From NCBI GenBank assembly GCA_020073085.1, contig JAIQFV010000005.1, positions 62,001 to 126,000 of the forward strand: a stretch of DNA of 64,000 bases, written 5' to 3'. Within the stretch, counting starts at the first letter, position 1, and each line of letters opens with the position of its first letter. This document shows positions 1 to 64,000 of this stretch, one piece after another. The stretch comes from Terriglobia bacterium. GTDB lineage: Bacteria > Acidobacteriota > Terriglobia > JAIQFV01. Below the pieces are notes generated by a model. That model did not search any database. It saw nothing but the letters and a program-made list of their open reading frames with translations, and was not told the DNA's origin. The position numbers were made by a program, and so were the translations under genes.

Positions 1-2012
1 TCCTGGGTTATTCTGCATACCAGAACGGCGATTTCAAAGCAGCGGCCGGGTTCTTTGCCCATCCCAATCTTAACAATCTCATTATTGCAGATTATTCCGT
101 ACTATTCCTGGCGCGGAGTCAGCATCGACTGAAGTCTTATGCCGCCGCCATCACCACACTTGAGAATTTTTCGAGCCGATTTCAAACCAGCCGTTTGGTG
201 ATCGATGCCAACATCGAACGCTGTCAGGTTTGGAATGAGAATGGCGAGTCTGGTCGTTGCGTTCAGCTGCTGCAGTCGCTTCCTAATCTGGAGACTACGC
301 CTCGGCTCATGCTTGTCTTGGCCCAAGCACATGATTCGGGCTCAAACTGGAGTGCAGAAGCCGGCCTCTTGCAACGAATCGCCTATGAGTATCCATTGAG
401 TCCGGAAGCTCCGCAAGCCAGGGACATGCTCCAAACCCTTCGCCGCCTTCACGCGACGTCGGTTGCTATGCCCTTGGCGGCCGCCGTGTTGGCTCGGGCA
501 GAGACTTTTTATGGTCAGAAGCGATATAAAGAGTCCCTCTCTGACTATCAGAGTCTCCTCATTTCCGGAAAGAAATCAAGCCAGCGCTTGTCAACAGAAG
601 AGCGGGCCTACCTTGGGTTGAAAATAGGCGAGTGCCTGTTGCGTCTCGGACGCCTTCGAGAAGCTGGAAATGCGGTGGCCAAGGCGACTCCGCTGGCGGG
701 GGAGAAAGAGGCCGAACGACAATATACCGCGGCGGAGCTAAAAAGAAAGAAATCGGCACGATCCTCGGAGGACTTTGAACGAGCCGTCATTCAGCTTGAA
801 GAAAAGTTTCCCTCCAGCCCTTGGACAGAGGCGGGCATCTTCTCGCTGGGGAATTACTTCCTCGTTCATCATGACCGTCCCCGCGCCACAGTCGAGTTTG
901 AGAAGATTGTCCAGCGATTTCCCAAGGGCAGAAATGCTTCGGAGTGCCTCTTCCGGGTGGCCTGGAGTGCCTACTTGAGACGAGACTATCCCGCTGCGCA
1001 GGCGGCCTTCAAGAGTTTTGTGGGGCTTTATCCGGATTCCAGCCGGGCGGGTCCGGCCCTTTATTGGATAGGACGAATCGCCGAGATGTCGAATCCCCAG
1101 GAAGCTGCAGGCTATCTGGCTGAGGTGAGCCGGGCATTTGGGGAAAATGTCTATGCTCAATCGGCTCGCGGGCGGCTGTCCAAATTGCGCCTCCGTGAAG
1201 ACGAGGAAAAACTGGAACCGGCGCTACCTAATCTCAAGCCAAAGATTTCCCTGGAGGACCCTGCGCCAGCGGAGATGGCGACAAGCGATTCCTTGAAGCG
1301 TGCCGATGTATTCAGGAAGCTCTCTCTGCTGGACCTGGCGGCCCGGGAACTGCGCACCCTTCTTGACCGAACCCGCTCGGTCGAAGCCACCAAGGAACTT
1401 GCCGGAATTTATTTGACTCGTCAGAACTATGGCGCCGCCATGGCGACGGTGAGACAGGCCTTCCCCGAATACTACCGGGCTTCACTGGACCAGCTGCCCG
1501 TGGAGTTGTGGCAAGCGCTCTTCCCGCTGCCTTATTGGTCCACCATCCGTGCCGAAGCACAACGGAAAGGCGTGGATCCCTATCTCGTGGCAGCACTCAT
1601 CCGGCAGGAGTCAGCGTTCGATACGGATGCTAAATCCCATGCAAATGCGCAGGGGTTAATGCAGTTGTTGCCGCGGGAGGCGCGAAGATATGCAAAGAAG
1701 GAGAAGCTCTCTCGTTGGCGCCCTAAAAACATCTACACTCCCGAAATCAATATCCGGTTGGGTGTGGCCTATCTGGTAGACACCCTGCACCGTTTCAACG
1801 GGAGATTAGAGCTGGCACTGGCCGCTTACAATGCGGGCGATGACCGGGTGATCGCTTGGACGCAGGAACAGTCAATGGCGGGAATGGCAGAAGATCCCAT
1901 GGAGTTCATTGAGAGTATTCCGTTTACTGAGACCCGGGATTATGTTCAAATCCTCCTGCGCAATCTCAATTATTACAAAAAAATCTATCCCCAGAACGGG
2001 ACTACCCCCTGA
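1..2012 (+). CDS. slt: Soluble lytic murein transglycosylase with TPR-like N-terminus (5' end outside window)
   Basis: The reading frame is open from base 3 onward, so the gene begins before the window. The visible part is a long alpha-helical region with TPR-like repeats, including tripartite patterns such as YPAAQAAFKSFVGLYPDS, followed by a C-terminal SLT domain. That domain carries the catalytic glutamate motif RQESAFD (near base 1606), then GLMQLLP and LALAAYNAGDDRV, in the order typical of Slt70/MltC-type enzymes. The enzyme cleaves the MurNAc-GlcNAc bond in peptidoglycan to leave 1,6-anhydro ends and acts in the periplasm. The signal peptide, if any, lies upstream and cannot be seen. 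The aminotransferase gene starts 33 bases after the stop, so the two may be co-transcribed. Family is certain; substrate preference is not. Confidence 0.93.
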   Translation, partial: LGYSAYQNGDFKAAAGFFAHPNLNNLIIADYSVLFLARSQHRLKSYAAAITTLENFSSRFQTSRLVIDANIERCQVWNENGESGRCVQLLQSLPNLETTPRLMLVLAQAHDSGSNWSAEAGLLQRIAYEYPLSPEAPQARDMLQTLRRLHATSVAMPLAAAVLARAETFYGQKRYKESLSDYQSLLISGKKSSQRLSTEERAYLGLKIGECLLRLGRLREAGNAVAKATPLAGEKEAERQYTAAELKRKKSARSSEDFERAVIQLEEKFPSSPWTEAGIFSLGNYFLVHHDRPRATVEFEKIVQRFPKGRNASECLFRVAWSAYLRRDYPAAQAAFKSFVGLYPDSSRAGPALYWIGRIAEMSNPQEAAGYLAEVSRAFGENVYAQSARGRLSKLRLREDEEKLEPALPNLKPKISLEDPAPAEMATSDSLKRADVFRKLSLLDLAARELRTLLDRTRSVEATKELAGIYLTRQNYGAAMATVRQAFPEYYRASLDQLPVELWQALFPLPYWSTIRAEAQRKGVDPYLVAALIRQESAFDTDAKSHANAQGLMQLLPREARRYAKKEKLSRWRPKNIYTPEINIRLGVAYLVDTLHRFNGRLELALAAYNAGDDRVIAWTQEQSMAGMAEDPMEFIESIPFTETRDYVQILLRNLNYYKKIYPQNGTTP

Positions 2013-2045
2013 ATAAATTTGCTATAGCGCTTTGAGAGGGCAAGC

Positions 2046-3251
2046 GTGTCCAAGAAGATCACTTCCTTTAAGTCGGACCAGTTCACAGAGTCTGTGATTC
2101 GCGAGATGACTCGACTGGCCATCGAATACAAGGCCCTCAATCTGGCTCAGGGATTCCCCGATTTCCCTGCACCGGCGGAGATTAAAGCCGCCGCGAAGGA
2201 AGCGATTGACAGCGACATCAATCAATATGCGATCACCTGGGGGGCGCGATCCTTCCGGGAGGCTATTGCTGGAAAGGTGGAACGGACGCTGGGTCTCTCC
2301 ATTGATCCGGAGACAGAAATCACCGTCTGCTGCGGGGCGACGGAGTGCATGATGTCGACTATGCTTGCCATCATCAACCCCGGGGATGAGGTGATTATCT
2401 TTGAGCCATTTTACGAAAACTATGGTCCGGATGTGGTCATCAGCGATGCGACGCCGCGGTTCGTCCGCTTGCAACCCCCCGCAAAGGATGACTCCACCGG
2501 GGTATGGCATTTCGATCGGGAGGAACTGGAGGGGGCCTTCAACCAACGGACCAAAGCAATCGTGATCAACACACCTAACAACCCCACCGGAAAGGTCTTC
2601 ACGAGGGAGGAGCTGGAGTTTATTGCATCATTATGTCTTCGATGGAACACCCTGGCCATCACCGATGAGATCTATGAACATATCCTGTTCGATGGGGCGA
2701 GGCATGTCGCGATGGCAGCCATTGACGGGATGCGGGAACGGACCGTGCTGATCAACGGAATGTCGAAGACGTACAGTGTGACGGGCTGGCGGGTGGGTTA
2801 TGCGATCGCCCCACCGGGGATCACCAATGCGATCCGGAAGATGCACGATTTTGTCAGCGTGGGGGCCCCGGCACCCCTGCAGGAAGCGGGGGCAGTCGCC
2901 ATGCGTTTCCCTCCGTCCTACTACGAGCAATTGGCGCTCGGGTACTTGCATCGCCGCGACCGTCTGTTGGAGCTTCTATCACGCGCCGGCTTTCGATGCT
3001 TCAAGCCGTTCGGGGCGTATTACATTATGACCGATATTTCTGAGTTCGGTTTTCAAAACGACGTCGGGTTTGCCGAATTCCTGGTCAGGGATGTGGGAGT
3101 CGCAGCAGTTCCGGGGAGCAGCTTTTATAAGGATCCTGCCAATGGGAGCCAGTACCTTCGGTTCGCCTTCTGTAAGACCGAGGAAACTTTCAGGGAGGCA
3201 GAGATCCGGCTCGGGAAAATCAAAGCCAAGATGGAACGGCAGGGAAGATAG
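2046..3251 (+). CDS. PLP-dependent class I/II aminotransferase (kynurenine/methionine aminotransferase-like)
   Basis: A 401-residue fold-type I aminotransferase. The N-terminus has the substrate-binding phrase LNLAQGFPDFPAP, the centre has TPNNPTGKVFT, and the PLP lysine lies in NGMSKTYSVTGWRVGY. The C-terminus has YLRFAFCK, whose arginine is expected to bind the substrate carboxylate. Length matches the family (about 390-400). The GFPDF pattern is most like the kynurenine-oxoglutarate/glutamine transaminase K and YbdL methionine aminotransferase group rather than the main aspartate aminotransferase, but the amino acid used cannot be fixed from sequence. I use the GTG start at 2046 because GAGAGGG lies about five bases before it. 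It converges with the next gene over only 17 bases. Confidence 0.92.
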   Translation: MSKKITSFKSDQFTESVIREMTRLAIEYKALNLAQGFPDFPAPAEIKAAAKEAIDSDINQYAITWGARSFREAIAGKVERTLGLSIDPETEITVCCGATECMMSTMLAIINPGDEVIIFEPFYENYGPDVVISDATPRFVRLQPPAKDDSTGVWHFDREELEGAFNQRTKAIVINTPNNPTGKVFTREELEFIASLCLRWNTLAITDEIYEHILFDGARHVAMAAIDGMRERTVLINGMSKTYSVTGWRVGYAIAPPGITNAIRKMHDFVSVGAPAPLQEAGAVAMRFPPSYYEQLALGYLHRRDRLLELLSRAGFRCFKPFGAYYIMTDISEFGFQNDVGFAEFLVRDVGVAAVPGSSFYKDPANGSQYLRFAFCKTEETFREAEIRLGKIKAKMERQGR

Positions 3252-3268
3252 TCTGTTCGGGCCGTTCC

Positions 3269-4201
3269 CTAATTCTCCCCGATCTTCGCCCTCGCCTCCA
3301 GATCCGCGTAGGAAAGCTTTCCTGTCTTATACTCACGCAAATCGCGCACCGAAAAACGGATGACCGTGGAAGTTCGAGTTTCCGGGGAGAACAGGGAGTA
3401 ATCCTGCGGGACGGGGGCCTTCAGAAGGACCGAGATGTATTCACTCGGCTGTAGCCCGGGGATGGAACTGCCATAGTCGGCAACCGCCCTCATGATGGCG
3501 TCCTGCAGGTGCTTCCGCTGGGCCTCCGACTTTGATTCTTCCTCGGAGGGTCTTTCCGTGTCCGTTTCGGCGCCTTCCTCCAGAAGACTCGACTCAAACA
3601 CATTCAATTGAGGGACGAGATTGGCCTCCCGGAGTTTTGAAAAAAGCTCACGCAGGGCGATTTCCTTATTTGGTCCTTGCGACTGGCGCACATAAGCCTC
3701 GATGAGTTTGGAGAAGGTATCCAGCGGCGTCTTGGGGGCGAGGTCGGACTTCGTTTCCACCAGGACACGGGTTGAGGGATCGGATTGAGCGGGGGTGGGT
3801 CCCGTCGATTGTGCACGGACCGTCCTTCGGCCAGGGACCACTCCGAACGATTTCTTGAAGATCCAGTTCATGGATCGTTGTTCGCTGAAGTTGGGGAGAT
3901 ACACCTCAAAGATCACACCGTATCCGTCGAGGTAAATGCCTTCAGCGCGGTTCCCTTCGCTGCTGCGCAGATACAAGACGGTCGGATTGTTCTCGTCCCC
4001 TTTCTTTGCCACGGTCATGGCGACGGTGCTGAGCGCTTGCTGCCTCACCGTATTGAGGACGTTTTCGACGATTTGGATGCTCCGCTTCATTTGTTCGTGA
4101 TCGGTGGGGGGAGATTGATTTTGTGCGCCCCACGCGACCGTCGCCACAAGAATTCCAGCTCCCCCGGCGACGCATACAGCTAATTTTCGAAGTGTCTTCA
4201 T
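3269..4201 (-). CDS. Secreted protein of unknown function
   Basis: A 310-residue protein that I do not recognise. It begins with a clear signal peptide (basic MKTLRK, hydrophobic core, cleavage near WGAQ), so it should be exported. The body is predicted soluble and charged, with a Glu/Ser-rich stretch around residues 210-230 and no cysteine pair or catalytic motif that I can name. AAAGAGGT lies six to seven bases before the ATG. It is the third gene of a reverse-strand set: ECF sigma factor, anti-sigma factor, then this gene 90 bases further on. That order suggests it is either a target of the sigma factor or an envelope sensor working with the anti-sigma factor; this is inference from position only. 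Confidence 0.75.
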   Translation of the reverse strand: MKTLRKLAVCVAGGAGILVATVAWGAQNQSPPTDHEQMKRSIQIVENVLNTVRQQALSTVAMTVAKKGDENNPTVLYLRSSEGNRAEGIYLDGYGVIFEVYLPNFSEQRSMNWIFKKSFGVVPGRRTVRAQSTGPTPAQSDPSTRVLVETKSDLAPKTPLDTFSKLIEAYVRQSQGPNKEIALRELFSKLREANLVPQLNVFESSLLEEGAETDTERPSEEESKSEAQRKHLQDAIMRAVADYGSSIPGLQPSEYISVLLKAPVPQDYSLFSPETRTSTVIRFSVRDLREYKTGKLSYADLEARAKIGEN

Positions 4202-4291
4202 TGATGACCTCTTTCCGTTCTTACTGATCCTAATTTTCCTTCCCTCCCGGCCCGCTCAATGAACGGGGCGCGGCGGGGCATCCTCAAGGAA

Positions 4292-5095
4292 TCATTTAGG
4301 TTGATATGAGGCTTTCTGAATCAGATCCACCAACTGTTGCGTCTGTTTTGCCTGCTGCGAAGTGCGTGCGTCCAGCGATGTGAAAGCCATGCGAATCTGC
4401 TGCAGGTCGGCCAGCCGCTGTTGCTCGAGATTGTCATACACCGCCACATAATCCAGTTTGTGTTTATCGTTGAGCCGCCTCGCCAGGTCGGCCAGCTGGG
4501 TTCGATATCCGGAGGTCAATTGATTCACGAGACGGATCTCCTCAGACTTGACGAGTTGTTCCTGCCGGTTTTCGCTTTCCTGGATCAGCCGGCTAACCTC
4601 GCGGAGGATATCGGACCTTGCCGGCTCCTGCGCATTGATGGAAGAGGGCGACGGAAGTACCGCCGGGCTTGCCGGCGAAAGCCGCGGTTCGGCAGGGGTC
4701 GAGGGGGCCGAGTCGGGCCGCCGCAGCAGGTCAGCTCGAAATGCAAAGCCGTTCTTTGAGATCTCGATCTCAGTGCCTAAGACGGAAAATGCCACCAGCA
4801 GGAGAAAGGCGGAGGCGGTCGCCAACGCCGCGACGTTTCGCAAGCCCCACTGCTCCGGAATCAACCATTGTTTTAGGAATCCCAGGGGGGATGGATAGGG
4901 AACCGTAATCGAGAAATCGCGGGCGGCAGGGTCCTTCCACTCGGCGAGATCACTCCGAACGAGCTTGAATTCATTCACCTCGGCGTTGCAGGAAGAGCAC
5001 GCCTTCAGATGGAGGACCGCTTCAGCCCGTTCTTCCTCCGGGATTTCCTCGTAGAGAAAATCCAGAACCTTCTCTTTGAATTGATCGCAATTCAT
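4292..5095 (-). CDS. Anti-sigma factor with zinc-finger (zf-HC2) domain
   Basis: A 267-residue membrane-anchored anti-sigma factor. Residues 1-40 form the anti-sigma zinc finger with the HxxxCxxC ligands H29, C33 and C36 (LHLKACSSCNAEV). A single hydrophobic segment near residues 87-110 (NVAALATASAFLLLVAFSVL) would span the inner membrane, leaving a periplasmic C-terminal half that is proline-rich and then strongly helical, with many Gln residues (probable coiled coil). Zinc-finger anti-sigma factors hold their partner ECF sigma factor inactive until a signal releases it. The partner is the sigma gene ending 119 bases upstream on the same strand. A GGAGAAGAG ribosome site precedes the ATG. 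Confidence 0.9.
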   Translation of the reverse strand: MNCDQFKEKVLDFLYEEIPEEERAEAVLHLKACSSCNAEVNEFKLVRSDLAEWKDPAARDFSITVPYPSPLGFLKQWLIPEQWGLRNVAALATASAFLLLVAFSVLGTEIEISKNGFAFRADLLRRPDSAPSTPAEPRLSPASPAVLPSPSSINAQEPARSDILREVSRLIQESENRQEQLVKSEEIRLVNQLTSGYRTQLADLARRLNDKHKLDYVAVYDNLEQQRLADLQQIRMAFTSLDARTSQQAKQTQQLVDLIQKASYQPK

Positions 5096-5214
5096 ACTCT
5101 TCTCCCCACTGTCTGACTGTCCTTACCGGATACTCAGGGTTCTTTCCCTTGTCACCCGCACTCCCCGTCCTGATACATCCCGTCAAATCCCGGATACATC
5201 CTTCCGTCCTCCTT

Positions 5215-5799
5215 TTAAGCTTCGTGCAGCCCTTCGCGGGCCAGGCGTTTTTTCATTTCGCTGAGTCCCGCATACATCCGCGTCTTAACAGTGCTGGTCG
5301 GAACGTTCAGGACCTCTGCAATCTCCTTGAACGTGAGCCCGTGATATTCCTTCAGGATGAGGACAATCCGGCAGTCCGGAGGCAGGTGGTCCATGGCGCC
5401 CCGGACGCGGCGGGCTCTGTCTTGCTCAATGGCATGGTCTTCTATGCTGGGTCGCGGCCCAACGTTCCACTGAACCGCTTCGAGATCCGCCATCGTCCCT
5501 TTCTCGCGCATTTCGTCCAGTGACTCCCAAGCCGTGCGCTGACGCTTCCGCAGGTGGGAGGTGCTCAGGTTGATCGCGATGCGGTACAGCCAGGATGAAA
5601 ACTTGGCTTCCCGCCGAAAGTTCTTGAGATTGAGGTAAGCGGCGGTAAACGCGTCCTGACACACCTCCTCTGCCTCGTGTTCTTTACCGAGCATCCGGTA
5701 CACGAGGTTATAGATCACACGCTGCCAACGTACCACCAGCTCGTCGTAAGCGTGCGTGTCGCCTCGAACGGTCCTCTTTACCAGGGCTTCATCGGTCAT
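5215..5799 (-). CDS. ECF-family RNA polymerase sigma factor
   Basis: A sigma-70 family ECF factor of about 194 residues, the usual length. Region 2 is seen in YNLVYRMLGKEHEAEEVCQDAF and the -10 binding helix in FSSWLYRIAINLS. A linker of about 50 residues leads to region 4 with the helix-turn-helix YHGLTFKEIAEVLNVPTST, which reads the -35 element. The sequence starts GTG-ATG; I use the ATG at 5799, with AAGGTG about ten bases upstream, but the GTG at 5802 is equally possible. The zinc-finger anti-sigma gene follows directly on the same strand, which makes the pair self-contained. Regulated genes are unknown; the secreted protein two genes downstream is the nearest candidate. Confidence 0.93.
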   Translation of the reverse strand: MTDEALVKRTVRGDTHAYDELVVRWQRVIYNLVYRMLGKEHEAEEVCQDAFTAAYLNLKNFRREAKFSSWLYRIAINLSTSHLRKRQRTAWESLDEMREKGTMADLEAVQWNVGPRPSIEDHAIEQDRARRVRGAMDHLPPDCRIVLILKEYHGLTFKEIAEVLNVPTSTVKTRMYAGLSEMKKRLAREGLHEA

Positions 5800-6053
5800 C
5801 ACTACAGTTCACCTTCGCAACGAAAGCGCTTGAGTTTTGACTGGCCTCTTCGCCATTGGCGCGTCAAGGGACCCTCTCCATATTTGCACGCTCCTGAATG
5901 TCTGGACTACCGGAAACATGAGGTGACACGGAATCTGCATCCATCCGAAGCCGGATCGGGGCGCTTCACCGCCGGCCACTCTCCGTCCCGCTCAAATCCG
6001 CACATTCTATTAGACTTTGTTCATAACAAAAAAGTCGGAAAAAAATTAAGGGC

Positions 6054-6776
6054 TCATGGAGGCGTCACCGACTTGGGTACCTCGGTAATCGCTGAAGCGG
6101 ATCTCTTGCTTTGATGAGACAGGAGGTCCAGCGAAAACCCTTTTGAGGCAACTTTAACCAAACCCAAAGGGCCAATGCGCGCAGACCACCAAACTTCGGC
6201 GGCCCTCCCGTCCGCAAAGGAGAACCTCTGGTGCCTGGTCTTGAATTTCCCGGCCCTGGTTTCGACGGATTCCTCACCAAGAGTTTCAACCGACACAATC
6301 TTGGATGGTTGCACAGCGTGCCCTGACAGCAAAAAGCGTTCTTGAAGAAGGCGGATCGGAATCGCGAGGGCCGGCTCGGTGTTCTGTTTCGTGACGAAAT
6401 CCCCGGTCGCTCCCTCCAACAAATAGGTCAGGTCCCCGAAAGGGCGGACAACGGAGTTGATGGTGGTGTGGCGATCGGTATCGAGCTCCGTAACCTGCGA
6501 CTCGACGGTATAAAACTTTACCCGGCCGCGCCACTCTTCGGAGAGAACGGCGAAGCGCAATTTCTTAACTTCTTTCTTCAATTCCTGCTGAGTGACGAGC
6601 ACATATTCCGAAGATTCACCCGCCCGCCACTCCGCCACCCCGTAGAGCTGAGGGTCCAAGGGCAGTCGCATGGCTGGGTTGGAACGGGGCACCTCCATCG
6701 CGGATCGCTGGGACGAGTTGGGGCTCGGCATCAGGACCCCGGCCAGGGCAAGCAGGAAGCAAAGTTTTTGACGCAT
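6054..6776 (-). CDS. Probable exported protein of unknown function
   Basis: A 240-residue protein without a family that I recognise. The N-terminus (MRQKLCFLLALAGVLMPS) is a plausible signal peptide, and a cysteine near residue 6 is too early for a normal lipobox. The rest is rich in beta-type segments and includes a VETLGEESVETRAGKFKTRH stretch that resembles the conversion-type beta-barrel proteins that describe a reporter phrase such as ETRAGKF (DUF3108-like), but the likeness is weak. There is no clear Shine-Dalgarno sequence before the ATG. The gene is divergent from aroC across only 48 bases, and the aroC promoter -35 element lies inside its first codons, so transcription of the two may interfere. 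Confidence 0.6.
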   Translation of the reverse strand: MRQKLCFLLALAGVLMPSPNSSQRSAMEVPRSNPAMRLPLDPQLYGVAEWRAGESSEYVLVTQQELKKEVKKLRFAVLSEEWRGRVKFYTVESQVTELDTDRHTTINSVVRPFGDLTYLLEGATGDFVTKQNTEPALAIPIRLLQERFLLSGHAVQPSKIVSVETLGEESVETRAGKFKTRHQRFSFADGRAAEVWWSARIGPLGLVKVASKGFSLDLLSHQSKRSASAITEVPKSVTPP

Positions 6777-6797
6777 TCTTTTGGTTTACGTTAGAAT
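6768..6797 (+). promoter_or_regulatory. Promoter for aroC
   Basis: TTGACG at 6768-6773 and TAGAAT at 6792-6797 are separated by 18 bases, matching a housekeeping sigma-70 promoter in five of six positions at each box. The predicted start near 6804 gives a leader of about 20 bases to the aroC ATG. The -35 box overlaps the first codons of the divergent gene at 6054-6776. Confidence 0.6.
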
Positions 6798-6824
6798 CCC
6801 TGTTCAGTTTGAGTGAATTATATC

Positions 6825-8006
6825 ATGAGGTTTCATTTCCTTACTTCAGGCGAGTCTCACGGACCGGTGCTGACCACGATCCTCACCGGGCTTCCCGCTG
6901 AGGTCCCTGTCGATTTGGATTTTGTCAATGAGGAGTTGGCGCGCCGACAGGCCGGATATGGCCGCGGTGCCCGCATGAAGATCGAGCAGGACCATGCCAC
7001 GATTCTCTCGGGCATCCGCTTTGGCAGAACGATCGGTTCGCCGGTGACTCTGCAGATCGAGAATCGCGACTGGGTCAACTGGCAGACCGCCATGGATGCG
7101 AAGGCAGAGCCCGCTGATGTGGTTGAAAGGAAAACCGTGGCGCGTCCGCGACCCGGTCACGCCGACCTGGCTGGGGCCCTAAAATATAACACCAAGGACC
7201 TTCGCAACATCCTGGAACGCTCCAGTGCCCGCGAAACCGCGGCGCGGGTGGCGGCGGGTGCGGTGGCCAAACTCTTTCTCTCGCAGTTCGGGATTGAGGT
7301 GGCAAGCCATACGGTCGCGGTCGGGCCCGTAGCCCTCAGCGAATCCCGCACGGTGAGCTTCGACGAAATCCAGGCCCTTCGATCGAAACCTGACTCGCGG
7401 TTGAGGTGTGTGGATGAAGAGACAGAACAGGAGATGATTCGCGTCATTCAACAAGCCGCCTCGGAGGGCAACACCGTGGGCGGATGCTTCGAGGTGGTAG
7501 GGAAGGGCATTGTCGCCGGCTTGGGGTCCCACATCAGCTGGGAGACCCGCATCGATGGCCTGTTGGCCCGGGCGGTGATGTCGATCCAGGCGGTCAAGGC
7601 CGTGGAAATCGGAGAGGGCATCCAGAATGCATTTCGGTTGGGCGCCCAGGTCCACGACGAGATTCTTTACCAGAGCGAGGAGCACAGGTTCTCGAGGGCC
7701 TCGAACCGTTCCGGGGGCATTGAAGGCGGGATGACCAATGGCGAAGAAGTTCGACTGCGCGGCTATCTCAAACCCATCTCGACCTTGAAGACCCCGCTGA
7801 AGTCCGTGGACATCTCTTCGAAGACGGTCGACGAAGCCGCTTTTGAGCGGTCTGATGTGAGTGTCGTGCCGGCCGCGGGCGTTGTGGCGGAGGCCATGGT
7901 TGCCCTGGTCTTGACAGGATGCTTCCTTGAAAAATTTGGTGGTGATTCCCTGGGGGAAACCCGTCGGAATTATGATGGTTATTGCGATCAGTTAAGAAAC
8001 TTTTGA
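6825..8006 (+). CDS. aroC: Chorismate synthase
   Basis: Chorismate synthase (about 393 residues) makes chorismate from EPSP with reduced FMN, the last common step towards aromatic amino acids and folate. The N-terminus MRFHFLTSGESHGPVL is the standard family start, which is why I use ATG 6825 rather than the in-frame GTG at 6813. Other signatures seen are RRQAGYGRGARM near residue 50, RPGHADLAGALKYN near 110 and RSSARETAARVA near 140. Length agrees with the larger bacterial AroC group. The 3' end runs to within 18 bases of the def start, so aroC and def are likely one transcript from the promoter at 6768. Confidence 0.97.
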   Translation: MRFHFLTSGESHGPVLTTILTGLPAEVPVDLDFVNEELARRQAGYGRGARMKIEQDHATILSGIRFGRTIGSPVTLQIENRDWVNWQTAMDAKAEPADVVERKTVARPRPGHADLAGALKYNTKDLRNILERSSARETAARVAAGAVAKLFLSQFGIEVASHTVAVGPVALSESRTVSFDEIQALRSKPDSRLRCVDEETEQEMIRVIQQAASEGNTVGGCFEVVGKGIVAGLGSHISWETRIDGLLARAVMSIQAVKAVEIGEGIQNAFRLGAQVHDEILYQSEEHRFSRASNRSGGIEGGMTNGEEVRLRGYLKPISTLKTPLKSVDISSKTVDEAAFERSDVSVVPAAGVVAEAMVALVLTGCFLEKFGGDSLGETRRNYDGYCDQLRNF

Positions 8007-8023
8007 AGCAAGGAGTTTGGATC

Positions 8024-8572
8024 TTGGAAAACAGGATTTCGATCGTAGAGCAACATCGGCAGATCATGCGGGTGCTCAGATACGGCGCGGAGGTCCTGCA
8101 AGTGAAAGCGGCGCCGGTAGTGAAATTCGACAGCGAGTTACGCAAATTGTTCGACCGCATGATTGCCACGATGCATGCGGAGCATGGTGTAGGTCTTGCT
8201 GCACCGCAGGTGGGAGTTTCGCAGCAAGTGGCCATAATTGACATTTCCGGCGGTGAAGATCCGGGCAAGCTCATTCGAATCTGTAATCCGGAGATCATTG
8301 AGCAGCATGGGAAACAAAGCGTGGAGGAAGGGTGCCTGTCTTTTCCGGAAATTCGTGCCGTCATTACACGGCCGATGCAGGTTTTGGTGCGCGGGCAGGA
8401 TCCCGAGGGGAAGGTCATCGAGATCGAGGGTAAAGACCTTCTGGCGCGCGCCTTCTCACATGAGATTGACCATCTCAACGGAGTGCTGATCATTGATCAT
8501 GTTTCTGCGCTGAAGCGGGACTTGATCCGGAGGCGAATCAAGAAAAAGATGGCGGCGGGCGAGTGGGGATAG
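8024..8572 (+). CDS. def: Peptide deformylase
   Basis: Peptide deformylase removes the formyl group from the initiator methionine of new proteins. All three family motifs are present: HGVGLAAPQVG (residues 54-64), EEGCLSFP with metal ligand C104, and SHEIDHLNG with ligands H146 and H150 and catalytic E147. I choose the TTG start at 8024 because AAGGAG lies eight bases before it; an ATG at 8066 would give the more classical N-terminus MRVLRYGAEVL but has no good ribosome site. The C-terminus is basic (RRRIKKK). Unusually, fmt, the functional partner that adds the formyl group, lies next door on the opposite strand instead of following in an operon. Confidence 0.95.
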   Translation: MENRISIVEQHRQIMRVLRYGAEVLQVKAAPVVKFDSELRKLFDRMIATMHAEHGVGLAAPQVGVSQQVAIIDISGGEDPGKLIRICNPEIIEQHGKQSVEEGCLSFPEIRAVITRPMQVLVRGQDPEGKVIEIEGKDLLARAFSHEIDHLNGVLIIDHVSALKRDLIRRRIKKKMAAGEWG

Positions 8573-8578
8573 GCAGGC

Positions 8579-9523
8579 TCAGACCAGTTGCTCTCCAGGG
8601 GTAATTCTAAAGCCATTCAAAAAATCGATTCCTTCCATGCGGCGGTGACCTGCCGGTTGGACTTCCAGGAGGCTCAAACATGCGCCTCCCCCCGTCCGCA
8701 CCTGCAAAGCGGAATGCGGTCGGTGAATCAATGTTCCCGGAGGGGATTCTGTTTCCATGTCCCCGGCTTCCGTTGGCTTCCCCGTTCTCCAGACTCGAAG
8801 GTACCCTCCTCTAAAGGTAGTGAAGGTTCCGGGCCAAGGGTTCAGTCCGCGAACGCAGTTGTGGATTCTGTTTGCCGGCCAGCCCCAGTCGAGCTTCCCA
8901 TCTTCCTTTTTGAGAATCGGCGCCAGGGTCGCCTGAGAGTCGTCCTGCGTCCGGGGATGGAGGGAGCCTTCCTCGATTCCCTCCAGCGATTCCATCAACA
9001 GTTCGGCTCCTAGTCCAGCCAGTTTGTCATGCAGGGTCTGTGCATTGTCCTCCGGAAGGATTGCCACCGCGCGTTGAAGAAGTATGTTGCCGGTATCCAG
9101 GCCCGCGTCCATTTGGAGGGTGGTGACCCCCGTGTGGATCTCTCCGTTTGCTACCGCCCATTGGATCGGGGCTGCTCCGCGATATTTGGGGAGCAGGGAA
9201 GCGTGAACATTGATGGCGCCGTATCGGGGCATCTCGAGCATCCAGGGGGGAAGGATCTTTCCGTAGGCGACAACGACAATGACATCGGGCCCGAGTTGCG
9301 CCATCGTCTCCCGAACGTCATCGGTCCGAATCTTCTCAGGCGAATAGACAGGGAGATGGTGAATGGCAGCGAACCGTTTGACCGGCGGCGGGGTGGGGGT
9401 ATGCGAGCGGCCTACGGGACGATCGGGTTGCGAAAACACCCCTGCCACGGTGTGTCTGGATTCCACCAGCCTGGCCAGCGACGGGAGAGCGAAGATGGGT
9501 GTACCCATAAAAAGGATATTCAT
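8579..9523 (-). CDS. fmt: Methionyl-tRNA formyltransferase
   Basis: A 314-residue enzyme that formylates Met-tRNAi using 10-formyl-THF. The N-terminal Rossmann part shows the catalytic triad N105, H107 (INVHASLLPKYRGAAPI) and D143 (MDAGLDTGNIL); the C-terminal OB-fold part shows RIHNCVRGLNPWPGT. Length is normal for Fmt. The gene converges with def, the stops being six bases apart. The ATG at 9523 has no Shine-Dalgarno sequence; instead an array of five GCTGANN heptads ends 12 bases before it, so how translation starts here is unclear. The catalytic call is certain. Confidence 0.97.
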   Translation of the reverse strand: MNILFMGTPIFALPSLARLVESRHTVAGVFSQPDRPVGRSHTPTPPPVKRFAAIHHLPVYSPEKIRTDDVRETMAQLGPDVIVVVAYGKILPPWMLEMPRYGAINVHASLLPKYRGAAPIQWAVANGEIHTGVTTLQMDAGLDTGNILLQRAVAILPEDNAQTLHDKLAGLGAELLMESLEGIEEGSLHPRTQDDSQATLAPILKKEDGKLDWGWPANRIHNCVRGLNPWPGTFTTFRGGYLRVWRTGKPTEAGDMETESPPGTLIHRPHSALQVRTGGGACLSLLEVQPAGHRRMEGIDFLNGFRITPGEQLV

Positions 9524-9535
9524 GATTGGACAAGC

Positions 9536-9804
9536 GATCAGCGGTCAGCAATCAGCGATCAGCTTTCAGCAAGCAATTATCATCCATTAGGTATCAGTTC
9601 TCAGAATATGATCTTGTGCGACCGGTAGTTGGCTCTAAAACTTCCCTCCCATCTCTCGGCCTCTGTTGAGCTCTCCTCGAGTCAACCAGCGCTTAGCAAG
9701 AATACCGGAGTAAACTCAATATCAAACCTCGACCCTCGAAGGCAAATAGCTGGTTGCTGTTCGTTGATGGCTGACCGCTGATGGCTGATCGCCAATTGCT
9801 GATT
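9536..9804. repeat. GCTGANN heptad element with inverted arms, filling the fmt/PASTA gap
   Basis: The 372-base gap between the divergent fmt and PASTA genes holds two short heptad arrays in opposite orientation. On the left, 9536-9570 reads as five tandem NNTCAGC units (GAT, GGT, AAT, GAT and TTT variants, differing at the first two bases). On the right, 9763-9804 reads as six tandem units of the reverse complement, GCTGANN, two of them degenerate. The 190 bases between show no coding potential. Read from the spacer, GCTGA points outward on each side toward the start of the flanking gene. The right array runs into the -35 box of the PASTA promoter. Similar elements occur at 29272, 35804 and 50389. 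Confidence 0.85.
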
Positions 9805-9831
9805 GCGACCCGAAGTTCGCTATGCTAAACT
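9803..9831 (+). promoter_or_regulatory. Promoter for the PASTA-rpe-bamD series
   Basis: TTGCGA at 9803-9808, a 17-base spacer and TAAACT at 9826-9831, the last preceded by TGC (extended -10 form). The -35 box begins inside the last GCTGANN heptad. The predicted start near 9838 gives a leader of about 58 bases before the ATG at 9896. Confidence 0.45.
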
Positions 9832-9895
9832 TTGTTTTTCGGAACGCAAGCAGGAAGGTTGCGCGAATTCTGACGGCGGCAGAATAGCATTTCAG

Positions 9896-10621
9896 ATGCT
9901 TGTAGAAAAGTTGAAATTGATCGGCCGGACTTTACTCACCGTGTTCATCCTGGTGAGTGTCGCGTTTCTCAGCGCCCTGACGGCGATGCGATTTGCCATT
10001 CGCGGGCAGGTGGTCCGGGTCCCCCAGGTGGTGGGTCTGGATCAGGTTCAAGGCGAGGGTAGGCTTGCCTCCAGCAAACTGCTTCTGAAAGTGGAGTCAA
10101 AAGTTTATAATGACTCCCAGCCGGCAGGTGTCATTGTTTCTCAGGATCCTCCGGTCGGCGCCCAGGTGAAGACTCACGGAAAGGTAAGCGTTGTTTTGAG
10201 CCTGGGGAGGCGCAAGGTCCCCATCCCGGACCTTATCGGGGGAACCCTGCGGGCCGCGCGCATCAATCTGGTAAGGCGGGGATTGACCCTGGGATTGGTG
10301 GCGTCGGTGAGCAGTGGGACAGTGGAAAGGGACCGGATCGTCTCGCAGGAACCTCCGGCAGACTCCAAGGAAGTTTTGAGTCCGTCGGTGGATGTTGTGC
10401 TGTCACGCGGCGCGGGAATTGAGGCATACCTGGTCCCCGATTTTATCGGGATGGATTTTCGTCAGGCCTCGGAGATCGTTACTGGGGAAGGATTTGTCCG
10501 CGGGGCAGTGAATTTGCAGAGTTATCCGGATGTGGCCAGCGGGCTTGTAATTGCCCAGCAACCCCCCGCCGGAAGTAAAGTAGTGCCTGGCGCCTCGATC
10601 GGATTCACGGTGTCAAGATAG
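9896..10621 (+). CDS. Membrane-anchored protein with three PASTA domains
   Basis: A 241-residue protein with one N-terminal membrane segment (about residues 9-30, LLTVFILVSVAFLSALTAM) and three PASTA repeats outside the membrane. The repeats start at VRVPQVVGLD, VPIPDLIGGT and YLVPDFIGMD, and each closes with a QxPPxGxxV-type phrase (SQDPPVGAQV, SQEPPADSKE, AQQPPAGSKV). PASTA domains bind peptidoglycan stem peptides or muropeptides and usually occur on penicillin-binding proteins or PknB kinases; here no enzymatic domain is attached. I use ATG 9896; longer forms would run into the heptad repeat. It is followed by rpe after 16 bases, an arrangement that I believe is common in Acidobacteria. 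Confidence 0.88.
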   Translation: MLVEKLKLIGRTLLTVFILVSVAFLSALTAMRFAIRGQVVRVPQVVGLDQVQGEGRLASSKLLLKVESKVYNDSQPAGVIVSQDPPVGAQVKTHGKVSVVLSLGRRKVPIPDLIGGTLRAARINLVRRGLTLGLVASVSSGTVERDRIVSQEPPADSKEVLSPSVDVVLSRGAGIEAYLVPDFIGMDFRQASEIVTGEGFVRGAVNLQSYPDVASGLVIAQQPPAGSKVVPGASIGFTVSR

Positions 10622-10637
10622 GCCATTTACAAAAACG

Positions 10638-11339
10638 ATGATTGATATTCTACCCTCCATCCTTTCCGCAGATTTTGCCCATCTAGCCGACGAAATACGC
10701 ACCGTGGAGGAAGCGGGAGCCACGATGTTGCATGTCGACGTGATGGATGGGCACTTTGTCCCCAACATCACCATCGGCCCCCCGGTGATCGAGTGCATCC
10801 ACAAGGCAACCTCGTTACCCCTGGATGTGCATCTGATGATTACAGAACCCGAGCGCTATTTGAGAAACTTTATCGACGCCGGGGCCGATTCGATCTCTGT
10901 CCAGGTAGAATCCACAGTCCATCTGGACCGGGTGATCCAGTTCATCAAGAATGAAGGCCGCAGTGCCGGCGTCGTCCTGAATCCCGCGACGCCCCTGACG
11001 ATGGTGGAGGAGGTCTTGGAGAACGTCGATCATGTGCTCATCATGTCAGTCAATCCAGGCTTTGGCGGGCAGAAATTCATCGATTACAGTCTGGACAAGA
11101 TTGCGCGTTTGAAGGAAATGATTGAAGAAGCCGAACTGGACTGCCGCATCGAAGTGGATGGCGGGATTGAAAGCGGGAATTTGCGCGAGGTGCTGGAAGC
11201 GGGGGCGGAGATGATCGTGGTCGGCTCCCACATTTTCCATGCCGAGGATCCCGCGGAAGCGCTGCGGGAGTTGTTCCGCATCGCCCGGCAGTTTGAGGGG
11301 GAATCCAGCGTGGAGTCCACCGCACGATTCGAGTCTTGA
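10638..11339 (+). CDS. rpe: Ribulose-phosphate 3-epimerase
   Basis: A 233-residue TIM-barrel enzyme that interconverts ribulose 5-phosphate and xylulose 5-phosphate in the pentose phosphate pathway. The family signatures are complete: PSILSADFAHL at the N-terminus, HVDVMDGHFVPNITIGP with the metal-binding His and Asp, DVHLMI, LIMSVNPGFGGQKF, and EVDGGI with the second catalytic aspartate. The phosphate-binding glycine strand VVGSHIF follows. It sits 16 bases after the PASTA gene and 37 bases before the BamD-like gene, so it probably shares their transcript. The last 20 residues are a short non-conserved tail. Confidence 0.97.
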   Translation: MIDILPSILSADFAHLADEIRTVEEAGATMLHVDVMDGHFVPNITIGPPVIECIHKATSLPLDVHLMITEPERYLRNFIDAGADSISVQVESTVHLDRVIQFIKNEGRSAGVVLNPATPLTMVEEVLENVDHVLIMSVNPGFGGQKFIDYSLDKIARLKEMIEEAELDCRIEVDGGIESGNLREVLEAGAEMIVVGSHIFHAEDPAEALRELFRIARQFEGESSVESTARFES

Positions 11340-11376
11340 ATCGAGATTTTCAAAAATGGGAAGGAGAAAGTTGGGC

Positions 11377-12633
11377 ATGTTGAAACGATGGGTGATGGGA
11401 ATTGGGATCGGCCTGATGATAGGTTCCCTGTACGGGTGCCTGTTCTTTGGGCATAAGAAGGCCGCCGCCGTGGCACCCACGACGGAAACGGAGCCGGATA
11501 AGATCCTCTTTGAGCGGGGAGTCGCGGAGATAGAAAAGGGGCGCTATGATGTCGGGCGCTTGACCCTGCAAACTCTGATCAACACCTACCCGGACAGTGA
11601 ATATCTTTCCAAAGCGAAGCTGCAAATTGCCGATTCGTTTTATAAACAGGGGGGAACGACGGGATTGGTCCAGGCGAAGGCGGAATACATGGATTTCAGG
11701 ACGTTCTTCCCCAACGATCCTGACGCGGCAGAGGCCCAAATGAAGGCCGCGATGACCAACTATCGACAGATGGAAAAGCCCGATCGCGATCGCACCCAGG
11801 CGCGAGCCGCAGAAGAGGAATTCAAATTCATGCTGGCGCAATACCCCAAGAGCCAGTATGCCCCCGAAGCACAGCAGAAACTGCGCGAAGTACAGGAGGT
11901 TCTGGCCGAGGGAAATTTTGAGGTGGGCCGGCAGTATTTTTTGCGGCGCTCCTACCGGGCGGCCATGGACCGGTTCCGGGAAACGCTGCAAAAGTATCCG
12001 GATTATAGCGGACAGGACAAGACGCTGTGGTTGTTGGCCCAGTCTTTCGAGCGAACCAACAATGACCGGGGCGCCGCGGAGACCTTCTCGAAAATCATTC
12101 AGTACTTTCCCAGCAGTGATTACTTTGATAAATCGAAAGAGCGCCTGGCCGATTTGAACATGCCGATTCCGGCCACCGACCCCAAGGCCGTCGAGGTGGC
12201 ACAACAAGAGGAAGCAAACCGCGCCCACAAGGGCATGATGGGTCATGTGTGGGGGATGATGAGGAAGAGCCCGGATGTCACCTTAGCCCGGACAACCCCG
12301 TCACCCATGCCGCCTTTTCCCACCGAAACCGCATCGAAGCAGCCTCCACCCTCCCCCGAACCGGGTGCGGGAGGCGCCTCTGCGGAAATCACCGTGGGTC
12401 GGGTGTCGAGTTCGCCCGCCAGTTCCAAAGCGACCCCTGATTCCAACGCGAGTGCCCCAACCCCATCCTCGGGAACCAGCAAGGATGCCAACCCTCCGGC
12501 CGCCGCCCCCCCGCCCACCGACGATAACAAACCGGCGGTCAGTCAGGACAAAAAGGACTCATCTTCTGAGACTTCGAAGTCAACCTCCAAGAAGAAAAAG
12601 AAGAGCCTAAGAAAGAAAATCTTGAGGTTTTGA
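11377..12633 (+). CDS. bamD: BamD-like outer membrane assembly lipoprotein
   Basis: A 418-residue lipoprotein: the signal sequence ends in a lipobox (SLYGC), so it should be anchored in the outer membrane. Residues 45-270 are TPR-like helices of the BamD/YfiO type, with repeated phrases such as YDVGRLTLQTLINTYPDSEY, FRTFFPNDPDAAEA and FSKIIQYFPSSDYFD. BamD is the essential lipoprotein partner of BamA in inserting outer-membrane beta-barrels. The C-terminal 130 residues are unusual for BamD: a Pro/Ser/Thr-rich tail that ends in a lysine-rich patch (KKKKKSLRKK). ATG 11377 follows AAGGAG by ten bases; an earlier in-frame ATG at 11356 lies before that site. Confidence 0.85.
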   Translation: MLKRWVMGIGIGLMIGSLYGCLFFGHKKAAAVAPTTETEPDKILFERGVAEIEKGRYDVGRLTLQTLINTYPDSEYLSKAKLQIADSFYKQGGTTGLVQAKAEYMDFRTFFPNDPDAAEAQMKAAMTNYRQMEKPDRDRTQARAAEEEFKFMLAQYPKSQYAPEAQQKLREVQEVLAEGNFEVGRQYFLRRSYRAAMDRFRETLQKYPDYSGQDKTLWLLAQSFERTNNDRGAAETFSKIIQYFPSSDYFDKSKERLADLNMPIPATDPKAVEVAQQEEANRAHKGMMGHVWGMMRKSPDVTLARTTPSPMPPFPTETASKQPPPSPEPGAGGASAEITVGRVSSSPASSKATPDSNASAPTPSSGTSKDANPPAAAPPPTDDNKPAVSQDKKDSSSETSKSTSKKKKKSLRKKILRF

Positions 12634-12732
12634 GCTTCTTCCGTTTATTATCGGGGGAGTCTTGGGGCAAACAATGCGCCCGATCATCAGAGACGCATAA
12701 GGGAGGCGCCCATCCAGAAAGAAGACTTCTCA

Positions 12733-14418
12733 ATGCCTACAAAAATTCTACTCGCGGACGACAGTATTACCATTCAGAAGATCGTCCATCAAACCTTTGA
12801 GCATGAATCGGTCGAGTTGACCCTGGTGGGGAACGGGGACGCCGCCATTCGTAAGATGCACGAGGTCGCACCCGATCTCGTGCTGGCCGATATTTTCATG
12901 CCGGGGAAGACCGGCTATGAGGTCTGTGAATACGTCAAGCAGCAGCCGGAGCTGGCGTCGGTCCCGGTCATTCTGCTGGTTGGGGCCTTTGAGCCGTTCG
13001 ATGAGAAGGAAGCTGCGCGGGTGCACGCGGACGATCACCTCAAGAAGCCCTTTGCACCGCAGATGCTGGTGGAGACGATCCGGAAATTTGTAGTGCTTGA
13101 ACCGAGTGAATTGAAGGGACGAGAATCAACAGGGCCTGAAGCATCTGAAGTGATGCCTCCCCCGCCGGCTCCCGCTGAAACCCAATGGCATGCAGAACAA
13201 TCCGAAGTCATCCCGTTGGCTCCCCCCGTCGATTTCAGTCGCGCTGTTACCCGACCCCTTGTGGAAGAGCCCCCGCCGCTGCCCTCGGTGGCGCGGGAAG
13301 AACCTCAGGAATCGGCGGTCGGGCGCCGAGTGGAACCAGCCCCCCCGGTGGCGGAATTCCCGAACTTTATGGAAGAGAGTGAGGCGCCGCTCGAGATATC
13401 ACACGTGCATGAACCTCCCGCGGACGAAAGTGTCATGGAAACACAGCGGTTGATGTCCGGACCCGAAATGGTCCCACCCCCACCAAGTTTTGAACGGGTT
13501 AGGGAAGAGGCCTCGGCTGCGGCGGAACCAGAGCCCTGGGAAGCGCAGCCTCCGCTGACCTTGGAGGAACCTCCTGTATTTTCCCCTGGGCCGACGACGG
13601 AAGTGGAACCCGTGGCCCTGTCGGAGCCAAGCCGAGAGTATTTATCTGAACTAAGAGAGACACCTGTTTTAGAGCCTTCGGAAAGTGCAGCCTTGGAAGC
13701 GTCGGCAGAAAGAGGGTTCCATCTCAATCCAGCCTTTCCGGTCGCTGAGGAATTCTCAAAACCCCAGGAGGTTCTGTCTCCACCTTCCCTCCCTGAGACG
13801 GCTTCTGAATCAGCCCCCGCGGTAACGGCTCCTGAGATGGCGACATCGCGCACACCTCACGCCGGCGAATCCGAGGAATTGGGATCAGCGCTCACGGATG
13901 AGTTTAAGGAGTTTCAACGTGAGCTGGTGCGCCATGCCCCTAACGTCCTGCCTCAACTGGTCGAAGAGCCGCTCGCCGAGGAGCCTCCCTTTCAACCTTC
14001 TCCGGTGGAAGGCGTCGCGCCCGTAGAGGAGGAGGTGATGGGACCTCCCGCTCCTTTCATGCCCCGTGAAGAGATCCCCGCGGCGCCACCGCTGGAGCTT
14101 GCGGCGATCCCGACGCCTCCACCACTTGATCTTGGAGAACCGTTTGCGCCACCTCTTCTTGATTTTGCGGAGACCCCCGCATTTGCTCCGCCGGAACTGG
14201 CGGAAGCCTCCTTGCCTGTCCCAGCGAAGGCGGGAGAGTCTCTGCCGGCCCCAGCGCCGTCTCTCGGTCCCGGAGAACTCTCACAAGAGATGATTGATGC
14301 CATTGCGCGGCGCGTCGTGGAACAAATGTCATCTCGCGTCGTCGAGGAGATTGCCTGGGAGGTCGTCCCCGAGATTGCGGAGACGCTCCTGCGGAAAAAC
14401 ATCGCCGAGAAAAAGTGA
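12733..14418 (+). CDS. Response regulator with very long disordered Pro/Glu-rich tail
   Basis: A 561-residue protein. Residues 1-120 are a CheY-type receiver: acidic pair in LLADDS, phosphorylation site D53 in LADIFMPGKTGYEV, and the lysine in LKKPFAP; the usual Thr/Ser after strand four appears to be replaced (LLVGAFE). Residues 125-510 are low-complexity, rich in Pro, Glu, Ala and Ser, and probably unfolded. The last 45 residues form amphipathic helices (IARRVVEQMSSRVVEEIAWEVVPEIAETLL), like the oligomerising tail of PopZ-type and some deltaproteobacterial response regulators. There is no DNA-binding or enzymatic output domain, and no kinase gene nearby. A scaffold or polarity role is possible but not shown. 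Confidence 0.85.
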   Translation: MPTKILLADDSITIQKIVHQTFEHESVELTLVGNGDAAIRKMHEVAPDLVLADIFMPGKTGYEVCEYVKQQPELASVPVILLVGAFEPFDEKEAARVHADDHLKKPFAPQMLVETIRKFVVLEPSELKGRESTGPEASEVMPPPPAPAETQWHAEQSEVIPLAPPVDFSRAVTRPLVEEPPPLPSVAREEPQESAVGRRVEPAPPVAEFPNFMEESEAPLEISHVHEPPADESVMETQRLMSGPEMVPPPPSFERVREEASAAAEPEPWEAQPPLTLEEPPVFSPGPTTEVEPVALSEPSREYLSELRETPVLEPSESAALEASAERGFHLNPAFPVAEEFSKPQEVLSPPSLPETASESAPAVTAPEMATSRTPHAGESEELGSALTDEFKEFQRELVRHAPNVLPQLVEEPLAEEPPFQPSPVEGVAPVEEEVMGPPAPFMPREEIPAAPPLELAAIPTPPPLDLGEPFAPPLLDFAETPAFAPPELAEASLPVPAKAGESLPAPAPSLGPGELSQEMIDAIARRVVEQMSSRVVEEIAWEVVPEIAETLLRKNIAEKK

Positions 14419-14643
14419 CCTCAGCAACCATCCCCCTGCCTGCCCGCCCGGCCGGCTGCAAAGATCAATCCAGTTTCTAATGTTGATAAGTTCTGATCTC
14501 GCCCCCCGGTAGGTGTCCGTTCCCAAGACGATCCCCCGATCCTTCAGTTTCCCCTCCTTCGACCCTCCTTATCGGATGTAAATCGACGATCCTCAGTTCA
14601 GGGGATATTGAGCATTCCCGGCAAGTGAAGGGGGAATGATTCA

Positions 14644-14652
14644 TGCTATAAT
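14644..14652 (+). promoter_or_regulatory. Extended -10 promoter for valS
   Basis: TGCTATAAT at 14644-14652 is a perfect extended -10 element; no -35 box stands at 16-19 bases, as expected for extended -10 promoters. Transcription from about 14659 gives a leader of only 26 bases, too short for a T-box. The rest of the 266-base gap after the response regulator (14419-14643) shows nothing I can name. Confidence 0.5.
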
Positions 14653-14684
14653 CCCCTGTTTTCAAAGCAATTTGAGAAAGCATC

Positions 14685-17474
14685 GTGAGGACGTTGCGGG
14701 AAATGAAACGCGAAATCTCGAAGGTGTACGACCCGAAGAGTGCAGAGGAGAAGTGGTACCCCTTGTGGGAGTCCAAGGGGTACTTCGTGGCCGACGTGCA
14801 CTCGACCAAGCCTTCTTATGTCATGGTCATCCCTCCCCCTAATGTGACCGGGACACTGCACATGGGGCATATGCTGGTGTGTACGCTGCATGACATTGTG
14901 GCACGCTGGCGGCGTATGAGCGGCGACAACGTGCTGTGGCTTCCCGGAATGGATCATGCCGGCATCGCCACACAGAATGTCGTCGAGCGACTGCTCCTGG
15001 AGGAAGAACACCTGACTCGGCACGATCTGGGGCGGGACGAATTCGTGAAGCGGGTCTGGCAATGGAAAGAGAAAAGTGGCGGAATCATTTTGAGACAGAT
15101 GCGCCGGCTGGGGGCTTCGCTGGATTGGACGCGGGAGCGGTTCACCCTCGATGAAGGACTCTCGCGCGCGGTACGGGAAGTATTCGTCCGACTTTTTGAA
15201 GAAGGGTTGATCTATCGTGCCAAGCGCCTGATTCATTGGTGCCCCCGATGTACAACGGCCCTTTCCGACCTGGAGGTGAAATATGAAGAGCGGAGCGGCC
15301 GGCTTTGGACGATCAAATATCCGCTTAAACCAACGAGCGCAACTGCCGGGGCTGAGGAGTTTGTCACGGTGGCCACGACCCGTCCGGAAACGATGTTGGG
15401 GGACACGGCGCTGGCGATTCATCCTGAGGACGAGAGGTACTTCTACTTGAAAGGCCGGACGGCGATCCTGCCGCTGATGAAGCGGGAGATTCCCATTGTT
15501 GAAGAAGGGAGCGTCGATCCTGAATTTGGAACGGGGATTGTCAAGGTCACTCCGGCGCACGATCCGAATGATTTCGAGATAGGGGTGAAGAACAATCTGC
15601 CGCAGATCTCGATCCTCGACGAACAAGGGAAGATCATTAATGCCGGGGCGTACAACGGCCTGGACCGCTTCGTCGCGCGCAAGGAAGTGCTTGAGGACCT
15701 GAAGGCACAGGGACTGCTGCTCGAAGAAAGCCCGCACGTCCACAACGTCGGGAAGTGCGACCGCTGTGGGACGGTGGTGGAGCCGCTCATCTCGACCCAA
15801 TGGTTTATGAAGATGAGCGACCCTGATCCTTCGAAGAATCTCTCGGCCCCCGCTCTCAAGGCGGTCGAAGACGGCTATATCCGGTTTGTGCCTTACAACA
15901 AGATCAATGTCTACCGGGAATGGATGACCAACATCCGCGATTGGTGCATCTCCCGGCAGCTGTGGTGGGGACATCGCATCCCGGTGTGGTATTGCGATGC
16001 GTGCGGTCACACGATGGCGATGGTCACCGACCCGTCCCAATGTAGCAAGTGCCAGAGTGATCGGGTTCGCCAGGACCCGGATGTGCTGGACACGTGGTTC
16101 TCCTCGCAGCTTTGGCCGTTCTCCACGCTGGGATGGCCTGAACCGACGGAGGATCTTAAGAAATTCTACCCCACCACCACGATGATCACCGCCGCTGATA
16201 TTATTTTCTTCTGGGTCGCCCGAATGATCATGAGTGGGCTGCGGTTCATGGGGCACGAGCATTGGCGCGCCGGGAATTCAAGCCTGAAGAGTTACCTGGA
16301 CTGGACGCCCCTGGAGTGGGAGGCCTCTGTTCCGTTTCACACCGTGTACTTCAATGTGCTGGTGCGCGATGCGGAAGGCCAGAAGATGTCAAAGTCCAAG
16401 AAGAACGTCATTGATCCCCTCGAAGTGACGGAACAGTATGGGACCGACGCAGTCCGTTTTACGCTGGCCGCCATGGCGGCTCCCGGAGCCGACATTGCTT
16501 TGTCCAAGGAACGTATGGAAGGATATCGGGCCTTTGCCAACAAGATTTGGAATGCGGCCCGCTTCGTCCTGATCAACCTTCCCGAGGAGAGGGTGGAGTT
16601 TCATCCCGATGCGGATCTCGACTGCGCGGAAACTGTGTTTGACCGCTGGATCCGTTCCCGTCTCGCTTCAGTCACTGAGGAGGTGAATCATGCCTTGGAA
16701 GAATTCCGGTTCCATGAGGCCGCCCATGTGGTCTATCAATTTTTCTGGCATGAGTTGTGTGACTGGTACCTCGAGCTGGTGAAGCCGGCGCTGACCGATG
16801 TGCTTGGCCCGCTGGAAACCCGGGCGACGCAGACGCGTTCCCTGGTGGCGGTTTTCGATTATGCTTTGCGGTTGCTTCATCCCTTCATGCCGTTCATCAC
16901 GGAAGAGTTGTGGCAACAGTTGCCGGGGGCAGGGGAGTCAATTTGTGTGGCACGATTTCCTGGACACTTGATGGAACATTACGCAGACCCGCAGGCTGAA
17001 AAGATGGTCCACTTGCTCCAGGGTGTGGTCACAGGCATTCGGAGTTTGCGGGCGGAGAATGAGATCGGGCCTTCCCAGAGAATCCCGGCCCAGGTTTTTC
17101 TGGTGGATCCCACCCACATGGGGGTGTTGGAACAGTTTGAACCTCAGATCCGGATGCTGGCCGGACTGAATACACTCCAGCTTTCTACAGGGGGCGTGAC
17201 CGCCATCAAAGGCCTCAAGCATATTGAAGCGGAATTTGCGGTTGTTATTTCGGCTTCGGCGGTGGGCAACCGTGCCAAAGAGGTCGAACGGTTAACGCGC
17301 GAGAACCAGAAGCTGGAAAAAGACATTGAGAACATTAAGAATAAACTCAACGACCCAAAATTCATCGAACGGGCTCCGGAGGTGGTGGTGGCGGAATGGC
17401 GTGCGCGCCTGCAGGAACTGCTGACCAAACGTCAGCGCATCGAGGAAAGCCTGAGCGCCTATTCCGAGAGCTGA
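14685..17474 (+). CDS. valS: Valyl-tRNA synthetase
   Basis: A 929-residue class I aminoacyl-tRNA synthetase that charges tRNA-Val. The HIGH motif appears as NVTGTLHMGHML (near residue 60), the KMSKS motif as GQKMSKSKKNVIDP (near 566), and the connective-peptide editing domain is present between them with the phrase TTRPETMLGD. The C-terminus is the ValRS coiled-coil arm (EVERLTRENQKLEKDIENI). A cysteine set (CPRC, CDRCGT, CDACG, CSKC) suggests zinc knuckles. The GTG at 14685 has GAGAAAG four bases upstream; the ATG at 14703 is an equally acceptable start that would remove six residues. Monocistronic from its own promoter as far as can be seen. Confidence 0.97.
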   Translation: MRTLREMKREISKVYDPKSAEEKWYPLWESKGYFVADVHSTKPSYVMVIPPPNVTGTLHMGHMLVCTLHDIVARWRRMSGDNVLWLPGMDHAGIATQNVVERLLLEEEHLTRHDLGRDEFVKRVWQWKEKSGGIILRQMRRLGASLDWTRERFTLDEGLSRAVREVFVRLFEEGLIYRAKRLIHWCPRCTTALSDLEVKYEERSGRLWTIKYPLKPTSATAGAEEFVTVATTRPETMLGDTALAIHPEDERYFYLKGRTAILPLMKREIPIVEEGSVDPEFGTGIVKVTPAHDPNDFEIGVKNNLPQISILDEQGKIINAGAYNGLDRFVARKEVLEDLKAQGLLLEESPHVHNVGKCDRCGTVVEPLISTQWFMKMSDPDPSKNLSAPALKAVEDGYIRFVPYNKINVYREWMTNIRDWCISRQLWWGHRIPVWYCDACGHTMAMVTDPSQCSKCQSDRVRQDPDVLDTWFSSQLWPFSTLGWPEPTEDLKKFYPTTTMITAADIIFFWVARMIMSGLRFMGHEHWRAGNSSLKSYLDWTPLEWEASVPFHTVYFNVLVRDAEGQKMSKSKKNVIDPLEVTEQYGTDAVRFTLAAMAAPGADIALSKERMEGYRAFANKIWNAARFVLINLPEERVEFHPDADLDCAETVFDRWIRSRLASVTEEVNHALEEFRFHEAAHVVYQFFWHELCDWYLELVKPALTDVLGPLETRATQTRSLVAVFDYALRLLHPFMPFITEELWQQLPGAGESICVARFPGHLMEHYADPQAEKMVHLLQGVVTGIRSLRAENEIGPSQRIPAQVFLVDPTHMGVLEQFEPQIRMLAGLNTLQLSTGGVTAIKGLKHIEAEFAVVISASAVGNRAKEVERLTRENQKLEKDIENIKNKLNDPKFIERAPEVVVAEWRARLQELLTKRQRIEESLSAYSES

Positions 17475-17659
17475 GAAGAGGTGGGTGGACATGGGCCTCA
17501 TCTCTGCACGGTGGGAATCAGCGATCATTAAAGCAATTGACGCCACGATGCCGAGGTGATTTTTAAAATGGCGAAAGGCGGCCCTCAGGAAGTTTTTGAA
17601 TCGGGAGGTCACCACCCATCGCGGACCCGGGCAGCAGGATTTCCCACAGATGAACACCT

Positions 17660-18667
17660 ATGGATGAACTCACCGTCAGGAAAATCGACAAGCTGTTGAA
17701 CCTCATGGTCGACAACGCCACGGTGGTCGTGTCCGGCGAGAAAATTGCCAGGGAATTGAGTGTCACCCGATCACAGGTGTGGCAATGGGTTGAACGGCTC
17801 CGGAACTTAGGCTGTGAAATCCAAGGAGTCCCGGCAACCGGCTACCGGCTGAAAAAGCTGCCCGATCTCCTTGCGCCTGAGCTGGTCCGGCGGGAGCTTG
17901 GCTCAAGTTCCTTCGGAAAGACCATCCATCATTTTTTGGAGATCGACTCCACGAACGATTATGCTACCCAGTTGGCAATATCGGGGGGAGCAGAAGGGAC
18001 GGTTGTCCTTGCCGAGGAACAAAAGGCCGGTCGCGGGCGCATGGGCCACCAATGGCACTCGGAACCCCTGAAAGGGATCTATTGCTCGGTCATCCTCCGT
18101 CCCGGGTTGCCTCCGGTGAAGGGGCCCTTGTTGACCCTTGCCGCGGCCCTGGCGGTCCGAGATGCCGTTTGCCGGATGGCCGACCTGAAGGTGGATATCC
18201 GCTGGCCCAACGATTTGATGATCGGGGGGAAAAAATTCTGCGGCATTCTCGCGGAGATGAATGCCGAAGTGGGACGGATCAGGTTCGTGGTGCTGGGGAT
18301 CGGGGTCAATGTGAACCATACCTCTTTCCCCAAGGAGATCTCTCATTTGGCCACCTCGCTGAAATTGGAAACGGGGAAGACGTGGTCCCGGATCGAATTG
18401 ACGGGACAAATGCTCAGGCGCCTTGAATTGCTTTGCCGCGAGATGGAGAAGGCGGGAGGCGACGGCATCATCAAACGATGGAGTGAGATTTCATCTTTTG
18501 CAGAGCATAAGAGGGTGGAGGTTCACTCCAACGGGACTTCGTTTTTTGGCGAGACGGCAGGGTTGGATGAAAACGGGTTTCTTCGAGTGAGACGTGACGA
18601 CGGACGCACCGAGACGATTTATTCCGGCTCGATTTCCGAGGCGAGCGAGCGCACGAAGGAGTCGTGA
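17660..18667 (+). CDS. birA: Biotin-[acetyl-CoA-carboxylase] ligase / biotin repressor BirA
   Basis: A 335-residue BirA with both parts: an N-terminal winged helix-turn-helix (residues 5-65, SGEKIARELSVTRSQVWQWV) and the ligase domain. The ligase shows the biotin/AMP loop KAGRGRMGHQWHS, WPNDLMIGGKKFCGILAE and VLGIGVNVNH. It attaches biotin to the carrier protein of acetyl-CoA carboxylase; the DNA-binding part suggests it also represses transcription of biotin genes, although no bio gene lies in this window. The 185 bases before it hold no recognisable promoter and the ribosome site is weak. The C-terminal SH3-like piece (FFGETAGLDENGFLRVR) is intact. Confidence 0.95.
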   Translation: MDELTVRKIDKLLNLMVDNATVVVSGEKIARELSVTRSQVWQWVERLRNLGCEIQGVPATGYRLKKLPDLLAPELVRRELGSSSFGKTIHHFLEIDSTNDYATQLAISGGAEGTVVLAEEQKAGRGRMGHQWHSEPLKGIYCSVILRPGLPPVKGPLLTLAAALAVRDAVCRMADLKVDIRWPNDLMIGGKKFCGILAEMNAEVGRIRFVVLGIGVNVNHTSFPKEISHLATSLKLETGKTWSRIELTGQMLRRLELLCREMEKAGGDGIIKRWSEISSFAEHKRVEVHSNGTSFFGETAGLDENGFLRVRRDDGRTETIYSGSISEASERTKES

Positions 18668-18847
18668 AATTCCGGTGTCGCAGAGGAAGACTCAGACACC
18701 GCAGCATGGAGGCCATCCCCTGGGATCTTGATCGGGGGAGTCGCGGATTTAAAACCGAGGTCCTGGACAGGTGGATCCACAGATCCGGAGAGGAAGCCGA
18801 CATTCGCAATCGGCATCAGGCAATGGGATGACGTTATGAACTGAAAT

Positions 18848-18893
18848 GCCATCGGGCCGATTGACGATGGCAGGAGGCGCCGGATTCATCCGG
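18848..18893. other. Two consecutive perfect inverted repeats before coaX
   Basis: GCCATCG at 18848-18854 pairs with CGATGGC at 18865-18871 across ten bases, and CCGGAT at 18880-18885 pairs with ATCCGG at 18888-18893 across two. Together they end 23 bases before the coaX start codon. They could be RNA hairpins in the coaX leader, a weak terminator for birA or protein-binding sites. No T-run follows either one. Confidence 0.45.
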
Positions 18894-18916
18894 TGGACGG
18901 AATGGGGAGGTCATGA

Positions 18917-19681
18917 ATGATCCTTGTGGTGGACGTGGGGAACACGAATACGGTCCTGGGTGTTTATGATGGAGAAACCTTGTTAAACCACTGGCGCCTG
19001 GCCACGCGCCCTGAAGCCACCGTCGATGAGTACGGGATCTTGAGCCGCAACCTGTTTTCCCTCGCCCGGATCGACTCGTCAAAGATTTCAGGGGTCATCA
19101 TCGCTTCGGTGGTTCCTCCTCTCGATCCCATCCTGAGGCAGATGGCAGTGCAGTATTTTCATCTACAGCCGATGTTTGTGGAACCGGGAGTCAAGACCGG
19201 ATTGGCCGTGAAATATGATCCGCCCCAAGATGTGGGCGCGGATCGGATTGTGAATGGCGTCGCGGCCTGGAAGAAGTATGGCGGCCCGTTGATTGTGGTG
19301 GATTTCGGAACAGCGACGACCTTTGATGCGATTTCGAAGAAGGGGGAATACCTGGGGGGAGTGATTGCCCCCGGGATCGTGATCTCTTCGGAGGCGCTCT
19401 TTGAGCGCGCGGCGCGACTTCCGCGTGTGGATATTCGGCCGTCGCGGAAGGTCATTGGCACAAGCACTGTCGGTTCCATGCAATCGGGCCTCTTCTACGG
19501 CTATGTCGGACTGGTGGAAGGTCTCATCGTGCGGATGAAGAAGGAACTGGGTAGTGATTCGAAGGTCGTGGCCACGGGAGGCCAGGCCGAAATGATCGCC
19601 AAGGGAACCGACGTTATTGACCACCTGGAACCGGATCTCATTTTGGAAGGTCTTCGAATTATTTATGAGCTGAATGTTTGA
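18917..19681 (+). CDS. coaX: Type III pantothenate kinase
   Basis: A 254-residue kinase for the first step of coenzyme A synthesis. It has the ASKHA-fold motifs of CoaX: the phosphate loop DVGNTNTVLG at residues 5-14, the catalytic/second phosphate loop VDFGTATTFDAI near 130, GADRIVNGVAAW near 108 and the GGVIAPGI stretch. CoaX enzymes are feedback-insensitive and need a monovalent cation. The ATG at 18917 follows GGGGAGG by six bases, the best ribosome site in this area. birA directly upstream and coaX are neighbours in many bacteria, in some of which the two are fused (baf-type), so the pairing is sensible. Confidence 0.96.
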   Translation: MILVVDVGNTNTVLGVYDGETLLNHWRLATRPEATVDEYGILSRNLFSLARIDSSKISGVIIASVVPPLDPILRQMAVQYFHLQPMFVEPGVKTGLAVKYDPPQDVGADRIVNGVAAWKKYGGPLIVVDFGTATTFDAISKKGEYLGGVIAPGIVISSEALFERAARLPRVDIRPSRKVIGTSTVGSMQSGLFYGYVGLVEGLIVRMKKELGSDSKVVATGGQAEMIAKGTDVIDHLEPDLILEGLRIIYELNV

Positions 19682-19859
19682 ATCGCAGCTCGTATGACCA
19701 TCACGTCGGGCATTCGTCTCTTTCGCACTTCGGCTGCAGGGCCCGGAAGGACTTTCCCCTCGCAGTCGTGATCCTCCCTGCTCGGAGAGAGACCCCGCAG
19801 AAACACTACCCACGATCCGGGTCGAACGTTCGGTCCTGATATCGCCCCCTTGGAACTAC

Positions 19860-20648
19860 ATGCGTAACTACTTCAATTACTTCACCGAGGTCGAGGAATA
19901 CTTCCAGCAAAAACGCGGGGCAGGGATGTTGCTCTCGACCCTGGACTGGGCCCTGATCGACACGTGGCGCGAGGCCGAAATTCCCCTGGAGGTCGTCTTT
20001 CGGGGCATCGATGTGACATTCGAGAAATGGGAGAAGCGGCGCGTGAAGACACGGCGCATCAATGGACTGGCGTTTTGCCTCCAAGAGGTGATGACGGCCT
20101 ACGAAGAACACAAGGAGGCCTCGGTTGGAAAAGGTGCATCGACGACTCGAACGGTGCGGGAAGAACTCTTCAATCCGCAGGAACTGAAGTCATTTTTTGC
20201 GGGTGTTCGAGCCTCCATCGGGGCGGCAGCCGAGATGCTTCGGGGTCCATCCTCCGGAATTCACGTGGCCCTCCACGAGGTAATGGGCACCGCGAATATC
20301 CCGCCCGTGGCAAATCCTCTGGGTCTGGCCGGGGACCTGGAAAGGCTCGTTGTCTCTCTGGAACAACTGGAACAAGAGTTCCTGTCCCAAGACAATTCCA
20401 GCGGAATTGATTTCGAACAACTGGAGCGTCGACTAGGGGCTGTCGAAGAAAAGATGCTGTCCGCGATCAAGAATTCGATCGACGACAGGACACTCGCTGA
20501 TCTGGAAGCAGAATCCGACCGCGCCCTGGCGCCTTACCGGCAGAACATGCGGGCGGAGATGATTCTAAATTTGCGAAAACAGTTTATGCACAAACGGCTC
20601 CTGGAGCACTGGTCTCTCCCCCGGCTGAGCCTCTTTCATCTCCAGTGA
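19860..20648 (+). CDS. Conserved-looking helical protein of unknown function, coupled to RlmD-like gene
   Basis: A 262-residue protein that I cannot assign. It is almost wholly helical, without a signal peptide or membrane segment, so it should be cytoplasmic. The N-terminal part (RNYFNYFTEVEEYFQQKRG, then LSTLDWALIDTWREAEIPLEVVFRGI) resembles a small folded domain, and the C-terminal part has a charged coiled-coil look (LERRLGAVEEKML, EAESDRALAPYRQNM). Its stop overlaps the GTG start of the next gene by four bases, so the two proteins are probably made in a fixed ratio. That links it to rRNA methylation by position only. A cysteine-poor, Glu/Arg-rich composition fits its neighbours, so no sign of transfer. 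Confidence 0.75.
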   Translation: MRNYFNYFTEVEEYFQQKRGAGMLLSTLDWALIDTWREAEIPLEVVFRGIDVTFEKWEKRRVKTRRINGLAFCLQEVMTAYEEHKEASVGKGASTTRTVREELFNPQELKSFFAGVRASIGAAAEMLRGPSSGIHVALHEVMGTANIPPVANPLGLAGDLERLVVSLEQLEQEFLSQDNSSGIDFEQLERRLGAVEEKMLSAIKNSIDDRTLADLEAESDRALAPYRQNMRAEMILNLRKQFMHKRLLEHWSLPRLSLFHLQ

Positions 20649-21871
20649 ATCCACCGATTGAATTGACCATCGAGAAGCTCGTCTATGGCGGCTACGGCCT
20701 GGCCTTTAAGGGAGAACGAGCGTTTTTCATTTTAAATGCCTTGCCCGGGGAAATCATCCGCGCCGAAATCATCCGCGAGAAGAAAGATACCTCCTTTGGG
20801 AAGACTGTCGAGGTCGTTCGTCCGTCGCCGTTGCGGATTGAGGCCCAGTGCCCTCATTTCATGCACTGTGGCGGCTGTCATCTCCAGCATCTTGGTTACC
20901 CGCAGCAACTCCAATTCAAAAGGGCAATCCTTGAAGAGACCTTCCTGCGGATCGGCCAGATAAAGCTTGCGGAGGTTGAGGTGGTGCCAAGCCCTCCGTG
21001 GAACTACCGGACCCGCGCCCAGTTCAAGGTGATGAAACGCCCGGGGAACGTCCAGATTGGCTTTTTTGCGGCGCAGTCCCACCGGCTTTGGGCGATCGAT
21101 CAGTGCCCGCTTCTGGCAGGCAAGCTGAACGAATCACTCCGCGGTATTCAAACGGAGCGAGATAGTTTCTCCACGCCGAATGTGACGGCGGAGGAATTCC
21201 AGATTCGGACAACGGGGGATGAATCGCAGTGGGCGATGGATTTTGTAGGGCTGCCGCCGGAGTTCGACTTTGCAGAAGAGAGCCCGACCCTGGTCCCTGA
21301 CGGAAATCTCACGCACCGGACGCAGGACGGGAATTTTCGTGTGGGGAGCAATTCTTTTTTTCAGGTCAATCGGTTCCTTCTGGAGTCGCTGGTTTCCAAG
21401 AGCATTGAAGGTGCTGCCGGGGCTAAGGCATTGGATCTGTTTTCGGGGGTCGGGCTCTTCACGGTCCCTCTCTCTCGAAAGTTTGAGCGGGTGGTTGCGA
21501 TTGAAGAAAATCCGAGTTCGGTCAGTGACCTGCGGGAGAATCTGAGAGCGAATGGATGCGCCAATGTACAGGTCCTCGGTGGCGACGTATCGGTAGTCCT
21601 TCGCTGGGGCCCCAAGGACTGGGAAGACGTCGATTTCGTGCTGTTCGATCCGCCCCGTCAGGGGGTTGAGCGCAGGGTCCTCGGGCAGCTCGTGGAACAT
21701 CAGGTGCCGGAGTGCGTCTATGTGTCGTGTGATCCGACGTCCATGGCTCGCGACCTGAAGGTCCTCTGCGCGGGAGGGTATCAAATTAAGGGAACCAGAC
21801 TCTTTGATTTCTTTCCACAGACGTACCATTTCGAAACCGTCGTCCGCCTCCAGCGGCTCCTTTCCTCATGA
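20645..21871 (+). CDS. rlmD: 23S rRNA (uracil-5-)-methyltransferase, RlmD/TrmA family
   Basis: A 408-residue methyltransferase with the RumA/RlmD layout. A TRAM RNA-binding domain comes first (residues 1-60, ELTIEKLVYGGYGLAF). Then come cysteines spaced as for a [4Fe-4S] cluster (CPHFMHCGGCHLQ, with a further Cys in DQCPLL). The SAM-dependent domain has DLFSGVGLFTVPL, VLFDPPRQGVE and the catalytic cysteine in VYVSCDPTSMARDL. RlmD makes m5U at position 1939 of 23S rRNA; a closely related paralogue (RlmC or TrmA) cannot be excluded. Translation starts at GTG 20645, overlapping the upstream gene by four bases. A hairpin with a short T-run 57 bases after the stop may end transcription. Confidence 0.93.
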   Translation: MNPPIELTIEKLVYGGYGLAFKGERAFFILNALPGEIIRAEIIREKKDTSFGKTVEVVRPSPLRIEAQCPHFMHCGGCHLQHLGYPQQLQFKRAILEETFLRIGQIKLAEVEVVPSPPWNYRTRAQFKVMKRPGNVQIGFFAAQSHRLWAIDQCPLLAGKLNESLRGIQTERDSFSTPNVTAEEFQIRTTGDESQWAMDFVGLPPEFDFAEESPTLVPDGNLTHRTQDGNFRVGSNSFFQVNRFLLESLVSKSIEGAAGAKALDLFSGVGLFTVPLSRKFERVVAIEENPSSVSDLRENLRANGCANVQVLGGDVSVVLRWGPKDWEDVDFVLFDPPRQGVERRVLGQLVEHQVPECVYVSCDPTSMARDLKVLCAGGYQIKGTRLFDFFPQTYHFETVVRLQRLLSS

Positions 21872-21927
21872 AGGTGCAATGATTAAAGGACGACCATCCC
21901 GCCGAAACTCTCCGAAAGAAACGTTCC

Positions 21928-21945
21928 AGCTCCCTGGGAGCTTTT
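21928..21945 (+). terminator. Short intrinsic terminator after rlmD
   Basis: AGCTCC at 21928-21933 and GGAGCT at 21937-21942 form a six-pair stem with a three-base loop, followed by TTTT (the last stem T plus three more) and then GCATTT. It lies between rlmD and the comEC promoter, where a terminator is expected. The stem is short, so efficiency is uncertain. Confidence 0.45.
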
Positions 21946-21971
21946 GCATTTAGACGAATACCTGATAAAAT
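21944..21971 (+). promoter_or_regulatory. Candidate promoter for comEC
   Basis: TTGCAT at 21944-21949 and TAAAAT at 21966-21971 with a 16-base spacer, directly behind the rlmD terminator. Expected start near 21978, about 50 bases before the comEC ATG. Confidence 0.4.
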
Positions 21972-22028
21972 TGACCGTTATTGATTTTCAGTCCCCCGCA
22001 AACTTCCATTTCCCCCCTCTGTTGAGCT

Positions 22029-24644
22029 ATGAAAGCCCCGCTGCTTTGGGTTGCATCAAGTTTCTGTGCGGGCATTGCACTCTCACCTTGGGTGGCGGCC
22101 CATCTGCTCCTGCTCCTCTTTATCACGATAGGACTCTTCATCCTGGGAATCATCGCCCACCGGAGGAACGCGCCGCTTCTCGTGTGTCTCTCGGTGTCCC
22201 TGATGTTTGCGGTGCTGGGGGTTCTCTGGGTGGCGGTTGATGCGGCCGATTTTCCTCCCCATCATCTGAAGGTGAGACTGGCGCTCAAACAACTTGACTT
22301 GAGCCAGCCGTCAAGAGTGGTGGGCACGGTGAATCGTGACCCGGTGAAGACCCCTTTTGGATATCTTCTCCGATTTCAAGTGCACAGTCTTGAAAACGCG
22401 AGAAGATTTTATTCTGTCGCCGGCGACGTGCGCCTTGCCCTGCCCATGAATCAGTTGAATGGCTTACCGATGCCATATCCACTCCGGTACGGAGACAGGG
22501 TCGAGGCCCTCGTTTCATTGCGCAAACCGAAGGGTTTTCGCAATCCGGGGAGTTTTGACTATGCCGCCCAATTGGAGCGAGAGGGGATCTTTCTCGTAGG
22601 AAACATCAAGTCACAGCGTTTACTTCTGAAGAAAGGAAGTGAAGAAGGATCCCTTTGGATTGATCTCATTTACCGGGTCCGGCATCGTCTGGACGCTGAA
22701 ATAGACCGGGCTTATTCCCATGAGGGGGGAACGCTGACTTCTGCGGGGGCTGCCCTGAAGGCGATATTGCTTGGAAACCGGTACTTTCTGGACCGCTCTT
22801 TGGAGCAGGATTTTCAGGCGACAGGAATCTATCACGTTCTGGTCATCGCCGGTCTGCATGTGGGAATCATCGCTTGGTTCCTCTTCATGCTCCTTCGTTG
22901 GTTCCGAGTGCCGCGTTCCGTTGCGACCCTGTTTATTATTCTGTTCCTTGTTTCCTATGCATGGATGGTTGAGGCCCGGACTCCGATTGTCAGGGCCGTG
23001 GTCATGGCTTCGACCTACCTGGTCGCCTCGCTCCTGGAAAGAGACCGTTCGCCGTTGAATGCAATTGGGCTGGCGGCTGTGCTCATCTGTTGCTGGCAGC
23101 CGGGGCAGGTCTATGATCCCGGATTTCAGCTCTCCTTTGCCTGCGTCCTTTCCATTGCGAGCATGGGAACCCCGCTTGTAAGTCGATGGATACTCCCCCG
23201 GGTCCAGGCGCTCGATAAGCTGGAAGACGTGGGGCGGGATGTTCACCTCCCGCCCCCGCGGGCGGCTCAACGGGTGCGCCTGCGCTTTAAAGTGGAGAAA
23301 TTCGACGACCGCCGTTTCCTTCGATTCCTTTCTCCAAGACTGATTGGATGGTGTTACGTTCAGACCCATCGTGTGGTGCTCCGCGTGGCCTCCCTGTTCA
23401 TCTTTTCGATGGCGATCCAAGGCACCTTTACCTTGCTGATGGCGGTCTACTTCAATCGAGCCTCCTTGTCATCGCCCCTCCTGAATCTCATTGCGGTTCC
23501 CCTGATGGGGATCATCGTGCCGATTGGGCTCGTTGAGCTGGCAGTCTCCTTCCTCAGCCATGGAATGGCCGACTTTCTTGCCGGGGGGGTCTCTCTTGGA
23601 TTGATGTCGTTGATCCGAATCAGCCATCAGGCGGCATCGATAGGGGCCATGAATCTCCGCGTCGTCACGCCTCCCGCGTTGCTGCAACTCATTTATTTGG
23701 TCCTCATCCTCGTTTTCGCGTGTGGCGTGTGGTTCAAATTCCAAAGAACGACGCTTGTCAGTGGTTTACTCCTCATGGCGGCCATGTTGATGATCATCCT
23801 TTCTCCGTTCTCTCCAAAGCCTGTCTCTCCGGGATTGACACTGACGGTGTTGGATGTTGGACAGGGGGATTCAATGCTGGTTCACTTTCCAGAGGGTCAA
23901 TTGATGTTAGTGGACGGAGGAGGGCTTGCCGCGGCTGGCTTTCATGAAGGTCAGCAGGAACGTCGGATCGACATTGGCGAGGATGTACTTCTGCCATACC
24001 TGTGGAACCAAAGAATCCAACGACTGGACCGGGTCGTCCTGACGCATGCGCATAGCGACCATTTGTCGGGATTGATCCCCGTGTTGAAGCAGTGTTCCGT
24101 GGATGAGTTGTGGGTTGGTGAACTCCCGTCTGTCCCGCTGGTGAGAGAACTGCTGGAAATAGCAAACGACCGTGGTGTGAGGGTGCGCAAAGTCCGGCAG
24201 GGAGAAAAGCTCTCTGAAGGGGGAGCCGAGACTTTCATCCTTTCAGCGGGTCGGGGGATTGCTCATTTGGCAGAATCCAATGATGCGGATGCGGTCGTCC
24301 TGGGCATCCGGTTCAGGCAGACCGCCATGGTGTTGATGGCTGATCTCGGGAGCGCAATGGAAAAGCGGATCTCCTTTAAGGAGCTGTCAGGGGTACGATC
24401 CACTCTGTTGAAGGTGGCACACCATGGCAGCAAAACTGCGACCAGTGAGGGGATGCTGGAGGTGTTGAAGCCGGGTGTTGCCATTATCTCCGTCGCATCG
24501 CCGAGCCCTTTTGGGCATCCCAGCCCCGAGGTGCTCGATCGGCTCGCGCGTCACCACGTCGCCGTGTATCAGACAGGCAACGAAGGCGCCATAGAGGCGA
24601 ACAGTGATGGTCAAAAATGGTTGGTGAAAAAGTTGATGCCTTGA
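22029..24644 (+). CDS. comEC: DNA internalisation protein ComEC/Rec2
   Basis: An 871-residue inner-membrane protein with the full ComEC layout. The N-terminal hydrophobic pair is followed by a soluble DUF4131/OB-like domain (residues 60-200), the multi-spanning Competence domain (residues 240-580, with YHVLVIAGLHVGIIAW and ARTPIVRAVVMA), and a C-terminal metallo-beta-lactamase-like domain. That last domain starts at LTVLDVGQGDSML and carries HAHSDHLSG and a second histidine phrase VAHHGSKTATS. ComEC forms the channel that imports single-stranded DNA in natural transformation. The metal-site residues are intact, as in forms where the domain degrades the non-imported strand. No other com gene is nearby. 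Competence is therefore possible but not proven. Confidence 0.94.
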   Translation: MKAPLLWVASSFCAGIALSPWVAAHLLLLLFITIGLFILGIIAHRRNAPLLVCLSVSLMFAVLGVLWVAVDAADFPPHHLKVRLALKQLDLSQPSRVVGTVNRDPVKTPFGYLLRFQVHSLENARRFYSVAGDVRLALPMNQLNGLPMPYPLRYGDRVEALVSLRKPKGFRNPGSFDYAAQLEREGIFLVGNIKSQRLLLKKGSEEGSLWIDLIYRVRHRLDAEIDRAYSHEGGTLTSAGAALKAILLGNRYFLDRSLEQDFQATGIYHVLVIAGLHVGIIAWFLFMLLRWFRVPRSVATLFIILFLVSYAWMVEARTPIVRAVVMASTYLVASLLERDRSPLNAIGLAAVLICCWQPGQVYDPGFQLSFACVLSIASMGTPLVSRWILPRVQALDKLEDVGRDVHLPPPRAAQRVRLRFKVEKFDDRRFLRFLSPRLIGWCYVQTHRVVLRVASLFIFSMAIQGTFTLLMAVYFNRASLSSPLLNLIAVPLMGIIVPIGLVELAVSFLSHGMADFLAGGVSLGLMSLIRISHQAASIGAMNLRVVTPPALLQLIYLVLILVFACGVWFKFQRTTLVSGLLLMAAMLMIILSPFSPKPVSPGLTLTVLDVGQGDSMLVHFPEGQLMLVDGGGLAAAGFHEGQQERRIDIGEDVLLPYLWNQRIQRLDRVVLTHAHSDHLSGLIPVLKQCSVDELWVGELPSVPLVRELLEIANDRGVRVRKVRQGEKLSEGGAETFILSAGRGIAHLAESNDADAVVLGIRFRQTAMVLMADLGSAMEKRISFKELSGVRSTLLKVAHHGSKTATSEGMLEVLKPGVAIISVASPSPFGHPSPEVLDRLARHHVAVYQTGNEGAIEANSDGQKWLVKKLMP

Positions 24645-24668
24645 AAGGGAAAGAGAGACTCCACAGAG

Positions 24669-24684
24669 ACCGCGAAGCCGCGGT
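24669..24684. other. GC-rich hairpin between comEC and the M14 peptidase gene
   Basis: ACCGCG at 24669-24674 pairs with CGCGGT at 24679-24684 around a four-base loop, 25 bases after the comEC stop and in the gap between two converging genes. No T-run follows on either strand, so it is at best part of a factor-dependent end. Confidence 0.3.
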
Positions 24685-24768
24685 GGGGGACCGTTCTTCA
24701 ACCATTGCCAGGTCGAGGGCCGCTGTAAAGCAGGCCTTCTTTTCTGCCCATCCCTGCGGCGGACAACG

Positions 24769-27510
24769 TCAGCGGATATCCGGGTTCTCGACAGCCCCGA
24801 AAAAGATGCTATTCAGGAACAGGCGTGACGTGCCTTCCCAGAATGACCTGAAGTTAGGATCGTCCCCGTAAAGGATGACATGTCCGCGTCCGGTGGTTTC
24901 ACGGATCAAGTAAGCCGTGTTGGGAAACTTCTTCAGGTTGTCCTCCGTGATGAAGCCGCTCACCCGGAGGTTCTCTTTTGGGTAGTAGCCCACATTGTCA
25001 CCCTTGGCGGTGAGCGACAGAATCGGGCTGGTCATGTTGGCAACGACCACCTCCTTGCCGTAACCAAAAGCCAACGGGTGAGTATTGTCGAGCTGAATTC
25101 TCATCAATGCTCCGGGGATCCGGTCGGTCTGGGTTTTCTCCTCCTTCTGTTCCCAGGTTTTCAACTTATCCGCCAGTTCCCGGGCCTCATTCTCTTTTCG
25201 ACTCTTCTCGTCGGGGGGCGGCGGGCCGGGTGCTGATTCTGAGGGCCGGGCGGGAGTTGCGCCGGGAGCCGGTTGAGCCGCGGCTTTCTCCTCCTCCATT
25301 CGCGCGTCATCATCGCGTTTCAAAACGTAGTGGTATGTAACAGAGGAGAGCCCCGATCTCTTTTCGGTTGCAAACACGGCGCCACCCTTCAAGCCAATTA
25401 ACGTTCCCCCGTCACGAACCCAGGCCTTGAGCCGATCAGTGGTGCCGCGGTCAATCGAACGGGAGTAGCCGCGCCCCGTCCCCATGTCATCGGGAAAGAT
25501 GAGCACATTGTAGTCCTTCAACTCGCCACCCCGCAGTTGATCGATCTTGAGGGGGGTGAATTCGATGCCATATTGATTGTCGAACATATTCCAGATGGCG
25601 CCGTACTCGGAGGGAGCGACCGGTGGACCCGTCACGACGGCGATTTTCGGCTTGCGGATCTCTCGAACGAAATTGGATCCAAGATCGATTCCGGACTGGG
25701 AGAGCATGGTGTTTTCCGCGTACACAGCGACATGAAACTCCTTGGCCGCCGAAGCCATCCTCTCGTGAAGAGTCTCGGTATTGCGCGCGACGGGAACCAC
25801 GATCGAACCGGCCATGAACTGTCGTCCCTGGATCGCGAAGGGTTTGAGCGCCACCGAAGCTTTAATGTCTTCTCGGAGCAGGGTGGCGAGCAACCGGGCT
25901 GCGGAATTGGTCCTCCACTCAAATACGTAGGCGGCCCTCGCTTTCCCATCCACGCCGCCGGCCTCGTAGGAGGCCCGCTCCACGTTTTGCGATGAAACAG
26001 AAACGGCACTGTCGGTATAGAACGCTTCGATTCCAAAGGCCAAGGGCATGGACCATGCGGTAATGTCGTAAAAAAACTTTTCCTTTAGTGTGGCGTCTGG
26101 CTCCAGCAGGGCGCGAACAAGCCGACCCAGCGGCTGGGCGACCCGGACTATATGCGTCCCCTCAGGAAATTGTCGCTCCGGCAGGGTCGCCCCAAAATAG
26201 TCATGGATGCCGGGGACGGTGAAATTCTGAGTTGCCTTCAGCACCTCGATACCTTGCGAGAGAAGCAGGTTGACCAGCGATGCCTCTCGTTCAGGGTCAG
26301 GGCCGACCGGAATCAAATAGGTCTTCACCGGACCGCGCTGCCCCTGGTCGATGGACTCCTGTTTCCCCTTATAGTAATCCCGCAGCAGGGCCTCTCGATT
26401 ATGGGCAGTCGTCAGCAAGGTGCTCATCGAACTGGTGACGTGATGGTCGACGCGGTCCCGGAGTGTAAGGAAGGTTTCATCGCGTCGTTTGAACCGGAGT
26501 CCGCCCATTCCACCGCCGGCCTGCTCATAGGTCATTCCGACCGCCCCGTTGAAGGCCGGCCACGAGTCCCCATAGGCGGGATAAAACAGATCGAAGTCTT
26601 CATGGGTAAAATACTGCCATCCGTGCGCATCAAACGCTTTTGCGTTCTCCTCGCCAAAGATCTTCAGCCATTTGACAACCTGGGATGAAATGTTGGTATT
26701 GATCGGAAGCGCGTTCGGAGGGAAGTAATAGGTGGATTCCGCCCCCATCTCGTGGTAGTCGACATGCACCTGGGGGTTCCATTGCCGGTACATCCGGATC
26801 CGGTCCTGCGTTTCGCGTTGCGTCTGCCAGGCCCAATCCCGATTCAAGTCGAATAGGTAATGATTGAATCGGCCCCCAGGCCAATTTTCACTGTGTTCAG
26901 CTGCATTGGGATCCGGATTGGGACGGATTCCGACTTGTTGCTCGTAAAAATTGACATAGCGCTCATGCCCGTCGGGATTGACCAGGGGATCAATGATGGT
27001 GACGGCGTTTTCCAATATGAACCGGGTGTCCGGATCATTGCCCGCGGCCAAACGGTAGATCACTGCAAACGCAGCCTCGGCGCTGGAGGACTCGTTTCCA
27101 TGGACGTTGTAGCTCAGCCAGCATACCGGCGGAGTCGTCGAGAAAAGAGTCTCAGCGGCCGCAGGGTTTGTCCTCCGAGGATCGCTGAGGGCTTGCAGGT
27201 TTTTCTGAATGATGTCGAGGCGCTTAAGATTCTCGGGGGCCGAGATGATCAGGAGATAGAGGGAGCGGGCCTCATAGGTTTCTCCATATTTGACAAGCCT
27301 GACCCGGTCGCTCTTTGCTGCTACGGCCCGGTAAAATTGTTCAGCCTGGAAAAAATGCGTGAACTGTTCTCCGACGCTGTGCCCGATCACCGATTGGGGT
27401 GTAGGGACCTTCGGATCGAACTCCGCCTGGGCCTGGAGAGGTCGGATAGGGCAAAACAGGAACCAGAGAGCCAACGGGAGCAAGGCATGAACGGATGCGT
27501 GACGAGACAT
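24769..27510 (-). CDS. Secreted M14-family zinc carboxypeptidase-like protein with C-terminal GATase-like domain
   Basis: A 913-residue exported protein. Signal peptide at residues 1-28 (LLPLALWFLFC core, cleavage near LQAQA). The M14 peptidase domain follows, with zinc ligands H137 and E140 (YNVHGNESS) and H253 (VDYHEMG), substrate arginines in this region (FDLNRDW), and a probable catalytic E329 (GMTYEQAGG). Middle residues 400-620 are unassigned. Residues 640-760 (KIAVVTGPPVAPSEYG, VLIFPDDMGTG, WVRDGGTLIGLKGGA) look like a class I glutamine-amidotransferase-like fold without its cysteine. ATG 27510 has AAGGAG four bases upstream. It probably degrades peptides outside the inner membrane. 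Such large M14 proteins are common in Acidobacteria and Bacteroidetes. Confidence 0.88.
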   Translation of the reverse strand: MSRHASVHALLPLALWFLFCPIRPLQAQAEFDPKVPTPQSVIGHSVGEQFTHFFQAEQFYRAVAAKSDRVRLVKYGETYEARSLYLLIISAPENLKRLDIIQKNLQALSDPRRTNPAAAETLFSTTPPVCWLSYNVHGNESSSAEAAFAVIYRLAAGNDPDTRFILENAVTIIDPLVNPDGHERYVNFYEQQVGIRPNPDPNAAEHSENWPGGRFNHYLFDLNRDWAWQTQRETQDRIRMYRQWNPQVHVDYHEMGAESTYYFPPNALPINTNISSQVVKWLKIFGEENAKAFDAHGWQYFTHEDFDLFYPAYGDSWPAFNGAVGMTYEQAGGGMGGLRFKRRDETFLTLRDRVDHHVTSSMSTLLTTAHNREALLRDYYKGKQESIDQGQRGPVKTYLIPVGPDPEREASLVNLLLSQGIEVLKATQNFTVPGIHDYFGATLPERQFPEGTHIVRVAQPLGRLVRALLEPDATLKEKFFYDITAWSMPLAFGIEAFYTDSAVSVSSQNVERASYEAGGVDGKARAAYVFEWRTNSAARLLATLLREDIKASVALKPFAIQGRQFMAGSIVVPVARNTETLHERMASAAKEFHVAVYAENTMLSQSGIDLGSNFVREIRKPKIAVVTGPPVAPSEYGAIWNMFDNQYGIEFTPLKIDQLRGGELKDYNVLIFPDDMGTGRGYSRSIDRGTTDRLKAWVRDGGTLIGLKGGAVFATEKRSGLSSVTYHYVLKRDDDARMEEEKAAAQPAPGATPARPSESAPGPPPPDEKSRKENEARELADKLKTWEQKEEKTQTDRIPGALMRIQLDNTHPLAFGYGKEVVVANMTSPILSLTAKGDNVGYYPKENLRVSGFITEDNLKKFPNTAYLIRETTGRGHVILYGDDPNFRSFWEGTSRLFLNSIFFGAVENPDIR

Positions 27511-27612
27511 GAGTCTCCTTCCCCAAACTGAGTCGGCAGGCGCCCCGATCCACCGCGGACCGGAGCGCCCCACAGCAATCGAACCACTTATCGATGGAGT
27601 TTTACTGAGGGA

Positions 27613-29190
27613 TTACTTTGCCACTCGCTCAGCAATGGCTCGCCGCGCACTTTCAGCCAGTGACCTCGCCTCGGGCATGACTGCAACGGCCTTCTGGACC
27701 TGTTCGTCCGAGTCCAGGGTCGTGCGGTAAGCCTCGACTTGTCCGAACTGGGATAGGAAGAGCTGGTACTTGAGGGTGCGTTTAATGAAATCGAGGTTTT
27801 CCTGAATGTCGGCCTCTTGAAACCGGATCTTCTCGGAGTCCAGGAATTTACGGAAGTCGTTCAGCACCGGTTCGTTGATTTCAAAGTCTTTGCCGATCCT
27901 CTCGTGTTCTGCGAGGAAATGGCTCGCAAAGTTGAAGAACGCATATTTTTGAACGAGCAGGGTCTGGAAGGAGTTCACTTCAGGGGATCGAACCTTGACA
28001 TCAGGAGTGATGCCTCCCCCGCCAAACATCTCGCGGCCGCTGTCGGTCAACTTGATCATGGTGGGTTGATTCTGGTCGTCCTTCTTCCCGTAGAAGTAAT
28101 CGAAGAAAGACTGATGGTGATAATCGCGTTGGATGAGCCGCCCGCTCGGGGTATACCACTTGGCAACGGTCAGGGCCAAACCTGTATGGTCATCAAGAGG
28201 ATAGACCGTCTGAACCAATCCCTTTCCGAAGCTGGTTTCTCCCACAATCAAGCCGCGATCATGGTCTTGAATCGCGCCCGCGACAATCTCCGCCGCGCTG
28301 GCACTGCCCGAGTTGATCAGGACCACCAGCGGATAATGATGATTGCCATTCCCATGCGGGGCGGTAAACCGCTGTTCCGGGTGGTTCCGTCCTTTGGTGT
28401 AGACGATAAGCTGCCCCTTATTCAGAAACGTGTCTGCCACGCGGACCCCTTCGTTCAACAGGCCTCCGGGATTGTCACGAAGGTCCACAATCAGTCCTTT
28501 CAGGGAGTCTTCCCCGATGGCCTGCAGTTTATCGGTAAGTTCCTTGTCCGTTGTTTCATTGAAATTATTAATCCGGATGTAGCCGATTCCCCCATCCAAA
28601 CGATAGGCGAAATCGATGCTCCGCCGTGGAATCTCGTCCCGGGTGATCGTAAATTCAAAAGGTTCTTTGGCGCCTTCTCGCACCACCGTCACCTTGACCA
28701 TCGTGCCTTTGGGTCCTTTGAGGAGACTGGCCACCTCGGTGGTGGAGAGGTTATCCGTGGATTTGTCATTGACCCGGGCGATAACATCGCCGGGCCGGAT
28801 CCCTGCGCGGTAGGCAGGCGATCCCACGAAGGGCGCCACCACGACCACCTTTCCGTTGCGTGAAGCGACCGTCATTCCGACGCCAAAGTACTTTCCCGTT
28901 TGTTCTTCACGGAGGGCACTAAAGGCCTTGGCGTCAAAAAAGGTGGAATGGGGATCAAGGGTCCTTAACATTCCATTGATAGCGCTGTAAACCGACTTTT
29001 GAGGATCGACCTTTTCGGCGTAGTTGGCTTCTACCAGGTCAAGCACCTGTGAAAAGGACTTCGTGACTCCTTCCAAATCGTCGGGAGAGCTGGCTGAAGT
29101 GGCCAGCGCATACTTGCCGAGTGTCCCTCCCAGAAGGGAGCATGCGGCAATCACCAGAATCAATATCCATCCACGGCGTCCAAGTTTCAT
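27613..29190 (-). CDS. ctpA: C-terminal processing protease, S41 family
   Basis: A 525-residue S41 protease with an uncleaved signal anchor or signal peptide at residues 7-28. A PDZ domain spans about residues 100-180 (YFGVGMTV, PAYRAGIRPGDVIARVND), then the catalytic domain has the serine motif NSGSASAAE (residues 293-301) and the lysine in ETSFGKGLVQ (K323), the Ser-Lys dyad of Tsp/CtpA. It trims or degrades periplasmic proteins from their C-termini, including peptidoglycan hydrolases in some bacteria. ATG 29190 follows AAGGAG by nine bases; the longer in-frame start reaches across the promoter and is rejected. The C-terminal 150 residues are a helical extension. Confidence 0.95.
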   Translation of the reverse strand: MKLGRRGWILILVIAACSLLGGTLGKYALATSASSPDDLEGVTKSFSQVLDLVEANYAEKVDPQKSVYSAINGMLRTLDPHSTFFDAKAFSALREEQTGKYFGVGMTVASRNGKVVVVAPFVGSPAYRAGIRPGDVIARVNDKSTDNLSTTEVASLLKGPKGTMVKVTVVREGAKEPFEFTITRDEIPRRSIDFAYRLDGGIGYIRINNFNETTDKELTDKLQAIGEDSLKGLIVDLRDNPGGLLNEGVRVADTFLNKGQLIVYTKGRNHPEQRFTAPHGNGNHHYPLVVLINSGSASAAEIVAGAIQDHDRGLIVGETSFGKGLVQTVYPLDDHTGLALTVAKWYTPSGRLIQRDYHHQSFFDYFYGKKDDQNQPTMIKLTDSGREMFGGGGITPDVKVRSPEVNSFQTLLVQKYAFFNFASHFLAEHERIGKDFEINEPVLNDFRKFLDSEKIRFQEADIQENLDFIKRTLKYQLFLSQFGQVEAYRTTLDSDEQVQKAVAVMPEARSLAESARRAIAERVAK

Positions 29191-29220
29191 GTAGTCAATC
29201 TCCTTGAAAATACAAAACAA

Positions 29221-29229
29221 AGTATAGCA
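29221..29229 (-). promoter_or_regulatory. Extended -10 promoter for ctpA
   Basis: On the reverse strand TGCTATACT, an extended -10 with five of six -10 matches, lies 31 bases before the ctpA ATG. No good -35 box stands at the right distance. It gives a leader of about 24 bases holding AAGGAG. Confidence 0.45.
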
Positions 29230-29271
29230 CAGAGGGTTTCCTGTGGGATATGAATGTGTTGGGAACTTAAC

Positions 29272-29318
29272 CGTCAGCGATCCGCTGTCAGGCGACGGCT
29301 GATGGCTGAGTGCTGAAA
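29272..29318. repeat. GCTGANN heptad element between ctpA and tatA
   Basis: A compact copy of the heptad element: one CGTCAGC unit (29272-29278) and degenerate units on the left, then three tandem GCTGANN units (GCTGATG, GCTGAGT, GCTGAAA) at 29298-29318 on the right. The two arms can pair (CCGTCAGC with GCTGATGG). The GCTGA strand reads towards tatA, and the array ends 17 bases before the tatA -35 box. Confidence 0.75.
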
Positions 29319-29335
29319 GGTGTCTTGAGCTTCTC

Positions 29336-29364
29336 TTGACTTCACTGCATGCTTGAAATATCAT
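29336..29364 (+). promoter_or_regulatory. Promoter for the tatA-tatC-M28 operon
   Basis: TTGACT at 29336-29341, a 17-base spacer and TATCAT at 29359-29364: five of six matches at each box and ideal spacing. The predicted start near 29371 leaves a 50-base leader to the tatA ATG. Confidence 0.6.
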
Positions 29365-29420
29365 CAACGGGATTGGAGCGGGAGAAGATTCTGTTAAGGC
29401 GGTAGTGCGTTGAGGGGACT

Positions 29421-29744
29421 ATGAATCTCGGGATGCCTGAACTGATTTTCATCTTTGTCCTGGCGCTGCTCATCTTTGGCCCCAAGAAGTTGCCGGAGTT
29501 GGGCAAGACGATCGGGAAAGGACTTGCTGAATTCAAGAGAGCCTCCAACGAGTTGAAGAGTTCGCTCGAAGAGGAGATTAGTACCGTCCAAACTTCCGCC
29601 AAGGATGCCTTCGGTGAACCCGCCAAACTCCTCGAGGGTGTTCTCGACACCAAGCCTGAGGCCAAGACAGAGGTCAAATCCGAAGCCGTTCCAGCGAAAG
29701 AAATTCCAACTCCCACTGAAGGAAGCACCCCTAACCACGGATGA
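29421..29744 (+). CDS. tatA: Sec-independent translocase subunit TatA/TatB
   Basis: A 107-residue twin-arginine translocation subunit. Residues 6-20 form the short membrane helix (ELIFIFVLALLIFGP), followed by the hinge FGPKKLPELG and the amphipathic helix (KTIGKGLAEFKRASNEL). The glutamate at position 7 (MPEL) is more typical of TatB than of TatA, and the C-terminal tail is a long charged/proline-rich region; with a single gene here it may serve both roles. It translocates folded proteins with twin-arginine signals. Its stop overlaps the tatC start (ATGA), giving tight coupling. Confidence 0.93.
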   Translation: MNLGMPELIFIFVLALLIFGPKKLPELGKTIGKGLAEFKRASNELKSSLEEEISTVQTSAKDAFGEPAKLLEGVLDTKPEAKTEVKSEAVPAKEIPTPTEGSTPNHG

Positions 29745-30499
29745 CCGCCGAACCAGAGCCGAACCAAACCGCTGAAGGCAGGATGTCTTTTTTTGACCAC
29801 CTGGAGGAGCTGCGCCGGCGCATCCTGTACTCCATTGTCGGATTTGCTGTTGCCTTTTTCGTCTGCTGGGGCTACTGGGAGCAGATCTATAACTTTCTGG
29901 CCAGGCCCATCAATGACGTGTTGGGGGGCGAGAAGCTCATCTATCTTAACCCCACCGAGCCCTTTACCCTGTCCATGAAGCTGGGTTTCATCGGGGGCAT
30001 TTTCCTGGCATCCCCCTGGCTCCTGTGGCAGTTATGGCTCTTCATCTCCCCCGGTCTTTATAAGAATGAAAAGCGGTTTGCCCTGCCTTTTGTGTTGTTC
30101 TCCTCGGTCCTGTTTGTCGCGGGTGGGAGTTTCGGGTATTATCTGGCGTTTCCCTACACGCTCAAGTTTCTGATCGGTTACGCCCCGAGTTTCAAGCCTC
30201 AGGTGACCATCAGCGAGTACTTCGACCTGGCGAGCATGGTATTGATCGGACTGGGGATCATCTTCCAGCTTCCGGTCCTCATCATGGTGCTATCGGCGTT
30301 CGGACTGATCACCCCGCGATTCCTCTGGAAGAATTTTCAATATGCGATGCTCATCATTGCGGTCCTCGCTGCAATCATTACTCCTACCACAGACATCCCC
30401 ACCATGCTGCTCTTCATGGCTCCCATGCTGGGTCTCTACCTGATGGGAATTCCGATTTCCTGGATGTTTGCCCGCAAGCGTGCCAAGAAGAGATCATGA
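29741..30499 (+). CDS. tatC: Sec-independent translocase subunit TatC
   Basis: A 252-residue polytopic protein with six membrane helices. It has the TatC signature FFDHLEELRRRIL at the cytoplasmic N-terminus, which contacts the twin-arginine signal, and the later FELPVLI-like phrase IIFQLPVLIMVLSAFGLI and ITPTTDIPTM near the end. TatC is the signal receptor and core of the Tat translocon. It starts in the ATGA overlap with tatA and itself overlaps the next gene by ATGA, so all three are translated as a coupled set. Family and length are standard. Confidence 0.97.
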   Translation: MTAEPEPNQTAEGRMSFFDHLEELRRRILYSIVGFAVAFFVCWGYWEQIYNFLARPINDVLGGEKLIYLNPTEPFTLSMKLGFIGGIFLASPWLLWQLWLFISPGLYKNEKRFALPFVLFSSVLFVAGGSFGYYLAFPYTLKFLIGYAPSFKPQVTISEYFDLASMVLIGLGIIFQLPVLIMVLSAFGLITPRFLWKNFQYAMLIIAVLAAIITPTTDIPTMLLFMAPMLGLYLMGIPISWMFARKRAKKRS

Positions 30500-31461
30500 G
30501 ATGTTTTTTGCGAACTGTCGTCGCAATGTGGTTCATCACATCGCTCGTCGCGTGTGGTAAGCCATCCAGCAATTTTTCGGCAACGGACTCGACGGCGAGC
30601 CCCGCGGGCAAGGAAGCAAATCCGGGTCGTGTGTTTAACGGAACCCGGGCCTATGAGTATCTGAAGGCCATGGTTGAGGTGGGACCGCGACCTTCAGGTT
30701 CAGAGGCTAATGTCGCCACTCAAAAATTCATCCTCCAGACCCTCAAACAGCAGGGGATTGCGGTTGAAGAGCAGCCGTTTCTCGCAACGACGCCCCGTGG
30801 GCCGGTTTCGATGAACAATCTGATCGCGAAAATTCCGGGCGTTTCTTCTGAGATCATCGTTCTTGGAGGCCATTACGACACGAAACTCTTCGAAACCTTC
30901 CGTTTTGTCGGGGCGAACGACGGGGGATCCAGTGCGGCCTTTCTTCTAGAGATGGCAGGGAACTTGAAGCGTCGGAAGAATCCCTTCACCGTCTGGTGTG
31001 TGTTCTTTGATGGGGAGGAAGCCGTGCACGAATGGACCGACACGGACAGCCTTTACGGAAGCCGTTACTTTGTACAATACATGAAATCGTCCAGCCAGCT
31101 CTCGAAGATCAAGGCCATGCTCTTGGTGGATATGATTGGAGATCGCGATCTGAACCTGTTGAAGGAAAGCAATTCCACGCCCTGGCTGGTTGACATTCTC
31201 TGGAACTCAGCGGCCGATCTGGGCTACAAGAAAAATTTCTTGCCGGAGTCTTTTTCGATTGGAGGGGACGATCACTTTCCCTTTTTGCAGGAGGGCATCC
31301 CCGCCATGGACCTCATTGATTTTGACTACGGGTTCTCCAATGTCTACTGGCACAGTGAGCAGGACACGGCGGACAAGTGCAGTCCCCGGAGTCTTCAGAT
31401 TGTCGGGGAGACGGTTCTGAAGGCCTTGCCCGCCATCGAGGCCCGACTCCAGCGGAAGTAA
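30496..31461 (+). CDS. M28-family zinc peptidase / glutaminyl cyclase-like lipoprotein
   Basis: A 321-residue lipoprotein: the signal ends in the lipobox SLVAC at about residue 20. The M28 fold is clear from LGGHYDTK, ANDGGSSAAFLLE, FFDGEEA, DMIGDRDL and NVYWHSEQDT, which supply the His/Asp/Glu metal ligands. The spacing (FxGANDGGS, DGEEA, DMIGD, WHSEQDT) is closest to bacterial and animal glutaminyl-peptide cyclotransferases, which keep one zinc, but an aminopeptidase cannot be excluded. It should sit on the periplasmic or outer membrane. It is translationally coupled to tatC; why a peptidase rides with Tat is unknown. Confidence 0.88.
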   Translation: MRCFLRTVVAMWFITSLVACGKPSSNFSATDSTASPAGKEANPGRVFNGTRAYEYLKAMVEVGPRPSGSEANVATQKFILQTLKQQGIAVEEQPFLATTPRGPVSMNNLIAKIPGVSSEIIVLGGHYDTKLFETFRFVGANDGGSSAAFLLEMAGNLKRRKNPFTVWCVFFDGEEAVHEWTDTDSLYGSRYFVQYMKSSSQLSKIKAMLLVDMIGDRDLNLLKESNSTPWLVDILWNSAADLGYKKNFLPESFSIGGDDHFPFLQEGIPAMDLIDFDYGFSNVYWHSEQDTADKCSPRSLQIVGETVLKALPAIEARLQRK

Positions 31462-31467
31462 TCTCCA

Positions 31468-31905
31468 TCAGGACTTCAGCCCCATCGCTTTCAGCGTCTT
31501 GACATCCAATTTCCCGGTGGCATTCAGCCCATGCATTTGTTGGAACTTCCGGATCGCCCCCTCCATCTGCTGGGAATCCCATACTCCATTCGAAGGTCCC
31601 GCCATCGCCCCTGAATCAATGAGCTTTTCTTGAATCTCGCGGGTGCGCTCGGCATCCGGTTTGAGTTGTCCTTTCGGCCTCGCGGACCGTTTCTTTCGGG
31701 AGGTTTTCTTCTTGGAACTGAACGACTTTCCTTTATTTTGCTGGAGGGAAGAAGACGGCTTCTTTGCCCGGGAATGAACCTTCAGACGGGAGGTTCTTGA
31801 GTTGGGGAGAGCCTTTGAACTTTCATTCCGGGACTGAGCTGACACGGGAGGGGCACTCAGTCCAAGCAACAGCACGAAAAGGCTAACAAGCATGACCGGC
31901 CGCAA
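31468..31905 (-). CDS. Secreted peptidoglycan-binding domain protein
   Basis: A small exported protein of about 145 residues. The signal peptide core is VSLFVLLLGLSAPPVSAQ; then follows a very basic Ser/Lys-rich linker (KKPSSSLQQNKGKSFSSKKK); the C-terminal 60 residues form a PGBD/PG_binding_1 domain (REIQEKLIDSGAMAGPSNGVWDSQQ, then AIRKFQQMHGLNATGKLDVKTL). It should bind cell-wall peptidoglycan, with no catalytic domain. I choose the TTG start at 31905, which has GGAGGG five bases upstream; ATG 31893 would also fit the signal peptide. It is convergent with the M28 gene, the stops being six bases apart. Confidence 0.8.
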   Translation of the reverse strand: MRPVMLVSLFVLLLGLSAPPVSAQSRNESSKALPNSRTSRLKVHSRAKKPSSSLQQNKGKSFSSKKKTSRKKRSARPKGQLKPDAERTREIQEKLIDSGAMAGPSNGVWDSQQMEGAIRKFQQMHGLNATGKLDVKTLKAMGLKS

Positions 31906-32042
31906 GGTTCCCTCCGAATTTCGAAGTATAAGAATTGGGCACATTTGAAACGGGTTGGCTGACACATTCACAAATTGACGGGGTAGAGAGGACGGACCTG
32001 AAAGAGGAAGGACGCTCAACCCACTCCGCCCTTACTGGAAGA

Positions 32043-32081
32043 GCGCTCCGCCGTGATCTGCCAAAGGGGAGCGCCCTTTTT
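32043..32081. other. Stem-loop with T-run between two reverse-strand genes
   Basis: GCGCTCC at 32043-32049 pairs with GGAGCGC at 32068-32074 and is followed on the forward strand by CCTTTTT. The shape is that of a forward-strand intrinsic terminator, but the flanking genes are on the reverse strand; on that strand only the stem is present, 35 bases after the stop of the gene at 32109. It may limit antisense reading from the M28 operon. Confidence 0.35.
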
Positions 32082-32108
32082 CTACTGTCCGGAGGGAACC
32101 CCGTCGGA

Positions 32109-32777
32109 CTATCTATTGACCGGGACCTGCATGGTGAGCGGGCGATCCAGACGGATTACCAGGGAAGTTCCCGCGGGCAGTTCGAGGTCCTTGCCGCGTC
32201 GCCGCATGGAATCGGCAAGCCCAATGATGGCGCCCACGCCTCCGCCAATAGCGGTTCCCTTGGCCCCACCCGCAATTGCTCCTATCCCCGCGCCGACCCC
32301 ACCCGCGCCGGCGACCTCGCCGGCATCCCGTTTCCTGGATGATGGACCGGAGATGGTGCCTTCTTTGCCGACCTTGGTCTTATCGGACGTTTCTGCGCCG
32401 GTTGTGGAGGCCACAATCGTCTCCGTGTAGCCGTTCGGCAGTTGAATCTTCTCAAAGGCGATATCCAATTTTCCGACGCCATGGGTTCGTCCTGGGCGCT
32501 GAACCTCGGCGACGCGGCCGTCGACCCGCGTCCCATAAGGAATCGCCTCTTTGCCATTGACGTAAATCGGTTCACGAAGTGTGGCGCTAAACCTGTCCCC
32601 CACGCGGGCGGACTTGGTCGAGAGAGTCGTGTCGAGCGCGACCCGAAGGTTCGTACCCTCTTGAACCGTGACCGTCGCGGAGTTGTCATCACCGCGAGGC
32701 TGTGCAAAAGCAACCACCCCGAACGTCCCCAACGCAAAGACAAGAGTGAAATACGCAAGAGCTAATCTCTTCTTCAT
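32109..32777 (-). CDS. Exported glycine-zipper protein of unknown function
   Basis: A 222-residue protein with a signal peptide (MKKRLALAYFTLVFALGTFGVVAFAQ). Residues 45-140 form a beta-rich domain (GTNLRVALDTTLSTKSARVGDRFSA, then GTRVDGRVAEVQRPG) like the conserved hypothetical beta-barrel region often seen in acidobacterial secreted proteins. Residues 150-200 form a glycine zipper (GAGIGAIAGGAKGTAIGGGVGAIIG) of the type that packs in or against membranes, and the last 20 residues return to a beta strand. ATG 32777 has AAGGAG nine bases upstream. It probably stays in the envelope; specific role unknown. Confidence 0.75.
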   Translation of the reverse strand: MKKRLALAYFTLVFALGTFGVVAFAQPRGDDNSATVTVQEGTNLRVALDTTLSTKSARVGDRFSATLREPIYVNGKEAIPYGTRVDGRVAEVQRPGRTHGVGKLDIAFEKIQLPNGYTETIVASTTGAETSDKTKVGKEGTISGPSSRKRDAGEVAGAGGVGAGIGAIAGGAKGTAIGGGVGAIIGLADSMRRRGKDLELPAGTSLVIRLDRPLTMQVPVNR

Positions 32778-32960
32778 GAAAATCCTCTCCTTCCTTAGGT
32801 CCCTTGGTGCCTTTGGGTGTTGGATGCCTTGGCTCTCGAGCGCGTTGTCCCGGGAAAACCTAACGCTTTGATAATTCAATCTCAGCTTCCGGACGACCGG
32901 GGCAACCACAGGGCTTGACTGACGCTCCTCGCTGTTCCGGTTGCGGCCCGCCCAAAGGAG

Positions 32961-32976
32961 AACCTCTTGGGAGGTT
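32961..32976 (-). terminator. Possible hairpin after degP
   Basis: AACCTC and GAGGTT form a six-pair stem with a four-base loop, about 44 bases after the degP stop in its direction of reading. The following bases (CTCCTTTGG) hold only a weak T-run, so this is a low-grade candidate. Confidence 0.3.
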
Positions 32977-33019
32977 TCACGCAGGCTTCTTCGAAGAACT
33001 GTTCCGCAGGTCAGGACCT

Positions 33020-34582
33020 TTATGGCAGGGTCGTCCCCACGTAAGTCGTGGTCCCTTGCCCTTTGTCCTGCGCCCGCCAGAACAGGAACATGACATCGTC
33101 ACCTGACTTCAACTTGGCTTCGATCCGACGAAAATCGGTAATGTTATGGACCGGCTCACGATTGATTTCCAGGATGACATCATACCGCTGCAGCCCGACA
33201 TCATCGGCCACGCTGCCGGGCTCAACTCGAGTGATCAAGGCGCCATCCACTTCCTTCAGGTTGAGTTGACGAGCTATTTGGGGAGAGACGTTTTGAATCG
33301 TCATTCCAAATTTGACCTGGCCGGATTCCTTGTCTTCTCCCGTGGTGACCGTTGGCTCGCCGCACCGGTCCGGGAAAACCTTGCATCGATCGAGAATGGT
33401 GACCTGGGCGGTCTGATCCTGCCCGTCGCGCAAATACTTCACCGTCACCGTTTTCTCAAGCGGGGTATCCGCGACAACTTGTACGAGATCATCCCAATTG
33501 CTGATAAACTTCCCGTCGATGGTGCGGATCACGTCGCCCCGCTTCAACCCGGCTTTCTCGGCAGGACCATCCTTCTCAACATTTTCGACGACGACCCCTT
33601 TTCCATCCTTCGCACCAAATGATTTGAGGACCACTTCGCTCTGCGGCCGGCCCGTATGCGAAATGCCGATCGAGCCGCGTTCCACGCGTCCGCGTTCAAT
33701 GAGTTGATTGTAAACCTTGATGGCCGTGTTGGATGGAAGGGCGAATCCATAGCCCTGCCACACGCCGGTGTTTGTGGCGATGGAGGTGTTGATTCCGATG
33801 ACTTCGGCATCCATGTTGATGAGCGGGCCGCCGCTGTTGCCGGGGTTGATCACCGCATCGGTTTGGAGGAACTTCTTAAACTGCGCTCCGGGATCGATCT
33901 GATCGCGGTTCTTCGCGCTGATGATGCCGGCCGTCAAGGTTTGCTCCAGCCCGAATGGACTCCCCACGGCCAAAGCCCAATCGCCGACGTTGACGCTGTC
34001 CGAATTGCCGAACTTTGCGACCGATAATTCGGCTCGAGGCTCAATCTTGATGACCGCCAAATCGGTTTCCGGATCGGCCCCGATCACCTTGACGTTCTTG
34101 TACACGTCGCCATTGGCCAATTTAACGGTAATCCGTTCGGCATCCTTGACCACATGGTTGTTGGTCATGATGTAGCCCTTCTTGTCGACAACGAAGCCGG
34201 ACCCGGAAACTGGGGCAACAAAGCCTTCGGGCGGCTGGGGCCCCTCGAAAAAGTGGAAAAAATCAAAGGGGTCGTCAAACTGGTTCGGCCCGGGGGTCCT
34301 CCGAAGCCGATTGCGGTCGGGCTTGATCTTCAGGTCAGCCGTAATATTAACCACCGCTGGCTCGACGGTCTTGGCAACTTGAGAGAATTGTGACGAGAGT
34401 TGTCGAGGAGCAGGAATTGTGAGCGGTGTGGCGTCGGCCGCGGCCTTTTTGTCGGCCCGCACTCCATGAGTCACAAGGGTCCCGATTAAGATTCCCACGG
34501 CCAGTGTCGAAAAAATGACCAGGCCCGAAAGCAACGCTTTCTGTTTCGAAATTTCCTTCCACCGCTCAATCATTCTAACCAT
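33020..34582 (-). CDS. degP: Do/DegP (HtrA) periplasmic serine protease
   Basis: A 520-residue HtrA protease, anchored by an N-terminal helix (about residues 17-40). The chymotrypsin-like domain has the triad H143 (TNNHVVKDA), D174 (ETDLAVIK) and S250 (NPGNSGGPL), followed by two PDZ domains (residues about 300-400 and 420-515, each with a GxxRxDVI-type phrase). A Phe/Pro/Asp-rich insert (DDPFDFFHFFEG) in the early part resembles the LA loop, typical of DegP, which degrades or refolds misfolded envelope proteins. ATG 34582 has GAGGAG about seven bases upstream; a longer reading start overlaps the promoter. The gene has a leader hairpin and tandem repeats upstream (see separate entries). Confidence 0.96.
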   Translation of the reverse strand: MVRMIERWKEISKQKALLSGLVIFSTLAVGILIGTLVTHGVRADKKAAADATPLTIPAPRQLSSQFSQVAKTVEPAVVNITADLKIKPDRNRLRRTPGPNQFDDPFDFFHFFEGPQPPEGFVAPVSGSGFVVDKKGYIMTNNHVVKDAERITVKLANGDVYKNVKVIGADPETDLAVIKIEPRAELSVAKFGNSDSVNVGDWALAVGSPFGLEQTLTAGIISAKNRDQIDPGAQFKKFLQTDAVINPGNSGGPLINMDAEVIGINTSIATNTGVWQGYGFALPSNTAIKVYNQLIERGRVERGSIGISHTGRPQSEVVLKSFGAKDGKGVVVENVEKDGPAEKAGLKRGDVIRTIDGKFISNWDDLVQVVADTPLEKTVTVKYLRDGQDQTAQVTILDRCKVFPDRCGEPTVTTGEDKESGQVKFGMTIQNVSPQIARQLNLKEVDGALITRVEPGSVADDVGLQRYDVILEINREPVHNITDFRRIEAKLKSGDDVMFLFWRAQDKGQGTTTYVGTTLP

Positions 34583-34620
34583 GAAATGCTCCTCTGCAAC
34601 CCGTTTCTCTTGTCCCTCCA

Positions 34621-34637
34621 GGCCGGAAAACCCGGCC
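34621..34637 (-). promoter_or_regulatory. Hairpin in the degP leader
   Basis: GGCCGG and CCGGCC around a five-base loop, about 40 bases before the degP ATG. It falls between the putative -10 element and the start codon, so it would be in the mRNA leader. It may affect stability or translation. Confidence 0.4.
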
Positions 34638-34673
34638 GTAACACGGACCCTCGCATGCAAACAGTTACCGTGC

Positions 34674-34730
34674 ATTTTAGCACGCGGACTCTTCTTTAGG
34701 CGAGTCTCAAAATTCATTCTCAAAATTCAT
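34674..34730 (-). promoter_or_regulatory. Putative degP promoter region with tandem 13-base repeats
   Basis: On the reverse strand TAAAAT (34674-34679) is a five-of-six -10 element about 92 bases before the degP ATG. A standard -35 box is not evident. Just upstream of where it should lie are two perfect, adjacent 13-base copies, ATGAATTTTGAGA, at 34705-34730. Two tandem sites next to a weak -35 would fit a transcription activator; no regulator can be named. Confidence 0.45.
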
Positions 34731-34813
34731 TCTACATCCTGCGCTTGGGTGCCGCCGCACGAAATGTCCTCTTCGTGGCGTCTCTGGAGGCCCATCGCTC
34801 AGTGGAGAAAATC

Positions 34814-34831
34814 CCGGATTTCGAAATCCGG
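34814..34831. other. Perfect 18-base palindrome between the EamA gene and degP
   Basis: CCGGATTTCGAAATCCGG reads the same on both strands. It stands 83 bases after the end of the EamA gene and well upstream of degP. It could be a dimeric operator or, as RNA, an eight-pair hairpin with a very tight loop. The 331 bases between the two genes (34583-34913) have no coding content. Confidence 0.5.
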
Positions 34832-34913
34832 AACTCAGGCTGCCAGGAAGGTGACCCACTCGGCGCGAGAATACCCCAGCCGATCCGGTCGACACTGCTT
34901 CATGAGGATCCCA

Positions 34914-35795
34914 CTAGGCCATGGGCTCGATGGATATCTTTTCCTTGCTGCGAATCTCGGAGGCGATGATTCCGATAAAGATCAGGCCGCACCCAGCCGC
35001 CATTTGCGCATTCCAGCGCTCATGGAGAGCGTAGTAGGTGACCACCGCGGCAAAGACCGGCTCCATGCTGAAGATGAGGGCGGTTCTTGAGGGAAGGGTA
35101 TGTTTCTGAGCCCAGTTCTGTGTATAGAAGGCGAGGGCGGTTGCCAGGATGGCGGTCACCAGGATTGCCGCCACAATCCTTCCTGAGAGGTGCAAGGGCG
35201 GAATTCCGTTCCTCATCGAAAGGACGCTGGAAGCCACTGCGGTCACGCCAATTTGACCGACCACGAGGACCTTGAGATTTCGGGCGCGCGCATAGTGGCC
35301 GACCACGATGACATGAATTGCAAAACCCACGGCACAAAGGAAGGTCAGGAAGATTCCCCAGTCGATGGGACGGAGCGAACGCGTACCCGTGAGCAGATAC
35401 AGGCCGACCAGCGCGCATGCTGCGCATAGCAGATTGACCGCGGAGGGAATCTTCCGCTTGAGGACCCCTTCAAAGAGAGGAACAAGGATGACCGAAAATC
35501 CCGTGACGAAGGCCGATTTTGAGGGAGTTGTCAGTTCCAACCCTTTGACCTGAAGAGTAAAGCCCACCCAGAGAAGCAACCCAATCCAGACCGCGGCAAC
35601 CAGGTCACTCTTTTGACTCTTTCTGAGATCCCCCCGGAAGAGAACGACCAAGACGAGAGTGGCCACAAGAAACCGCAGGGCCAGAAATTCCAGGGCATCG
35701 ATCCGGGCGATGGCATCTTTGACGATGGTGAAGCTGGTGCCCCAGATAAAGGTGATTCCGAGCAGGGCAAGCTCAGCCTTGGTCTGGATGGACAT
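34914..35795 (-). CDS. EamA (drug/metabolite transporter) family permease
   Basis: A 293-residue inner-membrane protein with ten predicted helices in two EamA halves. The first half starts with LALLGITFIWGTSFTIVKD and has LALRFLVATLVLVVLF; the second half starts near WGIFLTFLCAVGFAIHVIVV and ends with SMEPVFAAVVTYYALHERWN, both typical EamA phrases. These secondary carriers export amino acids, nucleosides or other metabolites; the substrate cannot be told. The C-terminal tail is short and charged. The ATG has no Shine-Dalgarno sequence, only GGTTCCTCCCCC in front, preceded by degenerate GCTGANN heptads. Confidence 0.93.
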   Translation of the reverse strand: MSIQTKAELALLGITFIWGTSFTIVKDAIARIDALEFLALRFLVATLVLVVLFRGDLRKSQKSDLVAAVWIGLLLWVGFTLQVKGLELTTPSKSAFVTGFSVILVPLFEGVLKRKIPSAVNLLCAACALVGLYLLTGTRSLRPIDWGIFLTFLCAVGFAIHVIVVGHYARARNLKVLVVGQIGVTAVASSVLSMRNGIPPLHLSGRIVAAILVTAILATALAFYTQNWAQKHTLPSRTALIFSMEPVFAAVVTYYALHERWNAQMAAGCGLIFIGIIASEIRSKEKISIEPMA

Positions 35796-35803
35796 GGGGG
35801 AGG

Positions 35804-35824
35804 AACCAGCAGTCAGCTATCAGC
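35804..35824. repeat. Short GCTGANN heptad array between EamA and the phosphatidyltransferase gene
   Basis: Three tandem units on the forward strand (AACCAGC, AGTCAGC, TATCAGC), that is GCTGATA, GCTGACT, GCTGGTT reading towards the EamA start codon. The TGA in the first unit is the stop codon of the CDP-alcohol phosphatidyltransferase gene, so the repeat provides the end of that protein. Confidence 0.7.
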
Positions 35825-36413
35825 TCACCTTCGGGCTATTGAGGGTTTCCTTCCAGGTATACAGGCAACGGTGAAATACTGTGACATTGGAGAGCACCGC
35901 AATCACCCACAAGACGGCGGCCATTCGATTGAAAAGGGCCCCGATGATAATCAACACGATCCGCTCTGGCCGCTCCAGGAATCCCACCTTGCATTGAGCG
36001 ATGAGCGATTCCGCCCGGGCTCGGGTATAACTCACCATCACCGAGCCAGCCATCACAATGGCCACCAGGACGACGTAGAAAAATCGCCTCGCCCGGGCAT
36101 AGTAGATGAGCAGACCGATGAACAGCACCACATCGGAGTACCGGTCAATCACGGAATCCAGGAAGGCGCCGAAGTCGGAAACGCGGTTGGTCAGCCGGGC
36201 GACCTGGCCGTCCAACATGTCAAACAACCCCGCAAAAATCACCACCCCGCCCGCGACTAGAAAGCGGTCCTCGGCAAACAGGTAGGCGGCATAGAGATTA
36301 ATGAGCAGTCCGACAATCGTCAGCATGTTCGGGCTGATCCGGAGCAGGGACAGGACATAAACGATCCGGTCGATGATCCATTGACAAACCACGCCGATGG
36401 TATGAGTGATCAT
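35820..36413 (-). CDS. CDP-alcohol phosphatidyltransferase
   Basis: A 197-residue integral membrane enzyme of the CDP-OH family. The signature D-x2-D-G-x2-A-R-x8-G-x3-D-x3-D is complete: D65, D68, G69, A72, R73, G82, D86 and D90. It has about six membrane helices. The family joins CDP-diacylglycerol to an alcohol such as glycerol 3-phosphate or inositol phosphate; the sequence before and after the motif (LTIVGLLINLYAAYLFA, YTRARAESL) is like archaetidyl/phosphatidylinositol-phosphate synthases as well as PgsA, so the alcohol is left open. The stop codon falls inside a heptad repeat, hinting that the last residues were set by the repeat. It follows greA by 30 bases on the same strand. Confidence 0.9.
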   Translation of the reverse strand: MITHTIGVVCQWIIDRIVYVLSLLRISPNMLTIVGLLINLYAAYLFAEDRFLVAGGVVIFAGLFDMLDGQVARLTNRVSDFGAFLDSVIDRYSDVVLFIGLLIYYARARRFFYVVLVAIVMAGSVMVSYTRARAESLIAQCKVGFLERPERIVLIIIGALFNRMAAVLWVIAVLSNVTVFHRCLYTWKETLNSPKVS

Positions 36414-36443
36414 GATGGGTGATGGCGGTTGTGCCGGCAGAGC

Positions 36444-36917
36444 TCAGGGCTTGGAATCATGAATGGTCATCATCTTCAAGACCTCAAATTCCCGGACCCC
36501 CGCTGGAGTGCGGACCTCGATCGCGTCCCCGATCTTTTTGCCTAACAGGCTGCGCCCGATGGGCGAACTGATAGAGATCTTCCCTTGGCTGACATCAGAT
36601 TCTTCGGCGGAGACCAGCGTATAGACGACTTCGGTGTCACGTTGCAAGTCTTTCAGGGTCACGGTCGAGCCAAATGCGATTTCGCCGCGGGGAATCCGGT
36701 CGAAATTCACCATGGAGGCGTCTGCCAGTCGCTTCTTCATTTGGGCTAGCCGCAGCATCAGGTAATCCTTCCGTTCCTTGGCCGCCTGGTATTCGGCGTT
36801 CTCCCTTAAATCACCCAGTGCGCGGGCCCGTTCCAGTTCTTTTGGAAGGACATGATGCAGCTCATGCTCCATCCCTTTGATTTCAGCTTCCAACTGTCTG
36901 ACCACAGCATTCGACAT
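36444..36917 (-). CDS. greA: Transcription elongation factor GreA
   Basis: A 157-residue GreA: N-terminal antiparallel coiled coil with the acidic tip LGDLRENAEYQAA (D36 and E39), which enters the RNA polymerase secondary channel and stimulates transcript cleavage in backtracked complexes, and a C-terminal FKBP-like domain (VSQGKISISSPIGRSLLGKKIGD). Length is normal. The promoter 95-124 bases upstream is among the best in the window. The CDP-alcohol phosphatidyltransferase follows on the same strand after 30 bases and is probably co-transcribed. Confidence 0.97.
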   Translation of the reverse strand: MSNAVVRQLEAEIKGMEHELHHVLPKELERARALGDLRENAEYQAAKERKDYLMLRLAQMKKRLADASMVNFDRIPRGEIAFGSTVTLKDLQRDTEVVYTLVSAEESDVSQGKISISSPIGRSLLGKKIGDAIEVRTPAGVREFEVLKMMTIHDSKP

Positions 36918-37011
36918 GGCATTTAGAGGTGATTCAGCGGAACCACTGAAGCCTGAACCTTTCCTGCCTCAGGCGCATCCGAATTCGACACCGCATCTCC
37001 GGTAAGAGGTT

Positions 37012-37041
37012 TTATAACACATTCAAGAAAAATGAATCAAC
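37012..37041 (-). promoter_or_regulatory. Promoter for greA
   Basis: On the reverse strand TTGATT (37036-37041), an 18-base spacer and TATAAA (37012-37017), a good housekeeping promoter. It gives a leader of about 88 bases. The remainder of the 462-base gap to the flippase (36918-37379) holds only the small reading frame described separately. Confidence 0.55.
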
Positions 37042-37161
37042 CCCGAATAGACCGTAGCCAGGATCGGCCTCCCGACCTTGAGAACCGGGACGACCGCTGT
37101 TTATTTGCCGGGATGCATTTCAAATCAGTGTAGAATAGGCGCGATCAGGAGAGACTTGGGG

Positions 37162-37383
37162 ATGAACCGGTGGGAAAACATCCTCCCGCGAACGCCCTGG
37201 AAATCTCAGGCAGGATCTCCTTCGTTGCAATCCATTTCAGTACTTGGAAGTCCTCTATCAGCCATGCACCAGCTCGTTCTCCGGGCTGCCCATGACATCC
37301 GGCGAAAAAGCGAAACGCGCTCATTGTTAATTCTCCAGAGGAGAACAATCTTCTTCGTTGGTCCGAAACAGAAGCGATCATGA
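37162..37383 (+). CDS. Possible small protein overlapping the flippase start (doubtful)
   Basis: A 73-residue frame starting at ATG 37162, eight bases after AGGAGAG, and ending in the ATGA that starts the flippase gene. A TAGAAT -10-like box lies at 37131-37136. The overlap and the ribosome site argue for a coupled small gene, but the composition (Ser, Arg, Leu, Ile with no pattern) has nothing protein-like and no family is recognised. It may be a leader peptide or chance. Confidence 0.25.
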   Translation: MNRWENILPRTPWKSQAGSPSLQSISVLGSPLSAMHQLVLRAAHDIRRKSETRSLLILQRRTIFFVGPKQKRS

Positions 37384-38864
37384 AGAGAATACTCAAGGCA
37401 AGCACGATGACAGGGGGCGCCGCCGCTTTCAGCCTTCTCGCCAACGCTGTGCGCGTCAAGATTGTCGCAGTGCTGGTGGGAACTGCCGGATTAGGGGTGA
37501 TCTCCTACCTCTACAACCTGGTTCAGCTGGCCTCCTCGGTGAGCAATCTGGGGGTTGGGAGTGGGGTAGTTAAGATGACCAGCCAGAACCTCTCCCGGGG
37601 TGAAGGGGAAGGGATTGACCGGCTTAAAGTCACCGCATTCTCGCCGACCTTCTGGCTGTCCGTTACGGTGTCGCTGGCCCTGATCGCGGCGTCGAAAAAT
37701 CTATCCATCTGGCTCATGGGGGACGCGCGCTACGCGACTTACGTACAACTGGTGGCATTAAGCATTCCGTGTCTGACCCTGAGCCAATCCTTGACCTCCG
37801 TCCTGAATGGGTTCAAGGCGATCCGTGAGATCGCGCTCATTACAGCGGGGGGGGGCTTCATCACCGTGTTGCTGGTCGCCCCGCTGGTATGGAAATACCA
37901 CGTGACCGGAGTGGTGCTGCTTCTGGTTTTACAATCAGTGGCGGTTCTGATCCTGACCCTCCTGTTCTATCACGGGAGAATCCCGGGTCTGGGGGTAATT
38001 CGGGCCCTCTCTTTCCGGGGATTTGACTCGCGCGTGGCCCGCTCGCTTGCGGCCTTTGGGGTCGCAACCTTCCTGCTCAACGTTTTTCAAAGCCTGACAT
38101 TTCTGATGGTCCGCAAGCTGATCCAACAGAGATTTGGAGAGCACGGGGTTGGACTCTATCAGGTGCCTTATGGACTCACGCTCCAGTACTTGAATATCGT
38201 CTTGATTTCGCTGATGACTTACAGCTTGCCGACGATGAGCGCGCTTCGAGAGGAATCGGCTCTGTCTGCTGAATTGAACCACACGCTGCGGGCTTCGGTA
38301 CTGGCCATTGTCCCGATTATCTCTGCCCTCCTTGTCTTGAAAAGATTTCTGGTCTTGCTGCTGTATTCTCCCCAGTTTCTTCCCAGCGTGAGTTTGTTGG
38401 AAATTCAGTTGATCGGAGATTTCTTCAAGGTCGTGGCCTATGTCTTCGGGGTCGCGCTGCTGTCCCGCCCGCGTCTCATCGCCTGGCTGGTATTGGATCT
38501 TTTCTGGGATGCGGTTTTCATCGGTTCCAGTTATTACCTTTTGGGGCGTGTGGGTCTTGTAGGAGTAGCGATCGCATTCCTTGGAGCGTATTTTGTAACG
38601 TCCGTCGGGTTCGCACTTTTCGCGAGGCGAAGCATGAGGATCGGCCTCAACGCCGCGAACCTGAAGTTGATCGGGCTGTCGGTTGTGGCTCTCGCGTCGA
38701 TCGCCTGGGCGGCCCATGCCACGCTGCCCGTCTCAGCCGCAGCCGCAGTCGCTGTCCTGGCCCTCTGGTTAGTGGTGTGTTTTAAGAAGAGCGAGATTCA
38801 AAGGGGTCTTGCCATGCTCAGAAATCTCTCGTGGGGCGACGAGAAATCGGCACTCTTGCCTTGA
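37380..38864 (+). CDS. Polysaccharide flippase, MOP superfamily (Wzx-like)
   Basis: A 494-residue membrane protein with about 12-14 helices and no signal peptide. The N-terminus (ILKASTMTGGAAAFSLLANAVRVKIVAVLVGTAG) and the phrase LIAVVLLVLQSVA-like hydrophobic blocks match the MOP/polysaccharide-synthesis flippases such as WzxE/O-antigen translocases. It flips lipid-linked oligosaccharides across the inner membrane for O-antigen, capsule or exopolysaccharide. No glycosyltransferase lies nearby, so the glycan is unknown. It may fit with the KDO genes later in the window as another envelope-polysaccharide step. ATG 37380 sits in an ATGA overlap with the small frame before it. Confidence 0.85.
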   Translation: MKRILKASTMTGGAAAFSLLANAVRVKIVAVLVGTAGLGVISYLYNLVQLASSVSNLGVGSGVVKMTSQNLSRGEGEGIDRLKVTAFSPTFWLSVTVSLALIAASKNLSIWLMGDARYATYVQLVALSIPCLTLSQSLTSVLNGFKAIREIALITAGGGFITVLLVAPLVWKYHVTGVVLLLVLQSVAVLILTLLFYHGRIPGLGVIRALSFRGFDSRVARSLAAFGVATFLLNVFQSLTFLMVRKLIQQRFGEHGVGLYQVPYGLTLQYLNIVLISLMTYSLPTMSALREESALSAELNHTLRASVLAIVPIISALLVLKRFLVLLLYSPQFLPSVSLLEIQLIGDFFKVVAYVFGVALLSRPRLIAWLVLDLFWDAVFIGSSYYLLGRVGLVGVAIAFLGAYFVTSVGFALFARRSMRIGLNAANLKLIGLSVVALASIAWAAHATLPVSAAAAVAVLALWLVVCFKKSEIQRGLAMLRNLSWGDEKSALLP

Positions 38865-38963
38865 GGTCGGATCGCGTACCTCGCGGCCGTGTTTTTGAGG
38901 GGAGGTCTCTTTGGATCAGGAGGTTGATTGGGAGGCCGTCAGGATCTCATCATTGAAATCGCT

Positions 38964-39923
38964 CTATCGGAAGGAAATCGGCGACAGAGTAAAGCAGAGG
39001 ACAAAAATAATCAGCGAAACAAAGGCCAGCCACTGACGGCCGGGACCAAGCTGGATCTCCTCATCAATGAGGCGAGGATGGCGCGTTCCCAACACCAGCA
39101 TAATGCCCGCCCAGAACAGCCATCCCCCCCAATAGACAACGCCCAATGGTATCAAAGTGATCACAAAAATACGCGAGAGGAGCAAATGCCTCTTTCCGAA
39201 GACGGAGTACAAAATGTGCCCGCCGTCGAGCTGACCAATAGGGAGCAAATTGAGTGCGGTTGCAAAAACTCCGACCCAGGCCGCAAATCCGATGGGGTGC
39301 AGATAGACGTCGTAACCATCGGGGATTTTCATTCGAATAAGCTTTTCCACCACCTTAAAAATCAGTGGATCGCCAAATGCGATCGAACTCCCAGTCCCTG
39401 CGGAAATGGGGACCACTTTGGAGAACATCAGGGACATCACAAGGGCCGGCACCGCAAATACGAACCCGGCGATGGGTCCGGCCACACCGATGTCGAAGAG
39501 GGCTTTACGATGGGTGATTGGGCCTTTAATCCGGATGAACGCGCCCAGGGTTCCAATCAAGGTTGGGGCTGGAATGAAATAAGGAAGGGTGGCGTCGATT
39601 CGATAGATCCTGCAGGCGATATAGTGCCCCATCTCATGGGCCAGAAGAATTCCCAGCAGGGTAAAGGAGAAAGGAACACCCGCCAGCAGAATGGAGGGAT
39701 GAAAGAAAATCGTCAGGAAGAAATCGAGCGAGGGATCGACGCTGTTTTGGGAATGAAACGCGAGGGCCAGCGCCGAGCCGACGACAAGAGTTGTGAAGAT
39801 CGTTCCCACAAATAACAGGCCATGGAGCCAATACTTCGGACGTCGCGGGGCCGGATGCGTATAGTCCTCAAGGGACAGCGTCACAAAAGGTTCTGAAGAC
39901 CGGGATTCAATAGGTTGAGACAT
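38964..39923 (-). CDS. Site-2 protease family (M50) metalloprotease
   Basis: A 319-residue intramembrane protease. The zinc motif HEMGH is at residues 96-100 inside a membrane helix (LGILLAHEMGHYIACR), and the third ligand aspartate D233 is in LNLLPIGQLDGGH. There are about six to eight helices and no PDZ domain, as in the group-3 M50 proteases. Substrates could be anti-sigma factors, and two membrane-linked anti-sigma factors are encoded in this window, but there is no direct evidence. I use ATG 39923: a longer in-frame start would cross the terminator at 39968-40003. Confidence 0.9.
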   Translation of the reverse strand: MSQPIESRSSEPFVTLSLEDYTHPAPRRPKYWLHGLLFVGTIFTTLVVGSALALAFHSQNSVDPSLDFFLTIFFHPSILLAGVPFSFTLLGILLAHEMGHYIACRIYRIDATLPYFIPAPTLIGTLGAFIRIKGPITHRKALFDIGVAGPIAGFVFAVPALVMSLMFSKVVPISAGTGSSIAFGDPLIFKVVEKLIRMKIPDGYDVYLHPIGFAAWVGVFATALNLLPIGQLDGGHILYSVFGKRHLLLSRIFVITLIPLGVVYWGGWLFWAGIMLVLGTRHPRLIDEEIQLGPGRQWLAFVSLIIFVLCFTLSPISFR

Positions 39924-39967
39924 CGCAGGAATGAGCCTTTCCCCCTGGGACGACCTTCGGTCCGGGG

Positions 39968-40003
39968 AAAATAAAAAAGCGAGACCATCCAGCTCTGTCT
40001 CGC
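39968..40003 (-). terminator. Intrinsic terminator of the HU gene
   Basis: On the reverse strand GCGAGAC (39997-40003), an 11-base loop and GTCTCGC (39979-39985), followed by TTTTTTATTTT. This is a textbook rho-independent terminator about 67 bases after the HU stop. It separates HU from the M50 gene. Confidence 0.85.
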
Positions 40004-40069
40004 CTTCAACGAGTTCCTTCGAACCCTGCGAAAACCCTCGCACGGCTCTGTGACTTTCATACACCCCAG

Positions 40070-40336
40070 CTAATCAAGATGCAGTTCTTTGCCGGGCTTG
40101 AATCGAACCGCTTTGCCGGGCTTGATGGCGACTTCAGCCCCGGTGCGGGGGTTGCGGCCAATCCCGGTCTTGCGAGGCTTCACGTTGAAAACCCCGAAGC
40201 CGCGCAATTCAATGCGCTCGCCCCTTTTCAAGGCATCCTTCATGGCCTCGAAGACGCCTTCCACTGCCATTTCCGCTTTGGTCTTGGAGATCCCCGTCTT
40301 ATTCACCACTTCATTCACAATGTCGAGCTTGATCAA
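40070..40336 (-). CDS. HU/IHF family DNA-binding protein
   Basis: An 88-residue histone-like protein. The helical N-terminus (DIVNEVVNKTGISKTKAEMAVEGVFEAMKDAL) and the beta-arm with GRNPRTGAEV, whose proline wedges DNA, are diagnostic of the HU/IHF family; HU and IHF subunits cannot be told apart here. The start is the TTG at 40336 because a perfect AAAGGAGG lies five bases before it; this gives the usual length, whereas the GTG at 40360 would place that ribosome site inside the gene. It has its own strong promoter (40419-40448) and an intrinsic terminator, so it is a single-gene unit. Confidence 0.95.
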   Translation of the reverse strand: MIKLDIVNEVVNKTGISKTKAEMAVEGVFEAMKDALKRGERIELRGFGVFNVKPRKTGIGRNPRTGAEVAIKPGKAVRFKPGKELHLD

Positions 40337-40418
40337 GGCGTCCTCCTTTGTTTCCATCACTCTGCAGCGCGGGGCGATGTCGGCATGGAACTCATCCAGC
40401 GCAAAGAAAAGAGAACTT

Positions 40419-40448
40419 ATGCTAATGAACCGTGCGCATTTGTGTCAA
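40419..40448 (-). promoter_or_regulatory. Promoter for the HU gene
   Basis: On the reverse strand a perfect -35 TTGACA (40443-40448), an 18-base spacer and TAGCAT (40419-40424). The expected start near 40411 gives a leader of about 75 bases ending in AAAGGAGG before TTG 40336. Confidence 0.6.
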
Positions 40449-40700
40449 GGGTTATCTCATCGCCTTGTATTATCGTTGGTTGGGTCTTCACAAAGTTGAC
40501 GTGGCATGGCACACGGTGAATCGACGATTCTTTGGAGTGAGTGGTGACCTGCCATTTGGTGGGGAAGGCCGGACGGGATCCTACCGGGGGCGAGTAATCA
40601 GTCTCCGGTTTCTCGATGCCGGCAGGGCGGCGAGGGCTGACAGGGCCTCTGAATGCCCGGTGTCACTGCCGGCCTACCGGTACTAATTCGTTGCCCGGTA
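40449..40700. other. Non-coding stretch upstream of HU
   Basis: Between the HU promoter and the DUF420 stop there is no gene that I can support. It has a 9-base direct repeat, CCGGTACTA, at 40677-40685 and 40695-40703, the second copy covering the DUF420 stop. The rest is unremarkable. Confidence 0.4.
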
Positions 40701-41141
40701 CTAGAAGAGATAAACCCCAACACCCGTGAAGATGACTAGCCACCAGAGGACCAGTTCCACACGCATCCATAACTTCCAACGATGAAAACGAAGCCGTTGC
40801 GGGAGAAGGTTCGTTCCGGCCACCACGGCGATATAAAGTCCGAGTAATTCAGCCACACCTCCCATCACGGCGTGGATGAGAGCGATCGTGTAATATCGCT
40901 CGCCCAGATGTTCCGGCAGCGGCGGCAGGACTTGTCGGTGAAACGTTGGCCACATCAGCCACCCGATCATCACCGCATTCAGAAGCAGTACCGTCGCCTG
41001 ACAGATTCCGTGCGCAATGAAATGCTTTCGCCGGGCCAGCAGCGCGCCCGCCACCAATGCCACCCCCATGACCAATTGTGCCAGCAGATTGGCGTCCGAT
41101 TTAAACGAGGCCCCCGTCCCGAGAAATCCCTGTGTGGGCAT
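40701..41141 (-). CDS. DUF420-type membrane protein
   Basis: A 146-residue integral membrane protein with about four helices (LAQLVMGVALVAGALLA, ICQATVLLLNAVMIGWLMW, YTIALIHAVMGGVAELLGLYIAVVAG, LVLWWLVIFTGVGVYL). The helix spacing and the internal histidines (KHFIAHG, LIHAVMGG) match DUF420, a family linked to cytochrome oxidase assembly or CtaM in Bacillus. No cytochrome oxidase gene is in the window. I use ATG 41141; its ribosome site is weak. Family call moderate, role unproven. Confidence 0.75.
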   Translation of the reverse strand: MPTQGFLGTGASFKSDANLLAQLVMGVALVAGALLARRKHFIAHGICQATVLLLNAVMIGWLMWPTFHRQVLPPLPEHLGERYYTIALIHAVMGGVAELLGLYIAVVAGTNLLPQRLRFHRWKLWMRVELVLWWLVIFTGVGVYLF

Positions 41142-41442
41142 GCGTGCCGCCTCTTCTTTCTGGGGGGAGGCTGTGCCGTACCACCTGCGCCCCTGCTGAA
41201 TTGAGTGCAATTAGGATGACCCAGGATTGGGTTTTTTATTCCCGTGGCTTCAACATTGAGGAGGGTCAGGGAGCCGATGAGGTTCCTTTGCTGGCTCGGG
41301 CCAAATCCTGGAGCAAGCCACGATGGGGTGTCCGCTGTATAGGTCACAAACCTGGCCCCAATTCGTGTTGCCAAGCAAAATCCATCAATGGTATCTTTGG
41401 CGTGCCTTTCGCTTCCCACTCTTCGAGGAGACTTCATCCATC
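41142..41442. other. Non-coding stretch between DUF420 and dcd
   Basis: A 301-base divergent gap. I find no gene, clear promoter or repeat. The dcd reading frame is open back to 41323, but that extension is non-homologous. Confidence 0.4.
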
Positions 41443-41997
41443 TTGAGCATAAAATCGGACACGTGGATCCGCCGCATGGCGATGGAGCATCACATGATCG
41501 AGCCGTTTGCCGACCGGCAGGTTCGAGAGGGAAAGATCTCATTTGGCGTCTCTTCATACGGCTACGATCTTCGGGTGTCCGATGAGTTCAAGATCTTCAC
41601 AAACATTAATTCGACCGTAGTGGACCCCAAAAATTTCGACGAACGCTCGTTTGTTGAGGTAAGGAATGACGTGTGCATCATTCCGCCGAATTCCTTCGCG
41701 CTGGCCCGGTCCGTAGAGTACTTCCGCATACCTCGAACCGTCTTGACAGTGTGCGTGGGAAAATCCACTTACGCACGATGTGGGATCATCGTGAACGTCA
41801 CCCCTTTTGAACCGGAATGGGAAGGATTCGTAACGCTCGAGATATCAAACACGACCCCGTTGCCCGCAAAGGTGTACGCCAATGAGGGACTGTGCCAGAT
41901 TCTTTTTTTTGAGGCCGACGAGGTGTGCGAGATCTCTTACAAGGATAAACACGGAAAGTACCAGGCCCAAAAAGGAATCGTTCTTCCCCGGATCTAG
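41443..41997 (+). CDS. dcd: dCTP deaminase
   Basis: A 184-residue trimeric enzyme that deaminates dCTP to dUTP, feeding thymidylate synthesis. It has the N-terminal [13 protein letters not shown] start of the family, the phosphate motif [10 protein letters not shown] (106-115), and the catalytic glutamate E133 in TLEISN. Length matches Dcd. I use the TTG at 41443, giving the standard N-terminus; the frame upstream is open but is not like the family. GAGGAG is 12 bases before, somewhat far. It shares the forward direction with the next gene, 35 bases further. Confidence 0.92.
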
Positions 41998-42032
41998 CCC
42001 TTCACCCTTGCCCGTCGCGAGAGGAGGCCGGT

Positions 42033-42560
42033 ATGCCTTCCCGAAAATCGAAGTTCCAGTTGGGGGATCGGGTGCCTGATTTTGTGCTGCCGGACAGTGA
42101 GCATTCCAGGTTCTCTCTTCGGGAGCACGTCGGTCGCGGGCCATTGCTGCTGGGATTCATCCGCGGAACCTGGTGTCCCTTCTGTCGCCGCTTCATGCAG
42201 CAGGTGCTTCAGTCAATCGAGGAGATGCAGTCTCTGGGTTGCGAGGTCGTCCTGATTGCGTCACAACCCCTGGCGCCCATCCTTCGATTCTCACGGCAGG
42301 AGAAGCTTCCATTTAGGATCCTTGCGGATGCGGACCGTGCCGTGACGCGGGAGTACGGGGTCTACCAGGCCCTCGGGTTGATGGGAGTCAACGTAGCCCG
42401 CCCCGCGGCGTTCCTCCTGAATGAAGAGGGCCGAATCCTCTACCAGTTTGTCGGTTCTGCGACGGACCGTCCACCCATCCCCGAAATCTTGAAGATGGTC
42501 AGGACCTCTGCGGGTCGGAAGGGATCTCATCCCGCAGCCGGGTACAGAGTGAAGGCCTAA
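42033..42560 (+). CDS. Peroxiredoxin-like (AhpC/TSA, thioredoxin fold) protein
   Basis: A 175-residue thioredoxin-fold protein with the active-site TWCPFCRRF: C48 and C51 form a CxxC pair. The N-terminal GDRVPDFVLPDSEHSRFSLRE and the redox site after the first beta strand match AhpC/TSA and the peroxiredoxin-like 'DUF899/BCP' groups. The CPFC form, rather than the PxxxTxxC of classical peroxiredoxins, favours a thiol-disulphide oxidoreductase or the peroxiredoxin-like family. No signal peptide, so cytoplasmic. It lies 35 bases after dcd and could share its transcript. Confidence 0.82.
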   Translation: MPSRKSKFQLGDRVPDFVLPDSEHSRFSLREHVGRGPLLLGFIRGTWCPFCRRFMQQVLQSIEEMQSLGCEVVLIASQPLAPILRFSRQEKLPFRILADADRAVTREYGVYQALGLMGVNVARPAAFLLNEEGRILYQFVGSATDRPPIPEILKMVRTSAGRKGSHPAAGYRVKA

Positions 42561-42701
42561 TCTCCCTATAATTCTGAGGTCGTTCCCCGCCGGATTCGTT
42601 GAGCCCGAATGCAGGCCCCACTCCCTATTCCTTCCCCCTTAACGTTCCGCCCGCGATCCTCGTGTTTCGCGGCTCGTCCTTTCGCAAATGCCCCCGTTTT
42701 C

Positions 42702-42730
42702 TTGCCAATTCAAAATCCTTGTGTTAGGTT
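42702..42730 (+). promoter_or_regulatory. Promoter for gamma carbonic anhydrase-hisS-trpD
   Basis: TTGCCA at 42702-42707, a 17-base spacer and TAGGTT at 42725-42730. It is followed by about 40 bases of leader with AGGGAG before ATG 42776. Confidence 0.45.
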
Positions 42731-42775
42731 TTGCGTTCATTTGCACGTCGTGATGGCAGGGCCAGGGAGAGTGTG

Positions 42776-43309
42776 ATGATCCTATCCTATCAGGGCAAGA
42801 AACCCCGGATTGCCAATGGGGTATACATAGCGCCCAGTGCCGACATCATTGGAGACGTGGAAATCGGGGAGCACTCTTCGATCTGGTTTCAAGTTGTGAT
42901 CCGGGGTGATGTCCATTCGGTTCGAATCGGGACTTGCAGCAACATCCAGGATGGATCCGTCCTGCATGTTCACCGGGGGGAATATCCTTTGACCCTCGGC
43001 GACTATGTCACGGTCGGGCACTCCGCCACCCTGCACGGGTGCACGGTCGAATCTAACTGCCTGATCGGGATGGGGGCGACCGTCTTGAACAATGCCCGGA
43101 TTGGCACTGGTTCCATCGTTGCCGCGGGATCGCTGGTTCCGGAAGACACGGTCGTTCCGCCGCAGAGCCTCTTCATGGGGACTCCCGCAAGATTCATTCG
43201 CCGTTTGAAGGAGGCGGAGCAGGAGAAGATTCTGCAGTACGCCAGGAACTATCTCGAGTACAAGGAGATTTATCTGAAGGAGTCTGGCAACTCATTTTCG
43301 GCCCCATGA
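42776..43309 (+). CDS. Gamma-class carbonic anhydrase family protein (left-handed beta-helix)
   Basis: A 177-residue left-handed beta-helix protein with repeated hexapeptides (IGDVEIGEHSSIW, VIRGDVHSVRIG, GHSATLHGC, IGMGATVL). The three zinc histidines of gamma carbonic anhydrase correspond to H64 or H66 (VLHVHRG), H82 and H87, with the typical five-residue gap between the last two. The YrdA/PaaY-like group to which this belongs is widespread and its activity varies. ATG 42776 follows AGGGAG. It overlaps hisS by ATGA, so both are coupled. Confidence 0.9.
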   Translation: MILSYQGKKPRIANGVYIAPSADIIGDVEIGEHSSIWFQVVIRGDVHSVRIGTCSNIQDGSVLHVHRGEYPLTLGDYVTVGHSATLHGCTVESNCLIGMGATVLNNARIGTGSIVAAGSLVPEDTVVPPQSLFMGTPARFIRRLKEAEQEKILQYARNYLEYKEIYLKESGNSFSAP

Positions 43310-44574
43310 TCAAAACCATCCGAGGCACCCGAGACATTTTGCCCCCCGAATCCCGACTCTTCACGTATGTGGAGTCGGTCGCCCGCGAGGTGTTTCGCCG
43401 CTTCAATTTTGATGAGATTCGCACTCCGGTCTTTGAAAAGGCGGAACTGTTTGCCCGGAGTGTAGGCGAGGAAACCGACATTGTTTCGAAGGAAATGTAC
43501 ACTTTCACGGATCGGGACGGGACGGCCCTGGCGCTTCGCCCCGAAGCCACCGCCTCCGTGGTCCGGGCATTCCTGGAGCATCAAATGGGCAATGACCCGG
43601 GTCTGAAACGATTTTACTACCTGGGTCCCATGTTCCGTCGCGAGCGTCCGCAAAAGGGGCGGTACCGCCAATTTTTTCAGATCGGGGCTGAAGTTCTCGG
43701 GGGCGATCACCCTGCCCTCGATGCGGAAGTGATTGAAATGGTCACGGAGTACCTGCACCGCCTGGGCATCAAGGACTTCTCGCTCCTGCTCAACTCCATT
43801 GGGGACCGTCAATGCCGCCCTGCTTTCCTGCAGGCCTTGCGGTCGGCCGCGGAACCGGTGAAAGAGAAGCTCTGCGAAAATTGCCGGAGGAGGCTGGTGA
43901 CGAACCCTTTGCGAATTCTCGACTGCAAGGAGGAGTCGTGTCAGCCTTACATCAACCAGTTCCCCTCGATCTTGGATTTTCTTTGTGCAGAGTGCCGGGC
44001 GCATTTTGAGAGACTCTGCGCACTGCTGGACAGCCGCGGCCTCCGCTATCAATTGACCCCGCGCATGGTGCGAGGGTTGGATTATTACACGCGGACCACT
44101 TTTGAGATCACGAGCGATCAATTGGGGGCGCAAAACTCCCTGCTCGGAGGCGGTCGTTACGATGGGCTGTCAGAAATGCTGGGCGGACCCGCGGTCAAAG
44201 GGATCGGGTTTGCCATCGGTTTGGACCGCTTTGTGCTGGTCCTTTCACAGATTCAGCCGGCCCTGGGGGAGGATCCCGTGCAGTTGTATGTGGCATGGCT
44301 GGGCCCGAATGCTTTTTCCAAAGCATACGAACTCACCCAGAAGTGCCGCCAGGTCGGCGTGCGCTGCGTCATTGAATTCGATGAGCTTAAGCTGAAAAAA
44401 GCCCTGTCAAATGCAGACCGAATGAAGGCCGGGCAGGTGTTGATCGTGGGAGAAGATGAGATTGCCCGGAATTCCTTCCAGTTGAAGGACATGAAAGCGG
44501 GTACGCAGGAGTCCCTCAGTGAGAGCGAGTTACTGGCGCGGCTCTCGGCCTTAGCCGAGGAATCTCGAAGATAA
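43306..44574 (+). CDS. hisS: Histidyl-tRNA synthetase
   Basis: A 422-residue class II synthetase that charges tRNA-His. The N-terminus KTIRGTRDILPPESRLF is the family start; motif 2 is YLGPMFRRERPQKGRYRQF, the histidine-binding stretch is GLDYYTRTTFE, and motif 3 is GIGFAIGLDRFVL. The C-terminal anticodon-binding domain is present. Length is normal. It starts in an ATGA overlap with the gamma carbonic anhydrase gene; trpD follows 36 bases later. Confidence 0.98.
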   Translation: MIKTIRGTRDILPPESRLFTYVESVAREVFRRFNFDEIRTPVFEKAELFARSVGEETDIVSKEMYTFTDRDGTALALRPEATASVVRAFLEHQMGNDPGLKRFYYLGPMFRRERPQKGRYRQFFQIGAEVLGGDHPALDAEVIEMVTEYLHRLGIKDFSLLLNSIGDRQCRPAFLQALRSAAEPVKEKLCENCRRRLVTNPLRILDCKEESCQPYINQFPSILDFLCAECRAHFERLCALLDSRGLRYQLTPRMVRGLDYYTRTTFEITSDQLGAQNSLLGGGRYDGLSEMLGGPAVKGIGFAIGLDRFVLVLSQIQPALGEDPVQLYVAWLGPNAFSKAYELTQKCRQVGVRCVIEFDELKLKKALSNADRMKAGQVLIVGEDEIARNSFQLKDMKAGTQESLSESELLARLSALAEESRR

Positions 44575-44610
44575 TGATCTTTGAGGAGAGAGGACTCGAT
44601 CTAAAATCTC

Positions 44611-45639
44611 GTGGAAATCCTGGAAAAAGTTCTTACCTTTCAGTCTCTCGCATTTGAAGAAGCCCGCCTGCTGATGCAGCAGATTCAGCAAGGCACCTTC
44701 TCGGATGACCAAATTCGAGCCATCCTTCTCGCGTTGCGGGCCAAGGGGGAGACGGCGGATGAGATAGCGGGCTTTGCCAGCGTCATGCGTGAGAATGCCC
44801 TCCCGGTGCATCCGGAATCCCCGATCGTTGTCGATACGGCGGGGACCGGGGGAGACGGGCTGAACACCTTCAATATTTCCACGACCGCCGCGTTTGTCAT
44901 CGCCGGCGCCGGAGTCCCGGTCGCCAAGCACGGGAACCGGGCAGCATCGAGCCAGAGCGGCAGTGCCGACGTCATGGCAGCCCTGGGTGTGGAGGTGGAT
45001 CTGCCGCCGGAGGCTGTCGAAGAGTGCCTGCGCGAAGTGGGCATCGCCTTTTTGTATGCGGCTACGTTTCACCGGAGCATGGCCTGCGTCGCCAAAGTCC
45101 GCCGCGAATTGGGTGTCAAGACCATCTTCAACCTGCTGGGGCCGCTGACCAATCCCGCCCGAGTCAAGCGACAGGTGATCGGGGTGTGCAGTCGCGAGAT
45201 TGCAGATCGAATCGTCCGAGTGTGCCAGCGCCTGGGGAGCGAGCACGTGTGGGTGGTGTCCAGCGACGATGGGACCGACGAACTCTCGGTCACGACACTG
45301 AGTTACGTGAGCGAGTTCAGGAATGGGGAGTTTTCCAGCTTCGAGGTGATCCCGGAAGAGGTGGGATTTGAACGCGGTGAAATTGATGACCTTCGCGGAG
45401 GGACTGCGCAGCAAAATGCCGATTACCTGCGCAACATTCTTCTCGGGACTGACCAGTCGTCACGGCGTGATGCCGTGGTTTTAAATGCCGCTGCGGGAAT
45501 TTACGTGGCTGGGGCGGAATCGTTTGACGTCGCCTTGCGGCGCGCGCAGGATTCGCTGGACGATGGTGCGGCTTACGAAAAGCTCCAAGGACTGATCGAG
45601 ACCTCGCGAAGACTCAAGAATCCTCCAAACATCCATTAA
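44611..45639 (+). CDS. trpD: Anthranilate phosphoribosyltransferase
   Basis: A 342-residue enzyme that joins anthranilate to PRPP in tryptophan synthesis. The PRPP site is GTGGDGLNTFNISTTAA; further motifs are GVPVAKHGNRAASSQSGSADVM and NLLGPLTNPA. No other trp gene lies here, so trpD is separated from its pathway, as in some Acidobacteria. I use GTG 44611 as the first codon before the conserved start; the ribosome site is weak. It converges with the Spy-like gene at 45644 with only four bases between stops. Confidence 0.96.
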   Translation: MEILEKVLTFQSLAFEEARLLMQQIQQGTFSDDQIRAILLALRAKGETADEIAGFASVMRENALPVHPESPIVVDTAGTGGDGLNTFNISTTAAFVIAGAGVPVAKHGNRAASSQSGSADVMAALGVEVDLPPEAVEECLREVGIAFLYAATFHRSMACVAKVRRELGVKTIFNLLGPLTNPARVKRQVIGVCSREIADRIVRVCQRLGSEHVWVVSSDDGTDELSVTTLSYVSEFRNGEFSSFEVIPEEVGFERGEIDDLRGGTAQQNADYLRNILLGTDQSSRRDAVVLNAAAGIYVAGAESFDVALRRAQDSLDDGAAYEKLQGLIETSRRLKNPPNIH

Positions 45640-45643
45640 TGGG

Positions 45644-46264
45644 TCAGCGCTTTTGACTTTCCGGATTCGTTGGTCGCTTCTTAGGAGTGGCTCGCATGGC
45701 GCCAGGTGGAGGGCCTCCCTGCATGCGCTGCATCCGCCGCCCTTCCCGGATCTGCTGAATCATGTGACTGATCCGCTGATCCGTGCGCTGCTGGTACTGC
45801 CGGAAGCGCGCGCGTTGACGGACATCGAGCTTGGAATCAACCTCTGACAAGGCGGATTGCAGGTTCTGTTCGTTCTGTTTCTTCACCTCATCGAGCTCTT
45901 TGAGTTTGCCTTGCACCTCGTCATCGGGGGCTCCACTGTCCAACATTTGATTGAGCTGTCGCTCCACGAGGCGCTTCTGACGCGCCCCGGCCTGACGCAC
46001 CCGCAGGTAGTTCTTCACGACAGGAATGGTGGCGGCGTATTGCTCGTCACTCAGTTTCAGCTCTTCCTGAAGGCGGCTGATGTAGAGGGCTTCGATCAAT
46101 TGCTGGACTTCGTTCTCATTGCGCGGCGCCGTCTGCACCTGGCCGTCCGCCCCGGGTGACTTTTGAGCGGGCGGCTCGGTCTGGGCAAAACGCGGCTCGG
46201 TGGTCACGATCCCCAGCAACAGCGCTCCCAGGAGGATTACACAGGCGTGATGTAAACGCGTCAT
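45644..46264 (-). CDS. Spy/CpxP-like periplasmic helical protein
   Basis: A 206-residue exported protein with a signal peptide (ILLGALLLGIVTTEPRFAQ). The mature part is almost wholly helical, rich in Gln, Arg and Glu (YISRLQEELKLSDEQYAATIP, LVERQLNQMLDSGAPDDEV). It follows the LTxxQ-type layout of CpxP/Spy, with an LKLSDEQ motif and an Arg/Met-rich tail (GRRMQRMQGGPPPGA). Such proteins chaperone or sense unfolded proteins in the periplasm. It begins two bases after the anti-sigma factor ends, so it is made with it. A second Spy-like gene lies upstream of the sigma factor. A heavy-metal sensor role as in CnrX is an alternative. Confidence 0.8.
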   Translation of the reverse strand: MTRLHHACVILLGALLLGIVTTEPRFAQTEPPAQKSPGADGQVQTAPRNENEVQQLIEALYISRLQEELKLSDEQYAATIPVVKNYLRVRQAGARQKRLVERQLNQMLDSGAPDDEVQGKLKELDEVKKQNEQNLQSALSEVDSKLDVRQRARFRQYQQRTDQRISHMIQQIREGRRMQRMQGGPPPGAMRATPKKRPTNPESQKR

Positions 46265-46266
46265 GG

Positions 46267-46911
46267 CTAACTCTTGAGTTGTTCCTTGATCAGGGCTTTC
46301 AATTGCGTCACCTCTTCCGGCCTCAGATCGGGAATATGCTGGAAGGGGTCGGAAGAGAACTCACTCGCCACCCCCATTTCATCGTCGGACGAGCCTTCTG
46401 AATCCACCGCGGCCTCGAAGAGATCACTGGCCTGCAGGTTCTGACTCGCGAGGGCATCTTCTGTGGCTTCCACCGGAACACTCAGGTCTGATTCGGGATT
46501 CGCCGTTTCAGGGGCGTCCCGTGCCACTTGGATCGGCCCGGTGTGGATTATCTTACCATATCGATATTGGAAGACCGAGACGATTGAGAAAACCAGAACC
46601 GCAGTGATCACTGCACCGATCACGGCATAATGGAAGGGAACGAGGTGCCGGAGCGGATTCCAACGTCCCCAGAAAGGACCAGGCTCCGGGACGAAACGGA
46701 TCTTTCGACTGAGATCATGACGAAATTGCAGGGCCTTGGGCTCGTCCAGATCCGGAGCCGTGTCACTGCGGGCCAGCACCTGCAATACGTCGCGGATCGA
46801 CGCCAGCTCCGCGGTGCATTCCGGGCAAGTCTCTAGATGCGCCCGCGAACTCTCGTCAGCCCCCCCGGTCTCCGCCCACTCGAGAAGTCGATCACGCTTA
46901 AGATGTCTCAT
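46267..46911 (-). CDS. Zinc-finger anti-sigma factor
   Basis: A 214-residue membrane protein. The N-terminal HxxxCxxC zinc finger has H25, C29 and C32 (HLETCPECTAEL). One membrane helix spans about residues 92-113 (YAVIGAVITAVLVFSIVSVFQYR) and the C-terminal part is acidic (DSEGSSDDEMG) with a helical end that has a polar, Glu-rich pattern. It should bind the ECF factor encoded five bases upstream and hold it at the membrane. ATG 46911 is preferred because the zinc finger begins there and the longer frame overlaps the sigma gene. Related in layout to the anti-sigma factor at 4292 but clearly a different protein. Confidence 0.88.
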   Translation of the reverse strand: MRHLKRDRLLEWAETGGADESSRAHLETCPECTAELASIRDVLQVLARSDTAPDLDEPKALQFRHDLSRKIRFVPEPGPFWGRWNPLRHLVPFHYAVIGAVITAVLVFSIVSVFQYRYGKIIHTGPIQVARDAPETANPESDLSVPVEATEDALASQNLQASDLFEAAVDSEGSSDDEMGVASEFSSDPFQHIPDLRPEEVTQLKALIKEQLKS

Positions 46912-46916
46912 AACCC

Positions 46917-47570
46917 TCAGTCCTTTTCCCCTCGATGCACTGCTCCCACTTTCATCACTTTCCGCAGGTTGGCCAGGCCGAAGAAGACGTTGGTCTTGGC
47001 GGTGGAGACAGTGCACTTCAGGATCTTCGAAATCTCTTCGTAACTCAGTTGGTCATACACGCGCAGCTTCAACGCAGCCTGCTGGCGGGGCGGGAGCTTG
47101 TCCACCGAAGCCCGCAGTGCAAGAAGCTGCTCATCCTGCTCGACCCGGTCGTCAATACGCACAGAAGGATCTTCGGCCGATTCGACTTCGACCTCTTCGC
47201 CATGCGACCGCTGCCGGTGAAGGAAGTTGATGCAATTGTTAATCGCCACCCGGTAAAGCCACGTTTTGAAGCTGGACCGGCGGTTAAAGGTTCGTAGGCC
47301 CTGGTAAGCTTTCAAAAAAGCGTCCTGCGCCAGGTCGTAAGCTTCTTCGGGATGGTGAGAATACCGAAAACACAGTCGGTAGATGGGCCGTTGATACGCT
47401 CGAACGAGTTCGTCGAAGGCCTCCCGTTCACCTTTCAGGCACCGTTCCACCCGTTCGAGGTCTGTCATCGTCTGTGCGTCGCGACCCGGGTCCTTGGATT
47501 CGGCGCGCAGAATACTGCTGGCCATTACCTGCGAGCCGATGTCCGCCCATTGTAGCTTAAGGGTTTTCAT
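46917..47570 (-). CDS. ECF-family RNA polymerase sigma factor (second in window)
   Basis: A 217-residue ECF sigma factor. Region 2 is RPIYRLCFRYSHHPEEAYDLAQDAFLKAY, with FKTWLYRVAINNCINFLHR as the promoter-melting helix; region 4 has LSYEEISKILKCTVSTAKTNVFFGLANLRK, which reads the -35 element. The N-terminal 35 residues before MTDLERVERCL are not conserved, so the ATGs at 47525 or 47468 may be true starts; none has a good ribosome site. The anti-sigma gene follows after five bases. With the two Spy-like proteins this makes a four-gene envelope-stress group. Confidence 0.93.
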   Translation of the reverse strand: MKTLKLQWADIGSQVMASSILRAESKDPGRDAQTMTDLERVERCLKGEREAFDELVRAYQRPIYRLCFRYSHHPEEAYDLAQDAFLKAYQGLRTFNRRSSFKTWLYRVAINNCINFLHRQRSHGEEVEVESAEDPSVRIDDRVEQDEQLLALRASVDKLPPRQQAALKLRVYDQLSYEEISKILKCTVSTAKTNVFFGLANLRKVMKVGAVHRGEKD

Positions 47571-47764
47571 TTTTCATTTCAAAAGGGGAGGCCGCTCCAC
47601 CCGCCCTGTCTCCATTCGGCCCACATCCAGCCTGCCCGGAACGGCCCCGGTTCACGACCCTCCCTGCCATCCCGGGTCCGGGCCCTGCCCGGCCCAGATC
47701 CCTGCACGAAAAACAAAGAGTTGCACCAGGGATCCATCAGGCACTCCGCCGTTCCCGCGATTGC

Positions 47765-48352
47765 TTACTGCGGCTCAGAAGGATTATCCGGTTTGGGGGG
47801 TGCCGAAGGCGGCGGTGCCCCTGGGCCTCGCGGGCCGACCCCCATCCGTCCGGAACCTCGCATCATCCCCATTCGCTGCTGCATCCGTTCCTCTCCGAAG
47901 CGCTTCATCTGAGCTTGGCGCCACTCATGCAGTTTATTCAACTGGTCGGCGGTGAGTGTTTCCTTCACCGTCAGACGGGTCTGAATCTGATTTTTTAACA
48001 AGGCCCCCTGCAATGCAGAGATCTCATTGATCTTCAGGTCAACTTGAGCGTGGTCCACCTTGTCGGCATCCATCAGGCTGGCGAGCTCAAGACGTTTGAT
48101 CCTCAGATCCGCCTTATTCTTAATGGCTGTCCTGGCTGAGTTCAGGAAAGCGGTTCGGAGCTTGGCATATTGTTCATCTGTGACCCCCAGCTTAGCGCGC
48201 AGATTCTGGTCCCGGAGCGCCCTAACCAGGCCTGAGTGTTGATTGACTATGCGCTTGGCGCGAAGCGGTGCGGGACCCGGCTGGGCCCACAGCGTCAACC
48301 CCATCGGCAACATAAGCATCGCGCCCAACACGATAACGATTCGACGTCTCAT
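47765..48352 (-). CDS. Second Spy/CpxP-like periplasmic protein
   Basis: A 195-residue exported protein: signal peptide MRRRIVIVLGAMLMLPMGLTLWAQ, then a helical body (LRAKLGVTDEQYAKLRTAFLNSARTAIKNKADLRIKR...) with the VTDEQYAK and LTADQLNKL motifs of the CpxP/Spy group. The C-terminus is Met/Gly/Pro-rich (QQRMGMMRGSGRMGVGP), which suggests metal binding as in CnrX/RcnX-type sensors. A very strong AAGGAGGAG ribosome site precedes the ATG. It is upstream of, and in the same direction as, the ECF sigma gene, which is 194 bases further. Confidence 0.82.
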   Translation of the reverse strand: MRRRIVIVLGAMLMLPMGLTLWAQPGPAPLRAKRIVNQHSGLVRALRDQNLRAKLGVTDEQYAKLRTAFLNSARTAIKNKADLRIKRLELASLMDADKVDHAQVDLKINEISALQGALLKNQIQTRLTVKETLTADQLNKLHEWRQAQMKRFGEERMQQRMGMMRGSGRMGVGPRGPGAPPPSAPPKPDNPSEPQ

Positions 48353-48440
48353 ATAAACTCCTCCTTGAATTTACTCAATGACATAGACACTGAAGCTAAC
48401 AGAAAGTTTAATCAAGGAGTTAGAAAAACTGCTTTCCATG

Positions 48441-48469
48441 TTGCCGGGTTTGAAAGGCTGGGATAGAAT
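48441..48469 (+). promoter_or_regulatory. Promoter for the ABC exporter pair
   Basis: TTGCCG at 48441-48446, exactly 17 bases and TAGAAT at 48464-48469. The leader to GTG 48621 is about 145 bases. The gap to the divergent Spy-like gene is 268 bases and holds nothing else that I can name. Confidence 0.5.
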
Positions 48470-48620
48470 CGCTCGCTTGTGACCGCTGAAAAGTTGGCTT
48501 CCACGACTTGAACGGAGGAGAGCCTGTCGCCCCTGGGGAGAGGAAATTGCGCTGGGGGAGGTCCACACCCGGGTGGCAAGCTCTCGCGGCGTTGGATCTT
48601 GACTTGGCAAGGGATAGATA

Positions 48621-50381
48621 GTGTCTATGGGCAAACTTGGAACAAGTCTCCGGCCTCTGGCAGCTTATATCAAACGATATCGCCGCCGGATCGTCCTGGG
48701 TTTTCTTTGCGTGGTGACTACCAACGCCGTCGGGATGGCGTTCCCCTGGGTATTGAAGGGCGCGATTGATGATCTAACGAGGGCGCTGACTTATGAGAAA
48801 CTCATTCGCTATCCTTTGATTCTGATTGGAATCTCCCTGATTCAGGCGGTGTTCCGCTTTTCCATGCGTTGGATCCTCATCGGGGTATCCCGAGATATTG
48901 AATATGATTTGCGTAATGATTTTTTTTCCCGCCTCCTGGAACTTTCTCCGCGGTTCTATCATCACAACCGCACCGGGGATTTGATGTCCAAGGCGACCAA
49001 CGACATCGCCGCGGTGCGAATGCTGGTGGGCCCGGGCATCATGTACACCGCGAACACCGTGCTGGCTACCATCCTGGCCCTGAGCATCATGTTCAGCATC
49101 GACGCGCGGTTGACCCTCTACGCGATGATTCCCCTGCCGCTGGTCAGCGTCGCGATGCGGTTTTTCGGCTCCCGGATCCACGAACGGTTTGAGAAAATCC
49201 AGGCCATGTTTTCTGATATCAGCGCCCGCGTGCAGGAGAATCTCTCGGGCATTCGGGTCGTCAAGTCCTTCTGTCAGGAGGAGTCGGAAATCGAAGCGTT
49301 TAAGCAGACGAACCGGGAGTACATCCAGAAGAATCTTAGCTTGATCCGGCTCTGGGGGACCTTTTATCCCACTTTGGAACTGCTGATCGGTCTGGCATTT
49401 GTCGTGGTGCTGTGGTTTGGGGGAATGCAGGTCATTGCGGGAAAAATCTCCTTGGGTTCTTTCGTGGCCTTTAACACCTACCTGGGGATGCTGGTGTGGC
49501 CGATGATCGCTTTCGGTTGGGTGATCAACCTGGTGGAGCGTGGGGCGGCCTCCATGGGCCGCATCAATGTCATCCTCGAGACAAGGCCTGACATTGCAGA
49601 CGGCCCTGAGGTCTCGGTGGCCGCTGGATTCCCCATTGAAGGCGAGATTGAATTTCGAAATCTCTCGTTTGCTTACAATGGCCAGCCGGTCCTCCAGAAC
49701 ATCAATCTTAGAATAGCGCCCGGACAACGCGTGGCAATCGTCGGGCATACCGGGTCTGGCAAATCGACGCTGGTCCATCTCATTCCCCGGCTCTACGATG
49801 CCCCGCGGGGAACCGTCTTCATCGACGGAAGAGACATCCGGCAATACCCCCTCGCGGCCTTGCGCTCTCAAATTGGATTCGTTCCGCAGGAGACGTTCCT
49901 GTTTAGTGAGACCGTGGCCGAGAACATCGCGTTCGGCGTCTCCGGGGCCGAGCGGCAGTCCATCGTCCGGGCCGCCGAGGTGTCTCATCTCTTTGGCGAC
50001 GTTCAGCGCTTTCCCAAGCAATTCGACACGATGGTGGGGGAGCGGGGAATTACTCTGTCGGGGGGACAGAAACAACGGTCCGCCATCTCCCGGGCCGTCA
50101 TACGCAACCCTAAGATCCTGATCCTTGATGATGCCCTTTCGAGCGTCGATACCGAGACGGAAGAAAAAATCCTGCGGGAACTCGATGCGGTCATGCGGAA
50201 TCGCACTTCGCTCGTCATCTCGCACCGGGTTTCCACCGTGAAGAACTCCGACAAGATCATCGTCCTCTCCGAGGGCCGAATCGTTGAGGAGGGGACCCAC
50301 AACGAGTTGTTGACCCGGGATGGATATTATGCGGAGCTGTATCAGAAACAGTTGCTGGAAGAAGAGCTGGAACAGATATGA
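48621..50381 (+). CDS. ABC exporter half with degenerate catalytic site (subunit 1)
   Basis: A 586-residue fused permease-ATPase. Six membrane helices span about residues 20-310, then the ATPase domain: Walker A GHTGSGKST (near 375), signature LSGGQKQRS (near 478), Walker B LILDDALSSVD (near 501) and the H-loop VISHR. The residue after the Walker B aspartate is Asp rather than the catalytic Glu, as in the degenerate-site subunit of heterodimeric exporters (TM287, BmrC, LmrC). Its partner is the next gene, whose signature is LSVGQ. GTG 48621 follows AAGGGA by six bases. Likely exports lipids, drugs or peptides. Confidence 0.93.
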   Translation: MSMGKLGTSLRPLAAYIKRYRRRIVLGFLCVVTTNAVGMAFPWVLKGAIDDLTRALTYEKLIRYPLILIGISLIQAVFRFSMRWILIGVSRDIEYDLRNDFFSRLLELSPRFYHHNRTGDLMSKATNDIAAVRMLVGPGIMYTANTVLATILALSIMFSIDARLTLYAMIPLPLVSVAMRFFGSRIHERFEKIQAMFSDISARVQENLSGIRVVKSFCQEESEIEAFKQTNREYIQKNLSLIRLWGTFYPTLELLIGLAFVVVLWFGGMQVIAGKISLGSFVAFNTYLGMLVWPMIAFGWVINLVERGAASMGRINVILETRPDIADGPEVSVAAGFPIEGEIEFRNLSFAYNGQPVLQNINLRIAPGQRVAIVGHTGSGKSTLVHLIPRLYDAPRGTVFIDGRDIRQYPLAALRSQIGFVPQETFLFSETVAENIAFGVSGAERQSIVRAAEVSHLFGDVQRFPKQFDTMVGERGITLSGGQKQRSAISRAVIRNPKILILDDALSSVDTETEEKILRELDAVMRNRTSLVISHRVSTVKNSDKIIVLSEGRIVEEGTHNELLTRDGYYAELYQKQLLEEELEQI

Positions 50382-50388
50382 AACAAGC

Positions 50389-50542
50389 CGTCAGCCATCA
50401 GCTTTCAGTTTCGGAACCTTCAGCATATTTCGCTTGGTTAGAAGTGTTGGTTCCCCTCATGCGACCGGATGCTAGATTTAGGAAATGTTTCGATGAAACC
50501 CCTGAAATCTGATTTTTGAGAGCTGACGGCTGACCGCTGATC
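50389..50542. repeat. GCTGANN heptad element between the two ABC genes
   Basis: Left arm of three units (CGTCAGC, CATCAGC, TTTCAGT) at 50389-50409, right arm of three GCTGANN units (GCTGACG, GCTGACC, GCTGATC) at 50522-50542, with 112 non-repeat bases between. The right arm reads into the second ABC gene and ends exactly 12 bases before its ATG. No ribosome site stands there. The arms could pair as a hairpin in the mRNA of a two-gene operon, where it might set the ratio of the two subunits. Confidence 0.8.
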
Positions 50543-50554
50543 GCTCATATTCCA

Positions 50555-52357
50555 ATGGCCCAATTCCACGAAGAGGAAGCACTCGGGAAGGCATACGACC
50601 ACAGGCTAATGGCCCGGTTGTTGCGCTATGTTCGCCCTTACTGGCACATGGCAACCGTCGCGATGGGGTGCATTCTTGTCTTCGCCGTGCTGCAGGCAGT
50701 CCCGCCGTATTTGACCAAGGTAGCCATCGACCGCTACATCCTCACGCATAACTACGCGGGGCTGGGGAAGATCGGCCTTCTCTTCATTGCAGTTCTGGTG
50801 GCCTCATTTGTCCTGGAGTTCTTTCAGACCTTCCTGACCCAGTGGATGGGTCAGCTCATCATGTACGACATGCGTGTGGAGATCTTCACGCATCTTCAGA
50901 AGTTGCAGTTGAAGTTTTTTGACAAGAATCCGGTGGGGCGGCTGATGACCCGGGTGACGACCGACGTGGATGCCCTCAACGAGCTTTTTGCGGCAGGCCT
51001 AGTCACCGTCTTTGGCGACCTCCTGACCCTGCTGGCGATCCTGGCGGTCATCCTGCGATTGAACTGGCGGCTGGCGCTCGTCAGCTTCGCGGTCATCCCG
51101 TTCATCGTAGTCACGACCACGGTGTTCCGCCGCAAGGCGCGCGATTCCTACCGTGACGTTCGAGCGGCGGTGGCGCGTATCAGCGCCTTCCTGCAGGAAC
51201 ATCTTTCGGGGATGAGCGTGATCCAACTCTTCAACCGGGAGGGCAAGAGTTTCCAGCAGTTCGAGACCATCAATGAGCGCCACCGCAAGGCCAATTACGA
51301 TTCCATCCTGGCTTATGCAGTCTTCTTTCCTATCGTGGAAATCCTGAGTGCGACGGCGGTGGCCCTGATTATCTGGTATGGGGGCCATGAAGTCTTGAAG
51401 TCAGCGATCAAAATGGGGACCCTGGTGGCCTTCATCCAGTATTCACAACGCTTCTTCCGGCCTATCCAGGACCTCAGTGAGAAATACAATATCCTTCAAT
51501 CGGCGATGGCCAGTTCAGAGCGCATCTTTAAGCTGCTGGATACGCCGGTTACCATTGCCTCGCCCAAGACCCCGCACCCCCTTCAGACCGTCCAGGGCTC
51601 CATCGAATTTCGAAACGTCTGGTTTACCTACTCCGATGCGGCCGATCCGGCCCCGGAGGAATATGTGCTGAAGGATGTTTCCTTCCGGGTGGATCCGGGC
51701 AAGTCGGTGGCCATTGTGGGACATACGGGGGCCGGAAAAACCACTTTGATCAGTTTGCTTCAACGGTTCTATGATGTGAACCGCGGTTCCATCCTGCTCG
51801 ATGGCATGGACCTGCGTGAATTGGACCTGGGGGAGCTGCGCCGCCACTACGGTGTCGTGTTGCAGGACGTCTTCATTTTTTCGGGGACGTTTGAAAGCAA
51901 CATCCGGCTGGGGACACCCTGGATTGACGAACAGCAGGTGCAGAATGCCGCCGTGGATGTCAACCTCTACGACTTCATCCGCGAGCTGCCCAACGGCCTC
52001 AAGGAAGAGGTGCGCGAGCGCGGCAGCACGCTCTCGGTAGGCCAGAAGCAGTTGATGGCCTTCGCACGGGCCCTGGCGCATGATCCACGAATCCTGATCC
52101 TCGATGAGGCGACCTCGAGCGTGGATACGGAGACCGAGCTCAAGATTCGGGAGGCCCTCGCCCGCCTGATGAAGGGGAGGACCTCCATCGTCATCGCCCA
52201 TCGGCTCTCGACAATCCAGAATGCCGACCAGATCATCGTGATGCATAAGGGACAGGTTCGAGAGATAGGGAATCACCAGGAGCTTTTGGCGAAGCGAGGC
52301 ATCTATTACCGGCTCTATCAGCTCCAATACAAGGAACAGGAAACGCGAGTGGCATAG
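50555..52357 (+). CDS. ABC exporter half with canonical catalytic Glu (subunit 2)
   Basis: A 600-residue fused permease-ATPase. Six helices, then Walker A GHTGAGKTT (near 390), a non-canonical signature LSVGQKQLM (near 492), Walker B LILDEATSSVD with the catalytic Glu (near 515), and the H-loop VIAHR. This combination with subunit 1 (Asp in Walker B, canonical LSGGQ) gives one full and one degenerate ATP site, as in heterodimeric exporters such as TM287/288 and BmrCD. ATG 50555 lacks a ribosome site but follows the heptad repeat by 12 bases. Substrate unknown. Confidence 0.93.
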   Translation: MAQFHEEEALGKAYDHRLMARLLRYVRPYWHMATVAMGCILVFAVLQAVPPYLTKVAIDRYILTHNYAGLGKIGLLFIAVLVASFVLEFFQTFLTQWMGQLIMYDMRVEIFTHLQKLQLKFFDKNPVGRLMTRVTTDVDALNELFAAGLVTVFGDLLTLLAILAVILRLNWRLALVSFAVIPFIVVTTTVFRRKARDSYRDVRAAVARISAFLQEHLSGMSVIQLFNREGKSFQQFETINERHRKANYDSILAYAVFFPIVEILSATAVALIIWYGGHEVLKSAIKMGTLVAFIQYSQRFFRPIQDLSEKYNILQSAMASSERIFKLLDTPVTIASPKTPHPLQTVQGSIEFRNVWFTYSDAADPAPEEYVLKDVSFRVDPGKSVAIVGHTGAGKTTLISLLQRFYDVNRGSILLDGMDLRELDLGELRRHYGVVLQDVFIFSGTFESNIRLGTPWIDEQQVQNAAVDVNLYDFIRELPNGLKEEVRERGSTLSVGQKQLMAFARALAHDPRILILDEATSSVDTETELKIREALARLMKGRTSIVIAHRLSTIQNADQIIVMHKGQVREIGNHQELLAKRGIYYRLYQLQYKEQETRVA

Positions 52358-52404
52358 AAACGTGATCCGCTAAGTCGTTCTTTCAACTTCCGAGGAAAAA
52401 CTTC

Positions 52405-54492
52405 ATGGCACAATCTCAGAAGGCGCAGGAGTTGCCCCCCCAGTTCAAACCCTACGTCAGCGCAGAAGAAACGATGGCGGAGCTGACCATGCGAGCCCTG
52501 TTGCTGGGAATCCTCATGGCGGTGTTTCTGGGCGCAGCCAACGCCTACCTCGGCATGAAAGCCGGGCAGACCATCTCTGCGATTTTCCCGGCAGCGGTGA
52601 TCGCCGCCGCGGCTTTTCGACTCCCTTTCTTTCGCGGGACGATCCTGGAGCAGAATATTGCTCGAACCGCCGCCGCCATGGGAGAAGCGTTGATTGCCGG
52701 AGCCATCTTCACCATTCCCGCATTTCTCATCGTCCAGGTCAATGGCCAGCGGCTTTGGACGAGCTTTCGCTACTGGGATTCAACCCTCATTATGCTGGTC
52801 GGGGGGCTCTTGGGGGTATCGTTTATTATCCTGTTGCGCCGGACGCTGGTGGAAGATGTGTCGCTGCCTTTCCCGGAAAGCGCGGCGTGTGTTGAGATCG
52901 TTAAAGCCGGCCAGAAGGCGGACAGCGGGGCGAAGCATGTTTTCTCGGCGCTGGGGTTGGGAGCGGCCATCGAGGTATTAAAGAATTCGAGCGGATTCAC
53001 CTTGATTCGCGATGTGACTTCGGGTTTCATTCAATTGCCTCGATCAATTGTGCACCATTTCAATGTGAACAAGGTTCCGATCGGCGACGTCGCCCATCAG
53101 GGGGCTATCCCGTGGTCTTCTCCGGTGGCCTCACCGGCATTGATGGGGGTGGGATACATCATCGGGCCGAAGTGGGCGGCGGTGAACTTTTCAGGCGGTG
53201 TCATCGCGTGGCTGGTGTTGATCCCGTTTGTCCTGTTTGTGGATCCGGACTTGGCTCGCCGGCTCTCCCTGAATGGTCAGCCTGTCGGCCTGGAGGATCA
53301 GGCGAATTCCGTGTGGTACAACATCGTCCGTCCGATTGCGGTTGGAGCCATGCTGATCGGCTCGGTGAACACCTTGTGGGGAATGCGCCAATCCCTGGCG
53401 AAGGGGTTGATCCACTCGTTCCGCAAGCAGCGTGACGCCTCGAATGACCCCAACGCATCCTCCTCCCGCCTTGAACGTGACCTGAACTTCCGGTGGGTCA
53501 TTGTGGGCATCCTCCTCCTGCTCATTCCGATGGTCGCCATTTATTACCGTTATATGCACACCATGGGAGGGGCGGTTTTATCGGCCCTAGTCCTCGTTTT
53601 GACCGGTTTCATTTTCACCGCGGTCGGGGGGTATCTGGTCGGTATTATCGGGGGTAGCAATCAGCCGGTCTCGGGCCTGACCCTTTCGGCGTTGATCGTG
53701 GCAGCACTCATGATGCTGGCCATCGGTCAGCGGGGACCCGCGGGGGTCGCCGCCGTTCTCGCGGTTGCCGCGGTGGTGTGCTGCGCCGCGTCCGCCGGGG
53801 GATCCCTCATCCAGGATCTCCGCGTGGGCCATTTGCTCGGGGGGACGCCCTGGAAGATGGAGGTCGCTGAAATGATCAGCGTTACCGTCATCAGTTTTCT
53901 GTTGGTCTTTCCGATGATCATCCTGCATGAAGGGAATATCGCGAAAGGGGGCATTGGAATCGGAGATCAAGCACTCCCGGCGCCCCAGGCCGGTCTGATG
54001 GCACAACTCGCCAAGGGCATTGTGGGTGGAGACATGCCGTGGGGACTGCTCATTATGGGGATGGCATTTGCCGTAATGCTGATTTTGATCAAGGCCCCCT
54101 CGCCTATGTTGATCGCTGTCGGAATGTACCTCCCGTTTGAAACGACCTTCGCGATCTTTGCTGGGGGGATCATTCGTTGGGCTGCCATGACCCTGGCCAC
54201 CCGGCGGAACATGCCGGAAGACCGGCAAACGGCGCTGGCCAATACCGGTACCCTGCTCGCATCCGGCTTCATTGCCGGCGAGGCGTTGATGGGCGTTGCC
54301 CTTTCCGGCCTCGTGCTCGTGGGCCTTCCTTCAGTGACCAAAATGATCACCGGCCGCGATGAGTTGGGATTGCTCCATACGGGGGGTGGATGGCTGTCGA
54401 TCCTGGTTTTTGCGTGCGTGGCTTATATTTTGATCAGGATTCCGATCCGCAGCGCTGAAAAAGGTGAAGGGGTAAGCGTCCGGCTGGAGTAA
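52405..54492 (+). CDS. Oligopeptide transporter, OPT family
   Basis: A 695-residue protein with about 14-16 membrane helices. The N-terminus has the OPT phrases LTMRALLLGILMAVFLGAANAYLGMKAGQTISAIFPAAV and NIARTAAAMGEALIAGAIFTIPAFL; a second GSSN-like block is in GVPMLIG-type regions (ISFLLVFPMIILHEG). OPT transporters take up small peptides or metal chelates by proton symport; bacterial members of this group are poorly characterised. It follows the ABC genes by 47 bases, so it may be co-transcribed with them. Confidence 0.9.
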   Translation: MAQSQKAQELPPQFKPYVSAEETMAELTMRALLLGILMAVFLGAANAYLGMKAGQTISAIFPAAVIAAAAFRLPFFRGTILEQNIARTAAAMGEALIAGAIFTIPAFLIVQVNGQRLWTSFRYWDSTLIMLVGGLLGVSFIILLRRTLVEDVSLPFPESAACVEIVKAGQKADSGAKHVFSALGLGAAIEVLKNSSGFTLIRDVTSGFIQLPRSIVHHFNVNKVPIGDVAHQGAIPWSSPVASPALMGVGYIIGPKWAAVNFSGGVIAWLVLIPFVLFVDPDLARRLSLNGQPVGLEDQANSVWYNIVRPIAVGAMLIGSVNTLWGMRQSLAKGLIHSFRKQRDASNDPNASSSRLERDLNFRWVIVGILLLLIPMVAIYYRYMHTMGGAVLSALVLVLTGFIFTAVGGYLVGIIGGSNQPVSGLTLSALIVAALMMLAIGQRGPAGVAAVLAVAAVVCCAASAGGSLIQDLRVGHLLGGTPWKMEVAEMISVTVISFLLVFPMIILHEGNIAKGGIGIGDQALPAPQAGLMAQLAKGIVGGDMPWGLLIMGMAFAVMLILIKAPSPMLIAVGMYLPFETTFAIFAGGIIRWAAMTLATRRNMPEDRQTALANTGTLLASGFIAGEALMGVALSGLVLVGLPSVTKMITGRDELGLLHTGGGWLSILVFACVAYILIRIPIRSAEKGEGVSVRLE

Positions 54493-54514
54493 TTTATATC
54501 CGTCCCTAAAGAGA

Positions 54515-54567
54515 CTTTGTGGCTTGGCGCCCTGGCGCGGGAAGGGGTTGCGCGCGGCGCCACAAAG
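54515..54567. other. Hairpin after the OPT gene
   Basis: CTTTGTGGC plus GCGCC (54515-54531) can pair with GGCGCCACAAAG (54556-54567), allowing a three-base bulge, around a 24-base GC-rich loop. It begins 23 bases after the OPT stop and has no T-run. It also argues against a pseudouridine synthase start before 54664. Confidence 0.5.
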
Positions 54568-54663
54568 CCCGCAAAGACAGTTAACTTCTTGAAAATACCT
54601 GCCCCACGAAAACTAAAGGCCTCCCACCACCCTGTCCAGTCGGCTTCTTCCAGCAAGACCCAG

Positions 54664-55371
54664 ATGACCCTGGACCGGGTCTTATCTCGGCACGGTCTCG
54701 CTTCAAGGACGGTGGCTGCAGAATGGATCCACACCGGTCGTGTGCGAGTGAATTCCACCATTGAGCGGAACGAGGGACGCTGGATTGATTTGAAACGGGA
54801 CCGCATCAAAGTGGATGATCGAGCGGTTTCCACCGCAAAGAAGGTCTATGTAATATTGAACAAGCCGGCCAACGTGGTGACCTCGCACGGCGATCCGCAG
54901 GGGCGGAAGACGGTTTATGATTATTTGCTGGGGCTGACTGCCTGGGTGTCTCCTGTGGGCCGCCTCGACAAGGACACCTCGGGTTTGCTTCTGCTCACCA
55001 ATGACACGGACTTCGGAAACCGGCTGACCGACCCTCAGTCAAAAATCCCCAAGAAGTATTGGGCCAAGGTGAATGCGGTGTTAGAAGAGGAGGAACTGGT
55101 CCGGCTTCGGAAGGGGATCGAGATTGAAGCCGGATTGATGACCCGGCCTTGTATCGTCACTTGGCTCCGGAAGTCGGAAAAGTATTCGTGGCTTGAAATC
55201 ACGATCACGGAGGGAAAGAACCGCCAAATCCGTCGGATGATCGAAGCACTGGGTCGTAAAGTTATCAAACTGGTTCGTTTACAAATCGGGGGCCTCCGGC
55301 TGGGCGAGTTGGCGGTGGGGAAGTGGCGGGAGTTGACGAGTGCGGAGGTTCGGATGTTGAAGAACAAGTGA
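54664..55371 (+). CDS. Pseudouridine synthase, RsuA/RluB/E/F family
   Basis: About 235 residues. The N-terminal S4 RNA-binding domain is LDRVLSRHGLASRTVAAEWIHTGRVRVN, followed by the catalytic domain with VILNKPANVVTSHGDPQGRKTVYD, the catalytic aspartate D102 in VGRLDKDTSGLLLLTND and the late motif EGKNRQIRRMIEALG. The family makes single pseudouridines in 16S or 23S rRNA (RsuA at 516, RluB at 2605); the exact target is not clear. I use ATG 54664, which begins at the S4 domain; the 49 residues of the longer frame lie in the hairpin and look non-coding. Confidence 0.9.
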   Translation: MTLDRVLSRHGLASRTVAAEWIHTGRVRVNSTIERNEGRWIDLKRDRIKVDDRAVSTAKKVYVILNKPANVVTSHGDPQGRKTVYDYLLGLTAWVSPVGRLDKDTSGLLLLTNDTDFGNRLTDPQSKIPKKYWAKVNAVLEEEELVRLRKGIEIEAGLMTRPCIVTWLRKSEKYSWLEITITEGKNRQIRRMIEALGRKVIKLVRLQIGGLRLGELAVGKWRELTSAEVRMLKNK

Positions 55372-55391
55372 GGGAATGATTGATCGATCAT

Positions 55392-55591
55392 AGGTGTCAG
55401 GTGCCGGGTGTCAGGTGTCAGAGAAGAGCATGAGAGAAAAAATGCGAGTCGATGCTCTGGTGCTTGGTCCCGTGGTTTGGCCCACCGATCACAGGGTGCG
55501 TTTTTGCGACACCCGACACCCGACACCTGACACCTGACACCTGACACCTGACACCTGACACCCGACACCTGACACCTGACACCTGACACCT
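55392..55591. repeat. GACACCT heptad array with inverted arm at a convergent gene end
   Basis: From 55508 to 55591 there are 12 tandem heptads: ten or nine are GACACCT and three are GACACCC (units 1, 2 and 8), with no interruption. At 55392-55419 stand four units of the reverse complement (AGGTGTC, AGGTGCC, GGGTGTC, AGGTGTC). The 88 bases between have no coding content. The whole fills the gap between the stops of two converging genes. The four left units could pair with any four right units to make a 28-pair stem, so it may act as a two-way transcription end. It is not a CRISPR: no spacers. Confidence 0.9.
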
Positions 55592-55629
55592 TTCTGCCTG
55601 ATCCCATCCTAAATTGGCAGAATACGCGA

Positions 55630-56616
55630 CTACCCCTTTGGTGCGTTATAACCGCGCTTGCAGCGGACATAGATCTTTTTGGAACTCGATTTGGGCGTGA
55701 TCTTGACTTGGAGGCTACGCCAGGTCCCATCCCGGCCCGTGTTGGTCGGATAATAGCCCAGGAGATACTGGCTGCGGATGTCGTGGGCAATCTCCTTGGT
55801 GACATTTCCGATATCGTTGACGGACTGTGGAAAATAGACCTTTCCCCCAGTGGCTTCCGCCAGTTCTTTTAAGATTTCGGCTTCCTTAGGAAGGCCTTTC
55901 TTGAAGAAATGAGATTTGGGAGGCTCGTCGAGCAGGCCAACGGTAAAGATTTGAGCCCCGGATTCGACCGCAAAATCAAACGCCTGCTTGAAGGTGAAAT
56001 GTTTTCCCGGTCCGGGATTGTCCTTGCCATCCGTCACAAGGAGAATCACCTTCTTATCGTACTTTCCTCTCTTGATGTGATTCAAGGCCAGGTAGACGGC
56101 GTCGTAAAGCACGGTGCTGCTTCGAAACTGGACATTTTCCAGGGCCTCGCGAAGTTCTTCGACGTCACTGGTGAAGTCCTTGTCGAGTTCCAGGTAAGCC
56201 TCATCCGCGAAATCAATCAGGAACACCTGATCGTTAGGATTGCTCAACTGCATGAAGTCGACGGCCGCGGTGTTGACCTTCTGGCGCTTGGGGTACATGC
56301 TTCCACTCGCATCCAGCAACAGTCCCACTGTGACCGGGACATCTTCATGCTTGAAAACCGAAATCGGCTGTTCGATGCGGTCCTCATAAAGATGAAAGTC
56401 ATCTTTGGTCAGGTCGCTGACGATTTGATCCTTCTCGTCGGTCACCGAGACGTCCACCAGGACCAGGTTGACTTCGACCTTGATTCGCGGCGCTTCCGCC
56501 TGGGGCCTCTGGGGAGGACTCCAGAAAGACGGGTGTTGTGCTGCATGCAATGAGAGGGCGAGGATGGCGCACAGCCCAAGAGCGGTCGCCATGAGATGCC
56601 TCGAAATGAGCTTCAA
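55630..56616 (-). CDS. Secreted VWFA-domain protein (acidobacterial TIGR03436 type)
   Basis: A 328-residue exported protein with a signal peptide (MATALGLCAILALSLHAAQ). The N-terminal beta domain is IKVEVNLVLVDVSVTDEKDQIVSDLTKDDFHLYEDRIEQPI, the hallmark of the VWFA-related acidobacterial family. The von Willebrand A domain carries the metal-site D102, S104 and S106 (LLLDASGSM), a Thr near 170 and the Asp of LVTDGKDN. Such domains bind proteins through a metal ion. The tail (SQYLLGYYPTN, YVRCKRGYNAPKG) is also typical. Partners unknown. It is followed on the same strand by a closely related copy upstream. Confidence 0.92.
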   Translation of the reverse strand: MKLISRHLMATALGLCAILALSLHAAQHPSFWSPPQRPQAEAPRIKVEVNLVLVDVSVTDEKDQIVSDLTKDDFHLYEDRIEQPISVFKHEDVPVTVGLLLDASGSMYPKRQKVNTAAVDFMQLSNPNDQVFLIDFADEAYLELDKDFTSDVEELREALENVQFRSSTVLYDAVYLALNHIKRGKYDKKVILLVTDGKDNPGPGKHFTFKQAFDFAVESGAQIFTVGLLDEPPKSHFFKKGLPKEAEILKELAEATGGKVYFPQSVNDIGNVTKEIAHDIRSQYLLGYYPTNTGRDGTWRSLQVKITPKSSSKKIYVRCKRGYNAPKG

Positions 56617-56700
56617 TCGGCTTCTCCTGAAGGGATTCGATTTATAAGGTCTCGACGTGTTGGTAAAGGAACCATGCCATTAGACGGGAATGAGCCCGCA

Positions 56701-57639
56701 TCAGTTGCTCGGGGCGTAATAGCCCGCTTTGGCATTGACGTTGAGGGGGGGTAGCCCCCGGGGCGGGTTGAGTTTAACTTTGATCTTTCTCCAGTGACCA
56801 TCATGCTGTTCATTCGATGAAACATACCCCAAAACGTACTCGTTCCGAAGTTCGATGGCAATCTTCGTGACGATATCCTCAAGATCGCCCACGCTGTTCA
56901 GGGTGTAGGTGCGTCCTCCGGTGATTTCCGCCAATTCCGTCAGCAGCGCGGGACCCCGCTTTTCTTCGGGCGCATCGGCAAAAGGATTGTAAATGCCAAT
57001 CGCAAACAGTTGGGCGTCCGACTCCTTGACATACTCCTTGACATCCTTCTCGCTGTAGCGGCTGTGGTTGTCGCCTCCGTCGGAAATGATCAGAAGCGCC
57101 TTGCGGGGGTAGCGACCGTGCGCCACCTTCTCGATTCCAAAATAGATCGCATCCAGGAGCGCCGTTTGACCCTTGGCCTTGTCAAAGATCACCTTCTTGG
57201 TAATGTCGTCCACCTGCGACGTAAAATCGTGCTCCAAGTACACCCGGTCGCTGAAACCCACGAGGAAAAATTCATCCTGGGGATTGGCCAGTTTCATGAA
57301 CTGGATGCAGGCTTCACGCGATTTTTCGATCTTGCTGGTCATGCTCCCGCTCGTGTCAAAAATGATCCCAATCGAGATCGGCATGTCCTGGCTGCTGAAA
57401 TGCACGATGCTCTGTTCGATCTTGTCCTCGTAAACGGCGAAGTTATCCTTCTCCAATCCCGTCACAAAACGGTTGATGGAATCCGTCACGGTGGCGTTGA
57501 CCAACACCATCGAGACGTTGACCTGCATTGGCTTTTGAAAGTTGAGCGGTTCGGGTTTGGCCTGCTTGTCGTCGTCCGCCTGCAGGACGGAAAGGGCCGC
57601 CAAGAGGGAGAGAAAAATGAGGGTCTTATGGGGTTTCAT
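56701..57639 (-). CDS. Secreted VWFA-domain protein, paralogue of the downstream gene
   Basis: A 312-residue protein, related along its whole length to the gene at 55630 but far from identical. Signal peptide MKPHKTLIFLSLLAALSVLQA, then MVLVNATVTDSINRFVTGLEKDNFAVYEDKIEQSIVHF, and VWFA with D95, S97, S99 (IIFDTSGSM) and LIISDGGDNHS. The C-terminus NEYVLGYVSSNEQHDG and AKAGYYAPSN match the family tail. The two genes are 84 bases apart in the same direction, and represent an old duplication rather than a recent one. Both may act on the same ligand or form a pair. Confidence 0.92.
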   Translation of the reverse strand: MKPHKTLIFLSLLAALSVLQADDDKQAKPEPLNFQKPMQVNVSMVLVNATVTDSINRFVTGLEKDNFAVYEDKIEQSIVHFSSQDMPISIGIIFDTSGSMTSKIEKSREACIQFMKLANPQDEFFLVGFSDRVYLEHDFTSQVDDITKKVIFDKAKGQTALLDAIYFGIEKVAHGRYPRKALLIISDGGDNHSRYSEKDVKEYVKESDAQLFAIGIYNPFADAPEEKRGPALLTELAEITGGRTYTLNSVGDLEDIVTKIAIELRNEYVLGYVSSNEQHDGHWRKIKVKLNPPRGLPPLNVNAKAGYYAPSN

Positions 57640-57679
57640 CTATCATCTCTCCTGCACACTGTGACTCCCCGCGTCACAT

Positions 57680-57708
57680 TTGTTGCCCCTGGCTGAATAT
57701 GATATATA
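57680..57708 (+). promoter_or_regulatory. Candidate promoter for kdsB-pyrG
   Basis: TTGTTG at 57680-57685, 17 bases and TATATA at 57703-57708; TATACT at 57705-57710 with 19 bases is an alternative. The leader to ATG 57886 would be about 170 bases and contains the inverted repeat at 57716. Confidence 0.4.
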
Positions 57709-57715
57709 CTTTTTA

Positions 57716-57736
57716 GCACAGGGACAATTCCTGTGC
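57716..57736 (+). promoter_or_regulatory. Inverted repeat at the kdsB transcription start
   Basis: GCACAGG and CCTGTGC, perfect seven-base arms around a seven-base loop. It lies where transcription from the candidate promoter would begin, so it may be an operator or a stabilising 5' hairpin. It has the symmetric form of a dimer-binding site. Confidence 0.4.
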
Positions 57737-57885
57737 AACAACTTCGTTTGCGAAAGTTTTCTCTCCTCCGGGCAATGCACCCGCGGGATCACCCGGAGAG
57801 GCCAATTGGGTCCACAATCGTTCACCCGGATGGTTAGCCCGGCAGCGGTATTCGCAACGCCGGATGGGCATCCCCACAGGTCTGA

Positions 57886-58656
57886 ATGAAGCCACAGGTT
57901 CTTGCAGTCATCCCGGCGCGTTACGCCTCCACCCGATTTCCCGGAAAAGTCCTCACTCCCATCGACAACCATCCCATGCTGGAATGGGTCTTCCGGCGTG
58001 TTTCCCAGGCGCAACGCATCACTTCAATTTGCATTGCCACGGATGACCGGCGCGTCGAGGCGGCCGCCAGCGCTTTCGGAGCACAGACCCTGATGACCTC
58101 CAGGCGCCACCATTCAGGCACCGATCGAATCGCCGAGGTGGCGCGCCAGGTCTCGTTTCCGGTGCTGGTCAATGTCCAGGGGGACGAGCCTTTGATTGAG
58201 CCCCGGGCGATCGACGATCTGGTGGCCGGTTTCCTGCGCGCCCGGCGGCGATTTCTTGCAGGAACGCTGAAATCGCCGATCCGCCGCTTGTCCGAGGTTC
58301 GGGATCCCAATGTCGTCAAGGTGGTGACCAATGCCCGGGGCGAGGCCCTCTACTTTTCCCGTTCCCCCATCCCGCACGTGCGCGGGCTGGATCTGCGAGG
58401 CCTGGATTTTTTGAGACAAAACATTTTTTTCAAGCACCTGGGGATCTACATCTACACGCGGGAATTTCTCCTGGAGTGGCCCAGGTTGAAGCCTTCAAAG
58501 GTGGAACTGCTTGAAGCGTTAGAGCAGTTGCGCGTATTGGAAAATGGTTATAAAATGCAGGTCCTTGAAACTTCCTTTTCGTCCCCAAGCGTCGATACAC
58601 CTCGAGACGTCAGCTTCGTCGAAAGAGAGATTGTTCGACGGAAGATCGAATTCTGA
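57886..58656 (+). CDS. kdsB: 3-deoxy-manno-octulosonate cytidylyltransferase
   Basis: A 256-residue enzyme that activates KDO with CTP to CMP-KDO, the donor for the first sugars of the lipopolysaccharide core. It begins with the nucleotide-binding signature [19 protein letters not shown], followed by [12 protein letters not shown] with the metal-binding Asp, and the later region [21 protein letters not shown] typical of KdsB. Length matches the family. Its CTP comes from PyrG, the next gene 65 bases on; that placement is common and meaningful. Weak AGGT ribosome site four bases before ATG. Confidence 0.97.
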
Positions 58657-58721
58657 TTTTCCGGGCTCAAAACATGCTCCCGGGGCAGAGCAGTTTTTTT
58701 GATTGCGGAGGAACCACAGCT

Positions 58722-60365
58722 ATGAAGTACATATTTGTCACGGGCGGAGTCGCTTCCGGATTAGGCAAAGGGCTGGCAGCCTCTTCAATCGGCGCGCTCC
58801 TTGAGAGTCGCGGCCTGCATGTGACGTTGATGAAGTTCGATCCCTATCTCAATGTCGACCCGGGGACCATGAGCCCGTTTCAGCATGGGGAAGTTTATGT
58901 CACTGATGATGGGGCGGAGACCGACCTCGATCTGGGGCACTATGAACGCTTCACGAATGCCCGGCTGACCAAGGACCATAATTGGACCACGGGACGGATT
59001 TATGAGCTGATTATCGCCAAAGAGCGTCGGGGTGATTATCTCGGGAAGACCGTGCAAGTGATCCCGCATGTCACCAACGAGATCAAGGCCGCCATCAAGA
59101 AAGTCTCGCACGACGTCGATGTGGTGATCGTCGAGATCGGAGGAACCGTCGGGGACATCGAATCCCAACCTTTTCTCGAGGCCATCCGGCAGATGCGGAA
59201 CGAAATCGGCCGGGAGAATTCCGTCTTTGTTCACCTCACCCTGGTTCCCTTTATCCATGCCTCGGGGGAGTTGAAGACCAAACCGACCCAGCACAGTGTT
59301 AAAGAGCTACGCGGCATCGGGATTCAACCGGATATCCTGCTCTGCCGCACCGACCGGTTCCTTTCCAGGGAGTTGAAGGCGAAGATCTCGTTGTTCTGCA
59401 ATGTCCCCGAAGACTGTGTCATCACGGCGAAGGATGTCGATATCATTTACGAAGTCCCGATCGTTTTCCACCAGGAGGGGCTGGACCGTTGCCTCGTCCA
59501 TCTGTTGAGACTTCCCGAACGGGAGCCGGAGCTGGACCCGTGGCTTGACCTCGTCCTGCGTCTGAGGCACCCCCAGGACGTTGCAGTCATTGGCATCGTC
59601 GGCAAGTACGTGGAATTTGAAGACTCTTACAAGAGCCTGAAGGAAGCGATCGTGCACGGGGGGGTGGCCAACAATCTCCACACCGACATCCGCTGGGTTG
59701 AAGCGGAAGGGATCGAAGGCGATGCCTGGGATGCCCAACTGGCAGGCCTGGATGGAATCCTCGTTCCGGGCGGGTTCGGGAAACGGGGTATTGCGGGCAT
59801 GATCCGGGCGATTGAATTTGCCCGTTCCAGGAAAGTGCCCTTTTTCGGCATCTGCCTGGGAATGCAGTGCGCCGTCATTGAATACGCGCGGAACGTCTGC
59901 GGGCTGGAGGGGGCCGATAGTTCCGAGTTTGATCCCGCCACCCCGCACCGGGTGATTTATAAATTGCGCGAGTTGAAAGGGATCGATGATTTGGGCGGCA
60001 CCATGCGATTGGGGGCGTGGCCGTGCAAACTGGAGCCCGGATCGGTGGCCCATCGGGCCTACGGCGAACTGGAAATCTCAGAGCGGCACCGGCACCGGTA
60101 CGAATTCAACCGCGAGTACGAGGAGACGCTGGTCGCCCACGGATTGAAAATTACGGGGACAAGCCCGGATGGAACCTATGTGGAGACTGTCGAAATCCAG
60201 GACCATCCCTGGTTCTTTGGTTGCCAGTTTCACCCCGAATTCAAGTCGAAGCCAATCCAGCCCCATCCCTTGTTTCGCGCCTTTGTGGCGGCCGCATATC
60301 AGAACCGCACGGCAAGGGCAGGGCACTTGACGGAAGTCCCGGCTGCGGCGAAGGTGCTGCCGTGA
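58722..60365 (+). CDS. pyrG: CTP synthase
   Basis: A 547-residue enzyme that makes CTP from UTP, ATP and glutamine. The N-terminal synthetase domain starts [22 protein letters not shown] (P-loop) and has [19 protein letters not shown]. The C-terminal class I glutaminase domain has the catalytic cysteine in [18 protein letters not shown] and the His-Glu in [14 protein letters not shown] 58722 follows GGAGGA by nine bases; a longer frame from 58674 is rejected. Between kdsB and kdsA it supplies CTP to the KDO pathway and the cell at large. Confidence 0.98.
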
Positions 60366-60373
60366 GCTAAGAG

Positions 60374-60592
60374 AAATTCCAAAATCCAAATAGATTCCAA
60401 ATTTCAAAAACCAAGCTTCAAACCTCAAGCAACAACTAAGTGGAATCGCCCAATTTCATCTTCACAACGGGCCGCATTGGTTAGACCGCAAATGAGATGA
60501 AACGACTTTGCATTGTGAATTGGGTTTAAAGCTCCGCTGGAAGTTAAGGTTTGTGGTTTTGACTTCCGTGTGGTAATTGGAATTTGGAATTT
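60374..60592. repeat. AATTCC-type heptad element with inverted arm between pyrG and kdsA
   Basis: After the pyrG stop, 60374-60440 reads as a loose heptad series (AAATTCC, AAAATCC, then AAATTTC, AAAAACC, AAGCTTC, AAACCTC and AAGCAAC), with one 11-base unit. At 60572-60592 the reverse complement type appears: GGTAATT, GGAATTT, GGAATTT. Between them lie short inverted pieces: CCCAATT with AATTGGG, TCATCT with AGATGA and TCACAA with TTGTGA. The element fills the 266-base gap and is AT-rich compared with its neighbours. It interrupts an otherwise tight gene series. Confidence 0.6.
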
Positions 60593-60631
60593 TTGTCGAA
60601 CGCTCCTGACATGTGGTCTAATGTGTTCCCA

Positions 60632-61465
60632 ATGACGCGATCCTTCACAGTCGGCGATTTCAAGATTGGCAACCGTCAGCCACTGTTCCTAGTGGCGGGT
60701 CCGTGCGTGATTGAAAGTGAGCGGCACGCGATGCGGATGGCGGAATCGATCGCGCAGATCTGCTCCGACCTGAAGGTCCATTACATCTTCAAGGCCTCCT
60801 ACGACAAGGCCAACCGCACCTCGGTCCACTCGTTCCGGGGTCCGGGTTTGAAGAAGGGGCTTTCCGTTCTGATGAGGATCAAGCGCTCCCTCCACCTGCC
60901 GTTGCTCACTGACATCCATGAAATCTCGCACGTGGGGCCAGCCGCCGAAGTGTGCGATGTGTTGCAGATTCCCGCCTTTCTTTGCCGTCAAACCGATCTG
61001 CTGGTGGCGGCCGGAAAGTCCGGGCGGGCCATTAATATAAAGAAAGGGCAATTCGTGGCGCCCTGGGAAATTCGTCATGCCGTGGAAAAGGTGCGTTCCG
61101 CAGGCAACGAAAAGATCATGGTGACCGAGCGCGGCGCCATGTTTGGCTACAACAACCTGGTCGTGGACATGCGCTCCATTCCGATCATGCAGGAGATCGG
61201 ATATCCGGTGGTCTTCGACGCGACCCACAGTGTTCAAATTCCGGCGGGAGCGGGGAACGCCTCCAGCGGGCAGGCCCAGTTCATTCCACACCTGGCGCGG
61301 GCCGCCGTGGCCGCCGGCATTGATGGCATCTTCATGGAGGTTCACGACCACCCCGAGAAGGCACTCAGTGATGGCCCCAACGCCCTTCATCTCAAGCTTC
61401 TTCCGGGACTCCTGAAAACCTTGCTTGAGATCAGTCACATCGTGAAAGCTGAAGTCAAGGCATGA
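60632..61465 (+). CDS. kdsA: KDO-8-phosphate synthase, metal-dependent (class II)
   Basis: A 277-residue aldolase that condenses phosphoenolpyruvate with arabinose 5-phosphate to KDO-8-P. It has LVAGPCVIES (C25), FKASYDKANRTS, FRGPGL, IPAFLCRQTDLL, DATHSVQ, a Glu in FMEVHDHPE and ALSDGPN. The cysteine in AGPC, with His, Glu and Asp in these later motifs, matches the metal site of the Aquifex-type (class II) enzyme; metal-independent E. coli KdsA has Asn there. I use ATG 60632; ATG 60611 is also possible and neither has a strong ribosome site. Ends in an ATGA overlap with kdsD. Confidence 0.96.
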   Translation: MTRSFTVGDFKIGNRQPLFLVAGPCVIESERHAMRMAESIAQICSDLKVHYIFKASYDKANRTSVHSFRGPGLKKGLSVLMRIKRSLHLPLLTDIHEISHVGPAAEVCDVLQIPAFLCRQTDLLVAAGKSGRAINIKKGQFVAPWEIRHAVEKVRSAGNEKIMVTERGAMFGYNNLVVDMRSIPIMQEIGYPVVFDATHSVQIPAGAGNASSGQAQFIPHLARAAVAAGIDGIFMEVHDHPEKALSDGPNALHLKLLPGLLKTLLEISHIVKAEVKA

Positions 61466-62418
61466 GCATCGAATCCGCCAGGAGATTTCTCGCCATTGAG
61501 GCCGAAGCGATCATGGAGCTGATTGCCCGGCTGGATCGCAGTTTCACGCAAGCGGTGGATTTGATCGAAGCCTGCAAAGGGCGGGTCGTCATCACCGGAA
61601 TCGGGAAGAGCGGCATCATTGCTCAAAAAATCTCCGCCACCCTCTCATCAACCGGCACCCCCTCGCTGTTTCTGCATCCCGCTGAAGCCGTGCACGGCGA
61701 TCTCGGCCGCATGGTGGCGGGAGACCTGGTGCTGGCGCTTTCTTACAGCGGGGAGACCGAAGAGATTCTGTTGCTTCTCGACACCCTCAAGCGTCTGGGC
61801 ATCCCGCTGATCGCAATGTCCGGGAGTTTGGATTCGACCCTCGCCGAAGCCAGTGACGTCGTCCTTGATGTGTCGATCAAGAAGGAAGCGTGTCCCCTCG
61901 GACTGGCACCCACCGCGTCCACCACGGCAATGCTCGCGCTGGGAGACGCGCTGGCCCTGGCGGTCCTCGAACGCCGGGGTTTCACTGAAGAAGATTTTGC
62001 CGCCCTTCATCCCGCCGGTGGGCTGGGACGAAAACTAATGCGGGTCGAGAACCTGATGCACAGCGGTGACGCCCTGCCGAAGGTCAAGGCCGACACTCGG
62101 ATGAGTGAGGTAATCTATGAAATCTCGAAGAAGGGGCTGGGAATGACGAGTGTCGTCGATGGGGATGACCACCTGGTGGGGATCATCACGGACGGCGACC
62201 TTCGTCGACTCCTGGAACGCGGCGACCAGATTCTTTCTAAGACGGCAGGTGAGGCCATGCATCCCCGCCCGCTCACCATTCATCGGCGGGAATTTGCCAC
62301 CCATGCTCTGAATCTGATGGAACAACAGAAAATCACCTCGCTCATCATCGTCAATGAGACCCGGTGCGTTGAAGGCGTCCTTCATATCCACGATCTCTGG
62401 CGGACAGAGATGTTTTGA
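61462..62418 (+). CDS. kdsD: Arabinose-5-phosphate isomerase
   Basis: A 318-residue enzyme that makes arabinose 5-phosphate from ribulose 5-phosphate, the substrate of KdsA. The SIS domain shows VITGIGKSGIIAQKI, HPAEAVHGDLGRM, LALSYSGETEE and the PLGLAPTASTT phrase; two CBS domains follow (ENLMHSGDALPKV..., DGDLRRLLERGDQI, and EAMHPRPLTIHR). Length matches KdsD/GutQ. It starts inside the kdsA stop (ATGA), so both are translated together. Confidence 0.96.
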   Translation: MSIESARRFLAIEAEAIMELIARLDRSFTQAVDLIEACKGRVVITGIGKSGIIAQKISATLSSTGTPSLFLHPAEAVHGDLGRMVAGDLVLALSYSGETEEILLLLDTLKRLGIPLIAMSGSLDSTLAEASDVVLDVSIKKEACPLGLAPTASTTAMLALGDALALAVLERRGFTEEDFAALHPAGGLGRKLMRVENLMHSGDALPKVKADTRMSEVIYEISKKGLGMTSVVDGDDHLVGIITDGDLRRLLERGDQILSKTAGEAMHPRPLTIHRREFATHALNLMEQQKITSLIIVNETRCVEGVLHIHDLWRTEMF

Positions 62419-62532
62419 ACCAGCGGGGGCCCCCCTCGGCCGAGGCTTCCGGCGCGTCCGCCCTCGTGCGGAGGACCCCTGTCCCTCGTGGGCCGTAGCG
62501 TTGAATGATCTGTTCTTTCGAGCGACTTTCAA

Positions 62533-63072
62533 ATGTCAAGACTCCCCAAGAAGATTTTGACCCGCCTCAAGAAAATCAAGTTGCTGGTGTTCGATGTGGA
62601 TGGCGTTTTAACTCCCGGAGACATCCTGGTTCATCCGGACGGGAGTGAGTCCAAGAGCTTTGACGTGCGGGATGGAATTGCGATCCGGTTTGCCCATCAG
62701 GCCGGCTTGCAGCTGGGTTTGCTTTCTGGAAGATTCTCTGAAGCCGTGGCGCAGCGCGCGCAGGACCTGGGGGTTGAAATTTGCGTTCAGGGATCGGTAG
62801 GGAAGAAGCCCGATTTCCTGGGAATCCTTGAGAAGCTCACTTTGACGCCCGAGGAAGCGGCTTACGTTGGAGACGACATTGTCGACCTTCCGGTCCTGCG
62901 CCTCGCCGGTTTTGCTGCGACCGTCGCCGATGGTTGCCCCGAGGCCCGGGAAGTGGCGCATTACATCACCAGGGCTCATGGGGGACACGGGGCCGCGAGG
63001 GAAATCATCGAGCTTGTCCTGAAAGCGCAGGACCGCTGGAATGGAGTGGTTCAGCAATTCCTCGAGGATTAG
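62533..63072 (+). CDS. kdsC: KDO-8-phosphate phosphatase
   Basis: A 179-residue HAD-family phosphatase. The N-terminal motif KLLVFDVDGVLTPGDI has nucleophile D21 and acid D23; then SFDVRDGIAIRFA, a Ser in GLLSGRFSEAVAQRA, a Lys in GKKPDFLGIL and YVGDDIVDLPVL for magnesium. It lacks a large cap, as in tetrameric KdsC/YrbI enzymes. It removes phosphate from KDO-8-P to give KDO. It is 115 bases after kdsD, and completes the KDO block. The lpt genes that often follow kdsC are absent. Confidence 0.95.
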   Translation: MSRLPKKILTRLKKIKLLVFDVDGVLTPGDILVHPDGSESKSFDVRDGIAIRFAHQAGLQLGLLSGRFSEAVAQRAQDLGVEICVQGSVGKKPDFLGILEKLTLTPEEAAYVGDDIVDLPVLRLAGFAATVADGCPEAREVAHYITRAHGGHGAAREIIELVLKAQDRWNGVVQQFLED

Positions 63073-63597
63073 AGCCGCTCTCGTGTGGCTTGGGACATGA
63101 ATCGAAAGGGCGGCAACGGATCCGTTCCGGCTGCTTGCCGCGAATTCGCCCACCGGAAACTGGCGAGGAAATGCGCTTCAGCGAGCACCCCCGGGAAGGC
63201 TCCGACGCATCGTGCTTCTCGCAATATAACCGTGGATTCAACTTGATTTTGACTCTGCAACGGTCTACACTTCTGCATGGTCAGACGACCTCCCTTAACC
63301 GACAATCCTTTCATTGATCGCCTGGCCCACATAAGCAAATAGGGCTTTCCCTCTCTCATAAAATTTTCTCCGGTCATTTGCGTTGGGAGTTCGCATTTTC
63401 CGCGCTGGATGCATTGCTCCGCCCGCGGGGAGCCGACCCGCTTGACGTGGGGCAAAGGTGTCCTTTTTTGTTGGGGAGGCATCCTTATTCCTAATCTATT
63501 TCGACGAAGCGTTGAATGTTGACACCGCAGTTCTTCCTTCCTCGCTGGCCGCATTGGGCAGGCAATAGAGGAATGATGAGAGAGGAGAGGTTTTCAT
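63073..63597. other. Long non-coding stretch between kdsC and the Ser/Thr kinase gene
   Basis: The 525 bases contain a promoter candidate (see separate entry) but no gene, repeat or clear terminator that I can support. Reading frames within it are short or opposite and lack protein-like composition. Confidence 0.5.
63243..63271 (+). promoter_or_regulatory. Candidate promoter for the Ser/Thr kinase
   Basis: TTGATT at 63243-63248, 17 bases and TACACT at 63266-63271. If used, the leader to ATG 63598 would be about 320 bases, unusually long for this window. Confidence 0.4.
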
Positions 63598-64000
63598 ATG
63601 GTGGTCGAAACATTGGAGAACCCTTCGCTGCTCGGTCTCGAATTGGGTCACTACCGCATTGCCGAGAAGATCGGCCAGGGTGGGATGGGAGAGGTGTATC
63701 GTGCGCAGGACGAACACCTCAATCGCGAGGTGGCGATCAAAGTCCTCCCCCCCGGAACCTTGGTCGACGAGGCATCCCGCAAGAAATTTCGCAACGAGGC
63801 GCTGGCTCTCTCCCAGCTGAACCATCCCAACATCGCCACCATCCATGATTTTGATACGCAGCAGGGAGTGGACTATCTGGTGATGGAGTACATCCCGGGC
63901 ATGTCCCTCAGCGAGAAACTGGGGACGGGACCGCTGACCATCGAGGAAACCACGAGCCTCGGCCCACAACTGGCTGCGGGGATGATGGCGGCGCACGAAC
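63598..64000 (+). CDS. Serine/threonine protein kinase (3' end outside window)
   Basis: The first 134 residues of a Hanks-type (Pkn) kinase, continuing past the window. The glycine loop is IGQGGMGEVYRAQD, the ATP lysine is in EVAIKVLPPG, the alpha-C glutamate lies in FRNEALALSQLNHPNI and the hinge reads VDYLVMEYIPGMSL. The catalytic loop and any membrane helix, TPR or WD40 domain lie beyond the edge. The N-terminus LENPSLLGLELGHYRIAEKIGQ is typical of acidobacterial Pkn proteins. GGAGAGG lies about eight bases before ATG 63598. Confidence 0.95.
   Translation, partial: MVVETLENPSLLGLELGHYRIAEKIGQGGMGEVYRAQDEHLNREVAIKVLPPGTLVDEASRKKFRNEALALSQLNHPNIATIHDFDTQQGVDYLVMEYIPGMSLSEKLGTGPLTIEETTSLGPQLAAGMMAAHE

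Follow-up and report, generated by a model that had tools for sequence, protein, structure and literature searches.

A Terriglobia ECF sigma/anti-sigma operon with a Spy-like gene at each end: a proposed chaperone-gated envelope-stress switch

A 64,000-nucleotide contig stretch of a Terriglobia bacterium (the whole stretch analysed, hereafter the window) carries four minus-strand genes at 48352-45644, in the order spy1, ECF sigma factor, membrane anti-sigma factor (ASF) and spy2, whose organisation suggests an autoregulated envelope-stress operon in which spy2, seated on the ASF tail, would act as the gatekeeper and spy1 as the effector chaperone. We give this reading an even chance of being correct, and the whole account is one that we infer from sequence and structure. 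All four genes listed by the initial annotation were recovered as open reading frames (ORFs) on the minus strand (Table 1), including the second Spy-like gene, which starts two bases past the ASF stop codon. The operon is flanked by trpD on one side and a divergent ABC exporter pair on the other in the window and in both relatives of the same family (G017 and G008), and no CpxA/CpxR-type kinase or regulator gene lies in the neighbourhood between trpD and the ABC pair, in agreement with the earlier remark that the cluster has no two-component kinase.

Table 1. Features of the operon and its linked neighbours (positions in the window)
Feature	Position	Strand	Description
ABC2, linked neighbour	50555..52357	+	Other exporter half, LILDE
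ABC1, linked neighbour	48621..50381	+	Half of heterodimeric ABC exporter, degenerate Walker B, LILDD
Candidate ECF promoter before spy1	48386..48411	-	TTAAAC(T)-N15-TGTC, motif match
spy1	47765..48352	-	Secreted Spy/ZraP/CpxP-like protein, Met-rich tail; proposed effector chaperone
TACAAT, -10-like	47549..47554	-	In conserved, probably non-coding block before sigma; possible second promoter
ECF sigma factor	46917..47468	-	Sigma70_r2 + r4_2; ORF open from 47570, likely start 47468
ASF	46267..46911	-	Membrane anti-sigma factor, HX3CX2C, one TM, periplasmic part
HX3CX2C motif of ASF	46816..46839	-	Residues 25-32, from sequence
ASF C-terminal periplasmic tail	46270..46350	-	Residues 188-214, conserved; proposed docking peptide
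spy2	45644..46264	-	Secreted Spy/CnrX-fold protein; proposed partner of ASF tail

The family of the window (f1) comprises three genomes (its own, G000, as well as G017 and G008), and another Terriglobia family (f3) comprises five. The four-gene cluster is more than a chance arrangement, since the same order is present in both f1 relatives compared (L034 and L035), where spy1 is 81 and 60% identical to its counterpart in the window, sigma 89 and 69%, ASF 71 and 33%, and spy2 80 and 59%, respectively. A spy2 profile matched 8 of 200 genomes of the class, namely the three f1 and the five f3 genomes. The order in f3 is sigma, ASF and spy2 (in G033 the ORF size used left the ASF unlisted, though the gap would accommodate one), and no Spy-like gene was found before sigma in the ORF listing of the five genomes, among which G060 covers only about 650 bases there. 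A triad of sigma, membrane anti-sigma and Spy-like gene on one strand is therefore common to the window and f3.

Such triads extend across the class. Proteins matching PF13801 were detected in 103 of 121 class genomes, and an ECF sigma gene was located within the examined flank in 20 of the best 30 PF13801 loci; the other ten had none in the examined stretch, whose upstream side ends at a contig edge in L074 and L081. Sigma region 4 is matched 39 times in the 5.8 Mb of the own genome, and we estimate the chance proximity of sigma and Spy genes to be of the order of one percent. The own genome also contains two more sigma/anti-sigma/Metal_resist triads (G000:C12, L036, and G000:C11, L037). When longer stretches of those 20 loci were inspected together with the two triads of the own genome, all 22 had a single Spy gene, which follows sigma and shares its strand; no Spy gene precedes sigma. 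The four-gene form was observed in all three f1 genomes and in none of the 27 other triads (five f3 and these 22).

The sigma ORF (46917-47570) contains sigma70 regions 2 and 4 by Pfam and is a clear ECF factor, the nearest solved structures being sigma-H, RpoE and SigW; the 14 PDB sequences reaching E<=1e-10 carry names such as sigma-H, sigma-E and SigW, with no chain called CnrH among them. Its start is probably the ATG at 47468, because codons 1-34 of the ORF, which differ between the window and G017 by 7, 4 and 6 changes at codon positions 1, 2 and 3 (7, 5 and 41 in codons 35-205), have no coding-type substitution; the same pattern ruled out a conserved N-terminal extension. The AT-rich block before sigma (47535-47580), probably non-coding, is kept in all three f1 genomes, with TAGAAT in place of TACAAT in G017, and may be a second, separate housekeeping promoter. 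The ASF has H25-X3-C29-X2-C32 and a single hydrophobic segment, with no family match over cut-off (Pfam zf-HC2, E=0.11; NCBIfam antisigma, 20.7 bits versus a cut-off of 100). As a query, it gave matches in 24 of 151 class genomes, those outside f1 being weak and partial. An alignment of seven sequences across f1 and f3 revealed that H3, H25, C29 and C32 are invariant, as are F190 of the tail and, six residues on, L196, which is followed by an acidic, leucine-rich stretch.

All eight systems have the motif TTAAAC(C/T)-N15/16-TGTC upstream of their first gene, which is sigma in f3 and spy1 in f1; the spacer is 15 in f1 and 16 in f3. TTAAACN{14,18}TGTC has a single match in the whole window, ahead of spy1 (0.21 expected); this f1 site was spotted by eye after the f3 site, hence its support comes from rarity and conservation and not from independent prediction. 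Genome-wide, TTAAACYN{15,16}TGTCYA is rare, with 12 matches in the eight genomes, seven of them at the operon, versus three for the reversed control: seven matches in the three f1 genomes (control 0) and five in the five f3 genomes (control 3). The operon site of G026 reads TGTCGA and is missed by this pattern. As the motif is almost absent elsewhere in these genomes, spy1 probably belongs to the sigma factor's own small regulon, lying in f1 between promoter and sigma, and the motif may be read as the promoter of the operon's own sigma. The possibility that the Spy-like genes lie outside the regulon is thus answered in favour of the initial annotation, at the level of sequence, by the presence of the f3 sigma-promoter motif before spy1. 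The sole other match in G000 (L055, G000:C9:180145-180173) lies just upstream of a gene whose 107-aa product looks secreted and has no Pfam match; the sigma factor may have a second target there.

In the mechanism that we propose, the cytoplasmic HX3CX2C domain of ASF would bind the sigma factor at rest, while spy2 would sit on the periplasmic C-terminal tail of ASF and stabilise it. A misfolded periplasmic protein or another envelope insult would pull spy2 off, or alter the complex, after which ASF would be inactivated or cleaved and sigma freed to transcribe its own operon from TTAAACY-N15/16-TGTC. The first product would be spy1, a ZraP/CpxP/Spy-like chaperone countering the damage, and the sigma factor, ASF and spy2 made next would restore the brake. 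What the sequence itself provides is gene order and its conservation, the position and rarity of the motif, family and fold resemblance, and tail motifs, from which we infer binding, release, proteolysis, the signal and the use of the motif by this sigma factor. The gatekeeper model is favoured because the triad is conserved in two families and eight genomes, because the motif occupies the place expected of an autoregulatory promoter in f3, ahead of sigma, and stands ahead of spy1 in f1, and because a precedent exists in the CirYZ system, where deletion of cirZ raised cirY and spy, according to the excerpted text of PMC13114119. It is further favoured by the two kinds of Spy protein and by the ASF tails, both considered below. 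It is weakened by weak fold matches, a tail pattern derived from the sequences themselves and not fitted by the f1 and f3 tails, the spacer of 15 versus 16, and the triad at L037, which has neither the tail motif nor HX3CX2C.

Two different kinds of Spy appear to be present in the operon. While spy1 matches Pfam Metal_resist PF13801 (41.3 bits versus a gathering cut-off of 29.2), spy2 has no Pfam match over cut-off, and LTXXQ PF07813 gave no match across the own genome. However, spy2 can be considered Spy-like because of its homology to spy1 (E=8.6e-5), its LTxxQ-type motifs (LSDEQ and LDVRQ; we take LTxxQ to be a Spy motif), which also occur in spy1, and its predicted fold, a helical core within residues 50-181, mostly at pLDDT >90. 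Foldseek matched spy2 to CnrX with prob 0.97-0.99 and TM(target) 0.61-0.63, but at E 0.21-0.45 (structural alignment: Z 7.1, rmsd 4.1, 105 aligned), and spy1 to ZraP (TM(target) 0.72, E 0.027), with CpxP and Spy also matched. These predicted resemblances, of spy2 (weakly) to the CnrX sensor and of spy1 to ZraP/CpxP/Spy, may reflect only a common arrangement of helical proteins: the Foldseek E values of 0.03-0.9 are not significant, Z is <10 for helical proteins, and the VIA-align lists include unrelated helical proteins at equal Z and are hence not decisive. A quick tree of 43 proteins placed the eight spy2 proteins of f1 and f3 in one clade and f1 spy1 in a separate one (each 99, SH-aLRT). 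The latter lies inside a 10-row group with support of 94, which is below the starred level; in the stretches examined no sigma gene adjoins any of the other seven members, and for two of these the stretch ends at a contig edge. A sigma neighbour is found for 21 of 22 rows in the other large group (the exception is L068), and one sigma-linked Spy (L003) falls outside both groups on a long branch.

The homology of spy1 and spy2 and their shared LTxxQ-type motifs also suit a possible, if rather unlikely, alternative, in which both serve a small envelope-stress regulon simply as effector chaperones, ASF senses alone and spy2 is placed for co-expression only. The role suggested for Spy in CirYZ-Spy, that of an effector and no more, could apply to spy2 as well; in the CirYZ-spy operon of Phocaeicola spy is a protective target, as far as the excerpted text of PMC13114119 goes. 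The separate clades and differing fold leads of the two proteins argue against this alternative, and so do the periplasmic tails of Spy-linked ASFs: the motif D..L[LMF]..[IV]...P..[ML].P was found in 14 of 19 other Spy-linked ASFs and in 0 of 18 ASFs not linked to Spy, with the qualification that the regex was drawn from the same sequences as those counted. These 19 are the ASFs recovered from the 22 triad loci (ORFs are missing for L130, L136 and L139); ASF ORFs were also not recovered for L010 and L023, and L015 and L025 were kept out of the control because a Spy gene adjoins each. On inspection by eye, L131 and L134 are near-misses to the regex, and the own-genome ASF at L036 has a DEILL...P tail motif. 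The f1 and f3 tails carry a different motif. By analogy with CnrY and CnrX, both types of tail motif may be docking peptides for the Spy partner, as the gatekeeper model would have it.

Improbable, in our judgement, is a metal-responsive switch, in which spy2 or spy1 would bind copper, nickel or zinc and signal through ASF in the manner of CnrX. It is suggested by the Pfam name of spy1 (Metal_resist), by the four tail methionines of spy1 (M157, M161, M163 and M164) and by CnrX as the family lead for spy2. The Met-rich tail, in which the initial annotation saw a hint of metal sensing, is indeed conserved in all three f1 genomes, but this conservation proves nothing about metal sensing. For spy2, metal ligand columns were sought in the eight sequences and none was found, as none of the nine invariant columns is His, Cys or internal Met; metal sensing by this protein is therefore not supported. 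The anti-sigma factor is not CnrY-like, and the flanking genes, trpD and the MsbA/SmdAB-like ABC exporter pair, also speak against a metal switch.

The exporter itself was considered as the main target of a switch sensing lipid or drug stress. ABC1 and ABC2 appear to form a heterodimer in which one site is degenerate; they are orthologous between f1 and f3 (59-63% over full-length genes; ~34% between the halves), and the pair adjoins the operon in seven of the eight systems while the other flank differs (G060 has only a partial ABC1 at a contig end). The exporter as main target is nevertheless very improbable, because ABC1 has a match in 155 of 200 genomes, 24 of the best 30 ABC1 loci have no sigma neighbour, and no copy of the motif facing ABC1 was found in the window; the linkage, which may be ancestral in origin, is treated as a lead only. 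In two genomes of another family (L063 of G118, and G053:C13:291103), an ABC1 relative is immediately preceded by a Metal_resist gene pointing the same way, so that Spy and exporter genes are again neighbours, though arranged differently.

Sensing of envelope damage by membrane anti-sigma factors is known for few of them, and the recurring triad together with a conserved ASF tail leads to a simple hypothesis, namely that the chaperone reports its own occupancy to the sigma factor. The variant in which one promoter would serve two Spy genes points to a way of splitting sensor from effector, and a candidate motif with almost no other genomic copies predicts a tiny regulon. More speculatively, and on balance doubtfully, Spy proteins of Terriglobia might be general co-regulators of class I-type ASFs, whose tail peptide would occupy the Spy client site in competition with unfolded protein. 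If so, this would be a chaperone-titration switch for ECF sigma factors, and in f1 a stand-alone Spy chaperone would have come under the same promoter, dividing gatekeeper and effector between two genes of a single operon. As far as our literature searches reach, the four-gene form, the promoter motif, the class-wide triad and the tail motifs are new; searches of open-licence PMC papers found neither the four-gene form nor a report of sigma-ASF-Spy in Acidobacteriota.

In Escherichia coli, CpxP and Spy, working with CpxAR and BaeSR, provide a Spy-fold gatekeeper and a Spy-fold effector chaperone in envelope stress; the window would have a similar pair, as proposed, but with a sigma/anti-sigma couple in place of two-component kinases. 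CnrYXH of Cupriavidus metallidurans, whose neighbour is an RND efflux operon, encodes together an ECF sigma factor, a membrane anti-sigma factor and a periplasmic Spy-fold protein. The same three components occur in the window, with CnrX as a weak family-level fold lead for spy2, and the Cnr-like logic envisaged by the initial annotation is supported. In contrast to CnrYXH, the window has a further Spy gene next to the candidate promoter, a neighbouring ABC exporter pair instead of an RND efflux operon, and a spy2 without conserved metal ligands, and its ASF is of class I type (HX3CX2C) whereas CnrY is class II, according to the excerpted text of PMC7406223. The operon is placed outside Cnr because the anti-sigma class differs and the metal ligands are missing. 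The excerpted text of PMC13114119 describes, besides the control of spy by CpxAR and BaeSR, the CirY/CirZ-Spy system of Phocaeicola vulgatus, in which sigma, anti-sigma and spy are co-transcribed, the sigma factor raises its own operon and spy, loss of the anti-sigma gene cirZ increases cirY and spy, and a second paralogous operon is present in the genome. By gene layout the window is similar, with further triads in its genome, but has two Spy genes where Phocaeicola has one per operon. The earlier statement that no such system had been described thus holds for the four-gene form and fails for the triad, which is not new in kind, having precedents in CnrYXH and CirYZ-spy (2026, PMC13114119, in its excerpted text). 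Spy at both ends of the operon, for which no description was found, is a lineage-specific variant, in a soil bacterium, of a partly known design.
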